From contig BPJV01000001.1 of NCBI GenBank assembly GCA_026004795.1, positions 1,093,501 to 1,157,500 on the forward strand: 64,000 nucleotides of DNA, read 5' to 3'. Within the stretch, counting starts at the first letter, position 1. Each line of letters starts with the position of its first letter. The notes beneath the pieces are model-generated. The model was not told the DNA's origin, did not search any database, and saw only the letters and a list, made by a program, of their open reading frames with translations. Both the position numbers and the translations under genes were made by a program. This DNA is from Pirellulaceae bacterium (GTDB lineage: Bacteria; Planctomycetota; Planctomycetia; Pirellulales; Pirellulaceae). Shown one piece after another: positions 1 through 64,000 of the stretch.

Positions 1-757
1 CCGGAGCATAGTCCTGCCCCTTGAATACTTCGTAGGAGCGAGGGTTGCCAGGATCGGCTCCCGCTGGCAGGGAGGCATGACCGGGTATCGGAGGATCGTT
101 GTTCAGTACCAAGTGTCGCTCGTCGTCCCACAAATAAGCAGGGTAGTACGAATGGGCATGCGCTTGACAGTTGTAGCCGAAAAACCGATCGAATCCCTGG
201 TTCAAGGGCCGGCCAGGTGACGTCGGCCCCCCCAGCCCCCACTTTCCAAACGCACCAGTAACATAGCCGACTTGCTGAAACAGCTCACCCAGCGTCACTT
301 CCTCATCCGGCAGTGGCCATTGCCCTTCAGGCGGTGTCGAGCGATTGTCGCGCACGGCGGCGTGCCCCGGGTGCTTTCCGGTCATCAACACACAACGGCT
401 CGGCGCACATACCGCATTCCCACTGTAGTGCTGCGTGAATCGCATGCCTTGACGGGCCAGCCTGTCGATGTTGGGCGTGCGAATCTTTTCCTGCCCGTAG
501 CATCCCAGTTCACGGTATCCCAGGTCATCGGCGACAATGAACACGACGTTGGGAGGTCGGTCATCGCTGGCGGCACGAGCAATCTGGCTGAGCCAGACGC
601 CGATGGCCATCCACCAGCCGACTCCCACGATCGCCACGAGCATGGTTCGTCGGCGCCGAGCCGTCATCGCTGCCGCGAGGTCCCCTGCGGCCGCTGCAAC
701 CACGTAGCGATGTTGACCGTGCGCGCCGATCGATGTTGTCAGACGGTTCGATGACAT
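1..757 (-). CDS. Sulfatase (arylsulfatase A-like), 3' end cut by window edge
   Basis: The first 252 residues of a secreted sulfatase run off the left edge. The sequence shows the family start NVVFIVADDLGYRELGCYG, where the two Asp residues bind the metal, and then CAPSR at about residues 117-121, the C-x-P-S-R motif whose Cys is converted to formylglycine. A conserved GKWGLGG follows. The chosen start at 757 has AAGGAAG a few bases upstream. A second Met at residue 31 would give a cleaner signal peptide (basic MTARRRR followed by a hydrophobic stretch), so the true N-terminus may be there. Sulfatases cut sulfate esters from polysaccharides in the periplasm or outside the cell. About 300 bases without a gene separate it from the binding-protein gene upstream on the same strand. 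Confidence 0.9.
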   Translation of the reverse strand, partial: MSSNRLTTSIGAHGQHRYVVAAAAGDLAAAMTARRRRTMLVAIVGVGWWMAIGVWLSQIARAASDDRPPNVVFIVADDLGYRELGCYGQEKIRTPNIDRLARQGMRFTQHYSGNAVCAPSRCVLMTGKHPGHAAVRDNRSTPPEGQWPLPDEEVTLGELFQQVGYVTGAFGKWGLGGPTSPGRPLNQGFDRFFGYNCQAHAHSYYPAYLWDDERHLVLNNDPPIPGHASLPAGADPGNPRSYEVFKGQDYAP

Positions 758-1056
758 AGCGCTTCCTTATTCCCTGAATCGTTCGAATTGGACGGAGACG
801 CCTATCGCTCGGTTTCCATTGGTCACTGGAGGCATCTGCCGTTTGCTGGATCGTGGCGGAAAGCTTCAACCGGGCGAACACCAACGCGCGGGCATCGATC
901 CCACGGATCCATTGTAGATGAAACCGGACTACGATGCTGGTCCCTGCTTTTCATCAACCTGCTCGTCAGCCCCCATGCTCTGACGACCCTCTTAGTTTTA
1001 ATCGTGGATGATTTTGCACGTGGATACCGGGACGGGAACGGAAACCGGGAACTCGG

Positions 1057-2133
1057 CTATTGAGGTACTCCGGGCGCCACCGCTGCGTCGATAAAACGCG
1101 ACGTGTAGACATCGTCGACACGGAATCGTTGGGCGTCGATCAGTCCCAGTTCGAGGAACTGATCAAACAACTGCTGCCATCGGGATCGAGTCATTTGTCC
1201 GAATTCTTCTCGCCGCATTCCCGTCGGCAAACACAAAGGTTGGATCGCCCGGCTGCCATACTCCAACGCCTCCTGGGTCATGCCGTGCTGGTTTGCGCGG
1301 AGGATCTCCAGGTTGGTTTCCTGCGGAGACTCCAGGTACCGCAACCAGCCATCGCGACAAGCCTGCACCATCCGCGCCACCAAATCCGCTCGCTCCGCGA
1401 TCGCGCGTCTCGTGGTCACCAGACAGGAAGCATAGGGATTGAATCCCAGGTCGGCGACCAGCAAGGCGTGGGCGGGACACCCGAGTTGCTCCGCCAGGAA
1501 AGGTTCGCTGAACAAGTATCCCTGCATGGCCGATTTCTTGTCGGCGCAGAATCTGGGCACTCCCGAGTAGGGAACGACTTGCACGCCGTCGAGCAATCCA
1601 CGAGCCTGCAGAAACAACAGGTACGGCCGTCCGGCTCCGGCTTGCAACGTCAGCCCGCGAAGTTGCTCCAGGGAGGTAATGCCGCTGTCTCGATGCACTA
1701 AAATGCAGCGCGGCGATTGCTGCATCGCCGCCAGGACCGCGACCACCGGCGCACCCTGTTGTTGGTACAGCAGCACGTCATCGGCATTGGCGACGGCGAA
1801 GTCGACGCGACCGGTGACAAGTTCTTGCGCCACCGGAGCCGCTGGCCCGCCAGAACGAATGGCTAACTGCAGCCCGAGCTGCGCCGCGATGCCCTCGACC
1901 TTGGCCGCGAAAAAACCACCATGTTCGACCTCCGGGAACCAGTTGAGCATCAGCGTCACCTTCTGCGCCCCTCCGCCGGGATCACGTGCCGCGCCATCGC
2001 TCCCCTCCGTGCTGGGGCGGCAGCCGGCCACCACCGACGCCACCATCCCTCCCATTCCCACCAGCCATTCTCGGCGATTCCTGCGGATTCCGTCTGCCTG
2101 GCCAGAACGGTCCGGCGAAACAAAATGTTGCAT
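1057..2133 (-). CDS. ABC transporter substrate-binding lipoprotein, NMT1/THI5-like
   Basis: This 358-residue protein has the fold signature of the NMT1/THI5/SsuA binding proteins, which deliver thiamine-pyrimidine precursor, sulfonate, nitrate or similar small ligands to an ABC importer. Visible features are LMLNWFPEVEHGGFFAA near the start of the mature domain, the GRVDFAVANADDVLLY stretch and SEPFLAEQLG. The N-terminus has a twin-arginine-like RRNRREWLVG followed by a hydrophobic run ending in VVAGC, with Cys at residue 38, which suggests an exported lipoprotein. A GGAG lies upstream of the ATG. No permease or ATPase gene is adjacent, so the ligand cannot be named. The WFPEVEHGGFF motif is most like HMP/thiamine-precursor binders, but that is inference. 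Confidence 0.85.
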   Translation of the reverse strand: MQHFVSPDRSGQADGIRRNRREWLVGMGGMVASVVAGCRPSTEGSDGAARDPGGGAQKVTLMLNWFPEVEHGGFFAAKVEGIAAQLGLQLAIRSGGPAAPVAQELVTGRVDFAVANADDVLLYQQQGAPVVAVLAAMQQSPRCILVHRDSGITSLEQLRGLTLQAGAGRPYLLFLQARGLLDGVQVVPYSGVPRFCADKKSAMQGYLFSEPFLAEQLGCPAHALLVADLGFNPYASCLVTTRRAIAERADLVARMVQACRDGWLRYLESPQETNLEILRANQHGMTQEALEYGSRAIQPLCLPTGMRREEFGQMTRSRWQQLFDQFLELGLIDAQRFRVDDVYTSRFIDAAVAPGVPQ

Positions 2134-2504
2134 CTTTTCTATCTCCTCGCGGTCCCATCAATCCCACCATCCGCACCGGCTGGACGCCACCGATACTTGT
2201 TTGCCGTGCTTTGCCACTGTTGGCCATCGTGCTGCGTGGAAGCACGAGTGTACCTCAGGGGAAACGCCTGTGGTAAGCCGTGCGCGGGCGCTGGGGATGC
2301 GATTGTGTTGTTGGCACCGTCGAGGGGAACGGAGCGTTGTGGTATGCTACTGACTTGGCCGCTAGAGTGTCCGCCTGGGCGCTGCACAGGTCGTCGTGGA
2401 GTACCTTGAGCAGCAAGTTGCTCGGGCGGGACGGGGCGCAAAGAACCGTCAACTCGGTTGGCGATCGGGTAGAGGTAATGCAGTTCGTTCGTGGAGAAAG
2501 CATC

Positions 2505-3530
2505 ATGAAGCGATTCATCAAGGCGATGGGGAACGCGGTAGGAATCTTCGTCGGGTGTTGGGGGCTGCTGGCCGGATCGGCGTACGGGCAACGTACGATC
2601 GGAACCATTGAACGCAGCAGTGCGGTCATGCAGGAATTAATTCCCGCTGACAGTCGGATCGAAGTGCTGGCCGATGGGTTTACCTGGACCGAAGGCCCCG
2701 TGTGGGTAGGCCGCAAGGAGGGCTACCTGCTGTTTTCTGATATCCCCCGCAACACGATCTTCCGCTGGGATCAGAATGGTGAGATCAGTGTCTTCATGCA
2801 TCCGTCCGGTTATACCGGCGTGACTTATTACGGCCTGGAGCCGGGGTCCAACGGTCTGCTGTTGGATGCTCAAGGACGGTTGGTGATGTGCGAGCATGGT
2901 GATCGTCGGCTCAGCGTGCTGACCGAGCGGGGCGGAAAGATGACGCTGGCCGATCGTTATGACGGGCGCCGGTTGAATAGTCCCAACGATGCCGTACTGA
3001 AGAGCAACGGAGACATCTACTTCACCGATCCGCCGTATGGGTTGCCGCAGCGGTTCGAGGATCCACGTCGAGAACTCCCCTTCTGTGGCGTTTATCGAGT
3101 GAGCAGTGACGGAACGGTCAGCTTGCTGACCACAGCCATCGAACGTCCCAATGGGATCGCCTTCTCCCCCGATGAAGAAACGTTGTATGTCGCCCAATCG
3201 AATCCGGCCCAAGCCAATTGGACGGCATTCCCCGTGAACGATGATGGCACCTTGGGGCCCGGCAAGGAGTTTTACAATGTTACGGATCGAGTAGGGAAAG
3301 AACCGGGATTGCCCGATGGAATGACCGTCGACAGTCAGGGACGTCTGTGGGCCAGTGGACCGGGGGGCATTTATGTGTTCAGCCCCCAAGGAGAATTGTT
3401 AGGCCGCCTGGTTACCGGGGAGCGGACCAGCAACTGCACTTTCGGCCCCGATGGATGGTTGTTCATGACGGTCGATGCCTACCTGTGCCGCGTGAAAACT
3501 CGAGCTCAAGGCCTGAGCTTCGCACGATAA
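2505..3530 (+). CDS. SMP-30/gluconolactonase family secreted protein
   Basis: A 341-residue six-bladed propeller protein of the SMP-30/gluconolactonase/LRE family, which hydrolyses sugar lactones with a divalent metal. The likely metal ligands are visible: Glu63 in WTEGPVW, Asn in NSPNDAV and PNGIAFSPD, and Asp in LPDGMTVDSQGRLWAS. The start at 2505 was chosen over longer in-frame possibilities because it is preceded by GGAG at eight bases and gives a proper signal peptide (MKRFIKAMGNAVGIFVGCWG, cleavage near AYGQ). It stands alone on the plus strand. The exact substrate is unknown. Confidence 0.9.
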   Translation: MKRFIKAMGNAVGIFVGCWGLLAGSAYGQRTIGTIERSSAVMQELIPADSRIEVLADGFTWTEGPVWVGRKEGYLLFSDIPRNTIFRWDQNGEISVFMHPSGYTGVTYYGLEPGSNGLLLDAQGRLVMCEHGDRRLSVLTERGGKMTLADRYDGRRLNSPNDAVLKSNGDIYFTDPPYGLPQRFEDPRRELPFCGVYRVSSDGTVSLLTTAIERPNGIAFSPDEETLYVAQSNPAQANWTAFPVNDDGTLGPGKEFYNVTDRVGKEPGLPDGMTVDSQGRLWASGPGGIYVFSPQGELLGRLVTGERTSNCTFGPDGWLFMTVDAYLCRVKTRAQGLSFAR

Positions 3531-3575
3531 TTCAGAACGGTACCCACGGAGAAGAAAAGGGGTAATGGTAAAGGA

Positions 3576-3591
3576 CCGCCGAGAACGGCGG
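3576..3591 (+). terminator. Short GC hairpin after the lactonase gene
   Basis: A perfect 6-bp inverted repeat, CCGCCG-AGAA-CGGCGG, lies between two convergent genes (stop codons at 3530 and 3675). It lacks a clear U-run, so it is at best a weak or bidirectional terminator. Confidence 0.35.
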
Positions 3592-3674
3592 AAGCGACGC
3601 GCTGCCCCACACGCGTTGCTCCTGCCGGTCCTCGGCGGCCTTGCGATTACGTTCGCTTTCGTTCACGCAGGTGT

Positions 3675-4292
3675 TTACGCAATGACGTCCAAGGTCTGTC
3701 GCGCGGCCAGGATTTCCGCGACGGACAAGTCGAGCATCGCCGCCAAGGGATCTTTCTTGCCACCCTGGTGCCCGACGGCCGCTGATCGGTCCGTAGCGGT
3801 TGACGCGCTGAAGTCGATTTTCAAGCTGGATAAGTTCACTTTGACCCGCTGGTTGTCGAGGTTCGACTTGAGTCGCAGCGCACGACGCAGTTGAGGGGCT
3901 TGTTCTAATTGTTCGTTGGTCAACTCGACGGAGTCGTCTCCGGCAACTAGGATCACTCCGTCCGCCGATTCTTCGACTTGCAGAGGTGTTCCCTGCTGTA
4001 CCTGCTCCACGATCGACGATCCCGATTGGCGTTGTGTGGAGGACGATTTGGTCGGGGAGAAGGAATACGTGGAATTGGCCGAGGAATTCGCTGAACCTCC
4101 TGTCTGTGCAGTGGTCGACAGGTCGAGCTCGTCGTCATTGTTCTTATTCTTGTCAAGACCGTAAGCATTGCCATCATTGGAACCGGAGGTCTTCTCGGAT
4201 TTGTCCTTTTCGGGTTTATCCTTCGAACTTGGGTCGTCACCGAGGTAGATTGAAATACCGCCAGACGAACTACTGATGGAAAGTAGGCTCAC
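3675..4292 (-). CDS. Hypothetical low-complexity acidic/Ser-rich protein
   Basis: I do not recognise this protein. Read from a GTG at 4292 with CAGGAG nine bases upstream it has 205 residues; a longer in-frame reading to 4451 is possible but has no comparable ribosome site. The first part (VSLLSISSSSGGISIYLGD) is followed by a charged Lys/Asp/Glu/Asn/Ser/Thr-rich linker of about 80 residues with almost no hydrophobic residues. A more ordered C-terminal half follows (QGTPLQVEESADGVILVAGD and on). No transmembrane segment or catalytic motif is visible. It converges on the lactonase gene. A surface or intrinsically disordered role is possible but not shown. Confidence 0.55.
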   Translation of the reverse strand: MSLLSISSSSGGISIYLGDDPSSKDKPEKDKSEKTSGSNDGNAYGLDKNKNNDDELDLSTTAQTGGSANSSANSTYSFSPTKSSSTQRQSGSSIVEQVQQGTPLQVEESADGVILVAGDDSVELTNEQLEQAPQLRRALRLKSNLDNQRVKVNLSSLKIDFSASTATDRSAAVGHQGGKKDPLAAMLDLSVAEILAARQTLDVIA

Positions 4293-5232
4293 GGGTGCAT
4301 GCTCCTGAAGATGTACCAAACCTCTAAGGATGAAAATCTCTTGGGTGACGTGTTGGTCGCCATCTGAAACATAGGTCGAAACGACCAAGTGAGCAAAAAA
4401 TTTTTTTAGAGGTGGGAAGTGCGTTTCTCTACGGCCGCCTCGCGTGCGCACGAAAGCTTTTCTCGTGGCCCATGCGCCGACCGGGCCACCTCGCAGCGCG
4501 TCGCCGAATGATGTGGGAGTGCCGCACGGTCATGCGGTCCGCAGGCGTTAGGAGCACCAGCCATTGGTAAACGTTCGTCGACCCCCCCGCGCCGATCGAA
4601 GGGGAGGAGGCCAGCTCACCGCGTCACGGTTATTACGGGTATCAGCTTCGTTGATGCTCATATTGGTCGGGTGATCGATGCTCGAGATCGCTGGAGTCTG
4701 GCGGAAAATACGATGGTGGTGATATAGGGGAGTGTCGGTGGCCAATTGGGCCGGGCGAGAAGTGGGGCCAACAGGCTTGTTTCGAAGCGTTGATGCCGGC
4801 AGCGCTAACCTATCGTATCTCATGCCGGGGCACGGATCTCGGCAGGCCAACGTCGACTCTAATGGTTGCCATGTGGTGACCTTTGTCCCATGTTGTCAAT
4901 TTAAGCCGGGTTGCCCTGTTCGTCCCACGTAGAAGGCCGGAGCCTGGTCAGGCTGATGCACGATACCACTGGGCAGTGCAGACCGCTTGGCAGTGCAGAC
5001 CGCCAGCGATGGGGCGTTGGGGCAATGGCGATACGATTCCGCCGGAATTCTCGCGCCCCCTACGGAAGGCTTGTCGCCGATGCCCTCGCTGGCGTATAAA
5101 ATAGGAAGGCAGAGCCTGAAAACCTGAGGCAATAGCACTTGATTCGATCGACCTGAACCGCCAGCGTTGGTGGTGGAGGGGCGATTGACTGACGCATCTT
5201 TCATTTTCGCAGAACAGAGGGGTAACGAGATT
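4293..5232. other. Gene-poor stretch of about 0.9 kb
   Basis: I see no convincing gene on either strand between the hypothetical gene and the A-type Fe-S carrier gene; reading frames here lack recognisable protein features. An A/T run (AAAAAATTTTTTT) lies around 4396-4409 and a short tandem repeat at 4972-5003. Both flanking genes point away from this stretch, so their promoters should lie here. Confidence 0.5.
4972..5003 (+). repeat. Two direct copies of a 15-bp unit
   Basis: GGCAGTGCAGACCGC occurs at 4972-4986 and again at 4989-5003, a period of 17 bases. It lies in the gene-poor stretch upstream of the Fe-S carrier gene. The role is unknown; it may be a simple tandem duplication or a two-site operator. 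Confidence 0.8.
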
Positions 5233-5565
5233 ATGGCGATTACATTGACCGAAAAGGCTGCCGAGCAGGTGAAAAGGTTTCGTGAGGAAAACAAGCTTCC
5301 CGAAGGTAGCTTTCTCCGTATCGGCGTCACGGGCGGCGGATGCAGCGGGTTCAACTACACGTTGAATTTCGACGAAAACTTCGACGAGGCTAAGGATAGC
5401 AAGTACGTGTGCCATGGCGTGGAAGTGGTGGTCGATAAGAAAAGTGCGCTGTACTTGGATGGTACCACATTGGATTGGTACCAGAGCATTGAGAAGCAGG
5501 GCTTCACCTTCGACAATCCCAACGCCGTCAAGACCTGCGGTTGCGGAAGTTCCTTCTCCGCCTAA
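5233..5565 (+). CDS. A-type iron-sulfur carrier (IscA/SufA/ErpA, HesB family)
   Basis: A 110-residue A-type carrier that accepts or transfers Fe-S clusters during apoprotein maturation. All three conserved cysteines are present: one in [11 protein letters not shown] and two in the C-terminal KTCGCGSSF. The length is typical of the family. The start at 5233 ([13 protein letters not shown]) is preceded by GAGGGG; the frame opens upstream but without family similarity. No suf or isc operon genes are next to it; the only other Fe-S-related gene in the window is the MIP18-family gene at 15980-16489. Which of IscA, SufA or ErpA it corresponds to cannot be decided here. Confidence 0.95.
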
Positions 5566-5792
5566 ATCGATGGGGCGATAACCGCCGACGGCTCGGTACG
5601 CGGCCGGAGCATAGAGTCACGTAACGCGGTCTTAGTGGGCCGCGTTATTGTATGCGCCCAGGGCAGTGGGCCGCATCCAATGCGAATGGTGTGGTGTTTC
5701 CCCGCGTCTTGTTCCGCGGGCCCGCTACGGCTCTCTATCGAACGGAGGTCGCCCGTATCGGGGCAAGGGAGATATCGGATCGAACCCATCGA

Positions 5793-6932
5793 TCAGGGGG
5801 TGGAGTAGGTGCGCCCCAGGTGGTCAACGATCAACTGTTTCAACTCCAGGGCGTCGAACTCGCCGTAGATTCGCTCCAACACTTCTCCGCTCGGGGCAAT
5901 GAACATGGTGTAGGGAACGGCCCCTTGCCACTCCGGATCGACGGCGGCGAACAGTGCGTCCTGACTTTCGGTGTCTAGCAGGTAATTGCTTGCCGAACAG
6001 TGCTTCTCCTGCAGCACGGCGAACACGTCGTCGGTAGCTTCGGGACGATCGGCCGCAATGGTAATCAGCTCGAAATTCCTCTTTCGGTACATGCGGTGAA
6101 TCGTCACTAACTCGTCGAGTTCTTCTACGCAGGGAACGCACCAGGTGGCCCAAACATTCACCAGGCGGTATTTTTCAGACCTCTCGGTCAATCGGGCACG
6201 AAGTTCCTCGGGGCTGATGGAAATCAGCTCGACGGGCTCTTGATTCCATTGTCGTAAAGCCTTTTCGGCGGCGCGGCGCTTGTCCGACCATTTCGTCGAA
6301 CATCCGAACACCGGTGTCTGGGGAACCGAGACCGGCTTGCCGGCCAGCAATTCCTCGAGGGCTCGCCGCGCATCGTGGGAGGTCGGTGGTCCCAGTTCAT
6401 TGTTGTCGATGCGTCCGGCGTAACGCAGTTTCCGTTGTCGATCGAAAATGAATACATGAGGTGTCGCCAACACGCCAAACTGGCGGCTCACCTCTTGCGT
6501 GGCGCCATCGTAAAGGTAGGGAAACTCGAATCCTCGCTCTTCCGCCCGAATCTTCATCTCTGGCAACGAGTCTCCCAGGTCGCTGTATCCCAGTTCATCC
6601 AGACGCACCGCGAGCGGATCGTTAGGAGAAATGGCGACCAAGGCAACGCCACGATCGCGGTAGTCCTCGTACAGCTTGTTGAGGCGTGCCTCATAGGCCT
6701 GAGCGGTGGGGCAGTGATTGCACGTGAAGACGACGACCAGCACGTTGGCGTTTGCGAAATCCGATAGGCGATAGGTCTTGCCATCGACTGCGGGCAGGGC
6801 GAAGTTCGGCGCACTGCTTCCGATCGCCAGCGGGCGAGGATTCTCGCCGATCGCTGCCGGGGGAACAACGTACCACGAGACTACGAATCCCAACCACCAA
6901 CCGACACGGAAATCTATAATGTTCGTTGCCAT
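5793..6932 (-). CDS. Protein with two thioredoxin-fold domains (redoxin plus TlpA-like)
   Basis: A 379-residue exported protein with two redox domains in one chain. Residues about 35-200 are redoxin/AhpC-TSA-like, with FTCNHCPTA (Cys71 and Cys74) and the cis-Pro region ATPHVFIFD. Residues about 235-379 are TlpA/ResA-like with WATWCVPC (Cys265, Cys268) and a VPYTMFIAPSGEV segment. The start at 6932 was chosen because AAGGTGGAG lies just upstream and it yields an N-terminal hydrophobic segment (WWLGFVVSWYVVPPAA). Thioredoxin-fold proteins of this kind reduce or form disulfides outside the cytoplasm. The Cys-x-His-Cys pair of the first domain differs from the usual CxxC context of peroxiredoxins. 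It stands alone. Confidence 0.85.
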   Translation of the reverse strand: MATNIIDFRVGWWLGFVVSWYVVPPAAIGENPRPLAIGSSAPNFALPAVDGKTYRLSDFANANVLVVVFTCNHCPTAQAYEARLNKLYEDYRDRGVALVAISPNDPLAVRLDELGYSDLGDSLPEMKIRAEERGFEFPYLYDGATQEVSRQFGVLATPHVFIFDRQRKLRYAGRIDNNELGPPTSHDARRALEELLAGKPVSVPQTPVFGCSTKWSDKRRAAEKALRQWNQEPVELISISPEELRARLTERSEKYRLVNVWATWCVPCVEELDELVTIHRMYRKRNFELITIAADRPEATDDVFAVLQEKHCSASNYLLDTESQDALFAAVDPEWQGAVPYTMFIAPSGEVLERIYGEFDALELKQLIVDHLGRTYSTP

Positions 6933-7155
6933 CAGCTCCACCTTTCTTGAGGCATCATTCCTCGTTACCACTTGCTGGCCAACGGTTCTCACGCTTCTAA
7001 TCTAGTCGATTTTACGCAGGTGCTGGCCCCGCTCCGCTCCGGGCTTCGAAGATTGAGCAGTGTCGACTATGATCGGGAGAAGTCGCCGATCGGTTCCGCA
7101 GCGAGGAAGTGATGGTTGCTACCTGCCTTGAAGACCCACTAGGTGAATTGCCTCG

Positions 7156-8532
7156 ATGAACAAGAAGGCATCGGAGTTCAGCGCGTCGGAGCCGACGAGT
7201 GCCCCTGCGCCCGCAAACGAGCCAACGGCCGATCGCTCGAGGACCGCTTGGATTGTAGCTGTCGGTGACGAGCTGATCACTGGACAACGATTGGATACCA
7301 ACAGTCAGTGGCTAAGCCGACAACTGGCGGACCTTGGTTTCCAGGTACTCCGCCATGTCACCGTTGGTGATGATGAGCAGGAAATTGCGCGCGTCGTTCG
7401 TCAAGCTGCGGAGACGGTAGCCGTGGTGGTATGTACGGGCGGACTGGGACCTACTCAAGATGATTTGACTCGCCAAGCGATTGCCACGGCCTGCGGAGTG
7501 CCATTGGAGTTGCAATACGATGCATTGAAAGCCATCGAGCAGCTCTTTGCCCGACGGGGACGGCCGATGCCAGAACGAAATCGGTTGCAGGCCATGTTCC
7601 CTTTGGGCAGCCGGGTGATTGACAATCCTCATGGCTCGGCGCCGGGAATCGATCTGGCCTATACCGGAAAGCGGGGCGTTGCACGCATCATCGCCTTGCC
7701 GGGAGTGCCGGCAGAAATGCAGGAGATGTGGGCGACTTCCGTGGCGCCGAGGTTGTTGGAGTATACCGGGCGAGGGCATCTTCGTCAGTACTTTCGCGTG
7801 ATCAATGTCTTCGGAGTTGGCGAGAGTGAATGCGAAGCGCGGATGCCCGAATTGTTTGTTCGCGGGCGTCGGCCGACGGTAGGGATCACGGTCAGCCGGG
7901 CGACCATCTCCTTGCGGATCAGCGATTGGGCGACCGATCCGGCCGCCTTCGAACAAGCGATCGCCCCCACCTTGGCCACGATTCAGCAGCGGCTCGGTGA
8001 CATGATCTTCGGCCAGGGAGATGAAGAGCTCGAGGACTGCGTAATCCAGCAGGTCATTTCGGCAGGGCGGCGGTTGGCCGTCTTGGAACTGGGGGCCACG
8101 GCATGGCTGGGTCCATGGTTGTTGCGCGCCGCGGCCGAGCCAGCAAACGGGCCGAGCGATGCGGTCGGCGGCGGGGTGGTTGGAGCGTGGGCTTTCCCAG
8201 ATTTGGTCGCGGCAGAACGTTGGCTCCACGCCACCGACACTCCCCTTCCCACCCGGTCAACAGAGAACGAGGAGTCCTTGGCCGCGCTGGCGCGACACGT
8301 AGCCAAGCACGCGGGAGCCGATCTGTTGGTGATGGTTCATCAGTATCCCACGTGGGAGCAAATGGTGCATGCCAGTGGCCCTTTTCCTGTTGACCTGGTG
8401 GTGGTCGATCATGACCAGGTAGTGCAGAATAGGCAGCTATTAGGGGGACACCCCGATGTCCTGGGACCGCGTATTGCTAAGAGCGGGCTGGACTTGTTGC
8501 GACGGTTATTGTCTCAGCAGGGGCGGGGATGA
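7156..8532 (+). CDS. cinA: CinA-like protein, molybdopterin-binding domain with degenerate C-terminus
   Basis: A 458-residue CinA-family protein. After a 28-residue Ala/Pro/Ser-rich extension comes the MoaB/MogA-like domain: AWIVAVGDELITGQRLDTNS, VVCTGGLGPTQDDLTRQAIA, and ALPGVPAEMQEMW. In the family this half acts as an ADP-ribose/NAD-metabolite pyrophosphatase. The C-terminal part (from about residue 295) aligns by pattern with the nicotinamide-nucleotide amidase domain (ISAGRRLAVLELGATAWLGP), but the catalytic Ser-Cys-Thr-Gly block is not there, so deamidase activity is probably lost. It lies 55 bases before aroA on the same strand and may be co-transcribed. Confidence 0.85.
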   Translation: MNKKASEFSASEPTSAPAPANEPTADRSRTAWIVAVGDELITGQRLDTNSQWLSRQLADLGFQVLRHVTVGDDEQEIARVVRQAAETVAVVVCTGGLGPTQDDLTRQAIATACGVPLELQYDALKAIEQLFARRGRPMPERNRLQAMFPLGSRVIDNPHGSAPGIDLAYTGKRGVARIIALPGVPAEMQEMWATSVAPRLLEYTGRGHLRQYFRVINVFGVGESECEARMPELFVRGRRPTVGITVSRATISLRISDWATDPAAFEQAIAPTLATIQQRLGDMIFGQGDEELEDCVIQQVISAGRRLAVLELGATAWLGPWLLRAAAEPANGPSDAVGGGVVGAWAFPDLVAAERWLHATDTPLPTRSTENEESLAALARHVAKHAGADLLVMVHQYPTWEQMVHASGPFPVDLVVVDHDQVVQNRQLLGGHPDVLGPRIAKSGLDLLRRLLSQQGRG

Positions 8533-8587
8533 GGGACTGGAGCGTGGTCCCCGGTGGTCGAATAGTGAGGGGTAGAGAGCGAGGTAG

Positions 8588-9895
8588 GTGTTGAATCAAG
8601 TCATTGTTTTGTGGCCAGGAGGCGGCGTCGATGCGTCGATTCGACCTCCCGGCAGCAAGAGCATTACCAACCGGGCACTCGTCTGCGCGGCGCTGGGCCA
8701 CGGCCATAGTCGCTTGCAGCATGTCCTGGATAGCGAAGACACGCAGGTGATGATCGCTGCCTGGAAACGGCTCGGGGTGGCCATCGAGCACGATCGAGCC
8801 ACCGCCACGGTGGAGGTGGAAGGTTGTGATGGCGTATTGCCGACCGATGCGGCCGAGCTATTCGTCGCCAATAGTGGGACGACGATTCGTTTTTTGACCG
8901 CGGCGCTGGCAGCCTGCCACGGCCAGTTCTCATTGGATGGAGTGGCTCGTATGCGGCAGCGACCGATCGGCGATCTGCTCAGCGCCCTGAACCAGTTGGG
9001 GGCTCAGGTTACCAGTTTGAACCATGAGCATGCGCAGTGCCCTCCAGTGCAGGTAATTGCTAAAGGGCTGGAGGGAGGCAGCGCCGCGGTTGCCGGCAAT
9101 CTCTCCAGTCAGTTTCTTTCCGCCTTGATGATGGCCGCTCCGTTAGCTCGGCATGATGTGACCCTGAGCGTCACCGGAGAACTGGTGTCGGTCCCCTACG
9201 TGCGCATGACGGCCGAAGTGATGCGCGCTTTCGACGTCGATGTGGAGCTGGAGTTGCCGCATCGCATCCATGTTCCGGCCCCCCAGCGCTATCGCGGAAC
9301 GACGTTCAGGATCGAGCCGGACGCTTCGGCGGCAAGCTATTTTTGGGCTGCAGCGGCTATTACCGGCGGGAGAGCTCGCGTCGAAGGGCTGCATCGTCAC
9401 AGCCTGCAAGGAGACGTCGGCTTTTGCCATTGTCTGGAAGCGATGGGGTGCACGGTCCACTGGTATCCCGATGCGGTCGAGGTGATCGGTCCCGCCCGAC
9501 GTGGGATTGATGTCGACATGGCAGATATCAGCGATACGGTGCAGACGCTAGCCGCCGTCAGCTTGTTCGTCGACGGTCCGACCACCGTTCGTGGCGTGGC
9601 ACATAATCGGGTCAAGGAAACCGATCGCATCGCCGATCTGGCGACCGAATTGCGGAAGCTGGGGGCAGAAGTGGAGGAATTCGAGGACGGCCTGCGGATC
9701 ATCCCACCGGAACAAGTTTCGCCGGCCGAGATTGAGACGTATAACGACCACCGGATGGCGATGAGTTTAGCTCTCGTAGGACTTCGAGTCCCTGGTGTCG
9801 CCATCCGTGATCCGGATTGCACGGCGAAGACCTATCCCCACTACTGGGAAGATTTACAAGCTTTCTCGGGGTGCCGAATCGAACGACGGGAATGA
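8588..9895 (+). CDS. aroA: 3-phosphoshikimate 1-carboxyvinyltransferase (EPSP synthase)
   Basis: A 435-residue EPSP synthase, the sixth step of the shikimate pathway, which joins shikimate-3-phosphate and phosphoenolpyruvate in the cytoplasm. Family motifs are complete: PPGSKSITNRALVCAALGHG near the start, NSGTTIRFLTAALA near residue 93, SSQFLSALMMAAPL, RVKETDRIADLATELRKLGA, and YNDHRMAMSLALVGL near the C-terminus. The start is GTG at 8588 (a TTG follows at 8591) with GAGGTAG just upstream. The length matches the family. The stop overlaps the 3' end of the small zinc-ribbon gene on the other strand. Confidence 0.96.
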   Translation: MLNQVIVLWPGGGVDASIRPPGSKSITNRALVCAALGHGHSRLQHVLDSEDTQVMIAAWKRLGVAIEHDRATATVEVEGCDGVLPTDAAELFVANSGTTIRFLTAALAACHGQFSLDGVARMRQRPIGDLLSALNQLGAQVTSLNHEHAQCPPVQVIAKGLEGGSAAVAGNLSSQFLSALMMAAPLARHDVTLSVTGELVSVPYVRMTAEVMRAFDVDVELELPHRIHVPAPQRYRGTTFRIEPDASAASYFWAAAAITGGRARVEGLHRHSLQGDVGFCHCLEAMGCTVHWYPDAVEVIGPARRGIDVDMADISDTVQTLAAVSLFVDGPTTVRGVAHNRVKETDRIADLATELRKLGAEVEEFEDGLRIIPPEQVSPAEIETYNDHRMAMSLALVGLRVPGVAIRDPDCTAKTYPHYWEDLQAFSGCRIERRE

Positions 9896-10108
9896 ACGCG
9901 TCGGAAGCGTTGATTCTAAGTATCGCTGAGCCCGAGCCAGAATCTGCTCGATTCTTTGGTCTTCGTGGCGCGAGGACGATGTCGGGCTGGCTGTAAAGGT
10001 CGCTCCACAGTGGCAGCATTCTACTTCCCGCGACAACAGCTCGACACGTATCTCCAAGTTCCGTCCACAGGTGGGGCAAGCTTGCACAAAGTAGGTCCCA
10101 GTTGGCAT
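9854..10108 (-). CDS. Small zinc-ribbon protein
   Basis: An 84-residue protein with one clear zinc ribbon: ACPTCGRNLEIRVELLSREV followed by CCHCGATF, that is two CxxC-type knuckles about 18 residues apart. After it comes a Ser/His-rich linker and a short helix. The start at 10108 (MPTGTYFVQACPTCG) has GGAG nine bases upstream; two further in-frame Met codons lie before it. Small proteins of this layout are common in planctomycetes, but I know no function. The last 42 bases overlap the 3' end of aroA on the opposite strand. Confidence 0.75.
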   Translation of the reverse strand: MPTGTYFVQACPTCGRNLEIRVELLSREVECCHCGATFTASPTSSSRHEDQRIEQILARAQRYLESTLPTRSFPSFDSAPRESL

Positions 10109-10707
10109 CTTCTCGTTCTCCATCCTGAAGCGGACCCAAGCCGCACGTCCATTCATCCTCAATCAGGTTCTCACCGGAAAAGCTACCCCCACAACCTCGG
10201 GGCTCCAAGGAAGCTGGATGATCGTTGGTGGTTCTCCCCAGCACCGAAGAGGTGCGTCGCATTATCGGAGAGTAAAACGCCGTTGTCAATACCCCAAAGG
10301 AATAAAAACTGCCGTGATAGCATTTCTCCCTCGCTCAATCGTGCCCTGCAAACAGCCCGGCTCATCCCGTTCATGAAAAACCGCTGTCCGCGGGCAAGTA
10401 CGCGGGGTTCGGTCGGTACGTAGCACGTCAGGGAAACGTTTTCGATACGCAACAGCCGTATTGTCAGTTCGTAGGAATAGCGCCGAAAACGCTGCCTGAT
10501 GCAGGCCGTCTCTGGTTGTAGATGTGGACACTCCCGCGGACAGCAAGGTTCGAAAAAGGTCAGCCGGTCGTCTGGGGGCCTGCTTGCCGAATGGTCGAAT
10601 TCTGCATTCAACAGGGGGGTGGTTCGCTTGGCGTCGCATGGCGTTATCATGATCGCCATCGACACAGGAAAAATCATAGAAATGTGCCAACCTCAAAGGA
10701 GGCGTAG
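10109..10707. other. Intergenic stretch upstream of nagB
   Basis: About 600 bases between the zinc-ribbon start and nagB. Several long reading frames exist on both strands but none shows protein family features or a consistent ribosome site. It should hold the divergent promoters for the zinc-ribbon gene and for nagBA. AAAGGAGG at about 10695-10702 is the nagB ribosome site. Confidence 0.5.
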
Positions 10708-11493
10708 ATGCGTACTGTGATTGCAACGGATCGAAACCAGATGGGCCAGTGGGTAGCCCGGCAAGCCGCCGACTTCCTCAGGTCCTTGTTGGCAGAGCAA
10801 GAGGTGGTCACGCTGGTGGTAGCCACCGGCTCCAGCCAGTTCGAGGTGCTCGATTCGCTCGTCCAACAGCCGGATATCGCGTGGGAACGCGTCGAGGGAT
10901 TCCATCTGGATGAATACTTGGGATTGCATCGATCCCACCCGGCTTCTTTCTGCGGGTATTTGGAGCAGCGATTCGTCAGTCGCGTTCCCCTGAGGTCGTT
11001 CTTCTACTTGGACGGCACACGGGAACCGCAGGAGTTATTGGCGGAGGCCAATTCCAAGATGGCCCAGCGAACGATCGATTTATTGTTGTGTGGAATTGGC
11101 GAGAACGGACATCTGGCCTTTAACGATCCTCCTGCCGATTTCGAGGCCACCGCTCCTTATCTGTTAGTCGATCTCGATGAGGCCTGCCGTCGACAGCAAG
11201 TTGGCGAAGGCTGGTTCGACTCGATTGCCGACGTTCCTACGCAAGCGATTAGTATGTCGGTAAAGAAGATTATGTCGGCACAAAAGATCCTGTGTTCGGT
11301 TCCTGACCGGAGGAAGGCGGAGGCGGTTCGCAATACCCTTGTAGGGCCAGTTACGCCGGAGGTGCCGGCGTCGATTCTTCAGCAGCATCCCGATGCCCAT
11401 CTGGTATTGGACCAGAGCAGCGCGAAGTTGTTGCCTGAGGATGCGTTGAGGGAATGCGAGCAACTGGGAGCAGGACCAACTACCGGAGGGTAG
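10708..11493 (+). CDS. nagB: Glucosamine-6-phosphate deaminase
   Basis: A 261-residue NagB that converts glucosamine-6-phosphate to fructose-6-phosphate and ammonia. The family motifs are visible: VVATGSSQFEVL (phosphate loop), GFHLDEYLGL with the catalytic Asp, and LLCGIGENGHLAFNDPPADF with the catalytic His. A strong AAAGGAGG precedes the ATG. It is followed after 35 bases by nagA, so the pair should form an operon for amino-sugar breakdown or peptidoglycan/chitin sugar recycling. Confidence 0.95.
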   Translation: MRTVIATDRNQMGQWVARQAADFLRSLLAEQEVVTLVVATGSSQFEVLDSLVQQPDIAWERVEGFHLDEYLGLHRSHPASFCGYLEQRFVSRVPLRSFFYLDGTREPQELLAEANSKMAQRTIDLLLCGIGENGHLAFNDPPADFEATAPYLLVDLDEACRRQQVGEGWFDSIADVPTQAISMSVKKIMSAQKILCSVPDRRKAEAVRNTLVGPVTPEVPASILQQHPDAHLVLDQSSAKLLPEDALRECEQLGAGPTTGG

Positions 11494-11528
11494 TCGGTTC
11501 CCCGGAGGTAGTGCTTTCGGCCGGCAAC

Positions 11529-12473
11529 ATGAACTCCATCGCAACTGTCATGGCTGACTTAATCGCAAACTATGTAGACCTGCAGGTGAACGGCTACGTG
11601 GGGGTCGACTTCAATGATCCACACACCCCGTTGCATCGAATTCACGAAGCGGCTGAGGCGATGCGAAAGGATGGAGTCGTGGCCGCATTGCCGACCATCA
11701 TCACCGGTGCTGCCGACGTTATGATCGGTTGTATGAGCAAGTTGGTGCAGGCGATCGAGGAGCAGGAAGAAACTCGTGCCTTGTTCCGGGGCATCCACAT
11801 GGAAGGTCCCTTTCTCTCGCCCGTTCCAGGATACATCGGCGCGCATCCGGTCGAACACGCAAGGCCGCAGGACTTGGACCTGCTGGGACGACTCTGTGAC
11901 GCTGCCGGTGACCACCTGCGACTGGTAACGCTAGCTCCCGAAGTCGATCGGGGGGGGCGGATGACGCGTTTTCTCACCCAACGAGGAATTGTTGTGGCCG
12001 CCGGACATACCGATGCATCGCTTGATCAATTGCGGTGCGCCCTCGATGAAGGGCTGCAATTGTTCACCCACTTGGGCAATGGGTGCCCGCGCAAAATGGA
12101 TCGGCATGACAACATTTTATGGCGTGCCATGCGCCTCCGTGACCGATTGAAAATCACGCTCATCGCCGACGGTTTTCATGTTCCCGCCGTGGTGTTTCCG
12201 ACTCTGCTGGAGTGGTTTGGGGGCGACCGCGTGGCAGTGGTCTCCGATGCCATCAGTGCTGCTGGACTGGGGCCAGGGACGTACCAACTCGGCTCGCGGT
12301 CCGTTGTCATCGGACCCGATCGCGCGTGCCGAGATGCATCGGGAGAACATTTCGTCGGTTCGGCCAGTCGGATGCAGGATGCCGAACGCTGGTTGGCGGA
12401 CACCCTACAGCTTGAGTTAGCAACCCGCCGACAACTCCTTTTCGACAACCCCCGAAGTTGGTTGGGCCTGTAG
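11529..12473 (+). CDS. nagA: N-acetylglucosamine-6-phosphate deacetylase
   Basis: A 314-residue NagA of the amidohydrolase superfamily, which removes acetate from GlcNAc-6-phosphate and so feeds NagB. Visible motifs are YVDLQVNGYVGVDFND at the N-terminus, GIHMEGPFLSP with the metal-binding Glu, VVAAGHTDAS and FTHLGNGCP with metal-binding His residues, and AVVSDAISAAGLGPGTY with the catalytic Asp. It is shorter than the usual 380 residues because the N- and C-terminal beta-sandwich pieces are reduced. ATG at 11529 was chosen; ATG at 11550 is an alternative. Confidence 0.9.
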   Translation: MNSIATVMADLIANYVDLQVNGYVGVDFNDPHTPLHRIHEAAEAMRKDGVVAALPTIITGAADVMIGCMSKLVQAIEEQEETRALFRGIHMEGPFLSPVPGYIGAHPVEHARPQDLDLLGRLCDAAGDHLRLVTLAPEVDRGGRMTRFLTQRGIVVAAGHTDASLDQLRCALDEGLQLFTHLGNGCPRKMDRHDNILWRAMRLRDRLKITLIADGFHVPAVVFPTLLEWFGGDRVAVVSDAISAAGLGPGTYQLGSRSVVIGPDRACRDASGEHFVGSASRMQDAERWLADTLQLELATRRQLLFDNPRSWLGL

Positions 12474-13142
12474 GTTTATCTGCAAACGGTCGGTCGCATC
12501 GGGGTCAGGAGCCATTCGACCGTCCCGCGCTTGCGGCGATTTGGCGCGGGAGAACTGGCCAGACAGGGGAATGTCGGTCCAGCACGATCGTATCTGCTGA
12601 TCTCCGTTGAATTGTTCGCATCAAAGAGCGGCGGTGGGAGAGAACGATGATCGCCAGCCAGCTGATGCCTGCGCTACGATGGTCTTGCCCCTGCGGAACG
12701 CCCATGCTCCCGCAATCGCAAGGAATGGTGGCGTGGCGTTCCTTGTTTCACTTTTGGGATGACCCCGGTGTTCGCCCAGCAAAAGCTCGTGGTGCGCCGG
12801 TGAGCCGCGAGAGTGGGGCACCTTACAGGCAGTCCCTTGCGGGCTAGGGGGAGTTTAAGGGTCGGGCGAAATTGCGGTGATCTGTCGAACCTGCCGCAGA
12901 TGATCATTCTGCCCATGCGCATTGTTAAGAATCGACGATCCGCTGGTCCTCATATAGCGGTTCTTCCCCCCTTGCAGACGATACGGAAGCTGTCCGAAAT
13001 AAACATTAGCATGCTAGCATCGATAGTACTGGCAAATCGCTTCGATCTGGATTACGTCGGTCGCGGGAGCTGCGATGGAGTGGATGCTCCTGAGGTAATC
13101 CGAGGCGGCGACACTTTTTTCTCTAGGTGCAGGGACGCAGCA
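12474..13142. other. Intergenic stretch between nagA and the porin gene
   Basis: About 670 bases without a supported gene. A 7-bp inverted repeat, CAAGGAA at 12719-12725 and TTCCTTG at 12739-12745, is followed by T-rich sequence and could end nagBA transcription, although it lies about 250 bases past nagA. The second half should contain the porin promoter and a long 5' leader. The porin frame is open back to 12813, but that part has no signal-peptide or family character. Confidence 0.45.
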
Positions 13143-14687
13143 GTGAAGAGATTGAGCAGAATTCGTACATTGGCGTATGCCGTGGTGGTGGCCGGCGCAG
13201 GGCTTTTTGGTGGAGATTCCTCGGCCGTCGCTCAAGTCCTCATGCAGGAGGGGCTACAGCGGTTCACTCCGGGGGCTCCGCCTACACCGGGACTGATTGA
13301 GCAGCCCTACTACATCACATCGCCAGTGGATGCTGTGGCGGCGCCTCAGCCACCGGTTGATTTTAACGCTGACCTAGCGGCGCGAGTGGCCGAGATCGAG
13401 GAGAAGCTGAAAGCGGAGGAGGCGGCCGCGAAGAAAGCCAAGGAGGATGCCAAGAAGAAGCCGACCTTTGAACTAGGCGGACGAATCCATTTCGACCATT
13501 GGAGCTTCCTCGATAATGAGCCTGGCATAGGCTTTCTCGAGCATCCCGATGCTTCCGATCCCGCCTACGGAACAGATCCGGAAGATCGATTTGTTTTTCG
13601 ACGCATCCGCTTGGAATTCGATGGCGACATCCCGAGCAACATGTTGTGGCGGATGCAGATCGATTTCAACAATCCTTCTTCCGCAGAGTATAAGGATGTC
13701 TATATCGGGTGGAAGAACCTTCCGGGGAATCACACCTTGCTGATCGGCAATCAGAAACGGCCGCTCGGTTTGGACCACCTCAATAGTTCGCGGTACAACG
13801 TGTTCACCGAGCGACCTTTTGTGGTGGAGGCGTTCAACGAAGACGCCCGCCGCATTGGTATGTGCTTGTACGGCCATCGCGATGACGATTCGGCCCATTG
13901 GCGGTTGGGGATCTTCAATCTGGAAAACACTTCGCGAACCGGCCGGTATATCGGCGATCAGTTGCAGATGGGTGGCTACGGGCGTTGGTCGGCGACGCCC
14001 TGGTGGGACGAAGCCTCGGGAGGGCGCGGGTATTTTCATTGGGCCGTGGCCGGCGCCGTGGCCCACCCCGATGGGAACCCTCTACCCGGTGTGACCAATG
14101 CCAATGAGGGGCGCTTTCGCACGCGGCCCACGGCCCGCAGTGATTCGCGTTGGTTGGATACCGGACGTATCGCCGGTGCCGATTGGTACGAGATTCTGGC
14201 GCTGGAAAGCGTTCTGAATCTCGGTTCGCTCCAGATTACCGGTGAATACATGGCCAACTTCATGCAGCGGGACAACACCACACCGGGCACTGGACCGGAT
14301 CTGTTTTTCCACGGTTTCTATGTCTATGCCTCCTATTTTCTCACCGGGGAGCACATGGCGTGGAATCGTCGGGCGGGAGTCCTCAGCCGCGTAAAACCCC
14401 ATGAAAACTTCTTCTTGGTCGACCGTTTGTGCGGCCGGGGAGGGGTTGGACGTGGTTGGGGAGCCTGGCAGATTGCGGGGCGCTATGACTTCCTCGATCT
14501 GACCGACGAAGACATTGCCGGTGGTGTTGGCCACAGTTACACCCTGGGCGTGAATTGGTACTGGACAGCGTATTCCAAGGTGCAAACCAACTTCATCTGG
14601 GGAGACATCAAGGACCATGCACCGATCAACGGATTCGATGGTGGTAATTACACCATCATCGGGACACGCTTCATGGCCGACTTTTGA
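13143..14687 (+). CDS. Outer-membrane porin, OprO/OprP-like
   Basis: A 514-residue secreted porin-type protein. From a GTG at 13143 it starts with VKRLSRIRTLAYAVVVAGAG, a signal peptide with likely cleavage after SSAVAQ. A short Lys/Ala/Glu coiled-coil (AARVAEIEEKLKAEEAAAKK and on, about residues 78-105) follows. The rest is rich in alternating aromatic beta-strand sequence: FELGGRIHFDHWSF, RFVFRRIRLEFDGDIPSNML, LLIGNQKRPLGLDHLNSSRY. This order (coiled coil, then a barrel with a GNQK-PLGLD type loop) is typical of phosphate-selective porin O/P family members in planctomycetes. The actual solute is unknown. The barrel ends with a C-terminal Phe (TRFMADF), as expected for BAM-inserted proteins. 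Confidence 0.85.
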   Translation: MKRLSRIRTLAYAVVVAGAGLFGGDSSAVAQVLMQEGLQRFTPGAPPTPGLIEQPYYITSPVDAVAAPQPPVDFNADLAARVAEIEEKLKAEEAAAKKAKEDAKKKPTFELGGRIHFDHWSFLDNEPGIGFLEHPDASDPAYGTDPEDRFVFRRIRLEFDGDIPSNMLWRMQIDFNNPSSAEYKDVYIGWKNLPGNHTLLIGNQKRPLGLDHLNSSRYNVFTERPFVVEAFNEDARRIGMCLYGHRDDDSAHWRLGIFNLENTSRTGRYIGDQLQMGGYGRWSATPWWDEASGGRGYFHWAVAGAVAHPDGNPLPGVTNANEGRFRTRPTARSDSRWLDTGRIAGADWYEILALESVLNLGSLQITGEYMANFMQRDNTTPGTGPDLFFHGFYVYASYFLTGEHMAWNRRAGVLSRVKPHENFFLVDRLCGRGGVGRGWGAWQIAGRYDFLDLTDEDIAGGVGHSYTLGVNWYWTAYSKVQTNFIWGDIKDHAPINGFDGGNYTIIGTRFMADF

Positions 14688-14779
14688 TGATTCCCCATGC
14701 GGTCCCCACGAATACAACGTAACCCAGCGACACGCCCGCGAAATCGTGTCCAGCCACCAACTGTCAAGGAGATTTCATC

Positions 14780-15352
14780 ATGTTGAAAAAACTATCCCAT
14801 CGTCAACCATGCGCCTGGTTGATCCTCTCAGTGCTGCTGTTATGCGGAGGGCGAGCGACTGCTGGCGACCCGGCCTGCTGCATGTGCGGCAAGCGGGTCT
14901 GTGTGCTGGAGGTGACACCAGCGAAAGAGGAGATCACCTGTTTCGACGTCGAAGCGAAGGAGATGTGCATTCCAGGCATCAAGCTGCCGTGGGAGTGCAA
15001 GCGTCGCTGCGGGCGCGTGCGCACGATCTGCGTGTTGAAAGAAGTCAAGGAGGAACGGTCGGTGTGCAAGTACGACTGGTCGGTGCGCGTGATCTGCACG
15101 TCCTGCTGCCGCCAACACGGGTTGCCTCATGGAGGACATTGCGCCGAAAAACACCAGAGCCCACGCGTTCCATTTGAGTATTATTCGGCAGAACCGCCCT
15201 CCGCTTCCTCGCTCCCGGCCGTGGACGCAATGCATCGATTACAGGCAGTTGATGCACTACCAGAAAACGCAGTTCCTGCGTCAAACGCGGTGCGTCCGGT
15301 ATCCCAGACGACCGGACCCATTCGACCCGCCTCAGGGGTGATCTTGCCCTGA
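14780..15352 (+). CDS. Cysteine-rich exported protein, unknown function
   Basis: A 190-residue protein with a signal peptide (WLILSVLLLCGGRATA, cleavage near TAG) and at least 15 Cys in the first 95 mature residues, many in pairs or CxxC (ACCMCGKRVC, CKRRCGRVRTIC, CTSCC). The C-terminal third is Pro/Ala/Ser-rich and probably disordered. A strong AAGGAG precedes the ATG. It follows the porin gene by 92 bases and may share its transcript. I do not recognise a family; a disulfide-bonded or metal-binding envelope protein is a reasonable guess only. Confidence 0.8.
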   Translation: MLKKLSHRQPCAWLILSVLLLCGGRATAGDPACCMCGKRVCVLEVTPAKEEITCFDVEAKEMCIPGIKLPWECKRRCGRVRTICVLKEVKEERSVCKYDWSVRVICTSCCRQHGLPHGGHCAEKHQSPRVPFEYYSAEPPSASSLPAVDAMHRLQAVDALPENAVPASNAVRPVSQTTGPIRPASGVILP

Positions 15353-15487
15353 CCGATCGAGCTGGTCGACTGGAGTTGGGAGGACTCCTACCTCGATCGT
15401 TTGCGGGAAGCTGCGCGGCGAAGGGGCCAATTTCGCTCCGTCCTGCCGCGCTGTCGATCAGGATGGTAGGTTTCGCCTACCATCAGA

Positions 15488-15518
15488 AGCCCCCTGGTGC
15501 CATTCCCATCAGGGGGCT
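15488..15518 (-). terminator. 9-bp GC-rich hairpin between convergent genes
   Basis: AGCCCCCTG at 15488-15496 pairs perfectly with CAGGGGGCT at 15510-15518 around a 13-base loop. On the minus strand the TGA stop of the small membrane-protein gene lies inside the first arm. There is no long U-run on either side, so termination strength is uncertain, but the position between two convergent genes fits a bidirectional terminator. Confidence 0.55.
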
Positions 15519-15787
15519 ATCGAGGCCAACCGAACCGGCGCTGGACGGGAAAACGAGGGAGGGGTGACGATAACGACGGCCACCGCCAAGGTGCGGATGA
15601 GGAACTGATCGATGGGGACGCCCGCCCCGTCCACCACAGCCAACACGATCAAGGACATGGTCGCTAACCCACTGCACCACTGCCACGTGCGCCAAAATCC
15701 TTGGCGATCATTGCACCGCGAGGCCTTCGATACGAGGCTTTCGGTCGAGGTGCCCGCCGCAGGATCGCCAGGAGGATCAGCCATCAT
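15509..15787 (-). CDS. Small predicted membrane protein
   Basis: A possible 92-residue protein (or 91 from the second Met). A polar N-terminus of about 35 residues is followed by two hydrophobic stretches: SGLATMSLIVLAVVDGAG and FLIRTLAVAVVIVTPPSF. That is the pattern of a small inner-membrane protein. No family is recognised and no strong ribosome site is visible. The stop codon falls in a GC hairpin that would act as its terminator, which mildly supports a real gene. Confidence 0.45.
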   Translation of the reverse strand: MMADPPGDPAAGTSTESLVSKASRCNDRQGFWRTWQWCSGLATMSLIVLAVVDGAGVPIDQFLIRTLAVAVVIVTPPSFSRPAPVRLASIAP

Positions 15788-15979
15788 TCGCTAGCCCCAT
15801 TACCGCGTGGAGCGTTTGCAGGCCGGCGCCCCTAAACAGGAATTCCACCATACCACATGGGCTTTGTCGGCCGGCTGGACGATGTCCAGTGAACAAGCAT
15901 CGCTGGCCCTATCGGCCGGTGCGCAGGGTGCTCGCATCGGTATGGCCGCCAATAACCGAGGACCGGGGGGCGATCGTAG

Positions 15980-16489
15980 TCAGAAGATATTTAATTGGTC
16001 GCGGGCGTCTTCGGTCATCATGTCCTGCGTCCAGGGTGGGTCCATCACCACTTTGATATCAACCTCCCCTACACCGGGGATTGCCTCTAGAACCTGGCGA
16101 CTGCTACCAATCAATTGGGGCCCGGCCGGACACATGGGACTTGTCAACGTCATTTCGACGTGGATATCCGTCTTGCCGGTCACGTCATTTGGCTTGAGTT
16201 CCACGACGTACACCAACCCCAGGTCCACGATATTGACAAACAGCTCTGGGTCGATGACTTGTTTGAGCTGCTCGCGCACGTAGTCCTCCGAAAGATTCGC
16301 CGGCGATGCGGCAGTCGCGCCTTGCTCCGTGGATGAGGATTCGCCAGGCGTCGGTTCACGCCCGCCATCAGCTTGGCGAGCCTGGCTGGCGGACGAAGAC
16401 GAACCTGTTTGCTCCGACCTGGGGAGGGACGACTGTGGCGTCTCGTTTGGCCCCTGCGGTGGATTCTGAGAGAAATCTTGGTCTGTCAT
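15980..16489 (-). CDS. MIP18/DUF59 family Fe-S assembly factor
   Basis: A 169-residue protein. Residues 1-65 are a polar Ser/Gln/Pro/Glu-rich tail; residues about 66-169 are a MIP18 (DUF59, SufT/PaaD-like) domain: VREQLKQVIDPELFVNIVDL, LVYVVE, and TLTSPMCPAGPQLIGSSRQV with the conserved Cys. Proteins of this family help mature or insert Fe-S clusters. AAGGA lies nine bases before the ATG. The gene follows the LRR gene by 85 bases on the same strand and may be read with it. Confidence 0.88.
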   Translation of the reverse strand: MTDQDFSQNPPQGPNETPQSSLPRSEQTGSSSSASQARQADGGREPTPGESSSTEQGATAASPANLSEDYVREQLKQVIDPELFVNIVDLGLVYVVELKPNDVTGKTDIHVEMTLTSPMCPAGPQLIGSSRQVLEAIPGVGEVDIKVVMDPPWTQDMMTEDARDQLNIF

Positions 16490-16574
16490 GAATGGGTTTC
16501 CTTGGCGAACGAGGTTGTTGGTCGCGTGAGAAACATAATCAAAACCTGGTTCGATTACGAGACTGTCTCTAATT

Positions 16575-17744
16575 CTATTGTCCTGCGATGTACTTCAATT
16601 GAACACGGATGCCGGGGATCGCGGCTTCCACTCCAGCAACTCCCTGCTCCGTGACTGCCGTTCGGGTGACTTTCAAATCTTGTAGCTCTTTCAATCCATA
16701 GAGCTGCGGCATGCCAGCATCGGATACCGCGGTGGATCCCAGATGCAGAAAATGGAGGTGTTGCATGCCTTGCAAATAGACGAGCGCATGGTCCGTAATT
16801 TGCGTATTGTCGAGGTTGAGCCATTCGAGTTGGGTCAATCCCGCCAGTGCTTTCACTCCCTCATCGGTGATCGGATCACGCCACAGGTTCAAGCGTTTCA
16901 AAGTGGACAGTTGGCCGACCGGCCCCATCGCGCGATCGTCAACCTGGCTGCATTCGCTGAGATCCAGCTCCTGCAATTCCAAGGAGGTGAGTTGTGCGAG
17001 CCCGGTGGCTGACACTGACGTCTGGGCCAGCCGCAATTTCCTCAAAGTACCAAGGTGCGGAACCACTTCCATTGCATCATCGTCCACTAGCGTTCCTGCC
17101 ACATAAAGTTCCGCCAAGTCGGGTAGAGCTCGCAAATGCATCAGCCCTTCTCGACCGACCCACAGGTGATCCAACGCCAAGACCTTTAGAGCCTTACAAT
17201 TGGCCAACGCACTGAGGCCTGCATCGTCCACCTGACAGGCTCCGTTTTCGCCATTGAGGCGCAGCACCCGCAACCCCGGCAGACCGGAGGCGAGGACCTG
17301 CAGGTCGTGGTTGGTCATCGTCACGCCCCGCAGGTCGAGATGGGTTATCGTGGCGATCTGACTGAGGCGCTGCCACCCACTTTCACTCAGACCACCGCGA
17401 TCGGCCAACAGCTGCGTCGGTCTAGCCAATTGCGCCACCAGATCCAGGATCGCATCGGTAAGCTCGCTGCCACGAACATCGCAAACGGTCACCAGGCGCC
17501 GGTCGTCGAATTTCAGGTCGACCTGGGCGGCTTGCAACGCTGCGATAACATCCGGGGACTCGGATGCAGCAGCCGGTTCCGCTACCGCATCGTGGTCTGC
17601 GCGCGGCGCGTTAGTGGCCTCCTTGGACTGGTGACGGGATGATGCATCGCAACCGCCAACCGTCACCAGGGGCAGTACTGCGGCGATGATTCCACCGGTC
17701 AACGCCATGGCAGTCATTTTCTTTGGCAACAAGTCAAACAACAT
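16575..17744 (-). CDS. Leucine-rich-repeat lipoprotein
   Basis: A 389-residue protein with a lipobox (LVTVGGC, Cys at 32), a 60-residue polar linker and then about ten leucine-rich repeats of roughly 24 residues from residue 140 to the end, in the pattern LxxLxLxxTxVTDxGLxxLxxL. Examples are LRKLRLAQTSVSATGLAQL and LEWLNLDNTQITDHALVYLQ. Such repeats form a curved protein-binding surface. The start codon lies three bases after the stop of the sulfatase gene, so translation is likely coupled. The partner is unknown. Confidence 0.85.
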   Translation of the reverse strand: MLFDLLPKKMTAMALTGGIIAAVLPLVTVGGCDASSRHQSKEATNAPRADHDAVAEPAAASESPDVIAALQAAQVDLKFDDRRLVTVCDVRGSELTDAILDLVAQLARPTQLLADRGGLSESGWQRLSQIATITHLDLRGVTMTNHDLQVLASGLPGLRVLRLNGENGACQVDDAGLSALANCKALKVLALDHLWVGREGLMHLRALPDLAELYVAGTLVDDDAMEVVPHLGTLRKLRLAQTSVSATGLAQLTSLELQELDLSECSQVDDRAMGPVGQLSTLKRLNLWRDPITDEGVKALAGLTQLEWLNLDNTQITDHALVYLQGMQHLHFLHLGSTAVSDAGMPQLYGLKELQDLKVTRTAVTEQGVAGVEAAIPGIRVQLKYIAGQ

Positions 17745-17747
17745 GGA

Positions 17748-19208
17748 TCAATGCTCGCGTGATAATCGAGATTTCTTTTTCTGGTAAGACGCCTGACGCG
17801 TGTGTGCCATCGCTTCGGTCGCCACGCCACGATCTCCCTGGGCCTCCATCCACGCATCGAGCGCCGTGCTGAGCTCGTCGACGAGCGACGCGTAATCGGG
17901 ACGGTCGATCAAGTTATTCAAGCAGTGGGGATCGTTGGCCACGTCGTAGAGTTCCTGTGGGGGCCGATGTTGGTAACGGTGAACCATGGCCGCCGCATGC
18001 GCGTCTCCCTGGCGAGCGCGCGCTAGCCATGAATCCCACAGTCCCTCGCCGGCCACCGTAGTCTTGGTCACCGCATTGGTGAAGACGCGGTCGGGGTTGA
18101 GGTTTCGAATATACCGAAATCTTTTTGTACCACATGAGCGGATGGCGAATAGGTCGGAACCATTGTTGATTCCTCGCGTGGTCTGAATGCCGAAGGTGTA
18201 CTTCTTATGTTCTGTCCGTCGACCCAGCAAGACGTCCAAAAAGCTTTGGCCATCCATCGATTCTGGGATAGGTTGACCGGCCGCATCTAAGAAGGTCGGT
18301 GCCACGTCAACATACTCCACCAGCGCATCGCTGCGCGCGCCAGCGGCGACTTTGCCTGGCCATCGTACGATCATGGCGGACGCCAACCCCAGTTCGTAGC
18401 AAGTCCATTTGGCGAAGGGGAACGACGAGCCTTGTTCGGAGACGACCATTACCAACGTGTTGTCCGCCACCCCGTGCTTGTCGAGCAGTTCCAGGAGCCT
18501 CCCGCATTGGCTGTCGAAGTAGGTGATCTCCGCCAGGTACCGGGAATAGGCTCGGCGGGTCTCGGGCGTGTCCACCCAATTTGGTGGTAGGAGAAGCGAT
18601 TCCGGTGGGTACTGCGACGGGTCTCCTTTGGTGTAGGGCGTATGCGGCTCGATGGAACAAGCAAAAATGCTGAAGGGGGTGCCCGCTTGTTTCGACTCGA
18701 CAATCAATCGTTCCAACGTTGGATAAGGGGACGGCGCTTCGATGTCGGCCGTTTTGAATTCGTCGTCGTACTCGAAGGGAAACGATTCGCGGGGAGCAAT
18801 GTGGGTTTTGCCCGATAAGGCGACTCGGTAGCCAGCGGCTTGCAAGTAGTGCGCGATCGAGCGAGTACCTGGGTAAACGCACGTATGGTTGGGCCACGCT
18901 CCCGATTTGACTGGATAGATGCCGGTGTAGATGTTATGCCGCGTCGGTGAACACATCGGCGCGGCCTGAAAGCAACGAGTAAACACCATCCCTTGCTCTG
19001 CCAACCGGCTGAGATGCGGCGTTTTAGCCTGCCCACCATAAACTTCTAGGTCCAGGTAGGTGCAATCGTCGGCGATCATGAACACGAAATTCGGGAGCTC
19101 CCCACACCACGCTGACGAAAAACCGATCAGCATAGCGATCGATATCAGTTGCAGCAGCCATTGCCCCGTCGTGCGGAAGGAGAGGTAACGTACGAATTGC
19201 ATGAACAT
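17748..19208 (-). CDS. Sulfatase, heparan N-sulfatase-like
   Basis: A 486-residue secreted sulfatase. After a signal peptide (LLQLISIAMLIGFSSAWCG) come NFVFMIADDCTYLDLEVYGG with metal ligands Asp47 and Asp48 and CSPTR at residues 86-90, a C-x-P-x-R formylglycine motif with Thr in the fourth position. Later parts include GKTHIAP, a PHTPY motif and the C-terminal ELYDVANDPHCLNNLIDRPD typical of the SGSH-like group. It should hydrolyse sulfate from sulfated glycans. It starts 18 bases after the CxxCH gene and ends three bases before the LRR gene, a tight three-gene unit. Confidence 0.93.
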   Translation of the reverse strand: MFMQFVRYLSFRTTGQWLLQLISIAMLIGFSSAWCGELPNFVFMIADDCTYLDLEVYGGQAKTPHLSRLAEQGMVFTRCFQAAPMCSPTRHNIYTGIYPVKSGAWPNHTCVYPGTRSIAHYLQAAGYRVALSGKTHIAPRESFPFEYDDEFKTADIEAPSPYPTLERLIVESKQAGTPFSIFACSIEPHTPYTKGDPSQYPPESLLLPPNWVDTPETRRAYSRYLAEITYFDSQCGRLLELLDKHGVADNTLVMVVSEQGSSFPFAKWTCYELGLASAMIVRWPGKVAAGARSDALVEYVDVAPTFLDAAGQPIPESMDGQSFLDVLLGRRTEHKKYTFGIQTTRGINNGSDLFAIRSCGTKRFRYIRNLNPDRVFTNAVTKTTVAGEGLWDSWLARARQGDAHAAAMVHRYQHRPPQELYDVANDPHCLNNLIDRPDYASLVDELSTALDAWMEAQGDRGVATEAMAHTRQASYQKKKSRLSREH

Positions 19209-19226
19209 ACTCTTCTAAAGAAAGAA

Positions 19227-22200
19227 CTACTTCGTGGCACCGGGCAACCTGCCATCGAGATACCGCCAACCTTTGATAAAGGCAATCAAATCCGCCATCT
19301 GTTGCGGGTCGATTTGCGCTTCCAGTCCTTCCGGCATCAGCGATACGCCGGTCGATCGCAGCTCGACGACTTCCTCGCGGCCAAGCAACAGACGCTGCCC
19401 ATCTTGTTGCAGCAATACGATGGTCTGGGGTGTTTCCTCCGCCAACAGTCCTTCGACAATCCGGTCGTCATCGGTCAGTACAGTATAACGAAAGTAGGCG
19501 GCATCGATGGCCGCGTTGGGGTCCAGGATCGCCACCAACAGTTGGGCAGGTGTTTGCGTCCGCGAATCGGAGATGTCCGGGCCCACGGCATGCCCCAGCT
19601 CGCCGATACGGTGGCAGCTTGCGCAGTTCTTCGCAAATACCTGTTGCCCTGCCACCGCATCGCCAGGCCAGGCAAGTGCTTGCTGATAACGCCGTACAAC
19701 CGTCGGGCGGTCGTCCGCACGCATGGAGGCAATCCATTGTTCGATGTCCTGTGCGGCTGATGAAGAAATCTTCTTCAACTGACGAAGCGTATCGATGCCG
19801 ACCTGGCGAGGAGTCAACTCCTTCGATTCGAGGGCAGCAAGCAGTCGTTGGCGGGACTGCGGATGCGAAAGCAGGATGGGCAATGCGGTCCGTTGCCGAA
19901 GCGGGGACCATGGGGAGAATCGCTGCACGACAAGTTGGGCTGCGGCCTGCGGGTGGCGTCGATGATAACTCTCCAATGCCGCTTGCCAAACGGAATGGGG
20001 AGGGGCACCATCGATTAGGCGTGCGATGTTTTCCCACAGGTCGGCTCGATCGATCGCCGCGATGAGACGAATGGCTTGGATCTGTTCGGTAGCGGATTTG
20101 GCGTCGCCGGACGGCTCCTCATTGGCGACCTCCGCCTCCAAGGCCGCTTGGGCCAGCCCGACTAGTTGTGCGATCGGTTCCCAGGCCAATGCTTGCTCGG
20201 GCTGGACGTCGTGCCAGGCACACCAAAAGGCCATTGCCACACTCCGCTGAAGAGACGTCAACGCCCGGTCTTCGCAGCGGCCTGCAATGCGGGTCAGCAA
20301 GTCAATCGCGGGCAAGCGCTGAGTGTCCGGGGGGCCGGCCAGCATCGCCCTGAACAACCGATCCGCGATCAGTGGGACTTGCCGCTGCATCTCCGGCCGC
20401 TGCCAGGCGGGGGCTGGGAGCTGCTGCCACCAGGTCCAGGCAACGGTTGGCAATTCATCGTGCAGCGCTCCCACGGCGGCGGCCAACAGCCACGGATCAC
20501 CGCGCTGGACGACCAGGCGAGCCACCTCCGTCCATAGCTCCTCGCCATCGAGCCAACCGCGAATGGAGTGATGCGCTGCAATGCGTTGCAGCAGCAACAG
20601 CGCTTCGAATTGCTCGGCGCCATCACCACCAGCGCATCGAGCGATTGCCCGCTGCAGTGCTACCGGGGCTGGCGCTGCATCACGGTCGGTCCGCGGTGGT
20701 CCTTGGCTAGGGGTGGAGGTGTCGCCGAGTGGGGCGGCAAACTTGGTTACCGAAGGGTGACGGCGTAGCCGGGCCAGTGTCGCGGTGCGCAGCACCGGCG
20801 GAACACTTTCGTCCAATAGGGCAGTAATCTCCGTTGGCAGGTCAACCGACAACAGCAAGGCGGTTTCCATGGCGATGATGCGGGAGACCAAGGGCACGGC
20901 AGAGTCGTTCGCCAGGGCCAGTAGCATGGGCACCGTTGCCGTAGCATTGCGTTCCATCAAGAGACGTCGGATGGTTTGATTCAGCCAGGGATTGCCCTGC
21001 CGCAGGAGGTGCAGCAACTCCTGGTCGTCACGATGCCGCAGAGGACGTGCGGATAGATCGGCGATCGTCGCCGCGAAGCTTGCGGGTACCTCGGTGGCCG
21101 ATCCGTTAACGAACGTGGGGGAAGAAAGAGTGGCAGAATTACGCTCCTCGGATGGGGACGAGGAATCGGCCACCACATACAGTCGCCCCGCCTTGTCGCC
21201 CCAACGTTGGTCCGGGCGATGCTTCAGTTCCTCCGGCACCCACTGAGGGTGTTCAATGACCGCACGATGCATGTCCACCACCAGTATCGAACCATCAGGA
21301 GCAATATCGATATTGACCGGACGGAACCACGGATCGCGACTGGCCAGCCACTCCCATGTATCATTTTGTTCGGAGTCCAGCCAATGCAGGGCGGTGGTCC
21401 GCCGCACCATGGTTGCTCGTTTTACCAGACTTCCGGTCGGCTCACACACGAAGATCCATTGGGGCAGCGCCGCCCAATCGTCCCCGAACACCTCGGCTAT
21501 CGCGCTGGACATCCGCTCATCCATCGTGGCTGCGGTGACGAACACACCGCAGGCAGCAGTGAACTGCCCGCCGTGGAGGTTCGACGTCGTCCATGCATCC
21601 ACCAAAGGAAAGACGCGGGAATGTTCTCCCGGTGGCAGAACGTCAACGGTCGTGGGAATGATTCCTGCCAGTGGATTGTCCTTGACATCTTCTTGTTCAA
21701 AAACCACCTGGACCGCCGGATTGCGATTGCTGCAAAAAATGCGGGATGCCAACAGGTCGAACGTCAGTCCGAACTGGGCCGGTCCAGAGACTGGAGCGAT
21801 CAGCCCCTGAGAGGGGTCGAATCTCACGTCACGGCGACCCAGGTCCAGTGGCGGACCGGGAGAATCAGTGAAGTGCGATCCTAGTTGGATCTTGCCGCCG
21901 CGCAAGCCGTTGGCGATGTACCACCAGCCGTCGGGCCCCAGACGAGGGTGGTTGCCACGAAGTTGTTCATTGTCGATGGCGAATCCAGTCAGCCACTGTT
22001 GACGTTCGTCCGCTACTCCATCCTGGTCGGTGTCGCGTAAAAAGACCAGTTCCCCAGCCAACGTCACCACGACACCATCCCGCCACAAGGCCAAGCCCGT
22101 GGGCATGTTGAGGCGGTCGGCGAAGACCTGAGACTGGTCGTAGTGTCCGTCCCCATCGCTGTCGGAAAGAACACGGATCATGCCGTGATGACGGTCCTCC

Positions 22201-22544
22201 ACCGCGAAGGGGTAGTCCCGCATTTCCACCACCCACAACCTACCGGCGTCATCGAAACAGGCTTCTACGGGATCGATCACCGCAGGTTCGCAAGCAATCA
22301 GGTGGGCGCGCCATGGGGCCAGCGTGACGATGTGGGAAGCCGACTGGCTCGGTGGTAGCGGTTGGCTGCGTGCCGATGTCCGAGGCGTGGCAGGTGACGG
22401 GGCTTGTCCGGCCGTCGGCCCGGCCACCACCAGCATCGCGCACAGGGGAATCAGCAGGCACGACCGTCGCTGGCCAGTTTTTTTCGACCGAGTAGAAGAC
22501 TGCCGCCAGTGGTTCTCTGGCGATTTGATGAATCCACAAGCCAT
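19227..22544 (-). CDS. PVC-type haem-binding CxxCH protein with dehydrogenase-like propeller
   Basis: A 1105-residue secreted protein of the kind abundant in planctomycetes. After a signal peptide (CLLIPLCAMLVVAGPTAGQA) residues about 65-430 form a membrane-bound-dehydrogenase-type propeller: CFDDAGRLWVVEMRDYPF, GLALWRDGVVVTLAGEL, NGLRGGKIQLGSH. Residues about 480-930 look like HEAT-type helical repeats. The C-terminal 160 residues are a c-type cytochrome-like domain with NCASCHRIGELGHAVGPDIS, where CASCH is the haem c motif. The start at 22544 has AGGAGAG seven bases upstream; the frame is open a little further. It heads the operon with the sulfatase and LRR genes. The substrate of the propeller is unknown; electron transfer during sugar oxidation is the usual suggestion. 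Confidence 0.9.
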   Translation of the reverse strand: MACGFIKSPENHWRQSSTRSKKTGQRRSCLLIPLCAMLVVAGPTAGQAPSPATPRTSARSQPLPPSQSASHIVTLAPWRAHLIACEPAVIDPVEACFDDAGRLWVVEMRDYPFAVEDRHHGMIRVLSDSDGDGHYDQSQVFADRLNMPTGLALWRDGVVVTLAGELVFLRDTDQDGVADERQQWLTGFAIDNEQLRGNHPRLGPDGWWYIANGLRGGKIQLGSHFTDSPGPPLDLGRRDVRFDPSQGLIAPVSGPAQFGLTFDLLASRIFCSNRNPAVQVVFEQEDVKDNPLAGIIPTTVDVLPPGEHSRVFPLVDAWTTSNLHGGQFTAACGVFVTAATMDERMSSAIAEVFGDDWAALPQWIFVCEPTGSLVKRATMVRRTTALHWLDSEQNDTWEWLASRDPWFRPVNIDIAPDGSILVVDMHRAVIEHPQWVPEELKHRPDQRWGDKAGRLYVVADSSSPSEERNSATLSSPTFVNGSATEVPASFAATIADLSARPLRHRDDQELLHLLRQGNPWLNQTIRRLLMERNATATVPMLLALANDSAVPLVSRIIAMETALLLSVDLPTEITALLDESVPPVLRTATLARLRRHPSVTKFAAPLGDTSTPSQGPPRTDRDAAPAPVALQRAIARCAGGDGAEQFEALLLLQRIAAHHSIRGWLDGEELWTEVARLVVQRGDPWLLAAAVGALHDELPTVAWTWWQQLPAPAWQRPEMQRQVPLIADRLFRAMLAGPPDTQRLPAIDLLTRIAGRCEDRALTSLQRSVAMAFWCAWHDVQPEQALAWEPIAQLVGLAQAALEAEVANEEPSGDAKSATEQIQAIRLIAAIDRADLWENIARLIDGAPPHSVWQAALESYHRRHPQAAAQLVVQRFSPWSPLRQRTALPILLSHPQSRQRLLAALESKELTPRQVGIDTLRQLKKISSSAAQDIEQWIASMRADDRPTVVRRYQQALAWPGDAVAGQQVFAKNCASCHRIGELGHAVGPDISDSRTQTPAQLLVAILDPNAAIDAAYFRYTVLTDDDRIVEGLLAEETPQTIVLLQQDGQRLLLGREEVVELRSTGVSLMPEGLEAQIDPQQMADLIAFIKGWRYLDGRLPGATK

Positions 22545-22661
22545 GGGAGTTCTCTCCTCGTCTAGGGGACGCAGCATCGTTCGCTCGTCTCTACGAACAA
22601 CGGCAGGTATCGCGGCAGCCAACGGATCGCGTCGTCATCATCGGGCCCCCGGTCGGGGCGG

Positions 22662-24434
22662 TCAGAGCAGCTCGGTGGCTGGGCCGTCCTCGCCGCCCGG
22701 CTCACCCAGTGGCTGTCGAGGCCACACGAGGCGAAACGTGCTGCCACGACCAAGTTCCGATTCTACCTCGATCGTTCCCCCGTGTTCGCGCAGCGTTTTT
22801 TGGGCGACGGGTAGACCCAGTCCGGTCCCGCGGGCTCCTTTGGTCGACTCGAAGGGAGTGAAGATGCGCGGCAGGACATCGGGAGCGATACCCACCCCGG
22901 TGTCCATCACTTCGATGACCACGTTTTCCGCATCGGTGCGCAAGCGAACTTCCACACGGGGGCTGGCCGGAGCGGCAGCAGCGGGCGAAGCAGCGGCTGA
23001 AGCAGCCTCGGTTGGGGGCTGGCAAGCATCCAACGCGTTTAACACCACGTTGAGCAAGGCGCGATGAAGCGATTCGGCATCGGCATGCGCGATCACCGGC
23101 TGGTCCGGAAGGTGCATGCGCAAGTCGACGTTCAATTCGGCCGCACGACTGCGCGCCAATTCGACCACCTCACTCACTACTTGCCGCACGTCTTGAGCGG
23201 TCAATTCCAGCGTTCGCTCCTTGCTGAAGGACAGCATATCCATGACCAGACTGGAGATGCGCTGTTGGTTCCGCTGCACGATGGCCCAGCCTTTACGGAT
23301 CAGCTCCAGGTTTCCTTGGTGGATCCCTTCCTCCACCAAATAGTTGCCGCCACCGATCCCTTGCAAGATATTCTTCACGTGGTGGGAAAGATTGGCGATC
23401 GTCTGACCCATCACCGCCAGACGCTCGGCTTGTACCATGGCGTGATAGAACTGGGTATCCTCGATCGCCAAGGCCGCTTGGCCGGCGATGGCCATCAGTA
23501 ACTTCAAGTGTTCTTTGGTCAACAGATTTCGACCTTGGCGCTCGGCGAACTTGCCAGCCGACATCGTCGTGTCCACGTAGATGGCACCTACCAACCCATA
23601 CCGTCCCAACATGGGGACACAGATCGCCTCATGAATGCCGAAGTGCGAGACCGACGCCGCGTCGGACCATCGCGTGTCGGATTGGGCATTGCTGGTAAGC
23701 ACGCCTTCACGGTGCTGCACCACGTAGTCAAGAATGGTGCGGCTGATGCGCAGGGGACGGTTGGCCACAGCCCGTTCCCCGCTGTCCTGCGAGCGGTCTC
23801 GGCCGTAGATCGAGCGCAGATCGCCGCTGGTGTCGTCGGCCATGAGGATATACCCGCGGTCGCATTCCACCCACTGAAAGATGAGATCGAGTACCTGGCG
23901 CAGCAAGGTGTTCAAGTCGATGGTGCGGTGGATCGCCTGACTGACCTGGTAAACGACTTCCAGCAGATCGGTGGAAGCCGGTTCCGGGCTGCCGAGAGCG
24001 ACCGACAGCTCTCCGGCCGACAGGCGGCCCAAGGCCACATGAGGTTCGACGCGGCTCTTGATCTGCGACAGATCGATCTCCGCACTCGAGGCGTCTCCGG
24101 CCAGGGCATGAGTGGAGGAAAGGTGAGCAGGATCGAGCGGATCGGGACCGCCGGTGAAGATCATCAGGGTTCTGCCCACCTGAATGCGATCACCCGTTTT
24201 CAAGGCTTGGCGTTGAATGCGGCGGCTGTTGACGAAGGTGCCATTGCTGCTTTGGGAGTCGAGGATTTCGAACTGATCCGGCCCGATGCGGACGATGCGC
24301 GCATGGCGGCGCGAAACCTCCGTGTCGTGCAACTGGATTTGATTCGACGAGTCGCGACCGATCGTAGCCACCGTCCCGCGGATCGCGAAGTGCTGGCCAC
24401 GGTCTTGACCGCGAATCACATAGAACGATGCCAT
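22662..24434 (-). CDS. Sensor histidine kinase with FHA and GAF domains
   Basis: A 590-residue cytoplasmic kinase with no transmembrane segment. Residues 1-95 are an FHA phosphothreonine-binding domain (IGRDSSNQIQLHD, VSRRHARI, SSNGTFVNSRRI). Residues about 150-325 are a GAF domain. The H-box NLSHHVKNILQGIGGGNYL and the ATPase motifs follow: VLNALDAC, VMDTGVGIAPDVL, GTGLGLPVAQKTL. The FHA domain suggests input from a Ser/Thr kinase, which fits the many such kinases in planctomycetes. It starts 12 bases after xylB. No response regulator is adjacent; the NtrC-type regulator at 51.7-53.2 kb is a possible but unproven partner. Confidence 0.92.
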   Translation of the reverse strand: MASFYVIRGQDRGQHFAIRGTVATIGRDSSNQIQLHDTEVSRRHARIVRIGPDQFEILDSQSSNGTFVNSRRIQRQALKTGDRIQVGRTLMIFTGGPDPLDPAHLSSTHALAGDASSAEIDLSQIKSRVEPHVALGRLSAGELSVALGSPEPASTDLLEVVYQVSQAIHRTIDLNTLLRQVLDLIFQWVECDRGYILMADDTSGDLRSIYGRDRSQDSGERAVANRPLRISRTILDYVVQHREGVLTSNAQSDTRWSDAASVSHFGIHEAICVPMLGRYGLVGAIYVDTTMSAGKFAERQGRNLLTKEHLKLLMAIAGQAALAIEDTQFYHAMVQAERLAVMGQTIANLSHHVKNILQGIGGGNYLVEEGIHQGNLELIRKGWAIVQRNQQRISSLVMDMLSFSKERTLELTAQDVRQVVSEVVELARSRAAELNVDLRMHLPDQPVIAHADAESLHRALLNVVLNALDACQPPTEAASAAASPAAAAPASPRVEVRLRTDAENVVIEVMDTGVGIAPDVLPRIFTPFESTKGARGTGLGLPVAQKTLREHGGTIEVESELGRGSTFRLVWPRQPLGEPGGEDGPATELL

Positions 24435-24446
24435 GGCAAACTCAGC

Positions 24447-25967
24447 TCAGTGCAACTGGGCAATTGCCTCGAAGGTGGGTTTCAGGGCGGGATACAGGGA
24501 CTGGTAAATGGGGAAGATACGATCGTAAGCACGGACCGAGGGACGGCGGGGAGGCATTTTCTGGACGACCTGGATCGTGGCCCGACAAGCCTCCTCGATT
24601 CTCTTGAACCGTCCGCTGCCCACGGCCGCCAACAGGGCAACTCCGTAGGCAGGGCCCTGCTCCGCTTGGATGCTGCAAGCGGCTTGATTCATTACATCGG
24701 CCATGATCTGACGCCACAAGGGGCTTTTGGCCCCACCACCACTGACCCGCATCTCACGCACGGGAACGTCCAGCTGGCGGATGATTTCCAAACTTTCACG
24801 CAAACTCATCGCCACCCCTTCCATCACGGCGCGGGCCATGTGCCCGCGCGTGTGCGCTGCTGTCAGGCCGACGAAGCAGCCGCGGGCATTGGCATCGGCA
24901 TGCGGAGTACGCTCCCCAGCCAGGTAGGGCAGAAAGAAAAGTCCGTCGCAGCCGGCGGGCACCTCCGCTGCTTCGCCATTGAGCACGGCGTAGGCGTCGG
25001 TTCCGCGGCGGGTGGCCAAGTCGGGACACACCTTGTCCACGAACCACTGCATCGATCCGGCGGCTGACAGCGTGACCCCCATCATGTGCCACTTGCCCCG
25101 TACGGCGTGGCAGAACGTGTGCAGCCGTCCCTGCAGGTCGAATTGGGGTTCATCGCAGTGGACGAACATGACCCCGGAGGTGCCCAGCGAGGCGGTGAGG
25201 ATGCCGCGGCGAACGATTCCATTGCCCACCGCACCGGCGGCACAGTCCCCTGCCCCGCCCACGACCTTGCAATCGGTGGTGAGCCCCAGTTGTGCAGCGA
25301 CTTCCGGCCTCAATGAACCGGTCACCTCTTCCGACTCGTATACAGGAGCGAGCAACGAAGGGTCGAGTTCCAGCTTTTCCAACAACTCGTGAGACCAACA
25401 GCGATTGCGCACATCGAGCAGCAGCATGCCGCTAGCATCGCTGACGTCGGTGGCCAACTCACCGGTCAGCCGGCGGCGGATCTCGTCTTTGGGTAACAAC
25501 ACATGCGCCAAGCGAGCGAAGTTGCGAGGTTCGTGGTTGCGGAGCCACAGGATTTTCGGCGCGGTAAATCCGGTCAATGCGGGATTGCCTACCATGCGGA
25601 TCAATTCGTCTCGCCCGCCCGCCCGCTGGGTGATTTCCTCGCATTCAGCCGCCGTGCGTTGGTCGTTCCACAACAGGGCTGGTCGGATCACCTTTCCTGC
25701 CTTATCAAGGAAGACGGAACCATGCATTTGACCGGACAAGCCGATCGCTTGGACCTCGGCCGGTTTCACACGTGCTTTTTTGACGACGGCGCGGATCGTT
25801 TTTACCGTGGCATTCCACCATTCCTCCGGGTCCTGCTCCGTCCACAGTGGCTTGGGCATCAGCACCGGATAGCTGGCCGATGCTTCCGACAAAATGTTTC
25901 CGTCCGGATCCACCAGCAGGCTCTTGGTTCCCGAGGTGCCAATATCAACGCCAATCGTGTAGCCCAC
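24447..25967 (-). CDS. xylB: Xylulokinase (FGGY family)
   Basis: A 506-residue FGGY carbohydrate kinase that best fits xylulokinase, phosphorylating D-xylulose for the pentose phosphate pathway. The N-terminal VDIGTSGTKSLLVDPDG binds phosphate; GLSGQMHGSVFLD and LLWNDQRT are the xylulokinase-type substrate motifs. The C-terminal half has GAGDCAAGAVGNG, FFLPYLAGERTPHADANARG and VSGGGAKSPLWRQIMAD. The start is GTG at 25967 with GGAG nine bases upstream. No xylose isomerase gene is nearby; the next gene downstream is the histidine kinase, an odd pairing. Confidence 0.93.
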   Translation of the reverse strand: MGYTIGVDIGTSGTKSLLVDPDGNILSEASASYPVLMPKPLWTEQDPEEWWNATVKTIRAVVKKARVKPAEVQAIGLSGQMHGSVFLDKAGKVIRPALLWNDQRTAAECEEITQRAGGRDELIRMVGNPALTGFTAPKILWLRNHEPRNFARLAHVLLPKDEIRRRLTGELATDVSDASGMLLLDVRNRCWSHELLEKLELDPSLLAPVYESEEVTGSLRPEVAAQLGLTTDCKVVGGAGDCAAGAVGNGIVRRGILTASLGTSGVMFVHCDEPQFDLQGRLHTFCHAVRGKWHMMGVTLSAAGSMQWFVDKVCPDLATRRGTDAYAVLNGEAAEVPAGCDGLFFLPYLAGERTPHADANARGCFVGLTAAHTRGHMARAVMEGVAMSLRESLEIIRQLDVPVREMRVSGGGAKSPLWRQIMADVMNQAACSIQAEQGPAYGVALLAAVGSGRFKRIEEACRATIQVVQKMPPRRPSVRAYDRIFPIYQSLYPALKPTFEAIAQLH

Positions 25968-26224
25968 CTTTTCGGTCTCCTAGTGCTCGATGAGAAAAAA
26001 GATCAGTAAATCCCATGATGTCTGAAACTCGAGTAGATTCATCATCCATCGCTTGGTGCGACGACACGCGACCATGTTGCTCGGAGTTCTTCCCTCATCC
26101 GTCCACCGCTGCCGGGCAGTTGGAGGACAGCACAGTCACGTGGCGCTGCCGTGGTTCCGGCCAACGGGAGAACACTATACTGCGCACCCAGCCGGTTTCC
26201 TACCGCGGGACCTCAAATCGGACC

Positions 26225-27583
26225 ATGCTGATGGTCGTCATGTTGTCGGCATGGCTGATGGTGCTGGGCTGTCGCAGCGAGCGTGAGGATCCGAACCAGC
26301 CGCAGGCCAGTCAGGTCGACGAGCCCGCGGTGAGTTCGGTGCCTCTACGCGTCGTAGTCGCCGCCACGCACTTCGATGCCACCGCTGTCAACCGGCATTG
26401 GTTGGCCTCGTCCGAACAGGCGGTGGAGTTTCGCGTCGTGCGTCCACAAGAACTGGTCGACGCCTCGCGATTGGAGGCGGATGTCGTGTTGTACCCAGCG
26501 CGGTTGCTTGGTGAATTGGTGGCCCGGCAGTGGATCGTCAAGTTGCCGGCTGCCATGATTCGAGAGCAGGAGTCGCCACGTCCGCCGGCATCGTCCGTCG
26601 AGGCCGCCGCGGCTGGCGACCGGTTCCTGCCCCCACCGGCCGAGCAGCATCAGACTCGCTATGGCGGCGTCAACTATGCTGTATCACTGGGTATCACCAT
26701 TCCTGTGCTGATCTCCAGTCAGCGTGGGCCATGGGACGAGTCGACGGAGGGAATCGACATCGATTCCGTGTTGGCTGCCCTGGCCACCGATGCCGATTCC
26801 CACTCCATGGAAATCGTCGAGGAGAGGGTGGATCCGGAGGCGCTGGTGGATCGGTTTCTGGCGGTCGTTGGTTGTTGCACCAGGCGTAGTTCCAAGTACG
26901 GCATCCTCTTTGAAATGCAGACGATGCGCAGTCGTCTGCGTGAACCCGAGTTCGTTCAAGCGGTTGCCGTTTTGCAACGACTTGCACGCCAGCCAGGTCA
27001 GGGGTGGCGCTCGGTTGTTGGTTCCCATACCGATGCCTGGCAGTGGGTTCTCGATGCGGACCGCTTCGTGGTGGCATTGATCGCGCCGGCCTTGGTCGCC
27101 GACCGCTCCGCGTCGGCACCGCAGGCCGATGTCGTACCGCTGCGCGGGCACGCAGATTTTCCGACCACATGGAATACGGGGGGCGGAATGGTGGCGTCGA
27201 TGGCGGCCGAGTGTCGACAGACGGCCCACGCCACGGCACTGCTCACCTGGTTGGGCCAGACGCCCACCCGAAATGCCCTGGCGCCGTTGGTGGAAGGAGT
27301 TTCTCCCACCGCTCCTCTGGCGGGAGCCGATTCGTTGGCGTGGCGGGCCCAGCAGCAGGTGGCCAGAGCGGCCGCGTCCAACGCCCTACCGCGCGAGCCT
27401 TCCCTGGTGGGGGCCCACGCTTTTCGGCAAGCTTTAGCCCAAGAGCTGTTGAGTGCCATCCGCGGTGAAAAATCGGCCGAGCGAGCCTTGCAGGATGCCC
27501 ACGACGCTTGGCAGCAGATCGTCGATGCCTGGGGACCGAGGCTGCGCGACCGGTACGAAGAGTCGCTTGGCCTGACGCTCTGA
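26225..27583 (+). CDS. Extracellular solute-binding lipoprotein-like protein
   Basis: A 452-residue exported protein. Read from ATG at 26225 it has a hydrophobic segment ending in MVLGC, a lipobox. The frame is open upstream to 26015 but that part is not signal-like. The body has the feel of an ABC-type sugar-binding protein (LEADVVLYPARLLGELVARQ, TDAWQWVLDADRFVVALIAP, FPTTWNTGGGMVASMAAECR) but lacks strong motifs, so family assignment is moderate. It is divergent from xylB across about 260 bases, which suggests a link with sugar uptake. No permease is adjacent. Confidence 0.65.
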   Translation: MLMVVMLSAWLMVLGCRSEREDPNQPQASQVDEPAVSSVPLRVVVAATHFDATAVNRHWLASSEQAVEFRVVRPQELVDASRLEADVVLYPARLLGELVARQWIVKLPAAMIREQESPRPPASSVEAAAAGDRFLPPPAEQHQTRYGGVNYAVSLGITIPVLISSQRGPWDESTEGIDIDSVLAALATDADSHSMEIVEERVDPEALVDRFLAVVGCCTRRSSKYGILFEMQTMRSRLREPEFVQAVAVLQRLARQPGQGWRSVVGSHTDAWQWVLDADRFVVALIAPALVADRSASAPQADVVPLRGHADFPTTWNTGGGMVASMAAECRQTAHATALLTWLGQTPTRNALAPLVEGVSPTAPLAGADSLAWRAQQQVARAAASNALPREPSLVGAHAFRQALAQELLSAIRGEKSAERALQDAHDAWQQIVDAWGPRLRDRYEESLGLTL

Positions 27584-27816
27584 CGGGGACACCTTGCGGT
27601 GCTGTGCATTAACAGAAACAATCCTGCCACATCGGGCGCGGCTTCCCCGCGGCGCCGACGGGCAGCGCGAAGGTCGTAATCTCCTCCCGGCGGGCTGGGC
27701 CCCTTGCTTCGTCGCTGTGGTCTCTCGACGAGGTACAACGGCCCGTCGCCGCAATGCTGCGAGCCCGCAACGTACACCCCAATCGTGACACGAAGACAAA
27801 CAGGACTGGCTTGCTC

Positions 27817-28749
27817 ATGGAACGTCGAAGACTTGGCCAAACCGATTTGGAATTGCCGATCCTCAGTTTTGGCGCGTCCTCGTTAGGCGCCGAATTCCGT
27901 GGCGTGACATTGGACGAAGTCTTCGCCTCGGTTCGTGCGGCGCTGGAGCTGGGACTGAACTTCATCGATACTTCTCCTTTCTATGGACGGGGCATGAGCG
28001 AAGTACTTCTCGGCGTCGCCTTGAAGGACGTTCCTCGCGATCAATACACCATCTGTACCAAACTGGGACGGTACGACCTCCATCATTTTGACTTCTCGGC
28101 CCGCCGTGTTGCCGAGAGCGTCGATGTGTCCCTCCATCGACTTGGGTGCGAATACCTGGATATCGTGCTGTGCCATGACATTGAATTCGTGAAATTGGAT
28201 CAAGTAATCCACGAGACCATCCCTGCTCTGAGGAAACAGGTAGAGGCCGGCAAGGTGCGGTACATCGGCGTCAGCGGGTATCCGCAAAAGATCTTCCATC
28301 GCGTGTTGGCGGAAACCCACCTCGATTGCGTGCTCAGCTACAACCAGTACACGTTGCAAAACACTCGCTTTGCGGATGAAACCATTCCGTTGCTCAAAGA
28401 AAAAGGAGTGGGAGTGATGAATGCCGGCCCCTTCAGTGCTCGCTTGCTCACCAATGCTCCCCTTCCTCCCTGGTTCCGCGATCCGGTGGAGGTGCAACAG
28501 GCGGCACGACGCGCTGCGGAGCATTGTCAGGCCAAGGGCGTAGATATCGCCAAACTGGCTTTGCAGTTCAGCTTGCGAAATCCCGATATTAGCACCACGA
28601 TTGCTGGAAGTGCGAACCCGGAGAATATTCGCAAGTGGGTTCAGTGGGCCAGCGAACCGCTCGATGAGCAACTGCTGGCTGAAGTCCTAGAAATCTTTGC
28701 TCCGGTGAAGAACATCGGCCATCAGGAAGGGCTCGAGGAAAACAATTGA
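27817..28749 (+). CDS. Aldo/keto reductase, L-galactose dehydrogenase-like
   Basis: A 310-residue NAD(P)H-dependent aldo/keto reductase. It shows RRLGQTDLELPILSFGASSL, the catalytic region NFIDTSPFYGRGMSEVLLGV with Asp and Tyr, CTKLGRYD with Lys, and the His region DIVLCHDIEFV. The C-terminal cofactor loop is TTIAGSANPENIRKWVQW. The pattern is closest to L-galactose dehydrogenase/D-threo-aldose dehydrogenase members. ATG at 27817 was chosen; CAGGA lies about 12 bases before it. The next gene, pgsA, is unrelated in function. Confidence 0.9.
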   Translation: MERRRLGQTDLELPILSFGASSLGAEFRGVTLDEVFASVRAALELGLNFIDTSPFYGRGMSEVLLGVALKDVPRDQYTICTKLGRYDLHHFDFSARRVAESVDVSLHRLGCEYLDIVLCHDIEFVKLDQVIHETIPALRKQVEAGKVRYIGVSGYPQKIFHRVLAETHLDCVLSYNQYTLQNTRFADETIPLLKEKGVGVMNAGPFSARLLTNAPLPPWFRDPVEVQQAARRAAEHCQAKGVDIAKLALQFSLRNPDISTTIAGSANPENIRKWVQWASEPLDEQLLAEVLEIFAPVKNIGHQEGLEENN

Positions 28750-28897
28750 CATGGGCGTCGATCAGAAGGCCTCCTTCCCGGCTGGGGGCGACCCGGGGGG
28801 CTGGTCACCGACGCGGCGCTCGACTTCGCCTCGTACATCCAGCGTTGTATCTATCATCATTCATCGTTGACCACGGAAACCATCATTGCGTTATACC

Positions 28898-29455
28898 ATG
28901 TGGAACATCCCCAACGCCCTTTCCTTGATTCGCTTGGCTTTGGCGGCGGGGGTAGGCTTGTGCATCGAGTTTGGCGCCTTCCTGGCCGCATTGCTGCTGT
29001 TCATCATCGCTGCTGGAACGGACTTCTTGGACGGTTGGTGGGCACGGCGTTTCAATCAGGTGACACGCCTGGGACGGATTCTCGACCCCTTCGTCGACAA
29101 GGTGATCATTACGGCTGCACTCGTTGCCTTGGTGGCGTGGCCTGGCAGCCGCATCGATGCGTGGATGGTGACGGTCATTCTTGCGCGTGAGTTTCTGGTT
29201 ACCAGTATCCGATCGATGATCGAAGGACGCGGCGGGGACTTTTCGGCGCGCTGGCTTGGTAAGTGGAAAATGGCGGTACAGTGTGCCGCCATCATCGCCA
29301 GCATCATGCTCTTGAGCCAACGATTCTCCTGGTCCTGGCTACCTGCGACCACCCGCGTCCTGGCCTGGACCGCCGTACTGATCACCGTTGCCTCGGGGAT
29401 CGACTATGTAGCGCAAGCCCGGCGTGTGGGAAGCTCTGAGCCGAGCGATTCCTGA
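28898..29455 (+). CDS. pgsA: CDP-diacylglycerol-glycerol-3-phosphate 3-phosphatidyltransferase
   Basis: A 185-residue integral membrane enzyme of the CDP-alcohol phosphatidyltransferase family that makes phosphatidylglycerophosphate, the precursor of phosphatidylglycerol. The family signature is complete: DGWWARRFNQVTRLGRILDP followed by FVDK, that is D-G-x2-A-R-x8-G-x3-D-x3-D. Four to six hydrophobic segments surround it. The start MWNIPNALSLIRL is typical of PgsA; a TTG twelve bases earlier is an alternative. Phosphatidylglycerol is also the substrate of MprF, whose gene fragment closes the window. Confidence 0.92.
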   Translation: MWNIPNALSLIRLALAAGVGLCIEFGAFLAALLLFIIAAGTDFLDGWWARRFNQVTRLGRILDPFVDKVIITAALVALVAWPGSRIDAWMVTVILAREFLVTSIRSMIEGRGGDFSARWLGKWKMAVQCAAIIASIMLLSQRFSWSWLPATTRVLAWTAVLITVASGIDYVAQARRVGSSEPSDS

Positions 29456-29972
29456 TTTTCTTCTCCGTTCTCGCAGAGGGGATCGGCTCTCGTATTCTGC
29501 TGCCAGGTGTCGCGGTAGCGCCCGCCAAAAGGCAGCCAAGTGGTCGAGACGATGCCGTGAATCATTGACGACTTCCTCCCCGTCGGCTTCTTATGCGATG
29601 CCGAGATGTGATGGTGCAAAACAAAGACGTTCCAGAGGCACTTCCCGTAAAAGAATTGGGTGACGTCATTCGACCATGTTGATGGCGGCGAATGACTTAT
29701 ACAAAACACTGCCAAGCGAGGTTGTACGGCGATTGGTTTTGTGTTGCTTGATCTCGGGCGGTACGTGGGGGCCCGGCCAAAGCGATGGGATGCTGGAACA
29801 GTTTTCGTGCTAAGTGTTTCCTTGGCCATGTAGCTAACGCATCTATCCCTTGGATGGTTGTGTTATCATAAGACGTGTGCCAGTGGCGGCACGAGGGGGT
29901 GGTAGTGGTGGGTTGGTTCCCACCGTCTTGGTTCCCTCCTGGGATTGCATTGTTCTGCATCGGAGATGGGTG
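29456..29972. other. Intergenic stretch after pgsA
   Basis: About 520 bases between pgsA and the lactonase-esterase gene. No reading frame shows protein features and no clear hairpin with a U-run was found. The promoter of the lactonase-esterase gene should lie in its second half. Confidence 0.45.
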
Positions 29973-31802
29973 ATGACCCCAGCTTTTTCATCGGATGGTG
30001 AGCGGTTGGTTGGTGCATGCGGGGGTGTGGTGTCGGCCGCATGCCAGGAACTGCTCGGCCGAGTTGTGCTACTGATCGGCATGTGGTGTGGGGCCATGTC
30101 CTGCTGGCCCGTGGTTGCCGATGAGGGAAATCGACGCCTGGTCGATGCCACGCAGCCGCTGCGCCAACTGAGCGGCGTCGATTTCGGATTGGCCGATGGA
30201 GCGGCGGCTGCTGGAAACGCGGTGTTTATTCCCGATGTGAAGCAGCAGCGGTTGTGGCGGTATCAGGCAGCCAACAAGGAGGAACCCTGGCGATTGCTGG
30301 CCGAGGGGGACGGGGCTTTTTCCGCTACCTTCTACCAGCTTGGTCAACTCTACGTTGCCGACAGTCGGGGCGGGCGCATCATGAGACTCGACGGCAATCG
30401 GCTGGTGCCATGGGTGACGTTTGAAGACGGGGCACGGCCCAATGATTTGGTCGTGGATCCTTGGGGAGTGGCTTATGTGACCTTTACACGACAGGGGCAG
30501 GTGCGGCGCATCGAGCCGGATGGCTCGGTAACCATCGTCGCTCGGGAGCTGCAAACACCCAACGGGATTGCGCTCAGTCCCGATGGCAGCCGGCTATTTG
30601 TTTCCCTGTATCGCCCCGGAGAGATTGTGAGCATGGAGATGCAGGACGGTCAGCTTGGTCCGCCGCAACCGTTTGCCACCCTCGAGGTGGCCGACAGTGC
30701 CCCCTTGGCCGACGGCATGACCGTGGATCGTGCTGGGAATGTATACTGCGCTGGTGCTGATGCCATCTACGTATGGAATCCGGACGGCCAACTGATCGAT
30801 CGACTCCCTATGCCACATCGGCCGATCAACGCGACGTTTGGTGGCGCGACCTCCCAAGAGCTATTCATCAGCACGTGGGGAGGGGTTTACGTTCAGCCGA
30901 TGCGTACTTACGGCGTGGCACCCAACCCTCCCATGTCAGGGCCTGCCGCCCAGCCGCCGGGCCGGCCCTCGACGCGGATTCCTGCCAATATCGAGGCGCG
31001 GCTCAACCAGGTCTACTATCGGGAGGGGACGCGGCGGCTGCTTTGCGATATGTTCCTTCCGCAAACCGATGGGGCAGGCATGCCTGCCATCGTCCTGGTT
31101 CACGGCGGTGGATGGCTCAAGGGGGACAAGACCAAGTTTCGTGCGTTGGCGCTGAAGCTAGCCGGCCGCGGATACGTGGTGATGGCCATCGAGTATCGAC
31201 TCGGCGGGGAGGCTCCGTTTCCTGCGGCCATCCATGATGGCAACGCCGCCGTACGATTCCTCCGTTCCAACGCCGCGGCATTCAATGTCGATCCAGATCG
31301 GATTTTCGCCGTGGGAGGCTCGGCGGGAGGACACATCGTGGGGCTCATGGCAACCGGATGGGATGTCCCCGAGTTGCAACCCTCCGGTCAGGTCGTACTT
31401 TTGACGCCGCAGCAAAGCGTCGCCATCGATTCGCGGCCTGCTGCTGCGGTGGTGATGGCCGGGCCGTTGCAGATTGCCAGCGGTAGCGTGGCGGAGGCTT
31501 CGCGGGCGGGGAGTGTTTCCAACGCCACTGGTTGGCTGGGAGCCACCATCGATGCGGCTCCCGATCGATACCATCTCGCCGACGCTTATGAGAAGATTAG
31601 TGCGGATGATCCACCCATCCTGTTCCTCACCGGCAGCAGGGATAATCCGCAGCGCGATGAGCCGAGTTGGCGACGAATGCGGGAGCTGGGTGTACGTGCA
31701 GAGCAAGTCATCCATGAGGGAGCCACGCACGGACACTGGAACCGCGCGGAATGGATGGATCGCGTCGTCGAAGATATTTGCCGGTTTCTGATGCAATTTT
31801 GA
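29973..31802 (+). CDS. Fusion of SMP-30-type propeller and alpha/beta-hydrolase esterase
   Basis: A 609-residue exported protein with two enzymes in one chain. Residues about 55-310 are a gluconolactonase-like propeller (PNDLVVDPWGVAYVTF, TPNGIALSPDGSRLFVSLY, LADGMTVDRAGNVYCAGADA). After a Pro-rich linker, residues about 345-609 are an alpha/beta hydrolase: oxyanion motif VLVHGGGWLKGDK, nucleophile elbow VGGSAGGHIVGLMA, Asp in LTGSRDNPQRDEP and His in GATHGHW. The start at 29973 has GGAG seven bases upstream and gives an N-terminal hydrophobic segment (VVLLIGMWCGAMSCWPVVA). Together they may open a lactone and remove an ester from the same plant or algal sugar; this is inference. Confidence 0.85.
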   Translation: MTPAFSSDGERLVGACGGVVSAACQELLGRVVLLIGMWCGAMSCWPVVADEGNRRLVDATQPLRQLSGVDFGLADGAAAAGNAVFIPDVKQQRLWRYQAANKEEPWRLLAEGDGAFSATFYQLGQLYVADSRGGRIMRLDGNRLVPWVTFEDGARPNDLVVDPWGVAYVTFTRQGQVRRIEPDGSVTIVARELQTPNGIALSPDGSRLFVSLYRPGEIVSMEMQDGQLGPPQPFATLEVADSAPLADGMTVDRAGNVYCAGADAIYVWNPDGQLIDRLPMPHRPINATFGGATSQELFISTWGGVYVQPMRTYGVAPNPPMSGPAAQPPGRPSTRIPANIEARLNQVYYREGTRRLLCDMFLPQTDGAGMPAIVLVHGGGWLKGDKTKFRALALKLAGRGYVVMAIEYRLGGEAPFPAAIHDGNAAVRFLRSNAAAFNVDPDRIFAVGGSAGGHIVGLMATGWDVPELQPSGQVVLLTPQQSVAIDSRPAAAVVMAGPLQIASGSVAEASRAGSVSNATGWLGATIDAAPDRYHLADAYEKISADDPPILFLTGSRDNPQRDEPSWRRMRELGVRAEQVIHEGATHGHWNRAEWMDRVVEDICRFLMQF

Positions 31803-31898
31803 ATGAGGCGTCGGCATTCGGTTCCACCGTGAGGGACGTCGCCGGCAAGGGCAGGAACATCACCTGGATTGGTTCGCGTGCGAGCACAGGGGGAAACA

Positions 31899-34043
31899 AT
31901 GTTTTGCGCCATCCGTCGAGGTTTGCGCTGCTGCGGCAGTTTGTTGGGGATAGGGCTACTGGTTGGTCGATGGGTGCTGGTGGTAGCACCGGCGCATGCG
32001 GAGTTGCGGGTGGGAGCGGCGAAAGTCGATATTTCTCCGACGCAACTTCCTGTGATCGTCAACGGGAGCATGCGGTCGCATACCGCCGATCGGATCGTGA
32101 CGCGCCTGTACGCCCGCGCGCTCGTCTTCGATGATGGTGCCGAGCGTCTGGGGCTGGTGGTCGTCGACAGTTGCATGATTCCTCGGGCGTTGGCGGATGA
32201 AGCCAAGCAGTTGGCGGCCGCACGAACTGGCCTGCGTCCCGAACGCATTTGCATTTCGGCCACCCATACGCATTCGGCCCCGTCAAGCATGGGGGCGTTG
32301 GGGACGGATGCCGATCCGAATTACGTACCTTTGCTGCGGCAAGGCATTGCGGATGCATTGGTTGCAGCGCAACGGCACCTTCGCCCTGCCGAGATTGGGT
32401 GGGCGTCGGTCATGGCTCCACAATTCACGGCACTGCGGCGCTGGGTATTGCGACCAGATCGCATTGCTATCGATCCATTTGGTAACGCCACGGTACGCGC
32501 TAACATGCACGTTGCTCGGGATCCCCTCAATGCGACCGGTCCGACCGGTCCGGAAGACCCGGAGTTGGCGTTGATTGCCATTCGGTCGGTGGATACGCAG
32601 CAACCGATCGCCGTGCTCGCGAACTATTCGATGCATTATTTTCAACACACTCCGATTAGCGCGGACTACTTTGGCTACTTTTGCGATGGCGTGGAGCAGC
32701 ACCTGGCCGCCCTGTTCGCTGCTCAGGCGCAGGCAGGGGAGAAGAGGGACGCCGAGCCGGTCGACAGTGAGGAGCCGGAGCTGGTGGCCATCCTGTCCCA
32801 TGGGTGCAGTGGAGATATCTGGCGCCGTGATTACATGCGTTCTGCGGCTGAAGCGGAGGGAACCATTGAACAGTATTCGTCGGCGCTGGTGCAAATCGCC
32901 GTGACCGCGCTAAAAGAAATCGACTACCAGTCCGCTGCAGATTTAGCGATGGAGGAGCGCCGGTTGGCGATGCGGTACCGCGTACCCGATCGGCAGCGCT
33001 TGGAGTGGGCTCAGCGCATCGTGGAGGAGATGGGGGAGCGACTGCCGCAGTCGCCGCCAGAAATCTATGCCCGGGAACAACTGTACTTGCACCAATGGCA
33101 AGCGACGGAAGTCGTCGTGCAAGCGATTCGGGTAGGCGAGATTGCCATCGCTACCACGCCCACCGAGACTTACGCCTTAACTGGTTTGAAAATAAAACGG
33201 CAGAGTCCATTGGAAAAAACGATGGTTATCGAACTGGCCAACGGCGGCGACGGCTATATTCCGCCACCGGAGCAGCATGTTCTGGGCGGATACAACACCT
33301 GGGCGGCGCGCACTGCCGGACTCGAGGTCACGGCCGAGCCGCGGATAGTCGCCGCTTGCCTCGACCTGTTGGAATCGGTCTGCCAAAAACCGCGTCGCCT
33401 GCCGCAAGCCGAATTGGGGCCGGCGGCGGAAGCCATTCTAGAACGTCATCCTAGAGCTTACTGGCGTCTCGAGGAATGGTCCCTTGGGCTGGCCCGTGAC
33501 GGCAGTGGTAATGGGGTGGCGGCCCATTACGAACCGGGCGTTGTGTTCTACCTCGATGGTGCCGACGATGCTCAGTACGGAAAGGACGAGAATCGTTGCC
33601 CACATTTTGCTGGTGGTCGTTTGTGCGCGGAATTTCCGCAGCCGCCGACCGATTTCACCATGGAGATTTCCATTTGGAACGGGATGCCCGTCGGTAGCCG
33701 TGAGGTGCTTGGTTGGTTCGCTTCCTCGGATTTTCCTTACTCCACGACTTCTTCCGGATGGCATCTCGGGCTTGATTCCCAGGGGCGGTTATTGCTGAAA
33801 GTGGGGAACGCTCCCCCGGTGCACGGGACGACGCCCATCCCACATTGGCAATGGCGACGCGTGCGTCTGGAGCGAACTGCGCAGCGCTATCGCGTTTTCT
33901 TGGGGCATGCGCCCACGCCGGAAATCGAGTGGGTGGCCGATTCGGTTCCGGTGCATCGGCAGGTGGCGACCTGGTTTTTTGGTGGCCGAAGCGATCGAGC
34001 AGATAACTGGGAAGGGAAGCTCGACGAAATCGTCGTGTGGTGA
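31899..34043 (+). CDS. Neutral ceramidase-like secreted protein with LamG-like C-terminal domain
   Basis: A 714-residue secreted protein. The signal peptide contains LLGIGLLVGRWVLVVAPAHA. Residues about 35-460 resemble the neutral/alkaline ceramidase N-domain: VGAAKVDISPTQLPVIVNG, VVVDSCMIPRALADEAKQLA, CISATHTHSAPSS with metal-binding His residues, and ILSHGCSGDIWRRDYM. Such domains are widespread in planctomycetes on proteins of unknown substrate. Residues about 520-714 look like a LamG/concanavalin-like domain (AYWRLEEW near its start, NWEGKLDEIVVW at its end), likely for binding a carbohydrate. AGGGGGG precedes the ATG at 31899. Confidence 0.82.
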   Translation: MFCAIRRGLRCCGSLLGIGLLVGRWVLVVAPAHAELRVGAAKVDISPTQLPVIVNGSMRSHTADRIVTRLYARALVFDDGAERLGLVVVDSCMIPRALADEAKQLAAARTGLRPERICISATHTHSAPSSMGALGTDADPNYVPLLRQGIADALVAAQRHLRPAEIGWASVMAPQFTALRRWVLRPDRIAIDPFGNATVRANMHVARDPLNATGPTGPEDPELALIAIRSVDTQQPIAVLANYSMHYFQHTPISADYFGYFCDGVEQHLAALFAAQAQAGEKRDAEPVDSEEPELVAILSHGCSGDIWRRDYMRSAAEAEGTIEQYSSALVQIAVTALKEIDYQSAADLAMEERRLAMRYRVPDRQRLEWAQRIVEEMGERLPQSPPEIYAREQLYLHQWQATEVVVQAIRVGEIAIATTPTETYALTGLKIKRQSPLEKTMVIELANGGDGYIPPPEQHVLGGYNTWAARTAGLEVTAEPRIVAACLDLLESVCQKPRRLPQAELGPAAEAILERHPRAYWRLEEWSLGLARDGSGNGVAAHYEPGVVFYLDGADDAQYGKDENRCPHFAGGRLCAEFPQPPTDFTMEISIWNGMPVGSREVLGWFASSDFPYSTTSSGWHLGLDSQGRLLLKVGNAPPVHGTTPIPHWQWRRVRLERTAQRYRVFLGHAPTPEIEWVADSVPVHRQVATWFFGGRSDRADNWEGKLDEIVVW

Positions 34044-34517
34044 CCATGTTTTTCCGGACCACCCAGGGCGGCGACTCGGTGATCCGATGCATGCTGGGGG
34101 TTGATCGATTATCACGATGCAGCGTGGCGGTTGCTTTTCTAGCGAGTCTCGCTGTCCGGCACAGGCGGCCAGCGTCAGCAGGAGCATGCGACAGAAGGGA
34201 CGTTGCGATCGTCCTATCGCCCCACTTTGTGGCGGGATTTGCGGTTTTTCCATCGCTTCTGCGAAGAGGCATGCTGGCAAACATCCTGGCCCTGCAGCCG
34301 ATGGTTCGTTTCGTGGTCGAGACGGCGCGGGAGAAGAGGGCAGGCGCCATGTTGTGCCCGTCATGGAGCGACGAACACCCCACGGACCGAGGGGGATAAG
34401 AAAGCCACGCAATCGGGTGCGTTCCTCCGTTTGTTGAGTACACTGAAAAGCAGGGAAACGCTTCACTTATAGGGCACTGAAGCAGAGTCGAATCGAATGA
34501 TTGCTCGAGGAGAAGGA
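34044..34517. other. Intergenic stretch before the DUF1549 gene
   Basis: About 470 bases without a supported gene. Overlapping reading frames on both strands are Arg/Cys-rich and lack family character. A strong ribosome site, GAGGAGAAGG, closes the stretch at about 34508-34516. Confidence 0.45.
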
Positions 34518-36188
34518 ATGTACGATCCAACGTTTTGGCAGAGGTTGGCCGTCGCGCTAATCGCGTTAGGCATCCTGGGAGGTCGTGGAGCCGATGCGGC
34601 GGACCCGCCGGAACCGGAGATTCCCCAAGTCAAGATGATCAACGCGGCCATCACGCAGCAGTGGGCCGACTACGGTCTGCGTCCTTCGCCGGTCGAGGAC
34701 GATGGCAAGTGGTGTCGCCGGGTGTACTTGGATTTGATCGGACGCATACCGACCTATGCGGAGCTGGATAGTTTCCTGCGCGACCGCGATCCCCGTAAGC
34801 GGGAAAAGCTCGTCGATCAATTGTTGGAGGACTCGCAGTACACGGAAGAGTTTGCCAGTTTTTGGGCCACGAATTGGAGCAATTTGCTGATCGGCCGCAG
34901 TGGGGGAATGGATCGCCGCTCGATGGTCTCGCGGGAGGGGATGAGCAAGTATTTGCGAGACAGTTTCGCGGTCAACAAGCCGTATGATCGCATGGTGTAC
35001 GAGTTGGTGACGGCGACCGGGGCGACCAAACCTGGTGTGGAGGGCTTCAATGGGGCGGCCAATTTTCTGATTGACAAGGTGAATGAGGAAGATGCAACCC
35101 TGGCCACTTCGGCGACGTCACGCATTTTTCTGGGGTTGCAGGTGCAGTGTACCCAGTGCCATAACCATCCCTTCAATCAGTGGAAGCAGCAAAAGTTTTG
35201 GGAATTCAATGCGTTTTTCCGGCAAACGCGTGCTTTGCGACGATTTGTTTCTGGAACGCGAGATATCGATTACGGCGAATTGGTGGATCAGGATTTTCCC
35301 GGCGAAAGCGGACGACCGGAGGAGGCGGAGATTTATTACGAGGAGCGCAATGGTTTGACCCGCGTCGCCTTTCCTGTTTTCATCGATGGCACACCCATTG
35401 GACGCAGTGGTTACGTATCGGATGTCAATCGCCGTCAGGAATTGGCCAAGTTGATGCTCCAGAGCGAGTATCTGGACAAGATGATCGTTAATCGCATGTG
35501 GGCTCATTTTCTCGGGTATGGATTTACTAAGCCGATTGACGATTTAGGGCCTCACGCCTTGGTGTCGCACCCTCAATTGCTCGACGCTTTGGGGAAAGAG
35601 GTGCGCCGGTCGAGCTATGATTTGCGGGCGCTGATGCGGTGGATCACGTTGTCCAAGCCATATCAGCTTTCTAGCCGCATTGGATCGGGCAACGAAGCGG
35701 ACGATCCGACGATTGGCGAGGTGCCCCAGTTCAGCCGCTTTTACCTGCGACAAATGTCAGCCGAGCAGCTCTATCAGTCCTTGTTGCAGGTCGGCGGGCA
35801 GGCGCGGGGGTCGCTGGCCCAACAGCAGGCGGAGCGGGATCGGTGGTTGCGACAGTTCGTGGTGGCTTTTGGTACGGACGAAGGAGACGAGGCGACGACG
35901 TTCAACGGTTCGATTCCTCAAGCGCTAATGATGATGAATGGTGATTTGGTGCGGCGGGCCATTGCGACCGATCCCGGTTCGTTCCTGTATGAGATCGCGA
36001 TGGCCAACGCCAAGATGCCGGAAAAGGTCAACTACCTGTTCATGGCAGGGGTGGCGCGACGAGCCACGGCGGACGAGCAGAAGATTGCTGGACAGTTGCT
36101 GCGTGTGCGCGGCGGTAAGCAGATCGAAGCGCTTCAGGATTTGTGGTGGGCTATTCTGAATTCCAACGAGTTTATTTTGATTCAGTGA
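34518..36188 (+). CDS. DUF1549/DUF1553 domain protein
   Basis: A 556-residue secreted protein with the planctomycete-type DUF1549 (about residues 30-230) and DUF1553 (about 290-520) domains. DUF1549 is shown by WCRRVYLDLIGRIPTYAEL, FASFWATNWSNLLIGR and QVQCTQCHNHPFNQWKQQKF, where CTQCH at about residue 212 is a CxxCH motif. DUF1553 is shown by MIVNRMWAHFLGYGFTKPID and SAEQLYQSLLQVGGQ. The signal peptide is RLAVALIALGILGGRGADA. A very strong ribosome site precedes the ATG. These proteins nearly always sit beside a DUF1501 partner, as here; their function is not established. Confidence 0.92.
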   Translation: MYDPTFWQRLAVALIALGILGGRGADAADPPEPEIPQVKMINAAITQQWADYGLRPSPVEDDGKWCRRVYLDLIGRIPTYAELDSFLRDRDPRKREKLVDQLLEDSQYTEEFASFWATNWSNLLIGRSGGMDRRSMVSREGMSKYLRDSFAVNKPYDRMVYELVTATGATKPGVEGFNGAANFLIDKVNEEDATLATSATSRIFLGLQVQCTQCHNHPFNQWKQQKFWEFNAFFRQTRALRRFVSGTRDIDYGELVDQDFPGESGRPEEAEIYYEERNGLTRVAFPVFIDGTPIGRSGYVSDVNRRQELAKLMLQSEYLDKMIVNRMWAHFLGYGFTKPIDDLGPHALVSHPQLLDALGKEVRRSSYDLRALMRWITLSKPYQLSSRIGSGNEADDPTIGEVPQFSRFYLRQMSAEQLYQSLLQVGGQARGSLAQQQAERDRWLRQFVVAFGTDEGDEATTFNGSIPQALMMMNGDLVRRAIATDPGSFLYEIAMANAKMPEKVNYLFMAGVARRATADEQKIAGQLLRVRGGKQIEALQDLWWAILNSNEFILIQ

Positions 36189-36289
36189 TCGGAAGTTCAA
36201 GGGAGTCGTCGTGCGCCGCCGACCAGGGGCTTGTTAGCGATTTCTTTTCTTTAAAAAACAGTTTCCACAGGTTGAGGAGATAATTACCG

Positions 36290-37567
36290 ATGCGTTGGTT
36301 ACAAAGCTCTGTTCCGGCTGGCATGAACCGCAGGCATTTCTTGCAGCACGCCGCCGGCGCCTCCGCGTTGCTGGGATCCTCTTTGGCGCTAGGACATTCT
36401 CTGCGAGTTCATGCCGATGAGATCAAACGGAATCGCAAGGCCGCCATCTTGTTGTGGATGGGGGGCGGCCCTTCGACGATCGACTTGTGGGATCTAAAGC
36501 CCGGGGCGCCCACTGGCGGGCCGTTTCGGCCGATCAGCACTAGTGGCGATGTGCAGATTTGTGAGCATCTGCCGCAGATCGCTAAGCAGATGCACAATCT
36601 GGCGATCGTGCGTTCGATGAGTACGCGTGAGGCGGACCACAACCGCGGGCGGTACTACTTGCACACTGGATATGTCCCCAATCCGAATATCGAGCATCCC
36701 GGCATCGGTTCTGTGGTCGCTCATGAATTGATGCGGGATCGGGATGATTTGGAGATTCCGCCGTTCATTTCGATTGGAGGAGCGAGCGTTGGACCGGGCT
36801 TCTTGGGCATGGCATGGGCACCGTTCACCGTCTCCAGTACCGGTCGCATCGATAACCTCGATATGCGTATTGATGACTCTCGGTTGGCTCAACGGATGAA
36901 GACGTTGGAGTTGCTAGAGACCAACTTTATCCGTCAGAATCGTGGGCCGGCGGCGGTGGACCACATGAAGGTGTTGGCCAAGACGTTCAATCTGTTGACC
37001 AGCCAGCAGATGGAGGCTTTCAAGGTGGAATTGGAACCGCAGCCGATTCGCGATCGATATGGCGATACGTCGTTCGGTCGCGGATGCTTGATGGCGCGGC
37101 GATTGGTTGAAGTCGGAGTCCCCTTTGTCGAGGTGGACTTGGGAGGCTGGGACAACCATCAAAACGTCCACAATACCTTGCAGAATCAGCGGTTGCCGGT
37201 GCTTGACCAAGCGATGAGTGCCCTAGTCGAGGATTTGGAACAGCGAGGCTTACTGCAGGACACGATGATTATTTGGATGGGCGAATTCGGTCGCACGCCG
37301 AACATCAATGCCAATGCTGGACGGGACCACTGGGCGCGGTCGTGGAGTGTTGTGTTGGGTGGAGCCGGTATCCGTGGCGGAATCGCCGTAGGTGCGACCG
37401 ACGAGGAGGGGCGGCAGGTGATTACCGAACCGTATTCTGCCGAGGACCTGATGGCCACCGTTTGCAAAGGGTTAGGCATCTCGCTGGAAACTACTTACCA
37501 AAGCAAGAATGGTCGCCCGATGAAGATCGCCAACGGCGGGAAAGTGATCGAGGAGGTGCTGGCTTAA
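36290..37567 (+). CDS. DUF1501 domain protein, Tat-exported
   Basis: A 425-residue protein with a twin-arginine signal (MNRRHFLQHAAGASALLGSS, from residue 12) and a DUF1501 domain related to alkaline phosphatase/sulfatase folds. Visible motifs are ILLWMGGGPSTIDLWDLKPG, SMSTREADHNRGRYYLHTGY, VDLGGWDNHQNVHN and IIWMGEFGRTPNINANAGRD with HWARSWSVVL. GAGGAGAT precedes the ATG. It follows its DUF1549/1553 partner by 101 bases. The pair is a hallmark of planctomycetes; the catalytic role is unknown. Confidence 0.92.
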   Translation: MRWLQSSVPAGMNRRHFLQHAAGASALLGSSLALGHSLRVHADEIKRNRKAAILLWMGGGPSTIDLWDLKPGAPTGGPFRPISTSGDVQICEHLPQIAKQMHNLAIVRSMSTREADHNRGRYYLHTGYVPNPNIEHPGIGSVVAHELMRDRDDLEIPPFISIGGASVGPGFLGMAWAPFTVSSTGRIDNLDMRIDDSRLAQRMKTLELLETNFIRQNRGPAAVDHMKVLAKTFNLLTSQQMEAFKVELEPQPIRDRYGDTSFGRGCLMARRLVEVGVPFVEVDLGGWDNHQNVHNTLQNQRLPVLDQAMSALVEDLEQRGLLQDTMIIWMGEFGRTPNINANAGRDHWARSWSVVLGGAGIRGGIAVGATDEEGRQVITEPYSAEDLMATVCKGLGISLETTYQSKNGRPMKIANGGKVIEEVLA

Positions 37568-37674
37568 GAAAAACGCCACCAGTAGAAACCACGGCTGCTT
37601 GGAGTTGCCCTGTTGTTTTTTCATCGTGCAATCTAGGAACTTGCCTGGGACAGGTCGTTTGGCCGAGGAGTTGA

Positions 37675-38214
37675 GTGAAGTCGAAGGTTGAAGGCGCGCT
37701 ACAAGCGAGCACAGTGCATACCGAACTGGAGCTCGCGGAGCTGATCGACCGCCATCAAGTGATGGTCTGGAGGTACCTGCGCGCGCTGGGCGCCGATGCG
37801 GCTTTGGCCGACGATTTAACTCAAGACACGTTTCTCGAAGTGATCCGAAAACCGTTGACTCAGTACAGCGACTCGGCCACCGCCAGTTACCTGCGCCGGG
37901 TGGCCCACAATCTGTTCATTTCACGCCGACGACGTGAGGCGCGGATGACGGTAACGGACAACGCGGAAGCTTTTGAAGATGCCTGGATGCGATGGGCCGG
38001 CTTTGACGGAGGAAATGCTGCCATGGATGCATTGGAAGAATGCTTCGGTCGGCTCACCGAACGTGCTCAGCTGGCACTTCGTTTACGGTTTGCCGAGGAG
38101 GCGAGCCGTTCGAGCATTGCAGATGCTTTGGGAATATCCGAACACGGGGCGAAGAATTTGATGCAACGCGCCAAGGCTCAATTGCGAGACTGTGTGAAAC
38201 AAAAGATTTCATGA
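37675..38214 (+). CDS. ECF sigma factor
   Basis: A 179-residue RNA polymerase sigma factor of the extracytoplasmic-function group. Region 2 is HQVMVWRYLRALGADAALAD followed by DLTQDTFLEVI; region 4 is LTERAQLALRLRFAEEASRS followed by SIADALGISEHGAKNLMQRA. The start is GTG at 37675, closely preceded by GAGGAG. Its TGA stop overlaps the ATG of the next gene (ATGA), so the two are translationally coupled, as usual for sigma/anti-sigma pairs. Confidence 0.93.
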   Translation: MKSKVEGALQASTVHTELELAELIDRHQVMVWRYLRALGADAALADDLTQDTFLEVIRKPLTQYSDSATASYLRRVAHNLFISRRRREARMTVTDNAEAFEDAWMRWAGFDGGNAAMDALEECFGRLTERAQLALRLRFAEEASRSSIADALGISEHGAKNLMQRAKAQLRDCVKQKIS

Positions 38215-40559
38215 ACGAGAACGAGAAGCAGAACACGAGACTCTCGGATCAGGTTTTCGATTCCCTGCTGACGGAAATGCTTTCCGGCCAGCGGCCGCCC
38301 GATCTGTCGGAACGCATCATCACCGCCTGGCGACAGCAAACGGGAGTCGATGCGGCGCAGCAGGCATCCGCGGCGGCGGGGCATAGCGATGGCTTGAAAG
38401 ATGCCCACACCGCCTCCTCCGCCTCGGGCAAACAAGGGAAACTCCTTCGCGAATCGGGCAAAGGCCACGACACTGGGGACGGACTGAGGGCGTCAAGCGA
38501 ACAGGTCGTCTGTCAAAGATCGAGAACTGCTGCGGCGATTGGGCAACAGGTCAGTTTGGCGGTGCACGGGCGTCGGCGCAGTACGAGGGAGCATGTGTCG
38601 TCCAGTAGTTTTTGGATGGTGGTAGCCGCTGCCGCAATCGCTGTGGCGATCAGTGGGCCCATTTTGGTGCGACATTTTCCGCGTCCCGCTGACGAACTGC
38701 GGGCGGAAGTTGGGACGAGCCAGCGTGGGGAAAAATCGCCGGTTCCTTCACCCGGCCCGAGGCGGGAGGCGACGGCCACCGCCATCGCCGCAAGCCAAGG
38801 TAACTTGCCGGACGATGACGCGACGGCGCTCAATGTGCCGCCGGCAGCTCCTCCCGCATTTCCGCTCGGTGCCCCGAAGGCCGGGCAGGTCTCCACGGCG
38901 CAGTTGCCTACCAGTGGTGGGGGAGTTGCGGGAAGTGATGCTTTGGTGCCAGAAGCAGAGCCCTTGCCGGAGAAGGAGTTGGTGGGGCACGTCGATGCGA
39001 TGTTGGTTCAGATGTGGGAGAGCTTGGGATTGGTTCCCTCCCCCGATCTGCCGCCAGAGCAGTTCATGGCACGGGCACACCTACGTCTTCTAGGCCAGCC
39101 GGCCGATAGCCAGCTGTTGGGGCGAGTGGCCAATTTGAAGAATGCGGCCGACCATCATCGAATGGTAAGCTACTTGACGCGGCAGCCGGATTTTGTTGAT
39201 CGGCTTGCGGAGTTCTTGAGCAACGAGTTGTTGTCGGCGGCGGATAGGGCGTTGCGTGGTGAACTGGCTGAGCCGATGCGGCAAGAGATCGGCCGTGTGG
39301 TGGCTGGTGGAGATTCCTGGGGAGAGTTGATTGCCCGTTGGTTTGGTGCCTCCGCCACGTCGGGCGGCGAGGCGATTCCGCCGCTTGATGATGAAGATGA
39401 GCGGGGGTGGGCGCAAGCCTATCTGTTGCAAATTCTTGCCCAGAATGATCGACAGCGTGCGTTGGAGCGTTTGGGAGGAGTTCTTCTGGATGCCAATGTC
39501 GCTTGTGTGCGGTGCCACGATCAGCGGCATCAGTTGCCGGACATCCCTCGGCGGGAGCTTATCGATCGCCAGGACGAATATTGGGGAATGCTCGCCTTGT
39601 GGCAGGGAATTCAGTGGCAATCGAGCGATTCGCAGGCACCACGTGTCGTCGATCGCCAACAGCAGTTGCTGGCTGGCGAGGGACTACCGCCAGTCTATTT
39701 TGAACGCCCCGATGGACGGTTGCAGTTGGCCTTCCCGCAGCTGCCCGGTGGCCGCCAGTGGTCCGAAGTGGACGGCGCAGACACTCCTCGGGTGGCATTT
39801 GCTCGTTGGTTGCTGCAGTCAGGTGCGCTCGATCGGGCGGCCGTCAATCAAGCGTGGCGGTTGGTCTTTGGACGACCATTGGTGCCCATGGTCGACCAAT
39901 TGGAGCCGGCGGGATATCCGCAGCGAGTGGCGTTGCAGGAGTTTCTGGCCTCGCAGTTCCGCGCCCATGCTCGCGACTTGCGACAACTCGTGCAGTGGAT
40001 CGCTAGCAGCGAAGCGATGCAGCGAAGTCCGGCTACGGAAAGTCCACATCAAGTGCTGGTCGCATCCGAAGAACAACTGTTGCAGTGGAAATTGCAGGAG
40101 GGGGTGTTCGCCGCTGCACCGGCTCCGGGCATCGCCCCTGATCGCTCCCTGTCTGCAGTTGAAGCGCTCGCGAGTCTTGCCGATTGGATTGGTGGTGCGT
40201 CCTTATCGCCCGGGAACGTTCTGCTGGCCCAACCGGCGCCTTTACCATCTGCAGATAAGAAACGCCGTACGGGGAGCAGGCCGCAGGAACCGTCTTCCTC
40301 CAGGTCCCAGCAGCCGACGATCAACTTCTACATCCATCGTCAGGTTCCAACGCCAGCCGAGAAAGAATTCGTAAGACGACTGGTGGCCAATGAGCGTCTG
40401 AGTTGGGAACAACGGGTTGAGCATGTGATCGGTTTGAGCGATACGACCGTGGATCCGGAAAAAATTCAGCAACTGGCCGCGCAGCTGTTGCGCAAACGAG
40501 AGAACAACATGGAAGAGACACTCTACGATCTTCTGTGGGCGATCAAGCAGGCACGGTGA
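38211..40559 (+). CDS. Membrane anti-sigma-like protein fused to DUF1549/DUF1553 domains
   Basis: A 782-residue protein whose start overlaps the sigma stop by four bases. Residues 1-140 are a polar, presumably cytoplasmic region starting with SDQVFDSLLTEMLSGQRPPD, followed by one transmembrane helix (SFWMVVAAAAIAVAISGPIL, about residues 135-156). The long outer part contains a Pro/Ala linker, then a degenerate DUF1549-like part with ACVRCHDQRH (CxxCH near residue 434), and a DUF1553-like part (RAAVNQAWRLVFGRPLVPMV). The layout suggests an anti-sigma factor that senses through a DUF1549-type domain outside the membrane. No zinc-binding anti-sigma motif is seen, so that role rests on coupling and topology. 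Confidence 0.75.
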   Translation: MNENEKQNTRLSDQVFDSLLTEMLSGQRPPDLSERIITAWRQQTGVDAAQQASAAAGHSDGLKDAHTASSASGKQGKLLRESGKGHDTGDGLRASSEQVVCQRSRTAAAIGQQVSLAVHGRRRSTREHVSSSSFWMVVAAAAIAVAISGPILVRHFPRPADELRAEVGTSQRGEKSPVPSPGPRREATATAIAASQGNLPDDDATALNVPPAAPPAFPLGAPKAGQVSTAQLPTSGGGVAGSDALVPEAEPLPEKELVGHVDAMLVQMWESLGLVPSPDLPPEQFMARAHLRLLGQPADSQLLGRVANLKNAADHHRMVSYLTRQPDFVDRLAEFLSNELLSAADRALRGELAEPMRQEIGRVVAGGDSWGELIARWFGASATSGGEAIPPLDDEDERGWAQAYLLQILAQNDRQRALERLGGVLLDANVACVRCHDQRHQLPDIPRRELIDRQDEYWGMLALWQGIQWQSSDSQAPRVVDRQQQLLAGEGLPPVYFERPDGRLQLAFPQLPGGRQWSEVDGADTPRVAFARWLLQSGALDRAAVNQAWRLVFGRPLVPMVDQLEPAGYPQRVALQEFLASQFRAHARDLRQLVQWIASSEAMQRSPATESPHQVLVASEEQLLQWKLQEGVFAAAPAPGIAPDRSLSAVEALASLADWIGGASLSPGNVLLAQPAPLPSADKKRRTGSRPQEPSSSRSQQPTINFYIHRQVPTPAEKEFVRRLVANERLSWEQRVEHVIGLSDTTVDPEKIQQLAAQLLRKRENNMEETLYDLLWAIKQAR

Positions 40560-40858
40560 TGCGCCTTGATTCTCAAGCGACGAATGTGCCGAACACCAAT
40601 GAGCAGCAGCCTGGGGGCGTAGCCCCCGATTCGGTGGACACAGGGAACAGCTCAACGAGTAGGCACTTCCCGGTTTTCGGTCGTAAAGCCTGCCCATCGC
40701 CAGGAGGGAACCGATTGTGCGAGAGGCCGGTGCCCTGATGCCTGGCGTGGTGCTGCTTTGACAACCTGCTCGGGGGCTGCTGAGCAAACGGGTCGGGGGA
40801 GCGAGAGCCCCTGCGATCATGCGTCACGTTCCTGCCGACTCACTGGTTGGCTTCGATC
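40560..40858. other. Short intergenic stretch between convergent anti-sigma genes
   Basis: About 300 bases with no supported gene. It contains a GC hairpin GGGGGC-GTA-GCCCCC at 40613-40627, which may serve as a terminator for the plus-strand operon although no U-run follows, and one copy of a 19-bp tandem repeat at its right edge. Confidence 0.5.
40613..40627 (+). terminator. GC hairpin after the anti-sigma/DUF1549 gene
   Basis: GGGGGC pairs with GCCCCC around a three-base loop (GTA), 54 bases after the stop codon at 40559. No U-run follows, so it is a weak prediction. Confidence 0.35.
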
Positions 40859-40876
40859 TCACTGGTTGGCTTCGAT
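40839..40876 (-). repeat. Perfect 19-bp tandem duplication across a stop codon
   Basis: CTCACTGGTTGGCTTCGAT occurs twice in direct succession at 40839-40857 and 40858-40876. On the minus strand the second copy encodes the last residues (IEANQ) and the TGA stop of the anti-sigma gene; the first repeats this just past the stop. Confidence 0.9.
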
Positions 40877-42526
40877 CAACACGATCCACCGCTGATGGTT
40901 TTTTGCCTGGTCAACTGGTTCCGCGAGAACGATCCATGGCGCGTTGGCGGCTGCTGGCGAGCCCGATTTCTCCGGAGGCTCCGGAGGGTCGTCGACGTTG
41001 TTCGACGGCGTCAACAGTTCAAAGATCTCATGCGCTTGTTGCTGCGAAACGAGCAGCAAAATGATCTTGGGTAGACGATTCTCGGGGGGCATGGCGGAAC
41101 TGGCGTGTGGTTCGTCTGCGGCCTCGTCGGGCAGCGCATCACTGGGAGCAGAGGGAGAGACGAGTTGGAGCGGCCCGAACGTGGCGACATCCTGTTGAAG
41201 ATCGGGATACCTATTCTGAATGGTGGTGAGAACCGAATCCATGTCGGTTTCTTTCACTGCCAAGATGGCGATCGGCGTGATAGCGGCATTGAGGGCGGAT
41301 GCCGTCGATTCATCGCCGTAGTCGGATTGCGGCGAGTCTGCCGCCTTCTGGTCTCGACGTGATGCCGTGCCTTCAGTGGTAAGTATGGGGCGGCCGTAGA
41401 GCTGGCTTACTTCCATCAGGGCGGCCCGGCGTTCCTCTTCGCTCCACTGGCTATTTACAAAAATTCGTATGTTCGACGTCAGCGCGGGCGTAGGTGGTGG
41501 GGGACGTAATTCGGTTGCTCCTCGCGCTCGCGAAGATATTCCAGAGGAAGGTGTTGCCGTATTGGACGGCAAACTTTCCGCGGCTGGGGATCGTTCGGCA
41601 CGGGAAGGAGCAGCCTGCGTCGCGCGGCTTCGTCGTTCGACGCTGCCGCCCGCTTTGGCTTGCGCCGCAGTAGCAGCGGAGGGAGGGGCCGCCGCCAATC
41701 CCGCGTCTCGGCCGAGCTCCTGAGAGAGGGGGAGCGGTGTTTGAGCGGGCGACGTGCCATGATCGCTGCTGGCCGTGATCTCGGCCAGGCTGCCGAACTG
41801 CGCTCCTTCAGCGCTTTGTTCTGGAAAAGCTGCGTCCATGCTTCCGGACGCTGAGGCGGACAATCGAGCCGATGAGGAGTCACCGGGCGGCGAAGATGGC
41901 GATCTGGGCACCGCAGGCTCGTTGCCGACCGAGTCGGGAGGCGCGTCGATGAACGGACGAGCATAGGGAGAGCCATCCGCCGACTGATGCTCTTCCAGCG
42001 CAACATTTGGTAAATCGCCGCTGGATGGTTGCGCATTCTCTTGACGAGCCGTCTGGTAGGACGGGCTCCAAGTCGGTATCCAGGTGATGCCGATGCCCAC
42101 AGCAAGCAATACAGCAGCCGCCACCGCGAGAAACGCCCACAATCTTTTCTGCCGACGGGCCTTGAGCAGTGCAGCCGTGGGCATGGAGGATGGCCCAGGC
42201 GTTCGCCAAGAGGTGGGGGAGGGCGCGGTTGGCCCCGTGGCATGATCGTCAGCAGAGGACTCGGCGGCATCGAGCGAGTCGTCCCTTACGGACGAGGGCC
42301 AGACGATCGGCTTGGTATCACTGGGCCATGGTGGTAGTTGAGCAACGAGCTTCCGCGCCCGCTGCAGCTCCGCAACGGTGGCCTGGGCCTTCGGATCCGT
42401 GGCCAACCACTGTTCGACTTGTTGCCGTTGTTCCGCCGTCAATTCGTTGTCCACATAGGCAGACAGCCAATCCTCGGGAATCGGCTCGTGTGGGCTGGAT
42501 TCGGCGGTGTTGTGTTCGTTTGTCAT
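40859..42526 (-). CDS. Anti-sigma factor-like membrane protein
   Basis: A 555-residue protein encoded three bases after an ECF sigma gene. The N-terminal PEDWLSAYVDNELTAEQRQQ and the following helix resemble the anti-sigma N-domain (zf-HC2/RskA type) but lack the His-Cys-Cys zinc ligands. A transmembrane helix (LWAFLAVAAAVLLAVGIGIT) lies at about residues 129-150. The outer part is long and low in complexity (Ser/Ala/Pro/Glu), ending in a more ordered region (NIRIFVNSQWSEEERRAALM). It probably holds the sigma factor at the membrane until a signal arrives. The signal is not evident. Confidence 0.8.
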   Translation of the reverse strand: MTNEHNTAESSPHEPIPEDWLSAYVDNELTAEQRQQVEQWLATDPKAQATVAELQRARKLVAQLPPWPSDTKPIVWPSSVRDDSLDAAESSADDHATGPTAPSPTSWRTPGPSSMPTAALLKARRQKRLWAFLAVAAAVLLAVGIGITWIPTWSPSYQTARQENAQPSSGDLPNVALEEHQSADGSPYARPFIDAPPDSVGNEPAVPRSPSSPPGDSSSARLSASASGSMDAAFPEQSAEGAQFGSLAEITASSDHGTSPAQTPLPLSQELGRDAGLAAAPPSAATAAQAKAGGSVERRSRATQAAPSRAERSPAAESLPSNTATPSSGISSRARGATELRPPPPTPALTSNIRIFVNSQWSEEERRAALMEVSQLYGRPILTTEGTASRRDQKAADSPQSDYGDESTASALNAAITPIAILAVKETDMDSVLTTIQNRYPDLQQDVATFGPLQLVSPSAPSDALPDEAADEPHASSAMPPENRLPKIILLLVSQQQAHEIFELLTPSNNVDDPPEPPEKSGSPAAANAPWIVLAEPVDQAKNHQRWIVLIEANQ

Positions 42527-42529
42527 CGT

Positions 42530-43108
42530 CTACCAACCCATGGCATCCAGCTTCGCTTCCAAGATCGATTTAAGCTCCAAGCGGGCACGATGAAGTCGGC
42601 TACGCACCGTACCGATCGGCAGCTCGAGCATTTCGGCGATCGTTTCGTAGTCATGGCCATCGAAATCACGCAACAGGAGCACCGTGCGCCGCTCTTCATC
42701 CAACATCTGCACGGCCTCGCGTACGTACTGTTGTGTTTCGGTAAGCTCCACGAACTCGTGGGGATCGGACGAAGCGCCGCATTGTTCCAGGGCAACCTCG
42801 ACATCGGACCGCTGATGGGTGTTTTCCATGCGTTTTTTTCGACGATAGCTGATCAGTAAATTCATGGCGATCCGCACTAGCCACGTGTAGAATCCTGCTC
42901 GGCCGTTGTAGGTGTGAAGTTTCTCGTAGGCGCGTGTAAAAGTATCTTGCGCCAAGTCTTCGGCCAGCGCTCTATCGTGACAGGCATGCCACAGCAATCC
43001 CAGTAGGCGCTGTTGATAGCGTTCTACCAGCGCGGCGAAAGCGGCGGCGTCCCCGGCTTTCGTCCGTTCGATGGCTTGGTTATCGTCAGCCGACATCGAT
43101 TGCTTCAC
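42530..43108 (-). CDS. ECF sigma factor, SigW/RpoE-like
   Basis: A 192-residue ECF sigma factor. Region 2 is LLGLLWHACHDRALAEDLAQ with DTFTRAYEKLHTYNGRAGFY; region 4 is VLLLRDFDGHDYETIAEMLE followed by LPIGTVRSRLHRARLELKSI. The start is GTG at 43108, or ATG at 43096; neither has a good Shine-Dalgarno. An ECF-type promoter lies 22 bases upstream, which suggests autoregulation. The anti-sigma gene follows three bases after the stop. Confidence 0.93.
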   Translation of the reverse strand: MKQSMSADDNQAIERTKAGDAAAFAALVERYQQRLLGLLWHACHDRALAEDLAQDTFTRAYEKLHTYNGRAGFYTWLVRIAMNLLISYRRKKRMENTHQRSDVEVALEQCGASSDPHEFVELTETQQYVREAVQMLDEERRTVLLLRDFDGHDYETIAEMLELPIGTVRSRLHRARLELKSILEAKLDAMGW

Positions 43109-43130
43109 TGGGGACTGGATTCATTAAGAA

Positions 43131-43158
43131 AAGACGCGAATTACAAAGCGGCGGTTCC
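43131..43158 (-). promoter_or_regulatory. ECF-type promoter of the sigma/anti-sigma operon
   Basis: On the minus strand GGAACC (complement of 43153-43158) and CGTCTT (complement of 43131-43136) are separated by exactly 16 bases. This matches the usual ECF promoter pattern, GGAAC near -35 and CGTC near -10, and lies just upstream of an ECF sigma gene. It would give a leader of about 15 bases. Confidence 0.65.
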
Positions 43159-44104
43159 GAGAATTACCTGCTCGATTGTAGAGCAGCGTAATCGATTATC
43201 TCACTCCCTTTCCCCCACGTCTACCAAGGGGGAGGTTTCAGCCTGGGACCACATGATCGGAGAGGTTGGGCCGCCGTGTTCCCGGCAGCCTCTAAACCTC
43301 CCTGCCGCGGCAGGTTGTACAACGTGTCCCCGCTGAGGCCACTTCCTCTCTCCACCTTTCCACCCGCTTGTTCTCCGCTCCATTGCCAAGCGGTGATACG
43401 TCCAGGTGTACCATTCCCATACAGGGATTGATTGTGCTTAAGCCTAGGTGACCAGTGGCTCCTGATGGTAACCAACACCCTGTTTGATCTCCACCTCCAT
43501 GGCTTCCTTTTGCCACTGCGTGGGCCAGATCTGGAATTAGAACGCGTCTAGTGAGATCGTGTTTTGCAGCCACGCCTGCACCACGGCATTGGGCGCCAAC
43601 TCCTCACGCGGACGGTGAGCCGGGAAAAAAGTGGCTAATTGCGCGGACATGCACAAGAAGAATACTCGCCATGTGCAGTGCGCCGCCAGTCACCTGCCGA
43701 CTTCTCTCGCTGCGAGGTGGCGCGATAGCCGACCTAGATTTCGGGCTGAGCCAGATCGACCCACCGGTTTTCCCACCAGGACTCTGGCCGGGTGGCAGGT
43801 GATCGTCGAGAGTTCTCCATGGCAGGCCAATTTCGGGAATGCACCCGGCATCCACCCGGTGGTGGGGATGGCGAGAGTGCTGGGCGGAGAAGGGAAAAAA
43901 TCGCTATTTACGCGTCGGGCCAATGTTTTCACAATACGCGACGAACCATTCAACTTCGGGGCTCTGATCATGGTGCGTGGAGCGGACGGTGGAGTCACGG
44001 AGGGCAGGAATGGACAGTGGGCCATCGATGGAGTAGGAGCGGCCCGGGGCGAAGTCGTCCGACTTTGTCAGCTTTCTCGAACCACCATTGCAAGGAGTGC
44101 AGAA
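43159..44104. other. Gene-free kilobase between sigma and OmpH genes
   Basis: I see no supported gene in this 0.95-kb stretch. It contains a nested stem-loop region at 43211-43322, an imperfect 8-bp hairpin at 43447-43473 (GGTGACCA/TGGTAACC), and near its end the ribosome site AAGGAG for the OmpH gene. The OmpH frame is open upstream to 43631, but this part has no signal peptide or family character. Confidence 0.5.
43211..43322. ncRNA. Candidate structured RNA or operator region
   Basis: GGGAGGTTT at 43230-43238 is perfectly complementary to AAACCTCCC at 43294-43302. Just inside, AGAGG at 43261-43265 pairs with CCTCT at 43289-43293, directly abutting the outer stem, and GCCG/CGGC pairs within that. 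The 14-bp palindrome CCTGCCGCGGCAGG (43301-43314) and TTGTACAA (43315-43322) follow, and CCCCC/GGGGG at 43212-43216 and 43228-43232 can form an alternative hairpin. No known RNA family is recognised and the strand is undecided. Confidence 0.35.
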
Positions 44105-44728
44105 GTGCGCGTACTGAGTCTAGCTATTGCCCTGATCTTAGGGACGATCGCCGCCCAAACCGTGATGGCGCAAGGTGCCAATCAGGCGGCGAGTACCAAT
44201 GGCATCACGGTCGCCGTTGTTGACGTGGGGTACATCCTCCAAAACCATCCCACGATGAAGGCGGACATCGAAGCGATCGAATCCCGCATGAAGGATGCCG
44301 ACGCGGAAATGACGCGAAAACGTGACGCGATTCTGAAGCAGATGGATCAGTTGCGTGAAAAGTTCGTGGAAGGGACGCCGGAGTACGAGCGAGAGGAGAA
44401 ACGCATTGCGGAGCAGGACACGCAATTTCGTTTGGAAGTTGTCCGCATGCGCAAAGATTTCGATAAGGCTCGTGCCAACGTCCTGTACGGCGTGTACAAC
44501 GACATCAAAGAATTGATCAAGTACGTCAGCGATCAGATGGGAATCCAAGTGGTGATTCGTGTTGCCGGGACACGTGAGGAACTCGATCCCGCCAAGCCGG
44601 ATCATGTGCAGATGCTGATGAGTCAAGAGGTGCTCTACTATCGCCCGAATGTAGATTTGACCGACTGGGTGCTGCAGGCGTTGAAGGCGCGGGTAGCTCA
44701 GAAGTCGGGTGGCGCCCAAACTCGGTAG
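44105..44728 (+). CDS. OmpH/Skp-family periplasmic chaperone
   Basis: A 207-residue secreted protein. The signal peptide is VRVLSLAIALILGTIAAQTV with cleavage near MAQG; the mature part begins with ITVAVVDVGYILQNHPTMKA, typical of OmpH/Skp, followed by a long coiled coil (about residues 60-135) and a C-terminal LTDWVLQALKARV. Skp carries unfolded outer-membrane proteins through the periplasm. The GTG start at 44105 has AAGGAG seven bases upstream. It precedes lpxC and lpxA, a neighbourhood also seen for skp in other bacteria. Confidence 0.9.
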   Translation: MRVLSLAIALILGTIAAQTVMAQGANQAASTNGITVAVVDVGYILQNHPTMKADIEAIESRMKDADAEMTRKRDAILKQMDQLREKFVEGTPEYEREEKRIAEQDTQFRLEVVRMRKDFDKARANVLYGVYNDIKELIKYVSDQMGIQVVIRVAGTREELDPAKPDHVQMLMSQEVLYYRPNVDLTDWVLQALKARVAQKSGGAQTR

Positions 44729-44928
44729 GCCAGACTCCCGTTGGAATCAGCCCCATGGTGTGGGGTGGTTCGTGATCTAGGCGGGGCCGCTCTGGTGGTG
44801 GCCTCGGCTAAACCCTGCCAAAGGAAAACGATTGTTCGGTCGCTTGCCGCGATTGCCGACTGCATACCAATTGCTGCATGTGGAAGGTTGCTGGCTGGCG
44901 ACGGCGTCGGGACAAGGATGTCACCGCA

Positions 44929-45810
44929 ATGTCACGCATGCAAAACACGATCCAGTCTCCCTGTCGCATCAGCGGTCGCGGTTACTGGTCGGGACAAGTC
45001 AATACGCTCACCTTTCTGCCGGCGGCTGCCGATACGGGAATTCGTTTCGTGCGCGTCGACTTGTCGTCTCGACCAGTCATCCCGGCGGTAGCAGAATCGC
45101 GGCAAGGGATGCCTTTGCGGACGCGGTTGGCCGCTAACGGTGCGGAGGTCGACATGGTCGAGCATGTGATGGCCGCGCTGTTCGCCCTGCAGATCGACAA
45201 CGTGGAAATCCACTGTACATGTGCCGAAATGCCGGGTTTGGATGGTAGCAGCCAGCCGGTGGCCCTGGCGCTCGAGGCTGCGGGGATTCGGCCGTTGGAC
45301 TCCCGGCGAGAAGTATTGCAGGTCAGCGAGCCGCTGTGTGTCGAAGGGAAACCTGGCCAATTCCTGCGTGTCGAGCCAGCGGATGCTCCCGGGTTGACCG
45401 TCGAGTATCACTTGGATTATGGGCCCGACAGTATCATTGGCCAGTCGGTGTACCGTACCCAAGTGACGCCGACGATTTTTTTAAATGAGCTGGCTCCTGC
45501 GCGTACCTTCATCACGCGCCAGGAGGCAGACAGCTTGCAGGCACAAGGACTGGCCCGTCACGTCACCGAACGCGACCTGCTGGTGTTCGCTGCTCATGGC
45601 CCTGAAAACAATACATTGCGCTATCCGGATGAGTGTGCGCGGCACAAGGCGCTGGACTTGATTGGCGACCTGGCGTTGTGTGGCGTCGATTTGCACGCCC
45701 GCGTCACGGCTCGCTGCACAGGTCACCAGCTCAACGGATTGATGGCCGACAAGCTCAGATCCCTGTGGCGCGACTCGGCGCCGCGTACCGCGGGAAGGGT
45801 GGCGGCATGA
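44929..45810 (+). CDS. lpxC: UDP-3-O-acyl-N-acetylglucosamine deacetylase
   Basis: A 293-residue LpxC, the committed zinc-dependent step of lipid A synthesis. The zinc and catalytic motifs are present: VEHVMAALFALQIDNVEIHC with the first His, EMPGLDGSSQPV with the catalytic Glu/Asp region, DECARHKALDLIGDLALCG with the second His and Asp, and TGHQLNGLMADKL with the third His. ATG at 44929 was chosen with AAGGAT upstream; a second ATG follows at 44938. It indicates that this organism makes a lipid A-type outer membrane. Confidence 0.93.
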   Translation: MSRMQNTIQSPCRISGRGYWSGQVNTLTFLPAAADTGIRFVRVDLSSRPVIPAVAESRQGMPLRTRLAANGAEVDMVEHVMAALFALQIDNVEIHCTCAEMPGLDGSSQPVALALEAAGIRPLDSRREVLQVSEPLCVEGKPGQFLRVEPADAPGLTVEYHLDYGPDSIIGQSVYRTQVTPTIFLNELAPARTFITRQEADSLQAQGLARHVTERDLLVFAAHGPENNTLRYPDECARHKALDLIGDLALCGVDLHARVTARCTGHQLNGLMADKLRSLWRDSAPRTAGRVAA

Positions 45811-45938
45811 AGCAAGTCCATGCATGCCGCGGTGCCCACCGGCATCGACGGACAACCAACACAAATTGATAACGAGGCTGCAGGTGTTCTCCAGCCGGTA
45901 TTTGATTTCGAGAAGCACATCGCTGAAAGATTGATCGT

Positions 45939-46745
45939 ATGGCTACCATTATTGCCCATACTGCGGTCGTCGACCCGCGCGCCGAATTGGATGAGGATGT
46001 GCGGGTAGGTCACCATTGCGTCATTGGACCGCATGTCCGCATCGGTCGAGGCACGCGGTTGGAGAACAATGTCACCCTGACCGGGCACACGACCATCGGA
46101 CGCAACAATCATCTGTTTCCTGGGGTGGTTATTGGTGCCGAACCGCAGGATTTGAGCTATCAAGGTTCTCCCACCCAAGTGGTCATTGGCGATGAAAACG
46201 TTTTCCGAGAATCGGTGACGGTAAATCGTGCCACGGAGAAGGAAGATGGTATCACCTCCATCGGCAGCCAATGCTATTTCATGGCCTGCTCGCATGTGGC
46301 ACATGACTGTCGCGTGGGAGATCGGGTGATCATGGCGAACAATGTCATGCTCGGAGGGCACGTGCATGTCCATCATGATGCGACGCTCTCTGGAGGTTGT
46401 GCGGTGCATCACTTCGCATCGATCGGCTGTTTCAGCTTTGTCAGTGGTCTGTCGCGAGTGCTTCACGATGTTCCCCCCTTCATGTTGGTCGAAGGATTTC
46501 CCGCCCGTCCACGTACCGTCAACGTCGTTGCCTTGAAGCGGAAGAACTTCAGTCCGGAGTCGATCAAGGCGCTGATGGAAGCCTACCGGTTGCTGTACCG
46601 GTCACGAGTCGGAGTGCAGCACGCTCGGGAAATCCTGTTCAGCAACGGCCCTCATTTTCCGGAGCTGCAAACGTTGTTCGAGTTCATCGAGATGTCGCAA
46701 GGGGGGCGTCACGGACGTGGCCGCGACCGGAGGAAGGCAGCATGA
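45939..46745 (+). CDS. lpxA: Acyl-ACP-UDP-N-acetylglucosamine O-acyltransferase
   Basis: A 268-residue left-handed beta-helix acyltransferase, the first step of lipid A synthesis. Hexapeptide repeats run from residue 1 to about 190 (AELDEDVRVGHHCVIGPHVR, GRGTRLENNVTLTGHTTIGR). The catalytic His is in CSHVAHDCRVGDRVIMANNV, and the C-terminal helical domain starts at NVVALKRKNFSPESIKAL. Its TGA stop overlaps the ATG of the following dehydrogenase gene, so the two are coupled. lpxC lies 128 bases upstream. Confidence 0.95.
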   Translation: MATIIAHTAVVDPRAELDEDVRVGHHCVIGPHVRIGRGTRLENNVTLTGHTTIGRNNHLFPGVVIGAEPQDLSYQGSPTQVVIGDENVFRESVTVNRATEKEDGITSIGSQCYFMACSHVAHDCRVGDRVIMANNVMLGGHVHVHHDATLSGGCAVHHFASIGCFSFVSGLSRVLHDVPPFMLVEGFPARPRTVNVVALKRKNFSPESIKALMEAYRLLYRSRVGVQHAREILFSNGPHFPELQTLFEFIEMSQGGRHGRGRDRRKAA

Positions 46746-47842
46746 AACGCATTCGCTTGGCGGTTATCGGTGCCGGTCATCTAGGGCGCATCCATGCGCG
46801 ATTGGCTGCGGCCAATCCTCAGTTCGATCTGGTGGCGGTGGTCGATCCGTCCCCAGAGGCGCGTCGCACGGTGGCAAGCGAATTGGAGTGCACGACGGTG
46901 ACCGACTACCGGGAACTGTACGGAGCGGTGGACGCGGCGATCGTTGCCACGCCCACGCGTACCCACTACGAGGTGACCAGCTCCCTGTTGCGTGCTGGCG
47001 TGCATTGTCTGGTGGAAAAACCACTGGCCCATCGCGCTGACCAAGCGCATCGCCTGGTACAGATCGCTCGCAATCGCCATCGCGTGTTGCAGGTGGGGCA
47101 TGTGGAGCGCTTCAATCCCATGTGGTCCGCCGCTCAAGGACGCTTGGAGGCTCCCCAGTACGTAGAGGCCACACGATGTGGGCCGTTCAGTGGACGCAGT
47201 ACTGACATCGGTGTGGTGTTCGATCTCATGGTGCACGACCTTGATCTGATTCTGTCGGTCGAACAGAGTCCGATTGTGGGAATCTCCGCCAGTGGCTTGG
47301 CACTGCTGGGTAAACATGAGGATCTGGCCGAGGCCCGCCTTGAGTTCGCATCCGGCATGGTCGCCGTGCTCCGCGCCTCGCGCGTGGCGACTGCCGCCAC
47401 TCGCCGCATGCAGTGGTATTGCCACCAGGGATTCGTCGATATCGACTTCTCAGGAAACACGGTGCGTGTTGTGCGTCCCTCGGCAGCGATATGCAACGGG
47501 GAGTTGGACGTCGATCAACTGCCGGTCGACCAACGCATGCAGCTTAAGTCGACCCTCTTCGAGCATTATCTCCACCGCGAGGCGATTGCCGTCGAGCGAC
47601 GTAACGCCATCGTCGATGAGCAGCATGACTTCGCCGTTTCCATCGCTGCGGGAAGTCAACCGATTGTCACCGGTGACGCCGGCGCGCGCGCTGTCGAGGT
47701 CGCCGAACAGATTGTCGAGGCGATCGCCAGCCGCAACTGGCAATCGCACTGGCGGCGTCAAATGGCACCTGGTTCTCGTTCAGCGACGACCAAGGTGGGC
47801 CCCGCCTCCCCTACCACCTTTCCCACCCGCCGAGCTGGTTGA
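46742..47842 (+). CDS. Gfo/Idh/MocA-family dehydrogenase coupled to lpxA
   Basis: A 366-residue NAD(P)-dependent sugar dehydrogenase. It shows the N-terminal Rossmann motif RLAVIGAGHLGRIHARLAAA, VATPTRTHYEVTSSLLRAGV and VEKPLA with the conserved Lys. The second domain begins with VGHVERFNPMW. Its ATG overlaps the lpxA stop by four bases. In Acidithiobacillus and Leptospira a related enzyme (GnnA) encoded next to lpxA oxidises UDP-GlcNAc at C-3 for lipid A with diaminosugars. No GnnB-type transaminase gene lies in this window, so that role is only a hypothesis. The last 40 residues are a Ser/Thr/Pro-rich tail. Confidence 0.88.
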   Translation: MKRIRLAVIGAGHLGRIHARLAAANPQFDLVAVVDPSPEARRTVASELECTTVTDYRELYGAVDAAIVATPTRTHYEVTSSLLRAGVHCLVEKPLAHRADQAHRLVQIARNRHRVLQVGHVERFNPMWSAAQGRLEAPQYVEATRCGPFSGRSTDIGVVFDLMVHDLDLILSVEQSPIVGISASGLALLGKHEDLAEARLEFASGMVAVLRASRVATAATRRMQWYCHQGFVDIDFSGNTVRVVRPSAAICNGELDVDQLPVDQRMQLKSTLFEHYLHREAIAVERRNAIVDEQHDFAVSIAAGSQPIVTGDAGARAVEVAEQIVEAIASRNWQSHWRRQMAPGSRSATTKVGPASPTTFPTRRAG

Positions 47843-48093
47843 GCAGCGATGTGTTAATGCGGGCGACCGGCAGCATGCCGCTGGGCGCGCGACCCGGCTG
47901 GGACATCCGAACGACGGGAAGACGCGAACCGGTGCTCGTCCTCTTTGTGGCGGCTTTTCTTACGCTGGCGCCCTGGCAATGGGGGTAGGTTTTGAATACG
48001 AGCGAGACATGGTGTAGAATGCGCAGGCGCTGAGCGTCTTTTCCGCATGGTGACACTCTCGTTTCGAAGCCTACTGATCCGGAAGGTTAGGGC

Positions 48094-48783
48094 ATGGCAA
48101 AGCACGCTGGCCAACAGGCTACTAACCTGGCCTCATCCAATGCTGAAGTTGCAGCGCTCGTCCAGCGGCTGCGGCAGGGGGACCTCCAGGCATTGGGGGA
48201 GCTGTTTGATTATTACCAGGAGCCTCTTCTGCGGGCGATCGAGGCACGCATGCATTGGTCGCTGCCGGCGCGAATCGATCCCTTGGATATTCTGCAGGAC
48301 GCCTACATCGACGCGTCGCAGCGCTTGCCGCATTTTCTTTCCCGCCCTGACAGCTCCATCGCCATATGGTTGCGTTTAATCGTCCTGCAACGCCTGCAAT
48401 TGACGGTGCGCCATCATTTGATGACTGGCAAGCGAGATGCGCGACGCGAAGTGTCCATGCATCGACCTGAGCGGGCGGTTCGGTCGAGGACCTCCTCTCC
48501 AGAAGATTGGTTGTGCGATTCGCTGACCAGTCCTAGTCAAGCGGTGATGCGGGACGAGACGTCCGATCGACTGCGACGAATCTTGCGCCAGATGTCCCGG
48601 ACGGATTGTGAAATCCTAATGCTGCGACATTTCGAGCTCTTGAGCAATGAGGAGGCCGCCCAAGTGCTGGGCATCAGTCCGAAAGCCGCCAGCAACCGTT
48701 ACGTCCGAGCGCTGGAGAGACTGCGGCTGCGCATGGCCGCGGAGATGACTGCGGGGAGCACCGTGCTGCCAGATTCGCATTGA
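48094..48783 (+). CDS. ECF-type sigma factor preceding a Ser/Thr kinase
   Basis: A 229-residue sigma-70-family factor of the ECF kind. Region 2 is LRQGDLQALGELFDYYQEPL with IDPLDILQDAYIDASQRLPH; region 4 is QMSRTDCEILMLRHFELLSN with EEAAQVLGISPKAASNRYVR. The ATG is preceded by GGAAGG. The Ser/Thr kinase gene starts immediately after its stop codon. This ECF-kinase pairing is a common planctomycete arrangement in which the kinase may replace an anti-sigma factor as regulator. Confidence 0.9.
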   Translation: MAKHAGQQATNLASSNAEVAALVQRLRQGDLQALGELFDYYQEPLLRAIEARMHWSLPARIDPLDILQDAYIDASQRLPHFLSRPDSSIAIWLRLIVLQRLQLTVRHHLMTGKRDARREVSMHRPERAVRSRTSSPEDWLCDSLTSPSQAVMRDETSDRLRRILRQMSRTDCEILMLRHFELLSNEEAAQVLGISPKAASNRYVRALERLRLRMAAEMTAGSTVLPDSH

Positions 48784-51672
48784 ATGGAGGGGGGGATGGA
48801 TCGATCGCGTCGCATCGAGCAGTTGACCGATACGATTCGCCGCATGCTGCATGGGGACGGAGTCGACCGTGCGCTGTTGGCGCGTCAATTTCCCGAGTGT
48901 GCTGCCGACCTGGAGAGCTACATCGAGACGATTCAAGCCTTGGAGTCGCTACCAGTTGTTCCCCCGCGTCCTCACGTTCGTCCGGGATTGTTCGGTCGGA
49001 CGCATACCTTGGGGGGATTTACGCTGATCCGCGAATTGGGACGCGGTGGCATGGGGGTCGTCTACGAGGCGCATCAGCCCCAGTTGTCACGCCGCGTGGC
49101 GATGAAAGTGTTGCCCCCGCACCCGGAGCCAACTCCAGAGAATGTCCGTCGATTTCGGCGCGAAGCCACCGCGGCTGCTCGCCTCCACCATTCCAACATC
49201 GTACCGATCTTCGGGGCAGGAGAGGATGATGGAATTCATTACTGTGTGATGCAACTGATCGATGGTCACAGTTTGGACCGCCTCTTGCCATTGGTGCGAG
49301 AGCGGATCGAACTGGAATTACCCCAGTGCGTTTCTCCGACGGAGGGTTCCGGCGGTGTGACCGACCATTTTCCCTTGGCGGCCGCCGCTGAGATTCTCGT
49401 CAGTGGTTCCGTTCGCGCCGAGTGGGGCCTTGAACGAGACCCAACGGATCGTCCGCTCGTCGGTCGGCAGCCGATGGGGCTGGGGGCCGGCATGTCGCCG
49501 CAGGATTGGTCCGACACCTCACGTGGCTGGCGACGTATGGATACCAACAGTTTGCGGCGTAATTACATCCAGAACATCGCTCGCATCGGGGTTTGCGTCG
49601 CCGATGCCTTGCAGCATGCTCATCGCCACCGCGTGCTGCATCGTGACATCAAGCCGGGGAATATCATCCTCGATCGGGAAGGAAGGCCGTGGGTTGCTGA
49701 TTTCGGGCTCGCCAAGCTCGAATCGCAGGACGATCTGACGGCCTCGGGATGCCCTATCGGCACTTTGCGTTTTACTGCACCGGAGCAGTTGAGCGGGCAT
49801 TGCGATGTGCGTTCGGATGTCTATTCGTTGGGAGTGACCTTGTGCGAACTGCTCACCTTGCAGCCCTCCTTTGAAGCGTCCAATCGAGGAGAGATGGTCA
49901 AGCGGATTCTGGATGGGGTAGCCACACCTTACGTGGATTCCGATCCGGCCATTCCCACCGATCTCAAAGCGATCGTCAGAAAAGCGATGGCTGTGGAACC
50001 GAGTATGCGATATCAGACAGCCGGTCACCTGGCGGACGACCTGCGTCGTTACCTGCAAGGGTATTCGGTCCATGCGCGCGCGGCCGGATGGTTCACGCGT
50101 AGCCTCCGTTGGTGCCGCCGCCACCGGCGACAAAGCACCATGGCTGGTGTAGCTCTGGGAAGTTTGTTGGCCGTCGCCATAACAAGCTTTCTCGCGTTTC
50201 AACGAGAATCTCAACTGCGGCACCGATCCGAAGCGACCACGACGGTAGCCCTGGCTGCCTTGGACCGCGTCTTTGACAGCTACCTCCCAGATTGGTCCGA
50301 TACCTTTTCCGCCACGTTGCATGGTGCTGTCGGGGTGTCTCAACGCGACGCCGAACTACTCGAGGGGCTGCTGACCTTCTACGGAGAATTGGCGGAGGAG
50401 AACGACTACGAATCGGGGCGGGAGCCTGCCTTGCGTCGCGTGGCGGCCTGTCGGAAAGTAGGGATGATCTCCTACCGATTGGGAGACACCGACAAGGCGA
50501 AACTGTACTTGGGCAAGGCGTTGGCAGAATTGCAGCGATTGCACGGTCCCTTCGGTGCCTCGCCCCAATTGCGCTTTCAAACGGCGCTGGTTTACAACGA
50601 GTTGGGAGAGATTTATTGGAGTGCCAGGCAGATCGAAGAAGCCCACCAGTTTCACGAATCAGCACTGGCAGAGTTGAATCGCCTCGGCGTGACTTTCGGC
50701 AGCGTGAGTGCGGCAGCGGCGGAACAGCAATTCGAGTTCTGTCGAACCTTGTATTTCCTGGCCCGTCGTGGCCGCGGTCGCCTCGGCGGGGCTCCGTTAC
50801 GGCCGGTCATTGCCCGAGAGCAAGAACGGTATGACCTGGCAGTCCGCTCGCCCATGCGGAGTACCATGACGCGGCGAGCGATCGAGATGACCGAGAAGCT
50901 GGTCGCCCACTACCCGCATGACGACAATGCCAAACTTCTCTTGGCGCTCTGCTATCGCGCCACCAGTGATGGTTCGCTCGACGACACCGGTCAGGCGGTG
51001 CATCCCCAGTTGGAAACGGCTCTCGATATTCTTCGCGACCTTTACCATCGTGATCCTGATAATGGTGCCGTAGCCTTCGCTCTGTGCCGTACGCTGCAGT
51101 GGATCAACCTGTGGGGACCTATTTCTCAGGAACGCCGCGCCCGCATCGAGCAACAGTTGCTGGAGTCGGCGGCGATCGCTCAACGCTTGCGACGCGACCG
51201 GCCGAACGAGTGGATGTATTCGGCTGCAGAGGCAGAAGCTTACCTGTATCTAGCACGATGTGTGCACAAGTGCCATCTGCCCCATGACGCGCTCCACTAT
51301 ACCGAACAGGCCATTCAATTGACCCGCGAGTTGACGGAACGCTATCCCAACTGCGATGCTTTTGCCTACTGGTTGGGAGTAGAACAATCGCAACGAGGAC
51401 GGCTTCTTTGTGGCATGGATCGGGAGGCCGAGGCCTGCGCCGCTTTCGATGAAGCGATTCGTTGGCTGCAACGATGCGCGGAGCGAAGTCCGCATTGGCA
51501 GCACATCGTGTTGGCGGACATCAGCGAAGCGGCCGAGCACTGGGCGCAAGCCTTGACGGTGTTGGGGAACCACGAAGAGGCGCATCAGCGATGGCAGATG
51601 GCCCTCGCCGTTTCGCTCCGCCCCACAGACGTGGGCGTCGACCATTTGGCGGTGGAGGAACTCGGCGAGTGA
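48784..51672 (+). CDS. Membrane Ser/Thr protein kinase with TPR-like outer domain
   Basis: A 962-residue kinase (950 if it starts at ATG 48796, which has GGAGG close by). Residues about 80-425 are the kinase domain: LGRGGMGVVYEA, VAMKVL, the catalytic HRDIKPGNIILD near residue 285, VADFGLAKL near 304, and FTAPEQLSG. Between hinge and catalytic loop lies an insertion, making that segment about 100 residues rather than the usual 25. One transmembrane helix (MAGVALGSLLAVAITSFLAF) at about 452-472 is followed by about 480 residues of TPR-like helical repeats (ALVYNELGEIYWSARQIEEA). The upstream ECF sigma is its likely partner. Confidence 0.92.
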   Translation: MEGGMDRSRRIEQLTDTIRRMLHGDGVDRALLARQFPECAADLESYIETIQALESLPVVPPRPHVRPGLFGRTHTLGGFTLIRELGRGGMGVVYEAHQPQLSRRVAMKVLPPHPEPTPENVRRFRREATAAARLHHSNIVPIFGAGEDDGIHYCVMQLIDGHSLDRLLPLVRERIELELPQCVSPTEGSGGVTDHFPLAAAAEILVSGSVRAEWGLERDPTDRPLVGRQPMGLGAGMSPQDWSDTSRGWRRMDTNSLRRNYIQNIARIGVCVADALQHAHRHRVLHRDIKPGNIILDREGRPWVADFGLAKLESQDDLTASGCPIGTLRFTAPEQLSGHCDVRSDVYSLGVTLCELLTLQPSFEASNRGEMVKRILDGVATPYVDSDPAIPTDLKAIVRKAMAVEPSMRYQTAGHLADDLRRYLQGYSVHARAAGWFTRSLRWCRRHRRQSTMAGVALGSLLAVAITSFLAFQRESQLRHRSEATTTVALAALDRVFDSYLPDWSDTFSATLHGAVGVSQRDAELLEGLLTFYGELAEENDYESGREPALRRVAACRKVGMISYRLGDTDKAKLYLGKALAELQRLHGPFGASPQLRFQTALVYNELGEIYWSARQIEEAHQFHESALAELNRLGVTFGSVSAAAAEQQFEFCRTLYFLARRGRGRLGGAPLRPVIAREQERYDLAVRSPMRSTMTRRAIEMTEKLVAHYPHDDNAKLLLALCYRATSDGSLDDTGQAVHPQLETALDILRDLYHRDPDNGAVAFALCRTLQWINLWGPISQERRARIEQQLLESAAIAQRLRRDRPNEWMYSAAEAEAYLYLARCVHKCHLPHDALHYTEQAIQLTRELTERYPNCDAFAYWLGVEQSQRGRLLCGMDREAEACAAFDEAIRWLQRCAERSPHWQHIVLADISEAAEHWAQALTVLGNHEEAHQRWQMALAVSLRPTDVGVDHLAVEELGE

Positions 51673-51693
51673 CCGGATCGGCAAGCTGCCGGG

Positions 51694-53151
51694 TCACGTG
51701 GACGTGGAAGAGGCTTCGATGCCGTAGCGCTCCAGCAAACGATAGAGTTTACGGCGATGAATCCCCAGCATTTGAGCGGCTTTTGTCTTGTTGCCATTGC
51801 ATCGGTGCAAGATGTCCAACACATGGGCTCTGGCGACTTCATCGAGAGATCCCGCTGGCGCGGCCGCGCCAGGGCGCGCAGTCGCCATGTTCCTGAAGGC
51901 ATCGTCCTCGGTTGCCAACCTCTGGGGATCCTCCTCGAAACCGGCGGCAATATCTCGCGGCAAGTCGCGCAGTGTGATGTTCTTGCCCTCGGCCAATATC
52001 ATTCCGCGATGCAAGATATTGATCAGTTCGCGGACGTTTCCCGGCCACTGGTATGCATTCAGCGCAGCCCGAGCCGCCGGGGTGATGCTCCAGCCGGGAT
52101 CGAGGAAATGGTCGATCAGCAAGTCCACATCACCATTCCGTTCACGCAGCGGAGGCAAACGGATGGGCAATACGTTGACGCGATAGAACAAGTCCTGACG
52201 AAACCTCCCTGCTTGCACCTCGCGGTCCAAGTCGCGATTGGTTGCCGCGATGATCCTCACGTTGACCTTGCGCTCCTGATGGGAGCCGATGCGCCGCAAC
52301 GAACCATCCTCCAGCACGCGCAGCAATTTCGGCTGCAAGGCCAATGGCAACTCCCCCAGCTCATCGATGAACAGCGTACCGCCATCGGCCACTTCGAACA
52401 GGCCCGGTTTCTCGGCGGTCGCCCCTGTAAAAGCCCCCTGTTTATGGCCGAACAATTCGCTTTCTACCAGCTGTTCCGGAAGAGCGGCACAATTGACGGT
52501 GACCATCGGCATGTTCGCTAAGGCGCTTGCCGCCTGAATGGCTCGCGCCACCACCTCCTTGCCAGTACCGCTTTCCCCCAGGATCAACACCGGCTTGTCC
52601 GTGGGAGCGATCCGTTCAATCAACCGCTTCACCTCACGCATGGCTAGCGACTCACCGATCAACTGCGGCGTTTGGTGACTACGTGCCAGTAGCGTCTTCA
52701 GGTGCTCGTTCTCGCGCCGCAGTTTGGCACGGTCAGAGGCCAAATGGCAATGATGTTCCAATTCCCCGAGGGGACACGGTTTGGTCAAGTAATCGGTCGC
52801 CCCCAGTTTCATCGCCTGCACGGCGCTTTCGATGCTCCCCTGACCGGTGAGGATAATCACCTCCAGGTCCACCCCCGCATCGCGCAGTCGCTGAAGCAAT
52901 TCGATCCCCGACATGCCCGGCAAGTTCATGTCGAAAATGCCCACGTCGAATGATTGCTGTTCGCATTGGGCAATCGCCTCGGCGCCACTAGCCACGGCGA
53001 CCACGCGATGCCCTTTTTTCCGCATCCACCGAGCACTAGACTCCCGGAAGTCCGCATCGTCTTCGACAATCAACATGGAAATGGAGGTGGATCGATCCGC
53101 GGCGCTCATTAAAAGGTCGTCCCGTGGAGTGGATTTCACAGTGCTCAACAT
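51694..53151 (-). CDS. NtrC-family sigma54-dependent response regulator
   Basis: A 485-residue transcription activator. Residues about 25-140 are a receiver domain with phosphoacceptor Asp74 in DVGIFDMNLPGMSG and Lys124 in YLTKP. Residues about 160-390 are the AAA+ domain: Walker A GESGTGKE at 192-199, the sigma54-contacting loop GAFTGA at 239-244, TLFIDELGELPL as Walker B, and IRIIAATNRDL. The C-terminal Fis-type helix-turn-helix is NKTKAAQMLGIHRRKLYRLL. The start could be ATG 53151 or ATG 53109. No kinase is adjacent; the FHA-GAF histidine kinase at 22.7-24.4 kb is one candidate partner. It converges on the Ser/Thr kinase gene with 21 bases between. Confidence 0.93.
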   Translation of the reverse strand: MLSTVKSTPRDDLLMSAADRSTSISMLIVEDDADFRESSARWMRKKGHRVVAVASGAEAIAQCEQQSFDVGIFDMNLPGMSGIELLQRLRDAGVDLEVIILTGQGSIESAVQAMKLGATDYLTKPCPLGELEHHCHLASDRAKLRRENEHLKTLLARSHQTPQLIGESLAMREVKRLIERIAPTDKPVLILGESGTGKEVVARAIQAASALANMPMVTVNCAALPEQLVESELFGHKQGAFTGATAEKPGLFEVADGGTLFIDELGELPLALQPKLLRVLEDGSLRRIGSHQERKVNVRIIAATNRDLDREVQAGRFRQDLFYRVNVLPIRLPPLRERNGDVDLLIDHFLDPGWSITPAARAALNAYQWPGNVRELINILHRGMILAEGKNITLRDLPRDIAAGFEEDPQRLATEDDAFRNMATARPGAAAPAGSLDEVARAHVLDILHRCNGNKTKAAQMLGIHRRKLYRLLERYGIEASSTST

Positions 53152-53468
53152 CCCAGCACGCTCCCATTAAAACAAAAACTGCCCGGCGTGCATATTCGCA
53201 CAGGGCGCGCTTCGGCAAAACTATCGCCACCGCTCCCTGACGGTTGAAGATAGCCAAATCGCCCTACTTTCGTGCCGATGCGACTCAGGTTTCGCTGAGC
53301 TGATCTGCGGTGCAGACGGCGCGCCACCGCCCTATTGCTCGGTGCTGACAACACCTGGCTTGGGGGAAGCCTGTACGGGGGAGCCCTAGGAGTTTTACGT
53401 GGTTGCCTACTTCAGCGGCTCGGCGTTCTCTTTAGAATGATGGCCATCGCCGACGTCATGCGTCGCAC
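53152..53468. other. Intergenic stretch between the NtrC gene and tRNA-Arg
   Basis: About 320 bases with divergent neighbours. TAGAAT at 53433-53438, 31 bases before the tRNA, is a plausible -10 box for the tRNA promoter, with only a weak -35 (TTCAGC at 53411-53416, spacer 16). No gene is evident. Confidence 0.4.
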
Positions 53469-53542
53469 GCCCCCGTAGCTCAGCCGGATAGAGCATCGGA
53501 TTTCTAATCCGCAGGTCGCAGGTTCGAATCCTGCCGGGGGTA
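53469..53542 (+). tRNA. tRNA-Arg (anticodon TCT)
   Basis: A 74-base cloverleaf can be folded by eye. The acceptor arms GCCCCCG and CGGGGGT pair with a terminal G-T, the D-arm begins with GCTC, and the anticodon loop is TTTCTAA with TCT at positions 34-36. The T-arm is GCAGG-TTCGAAT-CCTGC. The outermost anticodon-stem pair is a T-C mismatch. No CCA is encoded. The tRNA marks the left edge of the putative mobile element. Confidence 0.9.
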
Positions 53543-53560
53543 CTCTTTTTCCGTCGCGAA

Positions 53561-53589
53561 CTCAGAGCGACACGCCAGTTAGCTCTGAG
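53561..53589. repeat. 8-bp inverted repeat just after the tRNA
   Basis: CTCAGAGC at 53561-53568 pairs perfectly with GCTCTGAG at 53582-53589 around a 13-base loop. It may be the tRNA terminator or part of an attachment site; GCGATTTT follows. Confidence 0.5.
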
Positions 53590-53811
53590 GGCGATTTTGC
53601 GGTGTCGCAGATGCCGCCCGTTATCCGCAGTGTCTGCAACACTTTGCGATGACTCTCGATTCGGAATGGGGCTCTCGGTTTTCTGTAGCGGAACGCGAAA
53701 TATCAGGGTTGCTTCCGTCTGACCGAAAAATGACGCTCGAACTCTCGCGCTCTCGGTTTAGAAACCCCTTGCTTGTTAGCAACCTGGTTGGGTTCGAGGG
53801 GCGAAGGCAAC

Positions 53812-54237
53812 CTACCGCGAACTCGCATTGGCGTTCTCGATATCGCGTTGTAACGCCGCCCACATCCGCCGTTGTTTGCGCCAGTCGAGCGTGGCAGCGA
53901 TCGGGCGAATGTCCGTTTCTTTGAGCACATCGCGGCCACGCTCGGTCCGCGGCAGGAACAAGATCTTCTCTTGGATGTCGGGAGCAAGGTTCAGAAGGAC
54001 CATGATCTGCGTCATACGTGCCGTTGTGATTCTCCCGAAGTCGGCGAGTTCCGACTGGTTGGCGATAACGCCGTCTCGGATAAGCTTCTCACAACGGATC
54101 GCCAGGGCCATAAGGCGGGCGATGCGAGGGACACGACCGGCCGGTACGTCCGATGCGACTCCATCGTGCAGCTGCTTGCGACCATGTTGTCTGCGGGCGA
54201 GGTGAAACTTGCGAGTGACCTTGAGTGATTCGTTCAT
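53812..54237 (-). CDS. Small HTH-like protein coupled to the recombinase
   Basis: A 141-residue basic protein whose ATG overlaps the TGA stop of the recombinase gene (ATGA). The middle has a helix-turn-helix-like stretch, NQSELADFGRITTARMTQIM, similar to ParB/KorB-type HTH patterns. The N-terminus is strongly basic (RKFHLARRQHGRKQ). Small proteins of this kind seem to follow serine recombinase genes in other element-like loci; a role as accessory or directionality factor is plausible but unproven. Confidence 0.75.
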   Translation of the reverse strand: MNESLKVTRKFHLARRQHGRKQLHDGVASDVPAGRVPRIARLMALAIRCEKLIRDGVIANQSELADFGRITTARMTQIMVLLNLAPDIQEKILFLPRTERGRDVLKETDIRPIAATLDWRKQRRMWAALQRDIENANASSR

Positions 54238-55793
54238 GCGGCGTCCTCCTGCTGATTGGCAAGTTCTTCGGTCAGCGACTTGATGCCGCAGGGATGAAAG
54301 GTGAGCGAAACGTTGCCATGCTCGCCGTCGTACTCGACGCGTTTGATCAACAGTTCCAGCAAGCGGGCCTGTTCTCGCGGCACGAGCGTTTGCCACAGGT
54401 CGTCGAAGTTGGCCAACGCCTCGCCTACGGTTGCATCATCGAGGAGTTCGCCATTTAGCGTGATCAACTCGTTGTCGATTTCGGTCAGTCGGCGCTCGGC
54501 GCTGCGAATACGCTCCTGGGTTTCCGCCAGGTTGGACACCCGTTCCACATCGTCGGCCATGGCGGAGGCGACTTGCAGGCGTGCGCTGTCGTCTCGCAGT
54601 TGCTGTTGAATCGCAACCCGTTCGTGGTTCAATCGCTCGATCCCTTCTTCCGACTGCTGTCGGACCTGGCGGACGGTTTCGGCGATCACAGCGGGATCGC
54701 GCCCGATGCATTTGATCTGCTCGACAACAAACCGCTCAATCTCCCCGGCAGGGACGGAGGGCGAGGGACATTCTGACCAGCCGCGCTGTTGCGCCGTACC
54801 GCAGACGTAATAGCGGTAGCGGCGATTCCCTTTCGACGTGTAGGTATGTGACATCGCACATCCGCAAGGGCCGCAGCGCAACAGGCCTCGCAGCAGGGCG
54901 CCGTGCTTGTTGCGAACGGCTCTGCCGCCGGTATGGCCGTTGCGCTGCAACAGCGTCTGGGCTCGCTGAAACAGCTCGTCGGGCACAATGGCCTCGTGCT
55001 CGCCGTTGTGGACCTCGTCCTTGTACTTGATCTTGCCGATGTAGGTGACGTTCGTGAGCAGCGAATAGAGACTGTTCTTGGTGAACCGCTTGCCGCCGCG
55101 CTGCGTTCCCTTCTTGGTCGTCCAGCGTTTCGTCGTCCAGCCACGGCGGTTCAACTTCGTGACCGTTGCCAGCAGCGATTGGTGTTCAAGGTAGAGTTCG
55201 AAGATCTGCCGCACGCGTTGAGATTCGACTTTGTCCACGACGAGCTTCGTGTCCTTTACGCTGTATCCGAGAATCGGCATGCCACCGGACCATTTCCCCT
55301 TGCGGCGAGAGGCAGCGATCTTGTCACGGACGCGCTCGCTGATCATCTCGCGTTCGAACTGGGCGAACGACAACAACACGTTCAAAACGAGTCGTCCCAT
55401 GGAAGTCGCCGTGTTGAACTGCTGAGTCACGCTACAGAAGGATGTTCCGGTCGTGTCAAACACCTCCATCAGTTTGGCAAAGTCCAACAGCGAGCGACTC
55501 AGACGATCGACTTTGTAGACCACCACGCAGTCGATCTTGCCGGCTTCGATGTCCGCCATCAGGCGACGGAGCGCAGGCCGATCCATGTTTCCACCTGTGA
55601 AACCACCATCGTCGTAATGCTGTGGCAGGCACTGCCATCCCTCGTGCTTCTGGGATGCGATGTAGGCCTCGCCCGAATCGCGTTGGGCGTCCAGGGAGTT
55701 GAATTCCTGCTCGAGTCCTTCGTCCGTGCTCTTGCGTGTGTAAATGGCGCACCGCACAGTCGGAGTATCGGATTGTTTCTTACGACGCGTCAT
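54234..55793 (-). CDS. Large serine recombinase (integrase of the element)
   Basis: A 519-residue large serine recombinase. The resolvase domain has the catalytic Ser22 in IYTRKSTDEG, then QRDSGEAYIASQKHEGW and VVYKVDRLSRSLLDFAKLME with conserved Asp-Arg-Leu-Ser-Arg. The recombinase domain spans about residues 165-290. The zinc ribbon is LLRCGPCGCAM with Cys residues in YYVCGTAQQRGWSEC. A coiled coil follows at about 385-450. Such enzymes integrate and excise phages and islands at attP/attB sites. The start overlaps the DUF2924 gene by four bases and the stop overlaps the HTH-like gene, a coupled three-gene operon. Confidence 0.95.
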   Translation of the reverse strand: MTRRKKQSDTPTVRCAIYTRKSTDEGLEQEFNSLDAQRDSGEAYIASQKHEGWQCLPQHYDDGGFTGGNMDRPALRRLMADIEAGKIDCVVVYKVDRLSRSLLDFAKLMEVFDTTGTSFCSVTQQFNTATSMGRLVLNVLLSFAQFEREMISERVRDKIAASRRKGKWSGGMPILGYSVKDTKLVVDKVESQRVRQIFELYLEHQSLLATVTKLNRRGWTTKRWTTKKGTQRGGKRFTKNSLYSLLTNVTYIGKIKYKDEVHNGEHEAIVPDELFQRAQTLLQRNGHTGGRAVRNKHGALLRGLLRCGPCGCAMSHTYTSKGNRRYRYYVCGTAQQRGWSECPSPSVPAGEIERFVVEQIKCIGRDPAVIAETVRQVRQQSEEGIERLNHERVAIQQQLRDDSARLQVASAMADDVERVSNLAETQERIRSAERRLTEIDNELITLNGELLDDATVGEALANFDDLWQTLVPREQARLLELLIKRVEYDGEHGNVSLTFHPCGIKSLTEELANQQEDAA

Positions 55794-56290
55794 CGACTCT
55801 CTCCTTCCTTGTTGAGATTGAAGAACTTGTATCCATTCCAGTGTGATCCCGTGACCTGTTTGGCCACGGCGCTGAGCGACTTGAAGAGCTCCCCCTCGAA
55901 CTCGAAGCCGTCCCTGACGACCTTGACCTGAATCAATCGGCCTTTGTACCGACGAGTGATCACCGTGCCTGGAAGCGGCACTCGCGAGTTGCCCTCAATT
56001 CGACAGGCCACCGTCTTGGCACGCTCTCCCGCATCCGGAGATAGCTTTGATTCGCGTGGCGCCGTAACGCGCAGGTCGGTGTTATTGGCCAGTTCGTTCG
56101 CCTGCCGAATCGCGCGTTCAGACAGGCCACCTTGTTCCAGCGACTGCATCCGCCAGATGATGCGGCGGATCAGCCAGGTCCGATTGCGGGCCCGCGTGGT
56201 CTCATTAAACAGCTCCACGTACCGCTCGCGCAGTTCGCTCACAGTCATCCGCTCCAACGCGGCAACCTCTTTTCCAACATTCAGTGTCAT
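55790..56290 (-). CDS. DUF2924 protein upstream of the recombinase
   Basis: A 166-residue DUF2924 protein. It begins with a helical MTVSELRERYVELFNETTRA, has RTWLIRRIIWRMQSLEQGGL, and ends with a compact domain containing GTVITRRYKGRLIQVKVVRD and GFEFEGELFKSLSAVAKQVT with GSHWNGYKFFNL. DUF2924 genes are regularly found directly before large serine recombinase genes, and here the stop overlaps the recombinase start by four bases. The C-terminal part resembles small DNA-binding domains, so an accessory role in recombination is likely but not shown. Confidence 0.88.
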   Translation of the reverse strand: MTLNVGKEVAALERMTVSELRERYVELFNETTRARNRTWLIRRIIWRMQSLEQGGLSERAIRQANELANNTDLRVTAPRESKLSPDAGERAKTVACRIEGNSRVPLPGTVITRRYKGRLIQVKVVRDGFEFEGELFKSLSAVAKQVTGSHWNGYKFFNLNKEGESR

Positions 56291-56709
56291 GCGTTTCTCC
56301 TTGTCTCGAAAGCCTCGGAATCGTTAACCCGAGTGGACACTGAGCCTCGTTTCGGGCAGGAACTCAAGGCCCAAGTCACCGGTTTCCGAGCGTCGTTCTT
56401 CGATCCAGCCGGGCGGCGTCTTTCGCCGTTCCCTCCGTCTTTCGCCAGAACTCGCCGCGTGGGCGCACGGGTGGCCACGTGGCGCGAGTGATAGGCCTTT
56501 GGCGATTCGTCCGACCACTTGGCGAGACCGACGCGACACGTCGCAACACAGGGCGTCGGGGCGCGCATCTTGCCCTGTTTGACTGCGAAAGAAACATGCG
56601 GAATTCCGGCTGAATGCTCGCCAGCCGCGCTTGCTGTGTTTCGACCCGCATGGCTGATGTGTGTGTGTTGTAACGCAATTCCCAACCACCAACGCCAAGG
56701 AGAACACGC
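56291..56709. other. Divergent promoter region of the element
   Basis: About 420 bases between the minus-strand recombinase operon and the plus-strand small genes; both promoters should lie here. GTCTTTCGCC occurs twice about 24 bases apart around 56417-56450, and GTGGCCAC at 56471-56478 is an 8-bp palindrome within a larger imperfect inverted repeat (GCGC ends at about 56463 and 56484). These may be operator sites. No gene is supported here; a long minus-strand open frame that spans this stretch and the following genes is an artefact of the GC-rich plus-strand genes. Confidence 0.45.
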
Positions 56710-56937
56710 ATGAACGCCCGCGAGAAAAAGAAGCCGCAGCTCACCGCCGAGGCTGCTTACGAGAACGCCCACCTGGTCGCGCAAGACCTGGTCCAACGCA
56801 TCGGCGAGCTGCTCTTCGACCTGCCCGCGCCCGGCAACGACGAGCACCCGATCAACTGGGCCGACGTCGGAAGCGTCAACGAAGTCAACAGCCGCCTCCT
56901 TTCCGTCGTCGCCTTCCTCGAAGGCACCGAAGAGTAA
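56710..56937 (+). CDS. Small acidic protein of the element, unknown function
   Basis: A 75-residue protein, mostly helical by appearance (AEAAYENAHLVAQDLVQRIG, SVNEVNSRLLSVVAFLEGTE), acidic towards the C-terminus. CAAGGAG lies eight bases before the ATG. It is followed by another small acidic gene after 27 bases and by the HARE-HTH gene, all on the plus strand. I recognise no family. Confidence 0.75.
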   Translation: MNAREKKKPQLTAEAAYENAHLVAQDLVQRIGELLFDLPAPGNDEHPINWADVGSVNEVNSRLLSVVAFLEGTEE

Positions 56938-56964
56938 TCGCCAACCACGACAGGGAAACGAACT

Positions 56965-57216
56965 ATGACCATCGACGAACTGATCGAACGCCTGGAAGAG
57001 TACCGCGACGCGATCGGCGGCGAAACGGAAGTCCGATTGATGACCCAGCAGAACTGGCCCTTCGAAAACGAGGTAGTCGGCCTCGCTTCCGGCGAAGAGA
57101 TCAACGAGCCCGACGACGGCGAAGACGAGGACGTGGACGAAGAAAGCGTGGTCTTCATCGTCGAAGGCCAGCAGCGCTGCTACGGATCGTCGCGGGCCTG
57201 GGAGGTCGCCTACTAA
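56965..57216 (+). CDS. Small acidic protein of the element, unknown function
   Basis: An 83-residue protein: an N-terminal TIDELIERLEEYRDAIGGET, a middle TEVRLMTQQNWPFENEVVGL and a very acidic stretch (EPDDGEDEDVDEES), then VVFIVEGQQRCYGSSRAWEV. Such strong acidity suggests a nucleic-acid mimic or simply solubility; this is a guess. It has a GGGAAAC just upstream and lies between the other small genes. Confidence 0.75.
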   Translation: MTIDELIERLEEYRDAIGGETEVRLMTQQNWPFENEVVGLASGEEINEPDDGEDEDVDEESVVFIVEGQQRCYGSSRAWEVAY

Positions 57217-57312
57217 AGCCGAAACGCCCAGGCGGGCGTCGCGGCGGGTGGTTCCCGCCGCCTGATGATGGCAGCCGAACCATCGCGAACGATTTCCATA
57301 AGGAGCCAGATC

Positions 57313-57684
57313 ATGGCGACGAAGAAGACCACGACGAAGAAGGCCCCCGCTCGCAAGGCCACCGCGAAGAAGGCCGCCCCCAAGAAGGCATCGACGACGA
57401 AGCCGGCCGCGAAGAAGACGACACGTGCCGCGTCGAAAGGCGACGCCAAGACCAAAAAGCTCAGCGCCATCGACGCCGCCGCGAAAGTCCTGGCCACGGC
57501 GAAGGAGCCGATGAACTGCAAGGAGCTGATCGAAGCAATGGCGGCCAAGAATCTCTGGATCAGCCCCGGCGGCAAGACGCCGCACGCCACGCTGTACAGC
57601 GCGATCCTTCGCGAGATCAACACCAAGGGAAAGGACGCCCGCTTCAAGAAGGCGGAACGCGGCAAGTTCACCGCGAAGGGCTAA
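57313..57684 (+). CDS. Histone-H1-like tail fused to a HARE-HTH winged helix
   Basis: A 123-residue basic protein. Residues 1-48 are almost only Lys, Ala, Thr and Pro in AKK/TKK repeats, like the tail of histone H1. Residues about 50-123 match the HARE-HTH pattern: LSAIDAAAKVLATAKEPMNC, then KELIEAMAAKNLWISPGGKT and LYSAILREINTKG. HARE-HTH domains bind DNA in RNA polymerase delta subunits, restriction enzymes and chromatin proteins. AGGAG sits seven bases before the ATG at 57313. A rho-independent terminator follows. Likely role: DNA binding or compaction on the element or the host chromosome (inference). Confidence 0.88.
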   Translation: MATKKTTTKKAPARKATAKKAAPKKASTTKPAAKKTTRAASKGDAKTKKLSAIDAAAKVLATAKEPMNCKELIEAMAAKNLWISPGGKTPHATLYSAILREINTKGKDARFKKAERGKFTAKG

Positions 57685-57706
57685 CGCCCGCGACGGGTTC
57701 CGCCCC

Positions 57707-57738
57707 AACGCCCCACGTTCGCCACATCGGGGCGTTTT
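57707..57738 (+). terminator. Rho-independent terminator of the small-gene operon
   Basis: AACGCCCC at 57707-57714 pairs with GGGGCGTT at 57729-57736 and is followed by further T residues (57737-57738). It lies 22 bases after the HARE-HTH stop codon, as expected for the end of the plus-strand operon. Confidence 0.8.
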
Positions 57739-57860
57739 CTCGTTGGTGGCCTCGCTGGCCAACTCCGCCCACCGGCCGCGACGTGGGCCAACTGGGGCAA
57801 CCGACGCGCGCAAACTGGCCAACCACAGGAGGCGGTTGGTGGTTGCGCTACGATATCCGT

Positions 57861-58106
57861 TCATTCGTGACCTTCCTCCATGATTTCCGTCAGCGCCTCT
57901 GTCCACGGCAGCCGACCATCGCGGATCGCGGCTTCCATCCGCTTGAAGAATCGCCACTCCCACAGGGGCACAATGACGACGTCCTGCCGGCTGTATCGCT
58001 GCACGACGATCGGCTCATCGGTATTGGCCACATGCTGGCAAGCGATGCCCAGCGTATCGCGAAGATGCGTAATCTGGATAACATGATCAGATTGCGATGC
58101 GGACAT
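57861..58106 (-). CDS. Phd/YefM-type antitoxin-like protein, no toxin adjacent
   Basis: An 81-residue protein (95 if it starts at 58148). The segment HVIQITHLRDTLGIACQHVA and DEPIVVQRYSRQDVVIVPLW follows the Phd/YefM antitoxin pattern: N-terminal DNA-binding strand-helix, then an EPIVV-R motif. The C-terminus (WRFFKRMEAAIRDGRLPWTE) would be the toxin-binding tail. No toxin gene is next to it, so it may be an orphan antitoxin or only a regulator. It lies beside the iteron-like repeats, on the same strand as the replication genes. Confidence 0.65.
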   Translation of the reverse strand: MSASQSDHVIQITHLRDTLGIACQHVANTDEPIVVQRYSRQDVVIVPLWEWRFFKRMEAAIRDGRLPWTEALTEIMEEGHE

Positions 58107-58190
58107 GTACAACAATAAAACTGTGCCTAAGATTGCGGCTGTTCCCACGGACCTCTCGAAAAGAGATTCGCCCGGAAGTACCTATTGAGA

Positions 58191-58201
58191 GGGGGGGGGG
58201 G
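58191..58201 (+). repeat. Run of 11 G residues
   Basis: An uninterrupted G11 tract lies just outside the first iteron-like repeats. Long G runs are prone to slippage; it may be a sequencing weak point or a phase-variable spacer. Confidence 0.85.
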
Positions 58202-58208
58202 TGGAAGT

Positions 58209-58401
58209 GCAGACGTTGCAGACGTTGCGGACGTTGTCCCAGGGGGTCCAATTACGCGCGCGTGCGCCCGCGCGCACGTTGACCGACTCGGGAAAAGGTC
58301 TGCAACGTCTGCAAGTCGTGTCGTATCTCATTACTTATCCAGTACTTAACCCCTGCAGACGTTGTGATTTATTTAGGTCTGCAAACGTCTGAACGTCTGC
58401 A
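58209..58401. repeat. Iteron-like 9-bp repeats, candidate replication origin
   Basis: Three tandem 9-mers, GCAGACGTT, GCAGACGTT and GCGGACGTT, fill 58209-58235. Opposite-strand copies occur as GTCTGCAAC and GTCTGCAAG at 58298-58315. One more forward copy is at 58355-58363, and further reverse copies (GTCTGCAAAC, AACGTCTG, AACGTCTGC) at 58378-58400. Between the clusters are a 7-bp GC hairpin (58261-58278) and an AT-richer stretch (about 58320-58350). The right part overlaps the 3' end of the ATPase gene. Iterons next to primase and helicase genes are the usual mark of a plasmid or phage-satellite origin. Confidence 0.7.
58261..58278. repeat. 7-bp GC hairpin within the iteron region
   Basis: CGTGCGC at 58261-58267 pairs with GCGCACG at 58272-58278 around a CCGC loop. 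It is preceded by alternating purine-pyrimidine GC (ACGCGCGCG). It sits midway between the two iteron clusters. Confidence 0.75.
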
Positions 58402-60287
58402 GCGTTTTCGACGACTCCCACGCTGTAGAGCGTCTTGCGACCCTCATCCGATCTGCGGAAGATGGCAACGCGCTCATCTCCCAGATCGAACTGCTCATCC
58501 ACGTACCTGCCAGCCAACACTCCCATCCGCGTGGTCTGAGACCGCCGCGAGCCGTCCCCCAACTCCGTGCGGAGAAGGAAACGATCGGCGGCGAGGTCGG
58601 TCAGTTCGGCCGCCGTCCAGATGCCTTGCGGGTGATCGGCCAGCGCGATGACCAGTTCGGTGAACTCCCGGCGCGTTTCATCCATCGCGGTGGCGGCTTC
58701 GTCGGCGTTGGCCAGGAAATCGGGTTCGCCGCAGGCATCCAGTATTCCGCCGACGATGTTGCCCCAACCCTTCTTGTTAAACCGCGTGTGGACGTTGGCA
58801 TGCCGCATGCCGGCCGCTTTCCAGCGTTCGACCATGCCGACCAGTTCACCGAGTAATTCAAGTCGATGCTGCTGGGCGTAGCCTTCGGGATCGGCGATGA
58901 CAAAGTTCCGCCGACGTGGATCTCCTTCGTGGTACAGGTTGATGACTACACTGCGGGTAATCAGATCGCGGCTGACGTCGGGCGTGTTGGCGGTAATACA
59001 GAACAGGTGAGAATTCTCAGCACGAATCTCTTGGGAGAATCCCAGTAGCCGAAACGAGAGAATGGGGTCGGTGATGGAACGTTCGAGACAGGCGGAATCG
59101 ATGCGCGGGTTCCGCCCGCGGGCTTTGGCGTTGTCGATAACGATCGTGGTGACGCCGCGCCGCACGATCGCTCCGAGTCGTTTCTCGAACTCCTCGTCGT
59201 TGGGATTGTAGGTCGCGGTCTCGACGGGCTGCCCGTCGCGGAGGATGGCCAGCATCTGAGCCAGGACGGATTTGCCGAGCTCGGGTTGGTTGCCGTTGAA
59301 GAGCGCTGCCGGTTTGGAGCCGATGAATCGTGACACCAGCAGGCTGGTCAGCAGGATGCCGATATAGTTTGTGCGGTCCGCGGGCGCTTTCCAGCAGAAG
59401 TCGCGTAGTAACGTGTCGAGATGCTCGGTTCCGTCGCGGGGTACAATGACGGGGCCAGCGTAGTAAATACCCGACTGTGTATCGAATCCCGGCGCAACGA
59501 GCCGCCAGTCGTCGGTGTAGACCGGGTTGTGGGTGAAGAGCTTGATCGCCGGCAGACGCCCGCGTTCGACGGAATGGTTGAGCCAGGTGTTGCCATAGGC
59601 GGGCGGCAGCGGCTTGAATTCTCCACCGTCGTCATCGATGAAATAGAATTCCACGTGCTGATTTAATAAGCCCGCCAGCTCAGCGGACGAGAGAACCGGG
59701 GCGATCGCCTGGTCGCGGACGACGACCAGTTGCTCGACACGGTTGAAGCAATCCCCCGCGGTCAGCAGTTGCTCGGTGATCTGCCCCATCGTGACGGCCA
59801 CGGGCGTGGAGCGTGGATCGACCTGAATCGTGGGCCGCGATGGCTCCTCCGTGCCGGACGATTCCGGACCAACAGGAGGCTCGCATGGCGCCTCGACGAC
59901 GGCGGATGACACGCGACGCTGGAGCTTCGAGTAGGTTGTCGCTCGGACCTCGAATTCAGCGTTGGCCCAGGTCACGTCGAAGTAGCGCCGGCCCTGTTCG
60001 GCGAACTTGCCGACGTGTTCGAGCTGCGTCCAAACCTCGTCCTGGGCGATGCCACTCCGTACGGCGTAACAGCAAACAGCAAAATCAGCCTCCGACCGTT
60101 GCCCTGGCGGGGCAATGGCGCTGGCGGCGATGAGTTCCGCGAGCTTGTCGGCCTTGGAGGGGGAGACCCGGCGTGGTGTGGGAAGCGGCATCGCAGCGAT
60201 CTGCCGTTGACGCTCCGACGTGGGTGACGTGGCGATGAACGATTCAAACGCGGAGATCGGATATCTCCGTGAACGTTCGCACTCCAC
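58335..60287 (-). CDS. Helicase-like P-loop ATPase of the element's replication module
   Basis: A 650-residue protein if started at GTG 60287, which overlaps the primase gene by 44 bases; an internal ATG at 60191 (residue 33) is the alternative. Residues about 64-110 resemble a primase-associated helical segment. The P-loop is NGNQPELGKS at about residues 331-340, followed by a Walker-B-like TTIVIDNAKA near 378-387 and a sensor-1-like FCITANTPD. After that come a winged-helix-like part and WTAAELTDLAADRFLLRTEL. This pattern fits the helicases of phages and integrative elements. Its 3' end contains iteron-like repeats. Confidence 0.8.
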   Translation of the reverse strand: MECERSRRYPISAFESFIATSPTSERQRQIAAMPLPTPRRVSPSKADKLAELIAASAIAPPGQRSEADFAVCCYAVRSGIAQDEVWTQLEHVGKFAEQGRRYFDVTWANAEFEVRATTYSKLQRRVSSAVVEAPCEPPVGPESSGTEEPSRPTIQVDPRSTPVAVTMGQITEQLLTAGDCFNRVEQLVVVRDQAIAPVLSSAELAGLLNQHVEFYFIDDDGGEFKPLPPAYGNTWLNHSVERGRLPAIKLFTHNPVYTDDWRLVAPGFDTQSGIYYAGPVIVPRDGTEHLDTLLRDFCWKAPADRTNYIGILLTSLLVSRFIGSKPAALFNGNQPELGKSVLAQMLAILRDGQPVETATYNPNDEEFEKRLGAIVRRGVTTIVIDNAKARGRNPRIDSACLERSITDPILSFRLLGFSQEIRAENSHLFCITANTPDVSRDLITRSVVINLYHEGDPRRRNFVIADPEGYAQQHRLELLGELVGMVERWKAAGMRHANVHTRFNKKGWGNIVGGILDACGEPDFLANADEAATAMDETRREFTELVIALADHPQGIWTAAELTDLAADRFLLRTELGDGSRRSQTTRMGVLAGRYVDEQFDLGDERVAIFRRSDEGRKTLYSVGVVENAADVQTFADLNKSQRLQGLSTG

Positions 60288-61047
60288 CAGTTTTGTTAAG
60301 ATGGGGGTCGCGACCGTTACGCTGGTCCTTACGATTCATCGAGCCGGGAAGCCGCAGCAGGCGAGCCAGGTCGGTGGTATGGTCGCCACCGACCGCGTTG
60401 GCGACACCGGCCAGCAGATCCTGGATGTGCTGCGCCTTTGGGCTGACCTGCCATATGTGCTGGCGCTGGTCGAGATAGACGCGGTCGCCGTCCTCGACGA
60501 GGTAGCGGCGCGGTCGCTTGCGGCCGTCGGGCGTCTGCGTCCACTCGGTTTCGACGGGCGGCGGGTCGCCTACGTCGTCGATCAGATACGGCGCATCGAG
60601 CGACCAATACAGATGGACGCCGTGGCCGCTGTTTACGACGGCGGACGGTTGCGGCAGCTCGCTCTGGCGGCAGCGAGCCAGCGCTTCGCGGCTGGAGCAA
60701 TCGTCGATGTCGGCCCATAGGGTGCGGACCTGGCGAATCTGCCAGGCGAAGTCGAATCGTCCTTTGTCGCCGGCCCGCGGGCAAACTCCGAAGAACAGGT
60801 TCGTGTGCCCGGCGGCCGAGGACTCGAACAGCAATTCGACGGTGCGGCGCAACACCACCGCTTTGGCCGGGCGGTAGCAGACATTGCGGAAATCGACGCG
60901 GCTGCGTTTCCGGCCGGCCTCCGTCCAGGTTTCGATGGGACGAAAGAGAATAAGATCGTGCTGATCGAATAGCGCCGTCAGCAATGCGACGGCGGCTTCT
61001 GCGTCTTCCGCCCGCTGCGGCGGTGCTTTCATTGTGGTCGATTCCAT
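60244..61047 (-). CDS. AEP-type replicative primase (Prim-Pol/RepB-like)
   Basis: A 267-residue protein with the three archaeo-eukaryotic primase motifs: WADIDD at residues 111-116 (metal-binding Asp), SGHGVHLYW at 140-148 (the His motif), and DLARLLRLPGSMNRK near 225-240. The segment NLFFGVCPRAGDKG before them is also typical of primases in mobile elements. It is encoded immediately upstream of the ATPase, with overlapping ends, and should start DNA synthesis of the excised element. The start at 61047 is preceded by AAGGAACG and GCGAGG. Confidence 0.88.
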   Translation of the reverse strand: MESTTMKAPPQRAEDAEAAVALLTALFDQHDLILFRPIETWTEAGRKRSRVDFRNVCYRPAKAVVLRRTVELLFESSAAGHTNLFFGVCPRAGDKGRFDFAWQIRQVRTLWADIDDCSSREALARCRQSELPQPSAVVNSGHGVHLYWSLDAPYLIDDVGDPPPVETEWTQTPDGRKRPRRYLVEDGDRVYLDQRQHIWQVSPKAQHIQDLLAGVANAVGGDHTTDLARLLRLPGSMNRKDQRNGRDPHLNKTGGVRTFTEISDLRV

Positions 61048-61163
61048 GCCTCGCTGCGTTCCTTCCGTTGCCGATGAGACTGCGGTCTCCCCCTTGGTTA
61101 CTTATGCCGTCTCGACACGGCGGTGCGCGCTCGACCGCCGGCCGCACGTTGATCCATGAGCTG

Positions 61164-61376
61164 CTACGCGCCTGGCTCACCCCGGTCCGCCGCGATTCGG
61201 CACAATTCGGAGGCAATTCGGTGGACCGCTGCCTTGTCGAACACTCGGAAGATTCCGGCCCGCCCGCAGGGCTGTATCCGGCGGGAACGAATCACGTAGG
61301 CGACGCGATGGGTGTCGACCCCAAGTTGCTTGGCGATTTGGCCGACGGTCAGTAGACTCGGAATCTCCGCTGACAT
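61164..61376 (-). CDS. Excisionase/AlpA-like HTH protein
   Basis: A 70-residue protein with an N-terminal MerR/HTH_17-type helix-turn-helix: LLTVGQIAKQLGVDTHRVAY, then VIRSRRIQPCGRAGIFRVFD. The ATG at 61376 is preceded by GAGGAG. In islands such proteins act as excisionases or as AlpA-type activators of the integrase. It is the first gene of the primase-ATPase cluster, 116 bases before the primase start. Confidence 0.82.
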   Translation of the reverse strand: MSAEIPSLLTVGQIAKQLGVDTHRVAYVIRSRRIQPCGRAGIFRVFDKAAVHRIASELCRIAADRGEPGA

Positions 61377-61659
61377 GCGTGGAGCTCCTCGGCGGTGACA
61401 TCCGAGTGTCTCGCGTTGCCCCGTGCATCGCAGCGACACTCGGCCCTACACTGGTGAGTAATGCAACCGCGCAGCGACGTGATTCCGGAAATGCGCAAAA
61501 AGAGAGGCAGCTCGGACCACCGATGCCCAAACTGCCTTGTAGTGCAGAGATTTAGATGCGTCAGATTTTCTACGAATTCTGCTCCGCAATCGGTGTCAGG
61601 CAACCCGACGGGCAACCCGCGAGCAACCGATCGGCAATCCGTGAGCGACTCGACAACCG
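61377..61659. promoter_or_regulatory. Control region with degenerate 11-12-bp repeats
   Basis: Upstream of the HTH gene on the minus strand, near-repeats of GGCAACCCG are found at about 61599, 61611, 61622 (AGCAACCGA), 61633 (GGCAATCCG) and 61651 (CGACAACCG), mostly spaced by about one helical turn; CCGCAATCGG at 61584 may be another. They look like multiple binding sites on one DNA face for a regulator, perhaps the HTH protein itself. Confidence 0.5.
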
Positions 61660-62865
61660 TCAGTAAAACAGTTTGAAACCAAGTCGGCCGCCATCCCCTC
61701 TTTCGACCATGCCGAATCTGACACGAGCCTGCCAGTTCTTGGTGTGTCTTGTTGGCGAGGAAATCGGCCTGCCCTTCGGCTTGTGCCCCTCGGCGGCGAC
61801 GGCCTGACAGATCGCCGACCGCAACCGGCTCATCGGAGCCTTGGTCTTGCTGATGACTTCCGCTTCGCGGATAGCTGTCCCGACCGGTCCCTTGGCATGC
61901 TTCAGCAGCACATCGTGAGCATCCTTCAGCTCAATGAATCCAAACCTGATGAACTTGCGAGCCAGCGCGTCCGCGACGCCGGCGGGTATGGCCAAAGTCA
62001 CATGGTGATGTGGAATCCACCTGTAGTTATTTCGGTGGAAATGGTAGAGGTGCCACGTGCCATCCGCAGCCAGGCCGATTCCCCAGTTCTCCCATTCGTT
62101 GGAACCCGGCCAAGGAGGCTGCTTGTGAACCGGCTGTGGCTGACTGCCAGCTTCTGTGCCACTGACATCTCCCGCATCGTGCCTGCCATCCAGTTGCTTG
62201 GCCGCCTCAAGCAAAGCTCTCCGAGCATCGGCAGGCGTCTCGAGCAGCGACTGAAAGGCTTTGACAAATGCCTGGGCGCCCTCGTCCCAGTTTCCGATGC
62301 ACACACCGGTCGGCGGGGAGTCTGCTGGTAGCTTCGCGAATCGGAGCAGCCGTCCATTTCCCACCACCGGCTCGCGTCCCACGGGCTTGCCGTTGACAAT
62401 CCTCGGACGCCCGTCGAAGAAGCCTCGCCTCAGTACGAAATCTACCGGGGTCGTTTCGTCACCTCCGGCGATGTCCCGGCGTGCGAGTTCCCCTTGTTCT
62501 GTGAGCCGCCACTCCTGCGGCTCTATCTGTTGACAATAGAACGGCGACGTTTCTGAGGTATCGCTCTGCCGCCAATTCTCGTACTGCTTCTGCCACTCCT
62601 GCCACATCGCGGCCACGAGCTTTTCCAGGGCTTCGACGAGGCCGTTTTCGCCCGTCGCGGTGCAGGCGGCCTCGACCAACACATCGCTGTTGACCATCCC
62701 GACCCGAATCTGAAATCGCCGTTCGACCATGCCTGCGGCGGTCAGAAACACCAAGGCTTTCTGTTCCACCTCCCGGAGCGATTCTTGATCAAACGTGGCC
62801 CACGCATCGGGGATTCGATTCAATAGCGCTATTACGGCAGCCTGGATGGGGTCGAAGGATGGCAT
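61660..62865 (-). CDS. Unknown 401-residue protein of the element
   Basis: I do not recognise this protein. Residues about 10-130 are helical and may hold a winged-helix-like part (FLTAAGMVERRFQIRVGMVN, EWRLTEQGELARRDIAGG). A middle region from about 150 has PTGVCIGNWDEGAQAFVKAF and is followed by a Gln/Pro-rich linker. The C-terminal third contains a His-rich piece (HLYHFHRNNYRWIPHHHVTL) and a basic end (GRPISSPTRHTKNWQARVRF). There is no signal peptide or membrane segment. It is the last element-type gene before mprF. A DNA-binding or metal-binding role is possible but unproven. Confidence 0.7.
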   Translation of the reverse strand: MPSFDPIQAAVIALLNRIPDAWATFDQESLREVEQKALVFLTAAGMVERRFQIRVGMVNSDVLVEAACTATGENGLVEALEKLVAAMWQEWQKQYENWRQSDTSETSPFYCQQIEPQEWRLTEQGELARRDIAGGDETTPVDFVLRRGFFDGRPRIVNGKPVGREPVVGNGRLLRFAKLPADSPPTGVCIGNWDEGAQAFVKAFQSLLETPADARRALLEAAKQLDGRHDAGDVSGTEAGSQPQPVHKQPPWPGSNEWENWGIGLAADGTWHLYHFHRNNYRWIPHHHVTLAIPAGVADALARKFIRFGFIELKDAHDVLLKHAKGPVGTAIREAEVISKTKAPMSRLRSAICQAVAAEGHKPKGRPISSPTRHTKNWQARVRFGMVERGDGGRLGFKLFY

Positions 62866-63135
62866 GGCTGCTGGTCCTTGGTGTTTTCTTCAATCCGCTG
62901 ATCCTAACAAGTTTGGCGTGACACGTATGGTCACCATGCCACACTTTTCGGAATCATCACTTGGATTTGCACCGTCATTCAGGCAGCTGGGATGACGGGT
63001 GGGGAGGCAGATAAGATATTCCCAACGACTATTCACGCCGTCCATCGCACCGCAATCCGGCAACCCCAAAATCAGCCCACGATGCTTGAACGTCATGCTG
63101 ATCCACCTGACGCGGCTCGAGGCTGAGACCGTCGC

Positions 63136-64000
63136 TTACTTCTTTACCAACTCGACCAGCCCTCCGGAAATCAGGGTCGCGACGTTCGTCAAAATGATTG
63201 GCAGCGCAAAGCCACCGGGAGAAGCCAGATATTTCGGGGTCCAGACCGGAGCGAACTTGTCTTTGTACTGCCGCAGGCCTTGAAAATTGTAGAAATGCTC
63301 GCCATGGCGATACGCGATGGCCGCGATTTGATTCCAGAGCGGCCCTAACGGCTGCGCGTCGATGCCCGATAGGGGCGCCATCCCCAGGTTGAACCAGCCA
63401 TAGCCTTGCTCCTTGCCTAACAGCATGAGGCGGATGAATAGGAATTCCATGACGCCGTGTGGCGAGTCCGGGCGATACCGCATCAGGTCCACTGACAATT
63501 CTTCGTTTTCAGCGCCTCGCCAAACGTTGGCAAACGCGATGATTTGGCCTTGGCGACGTACAAGCGCAACCGGGCCGTGGCGGATGTAGTCCGGCTGAAA
63601 GAAGCCCAGCGAAAACCCCTTTTCGGCTGCGTTCTTTTCCGCCAGCCAGGCATCCGAGACTTGTTTCAGTTCCGCCATGAGATCGTCGTTCAGCGGCGGC
63701 TCGATGATCTCAAACTGGCAGCCATCTTCGGTGAGTTGCTTGTTGGTGCGACGCAATGTCTTGCGGCTGCCGCCTTCCAATCCAAACGTCGGCAGTGGCA
63801 CGCGGGCTTCTTCCCCGAGCTTGATCAGCGACAGGCCCGTCTCGACATACATCGACACGTTGTCTTCGTCGACCTGATAGAAGACAGGCCAGCGACCGCC
63901 CTCGTCGCACAGCTCGCGAAAGTCCCAGATCAAGTCGCGCCGGCTAGCTTCGTCGCCGACGGGATCTCCCATCGAGATCCAACTGCGGCCCTGGGTGCCG
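63136..64000 (-). CDS. mprF: MprF C-terminal domain (aminoacyl-phosphatidylglycerol synthase), 5' part cut off
   Basis: The last 288 codons of a gene that runs off the right edge. The first visible residues, GTQGRSWISMGDPVG, and the rest (FYQVDEDNVSMYVETGLSLI, GFSLGFFQPDYIRHGPVALV, GVMEFLFIRLMLLGKEQGYG, FNLGMAPLSGIDAQPLGPLW) match the DUF2156 synthase domain of MprF. MprF attaches Lys or another amino acid to phosphatidylglycerol and flips it, which reduces the membrane's negative charge. The flippase part would lie outside the window. This gene appears to be host chromosome to the right of the element. Confidence 0.92.
   Translation of the reverse strand, partial: GTQGRSWISMGDPVGDEASRRDLIWDFRELCDEGGRWPVFYQVDEDNVSMYVETGLSLIKLGEEARVPLPTFGLEGGSRKTLRRTNKQLTEDGCQFEIIEPPLNDDLMAELKQVSDAWLAEKNAAEKGFSLGFFQPDYIRHGPVALVRRQGQIIAFANVWRGAENEELSVDLMRYRPDSPHGVMEFLFIRLMLLGKEQGYGWFNLGMAPLSGIDAQPLGPLWNQIAAIAYRHGEHFYNFQGLRQYKDKFAPVWTPKYLASPGGFALPIILTNVATLISGGLVELVKK

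Follow-up and report, generated by a model that had tools for sequence, protein, structure and literature searches.

A PSCyt2-PSD1 domain as predicted sensor of a membrane-bound ECF sigma regulator in a Pirellulaceae operon

FecR represents a known type of sigma regulator, and an N-terminal fragment of FecR activates FecI. Class I anti-sigma factors (ASDIs) are defined by a four-helix N-terminal domain contacting sigma4 and sigma2, and the passages of PMC7406223 used here describe their pairs with ECF sigma factors as encoded by coupled genes, the regulator having a short N-terminus, one transmembrane helix and a variable outer sensor. In Rhodopirellula baltica, the ECF sigma factor RB10049 was suggested to control RB10051, a protein with PSC2 and PSD1 (Studholme et al., 2004, cited in PMC2754498), and RB10049 was found to be up-regulated under all three stresses tested (PMC2754498). 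An ECF-PSC link had already been suggested in that species; the cited passage names RB10051 neither as an anti-sigma factor nor as bearer of an N-terminal module. Pairs of PSCyt2-PSD1 and DUF1501 proteins were described for the PVC group (PMC5615132).

The window analyzed here, a stretch of 64,000 nucleotides from a Pirellulaceae bacterium, contains the following features:

34435..34462, + strand: promoter-like dyad TGAGTAC-N17-CGCT, 34 nt 5' of the ATG of the free PSCyt2-PSD1 gene
34497..36188, + strand: free PSCyt2-PSD1 (DUF1549/DUF1553) protein, 563 aa, with a CTQCHNHP motif (Pfam, 169 and 99.2 bits)
36290..37567, + strand: DUF1501 protein with Tat-like signal, 425 aa (Pfam, 357.7 bits)
37675..38214, + strand: ECF sigma factor, GTG start, 179 aa (Pfam and NCBIfam superfamily matches)
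38211..40559, + strand: predicted membrane sigma regulator with PSCyt2-PSD1 outer domain, 782 aa (ATGA overlap, Pfam domains)
38238..38345, + strand: N-terminal module of the regulator, residues 10-45 (alignments, linkage to sigma genes, modelled helices)
38613..38669, + strand: predicted transmembrane helix, residues 135-153 (hydropathy 2.27, helix in the model)
38991..39545, + strand: PSCyt2 part of the outer domain, residues 261-445 (Pfam, 36.4 bits, cut-off 29.8)
39504..39518, + strand: CxxCH (CVRCH) of the regulator, residues 432-436; Gln replaces the second His of CxxCHxH
39789..40082, + strand: PSD1 part of the outer domain, residues 527-624 (Pfam, 44 bits, cut-off 28.5)

Domain content and adjacency of the PSCyt2-PSD1 and DUF1501 genes are as in the PVC pairs, as far as these are described in the part of PMC5615132 considered, and the operon resembles the R. 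baltica case, in which an ECF gene with a nearby locus number was suggested to control a PSC2-PSD1 gene (PMC2754498, cited passage). The regulator shares with the ECF/class I pairs the coupled genes, the short N-terminus before a single transmembrane helix and the variable outer sensor; its first 134 residues contain no Hx3Cx2C and match nothing in Pfam or NCBIfam, and its sensor is a PSCyt2-PSD1 domain, which sets it apart from the pairs in the passages of PMC7406223 used. It is akin to FecI-FecR in that, in four loci, its module stands at the start of proteins with a FecR domain, again following a sigma of this ECF subfamily, but the window regulator lacks a FecR domain (PF04773 absent in Pfam up to E 0.1) and none of the four operon genes encodes a TonB-dependent transducer (Pfam). 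In the literature, surveyed in part, no description of PSCyt2-PSD1 as anti-sigma sensor was found; an earlier one is possible.

Operon layout and the regulator protein

The regulator gene is an uninterrupted ORF of 782 codons, and its ATG shares nucleotides with the TGA that ends the ECF gene (ATGA). The coupling and the coordinates 38211-40559 of the original prediction were thus exact, and the free DUF1549/1553 and DUF1501 genes it had placed upstream were found by Pfam at 34497-36188 and 36290-37567. The sigma factor matches Sigma70_r2 (8.9e-12) and Sigma70_r4_2 (4.2e-9), both above the Pfam cut-off, and the sigma70-ECF superfamily TIGR02937 (71.2 bits, cut-off 42.9; NCBIfam), and it falls short of Sig-70_gvs1 (TIGR02989) with 79.8 bits vs. 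a curated cut-off of 124.55. The DUF1501 protein, with 69% mean column identity across 25 cassette homologues, has a Tat-signal match below its cut-off in Pfam, and a sequence search for solved relatives matched none.

Residues 135-153 form the single strongly hydrophobic stretch of the regulator (mean 2.27; next best elsewhere 1.15), in agreement with the one transmembrane helix claimed before, and the model shows a helix at this segment (block pLDDT 89 at residues 131-140). The 20 residues on each side contain four basic residues each, with one acidic residue before and three after the stretch, and this flanking charge lends weak support to a cytoplasmic N-terminus. That a CxxCH-containing DUF1549/1553-like domain lies outside the membrane was hence borne out as to the domain, since CxxCH is present and the regulator passes the Pfam gathering scores for both PSCyt2 and PSD1, while its placement is weakly backed by charge. 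In the model the PSD1 fold continues to residue 781. Judged by its Pfam scores against those of the free protein (36.4 and 44 vs. 169 and 99.2 bits), the outer domain is a copy that has diverged strongly.

For the free PSCyt2-PSD1 protein, sequence searches gave no credible solved relative (best E 0.21). Its structure model (pLDDT 90.1) had no Foldseek match at E<=0.001, and a second fold comparison returned mainly phycobilisome-linker domains over about 110-120 residues with Z up to 5.7, a range that the tool calls common; a new fold is not claimed.

Of 40 related loci chosen for their best match to the window regulator, 29 carry an ECF gene directly 5' of the PSCyt2-PSD1 gene, and all 30 fused proteins (these 29 and the window regulator) possess CxxCH and an N-terminal hydrophobic stretch. 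Ordinary PSCyt2-PSD1/DUF1501 pairs differ: using a profile from cassette sigmas, an ECF gene was found directly upstream in none of the 30 other PSCyt2 regions of the window genome, 26 of which contain a DUF1501 gene. The coupling of ECF and fusion therefore exceeds chance. With the cassette profile, 65 of the 66 named DUF1501 loci L197-L262 likewise have no ECF gene directly upstream of PSC; free PSCyt2 proteins are, as expected, not sigma-linked. In L228, which belongs to this set, an ECF gene lies 717 nt upstream.

The N-terminal module and its sigma subfamily

The first ~45 residues of the regulator constitute a module with the consensus LxExlxGxxPPDLxxrI. Helices were modelled at residues 4-24, 33-44 and 46-56 with low to modest confidence, the first two flanking GQRPPDL (modest confidence). 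Directly upstream of module genes, an ECF gene of one subfamily was found in 42/42 cases in relatives and in 89/90 in a phylum sample, in which 91 places reduce to 90 as two lie in one ORF, and 2 of these 90 are also among the 42; the sole exception, L363, has no ORF. Up to 23 candidates were scored per genome in the phylum sample and up to 17 in another search of 60 genomes, and absences in both are not firm. Homologues unlinked to sigma genes were sought, and all module-bearing ORFs examined turned out to be sigma-linked.

The sigma subfamily is sharply bounded, with 45 places in 43 of 60 genomes (the window's own counted among the 60) at E<=3.4e-41 and the next match at 1e-25, and the window sigma is the only match to the subfamily profile in its own genome at E<=1e-20 among 58 scored candidates. 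Behind the weaker sigmas of L300-L303 (E 6e-27 to 2e-28), the N-termini are of different kinds.

Behind the module, 30 phylum loci show PSCyt2 (3), vWA/YfbK (9), FecR (4), EF-hand (1), HEAT (1) and TPR (1, below cut-off) domains, or no family (11, many of them incomplete in the sequence stretch examined). The four FecR loci are L167, L177, L178 and L182, and their sigmas form one clade with support 99 in the same subfamily tree. It is therefore well supported, from sequence comparison, that the module is a portable unit tracking one ECF subfamily regardless of the outer domain. The anti-sigma-like role proposed originally gains from this linkage and from the module preceding FecR domains, and the case for an anti-sigma function of the regulator rests on linkage and co-inheritance. 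Two results count against it: neither Pfam nor NCBIfam placed the module of the window protein in a known anti-sigma family, and site covariation between sigma and module in 109 pairs did not exceed within-cluster shuffles (maximum 0.160 vs. 0.162 +- 0.016), mean MI alone being above the shuffles. If confirmed, the module would be an anti-sigma domain absent from Pfam and NCBIfam, and would predict sensors (vWA, FecR, PSCyt2) for a whole ECF subfamily.

A promoter-like dyad and the predicted circuit

TGAGTAC-N17-CGCT occurs once in the window, with 0.06 matches expected. The relaxed dyad TGAGTAC-N16/17-CGYT was found in 21/27 upstream regions of the free PSC gene (shuffle mean 0.04) and in 17/46 upstream regions of sigma genes (shuffle mean 0.05). 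If a match before the free PSCyt2-DUF1501 genes, the sigma gene or both is counted, 32 of 46 loci have the dyad, L072 and L190 of one genome both being included, with about 0 in shuffles and 0 on the reverse strand; it precedes 1/29 other PSCyt2 genes of the window genome. In the remaining 14 loci it was not found; these include all four of the vWA type and five of the window's genus, three of which show no upstream region of the free gene. Its position before the operon genes suggests that the window sigma probably drives the operon PSC-DUF1501-sigma-regulator.

The genome-wide matches were rejected as support for a wider regulon beyond the operon, as the counts are near background. The window genome contains 13 dyad matches vs. 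7 for the backward pattern; two of the 13, besides the window's own, precede PSCyt2 or DUF1501 genes (44 and 281 nt). In 15 genomes of the genus, 21 matches to a stricter dyad were found vs. 19 for the backward pattern; five of the 21 belong to the cassette, and no other PSCyt2 or DUF1501 gene is preceded by one.

We consider it quite probable that the regulator is a membrane-bound anti-sigma or FecR-type regulator of the adjacent ECF sigma, with a PSCyt2-PSD1 sensor and control of its own operon. The module would reside in the cytoplasm and bind its sigma subfamily, presumably with inhibition as the direction, the single helix would span the membrane, and the outer PSCyt2-PSD1 domain would act as sensor. 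A signal at the sensor, such as a ligand, a redox or haem state, or DUF1501 occupancy, would free the sigma, the simplest route being proteolytic cleavage of the regulator, and the sigma would then recognise TGAGTAC-N16/17-CGYT and transcribe the genes for free PSCyt2, DUF1501, sigma and regulator. As the sigma is predicted to drive an operon that includes the free PSCyt2-DUF1501 pair, the system would adjust the amount of this pair, tuned by a sensor paralogous to the pair's own PSCyt2 protein. The regulator's outer domain would thereby be a degraded version of the same protein that the sigma probably switches on. Through genetics, the operon with its predicted promoter could lead to the inducing condition and from there to the function, which offers access to a large family of bacterial proteins that lack an assigned role.

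Motif decay, recurrence and origin of the fused domain

CxxCH is kept in all 45 fused rows (44 distinct), and the full CxxCHxH is present in 49/51 aligned free PSCyt2 proteins. The window regulator departs from it with Gln438 at the position of the second His, which is retained in 1/13 regulators of the window's genus. With L190 left out (same genome as L072), the second His is kept in 7/7 loci whose sole cassette PSCyt2 next to DUF1501 is the regulator itself, including L068 with a more distant PSC-DUF1501 pair upstream, vs. 8/29 where a free cassette PSCyt2 is present or, in L044, L045 and L051, presumed beyond the contig end (Fisher p 7.7e-4); L059, L063, L116 and L119 fit neither layout and were set apart, with the His kept in 2/4. 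This decay of conserved residues argues that the sensor in the window's genus no longer performs the reaction of the pair. The copy would there have become a dedicated sensor, which may still bind the pair's ligand or DUF1501 partner, while in operons without a cassette-type free PSCyt2 the regulator, keeping the full motif, may be enzyme and sensor together. Covalent haem at the regulator CxxCH is a candidate feature, suggested by the motif and one cytochrome c assembly protein match in the window genome.

That the fused protein is a plain membrane-anchored PSCyt2 enzyme working with DUF1501, the sigma being a mere operon neighbour and the N-terminus non-regulatory, would fit the intact motif in all seven sole-copy loci, but the module is common to vWA, FecR and other outer domains, always behind the same sigma subfamily, and the window's genus loses enzyme-like residues while keeping the module; we regard this reading as very improbable. 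The direction of regulation could be reversed, with the module acting as a sigma chaperone that is needed for activity and freed by proteolysis. The module heading FecR domains in L167, L177, L178 and L182, whose sigmas form one clade, speaks for such an activator, as does the cleavage of FecR by RseP (PMC8144685, in the part considered), whereas the window protein itself has no FecR domain, and an activator appears rather unlikely here. Regarding the signal, the sensor might read DUF1501 occupancy, or the supply of PSCyt2 apoprotein or haem, instead of an environmental substrate, which would make the circuit homeostatic: it is a paralogue of DUF1501's usual partner, DUF1501 lies within the operon in both gene orders, and CxxCH is constant in all fused rows while other residues drift. 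As DUF1501 is non-adjacent in L059, L063, L116 and L119, we place a homeostatic circuit on the unlikely side.

The original interpretation as a whole is partly supported. Its regulatory half is well backed by linkage, and the shared dyad, the conserved operon and its recurrence with another sigma subfamily in another order point to a tie between the ECF system and the PSCyt2-DUF1501 pair. That the ECF system might sense the same substrate or redox state on which the pair acts is a conjecture; in the window's genus, where the second His is mostly lost, sensing through the pair's own chemistry is disfavoured.

This recurrence was observed in Planctomycetales, where the same operon occurs with a TIGR02989 sigma and a different N-terminus in four loci plus one that is cut off; the four cassette sigmas tested pass TIGR02989 with 145.4-165.6 bits. 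One clade of all fused domains was rejected (p-AU 3.9e-7, from 30 chosen rows with the fast-evolving window-genus rows left out), by which sequence test a single origin of the fused domain across both orders is rejected. One clade of the Pirellulales fused domains alone is compatible with the data (p-AU 0.17), and a separate origin of L074, L110 and L113, whose fused copies nest with free copies in the tree, is therefore not claimed. Tentatively, and with some doubt, we propose that sigma regulators repeatedly acquired PSCyt2-PSD1 as their sensor, on two or more occasions and in separate orders, with different sigmas and N-terminal modules and in the same operon position, that it was a trigger enzyme first and a pure sensor after a free copy was present, with CxxCH kept, and that the PPDL module is a new anti-sigma domain family with exchangeable sensors. 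Gene conversion between neighbours could also have made free and fused copies alike within each order after a fusion that arose only once. Free and fused copies are no more than a few kb apart, and the nesting in L074, L110 and L113 would be in line with it; yet we judge it quite unlikely, as converting the outer domain would not account for the distinct sigma subfamilies and N-terminal modules of the two orders.

The operon and its regulator

Four genes on the forward strand make up the operon in the window, in the following order:

34497-36188 (+), free PSCyt2-PSD1 protein (PSCyt2, or PSC: DUF1549; PSD1: DUF1553)
36290-37567 (+), DUF1501 protein
37675-38214 (+), ECF sigma factor
38211-40559 (+), regulator, i.e., the fused protein, joined to the sigma gene by an ATGA overlap with its stop codon

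The regulator has a polar N-terminus followed by one hydrophobic helix (residues 135-153), and its structural model (overall pLDDT 68.5) places a low-confidence linker (152-241) before a PSCyt2-PSD1 fold extending from about residue 254 to 781. Both outer domains pass the Pfam cut-offs with scores far below those of the free protein. The helix is flanked by four basic residues on either side, one acidic residue before and three after it; as these charges are nearly even, the inside placement of the N-terminus rests mainly on the link to the sigma factor. In Rhodopirellula baltica, one study cites a suggestion by Studholme et al. (2004) that the ECF factor RB10049 regulates RB10051 (PSC2 plus PSD1) and reports RB10049 as up-regulated in all three stresses tested (PMC2754498), so the ECF-PSC pairing as such is not new. 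According to a survey of PSCyt proteins, their functions are entirely unknown (PMC5615132). Within the literature searched, which covers the relevant work in part, no account of the N-terminal module, the promoter-like dyad or the repeated fusion described below was found. We regard the system as an ECF/membrane-regulator pair with an enzyme-derived sensor and with a sigma-side module that is absent from Pfam and NCBIfam.

The regulator as query found a match in 59 of 60 genomes including that of the window, many of them ordinary PSCyt2 proteins. When one best place per genome was taken from 40 other genomes, an ECF gene proved to be followed immediately by a gene for a PSCyt2-PSD1 protein in 29 of 40 loci, as in the window; CxxCH and a hydrophobic stretch in the N-terminal part are present in all 30 of these proteins. 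The majority order among the cassettes is PSC - DUF1501 - sigma - fused (layout A), while seven loci (L066, L067, L068, L072, L074, L110, L113) show sigma - fused - DUF1501 without the cassette-type free PSC (layout B). As a control, 30 regions around other PSCyt2 genes of the window's genome (G000) were searched with the cassette profile; none has an ECF gene directly upstream, the nearest being about 1.5 kb away, and 26 of the 30 contain a DUF1501 gene. Three PSCyt2-DUF1501 pairs of G000 with equal match scores and ORF lengths (L136, C8:241841; L137, C12:120759; L138, C15:33590) sit near contig ends and form a repeated segment, perhaps mobile or mis-assembled. Outside Planctomycetota, in an Opitutae MAG (L228:1014-4727), the gene of a 787-aa PSCyt2 protein has an ECF-like gene 717 nt upstream, which may be a further and looser link between ECF and PSC genes. 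In the window, the operon is preceded closely by a gene at 31869-34043 (+) whose product has a neutral-ceramidase-like N-terminus (PF04734, 50.8 bits). A second ECF/anti-sigma pair lies on the opposite strand (40859-43108, -); its sigma factor (42530-43108, -; 192 aa) matches the cassette sigma profile more weakly (4e-15), and the next gene encodes a 555-aa protein that has weak anti-sigma matches and, at its N-terminus, a zf-HC2-like match just under the cut-off.

The N-terminal module and its sigma subfamily

Residues 10-45 of the regulator, its N-terminal module, align as xxLxExLxGxxPPDLxxRI. At E<=3.7e-4 the module was found in 42 ORFs (43 places) in 60 genomes, and a sigma gene lies directly upstream in 42/42, with a gap of 865 nt at L117; at L120 the module ORF runs off the contig end. 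Four of the 42 (L111, L112, L117, L118) carry a YfbK-type vWA region instead of PSCyt2. A widened profile over 294 genomes of the phylum listed 91 places, corresponding to 90 candidate ORFs in 33 genomes, of which two had been counted in the 42. All 90 were examined in three batches, and a sigma factor of the same subfamily is encoded directly upstream in 30/30, 40/40 and 19/20; the lone exception, L363, matches the module at E 8.8e-4 and has no open reading frame. Among the first 30, the module precedes PSCyt2 (3), vWA or its N-terminal vWF_A part (9), FecR (4), EF-hand (1), HEAT (1), TPR below cut-off (1) or no Pfam family (11, many of them incomplete because the stretch examined ends within them).

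In the reverse search, the sigma profile matched 43 of the 60 genomes, at 45 places in all (E<=3.4e-41), and the next match came only at 1e-25; the sigma factors newly found in G024 and G044 likewise precede a module-like N-terminus, although its spelling has diverged. On a tree of 71 sigma factors the sensor type changes 6 times, compared with 28.6 in shuffles, which is strong clustering, and the FecR type forms one clade. The module-sigma linkage and the sensor clustering are as expected for a putative module that is dedicated to binding the sigma factor and can be combined with different sensors. Sigma-module covariation (mean MI 0.0709 vs 0.0670 +- 0.0006 in within-cluster shuffles), with top pairs no higher than in these shuffles, adds co-inheritance only.

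Proposed control and the promoter-like dyad

We infer sigma binding, the sign of control and the signal. The module would hold the sigma factor at the membrane, and the outer domain, a paralogue of the partner of DUF1501, would sense a ligand, a redox or haem state, or the partner. Release of the sigma factor would then lead to transcription of the operon, raising the amounts of both the PSC-DUF1501 pair and the regulator. The main rival is a FecR-like positive role of the regulator, because the module also precedes FecR domains.

Counting all dyads in 300-nt upstream regions revealed AGTAC + CGYT as the pair common to free PSC and sigma genes. TGAGTAC-N16/17-CGYT lies upstream of 14/27 free PSC genes and 15/46 sigma genes, rising with two positions relaxed to 21/27 and 17/46 (either one, 32/46 loci), compared with averages of 0.04-0.05 in shuffled sequence and none on the opposite strand; the operon is thus probably autoregulated. 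The single match in the window ends 34 nt upstream of the ATG of the free PSC gene, and none precedes the sigma gene. No dyad was found at the Planctomycetales cassettes, whose sigma factors differ, or at the four loci of vWA type that were tested. Predicting further targets across the genome does not hold up against controls (13 vs 7 matches in G000, 21 vs 19 in the genus). The pattern occurs 44 nt ahead of another PSCyt2 gene (G000 C2:568553; L147, L266) and 281 nt ahead of another DUF1501 gene (C2:745182; L269), both of which hint at further targets, but the pattern is near background genome-wide.

Decay and probable repeated origin of the fused outer domain

CxxCH is kept in 45/45 fused rows (44 distinct). 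The conserved His after it is present in 49/51 free proteins, and among fused proteins in 7/7 of layout B, 3/4 of Planctomycetales, 8/29 of layout A and 1/13 of the window's genus (layout B vs A: Fisher p 7.7e-4, a guide only as the rows are related). These layout counts leave out L190, which shares its genome with L072, and treat L059, L063, L116 and L119 as belonging to neither layout. Evolution has been much quicker in the fused domain, whose path between the window and L040 is 2.02, compared with 0.17 for the free domain.

Named genomes were scanned with the cassette DUF1501. Among the best 80 loci of the matches listed, six (L183-L185, L187, L188, L190) have the window-type sigma factor, and L192, L194, L195 and L196 (Planctomycetaceae, Fuerstiella, Schlesneria, Planctomyces) combine the gene order PSC - DUF1501 - sigma - fused PSC with a sigma factor of a different kind; the sequence of L193 ends after the sigma gene. 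Schlesneria and Fuerstiella belong to Planctomycetales. The four Planctomycetales cassette sigma factors tested score 145.4-165.6 bits against TIGR02989 (cut-off 124.55) and the window's 79.8 bits, under the cut-off. The N-termini of the Planctomycetales fused proteins are a different module from that of the window, and their outer domains are nearer to the free copies found in Planctomycetales than to Pirellulales fused domains. Grouping all fused domains together was rejected (p-AU 3.9e-7, 30 rows), so the PSCyt2-PSD1 protein acquired sigma-coupled N-termini on two or more occasions, unless neighbouring copies homogenised the outer domain by gene conversion. The other modules (L192, L194-L196, L300-L302), which follow other ECF genes and read 'L..E.L...RL...L..sP..R..y..yl..h/e', may represent another family of sigma regulators in planctomycetes; no Pfam domain was named in the N-termini of the four Planctomycetales proteins tested.

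In the model of the free PSCyt2-PSD1 protein, the C-terminal part (residues ~420-563) bears a resemblance to phycobilisome-linker domains, with Z scores of up to 5.7; PF00427 gave a weak sub-threshold match in one relative, elsewhere in the protein. The PSD1 region of L116:6110-8524 matches DUF1800 weakly (E 0.02), and DUF1800 genes are paired with DUF1501 in other bacteria, according to PMC5122149, so planctomycetes may have PSCyt2-PSD1 in the place that DUF1800 takes elsewhere.
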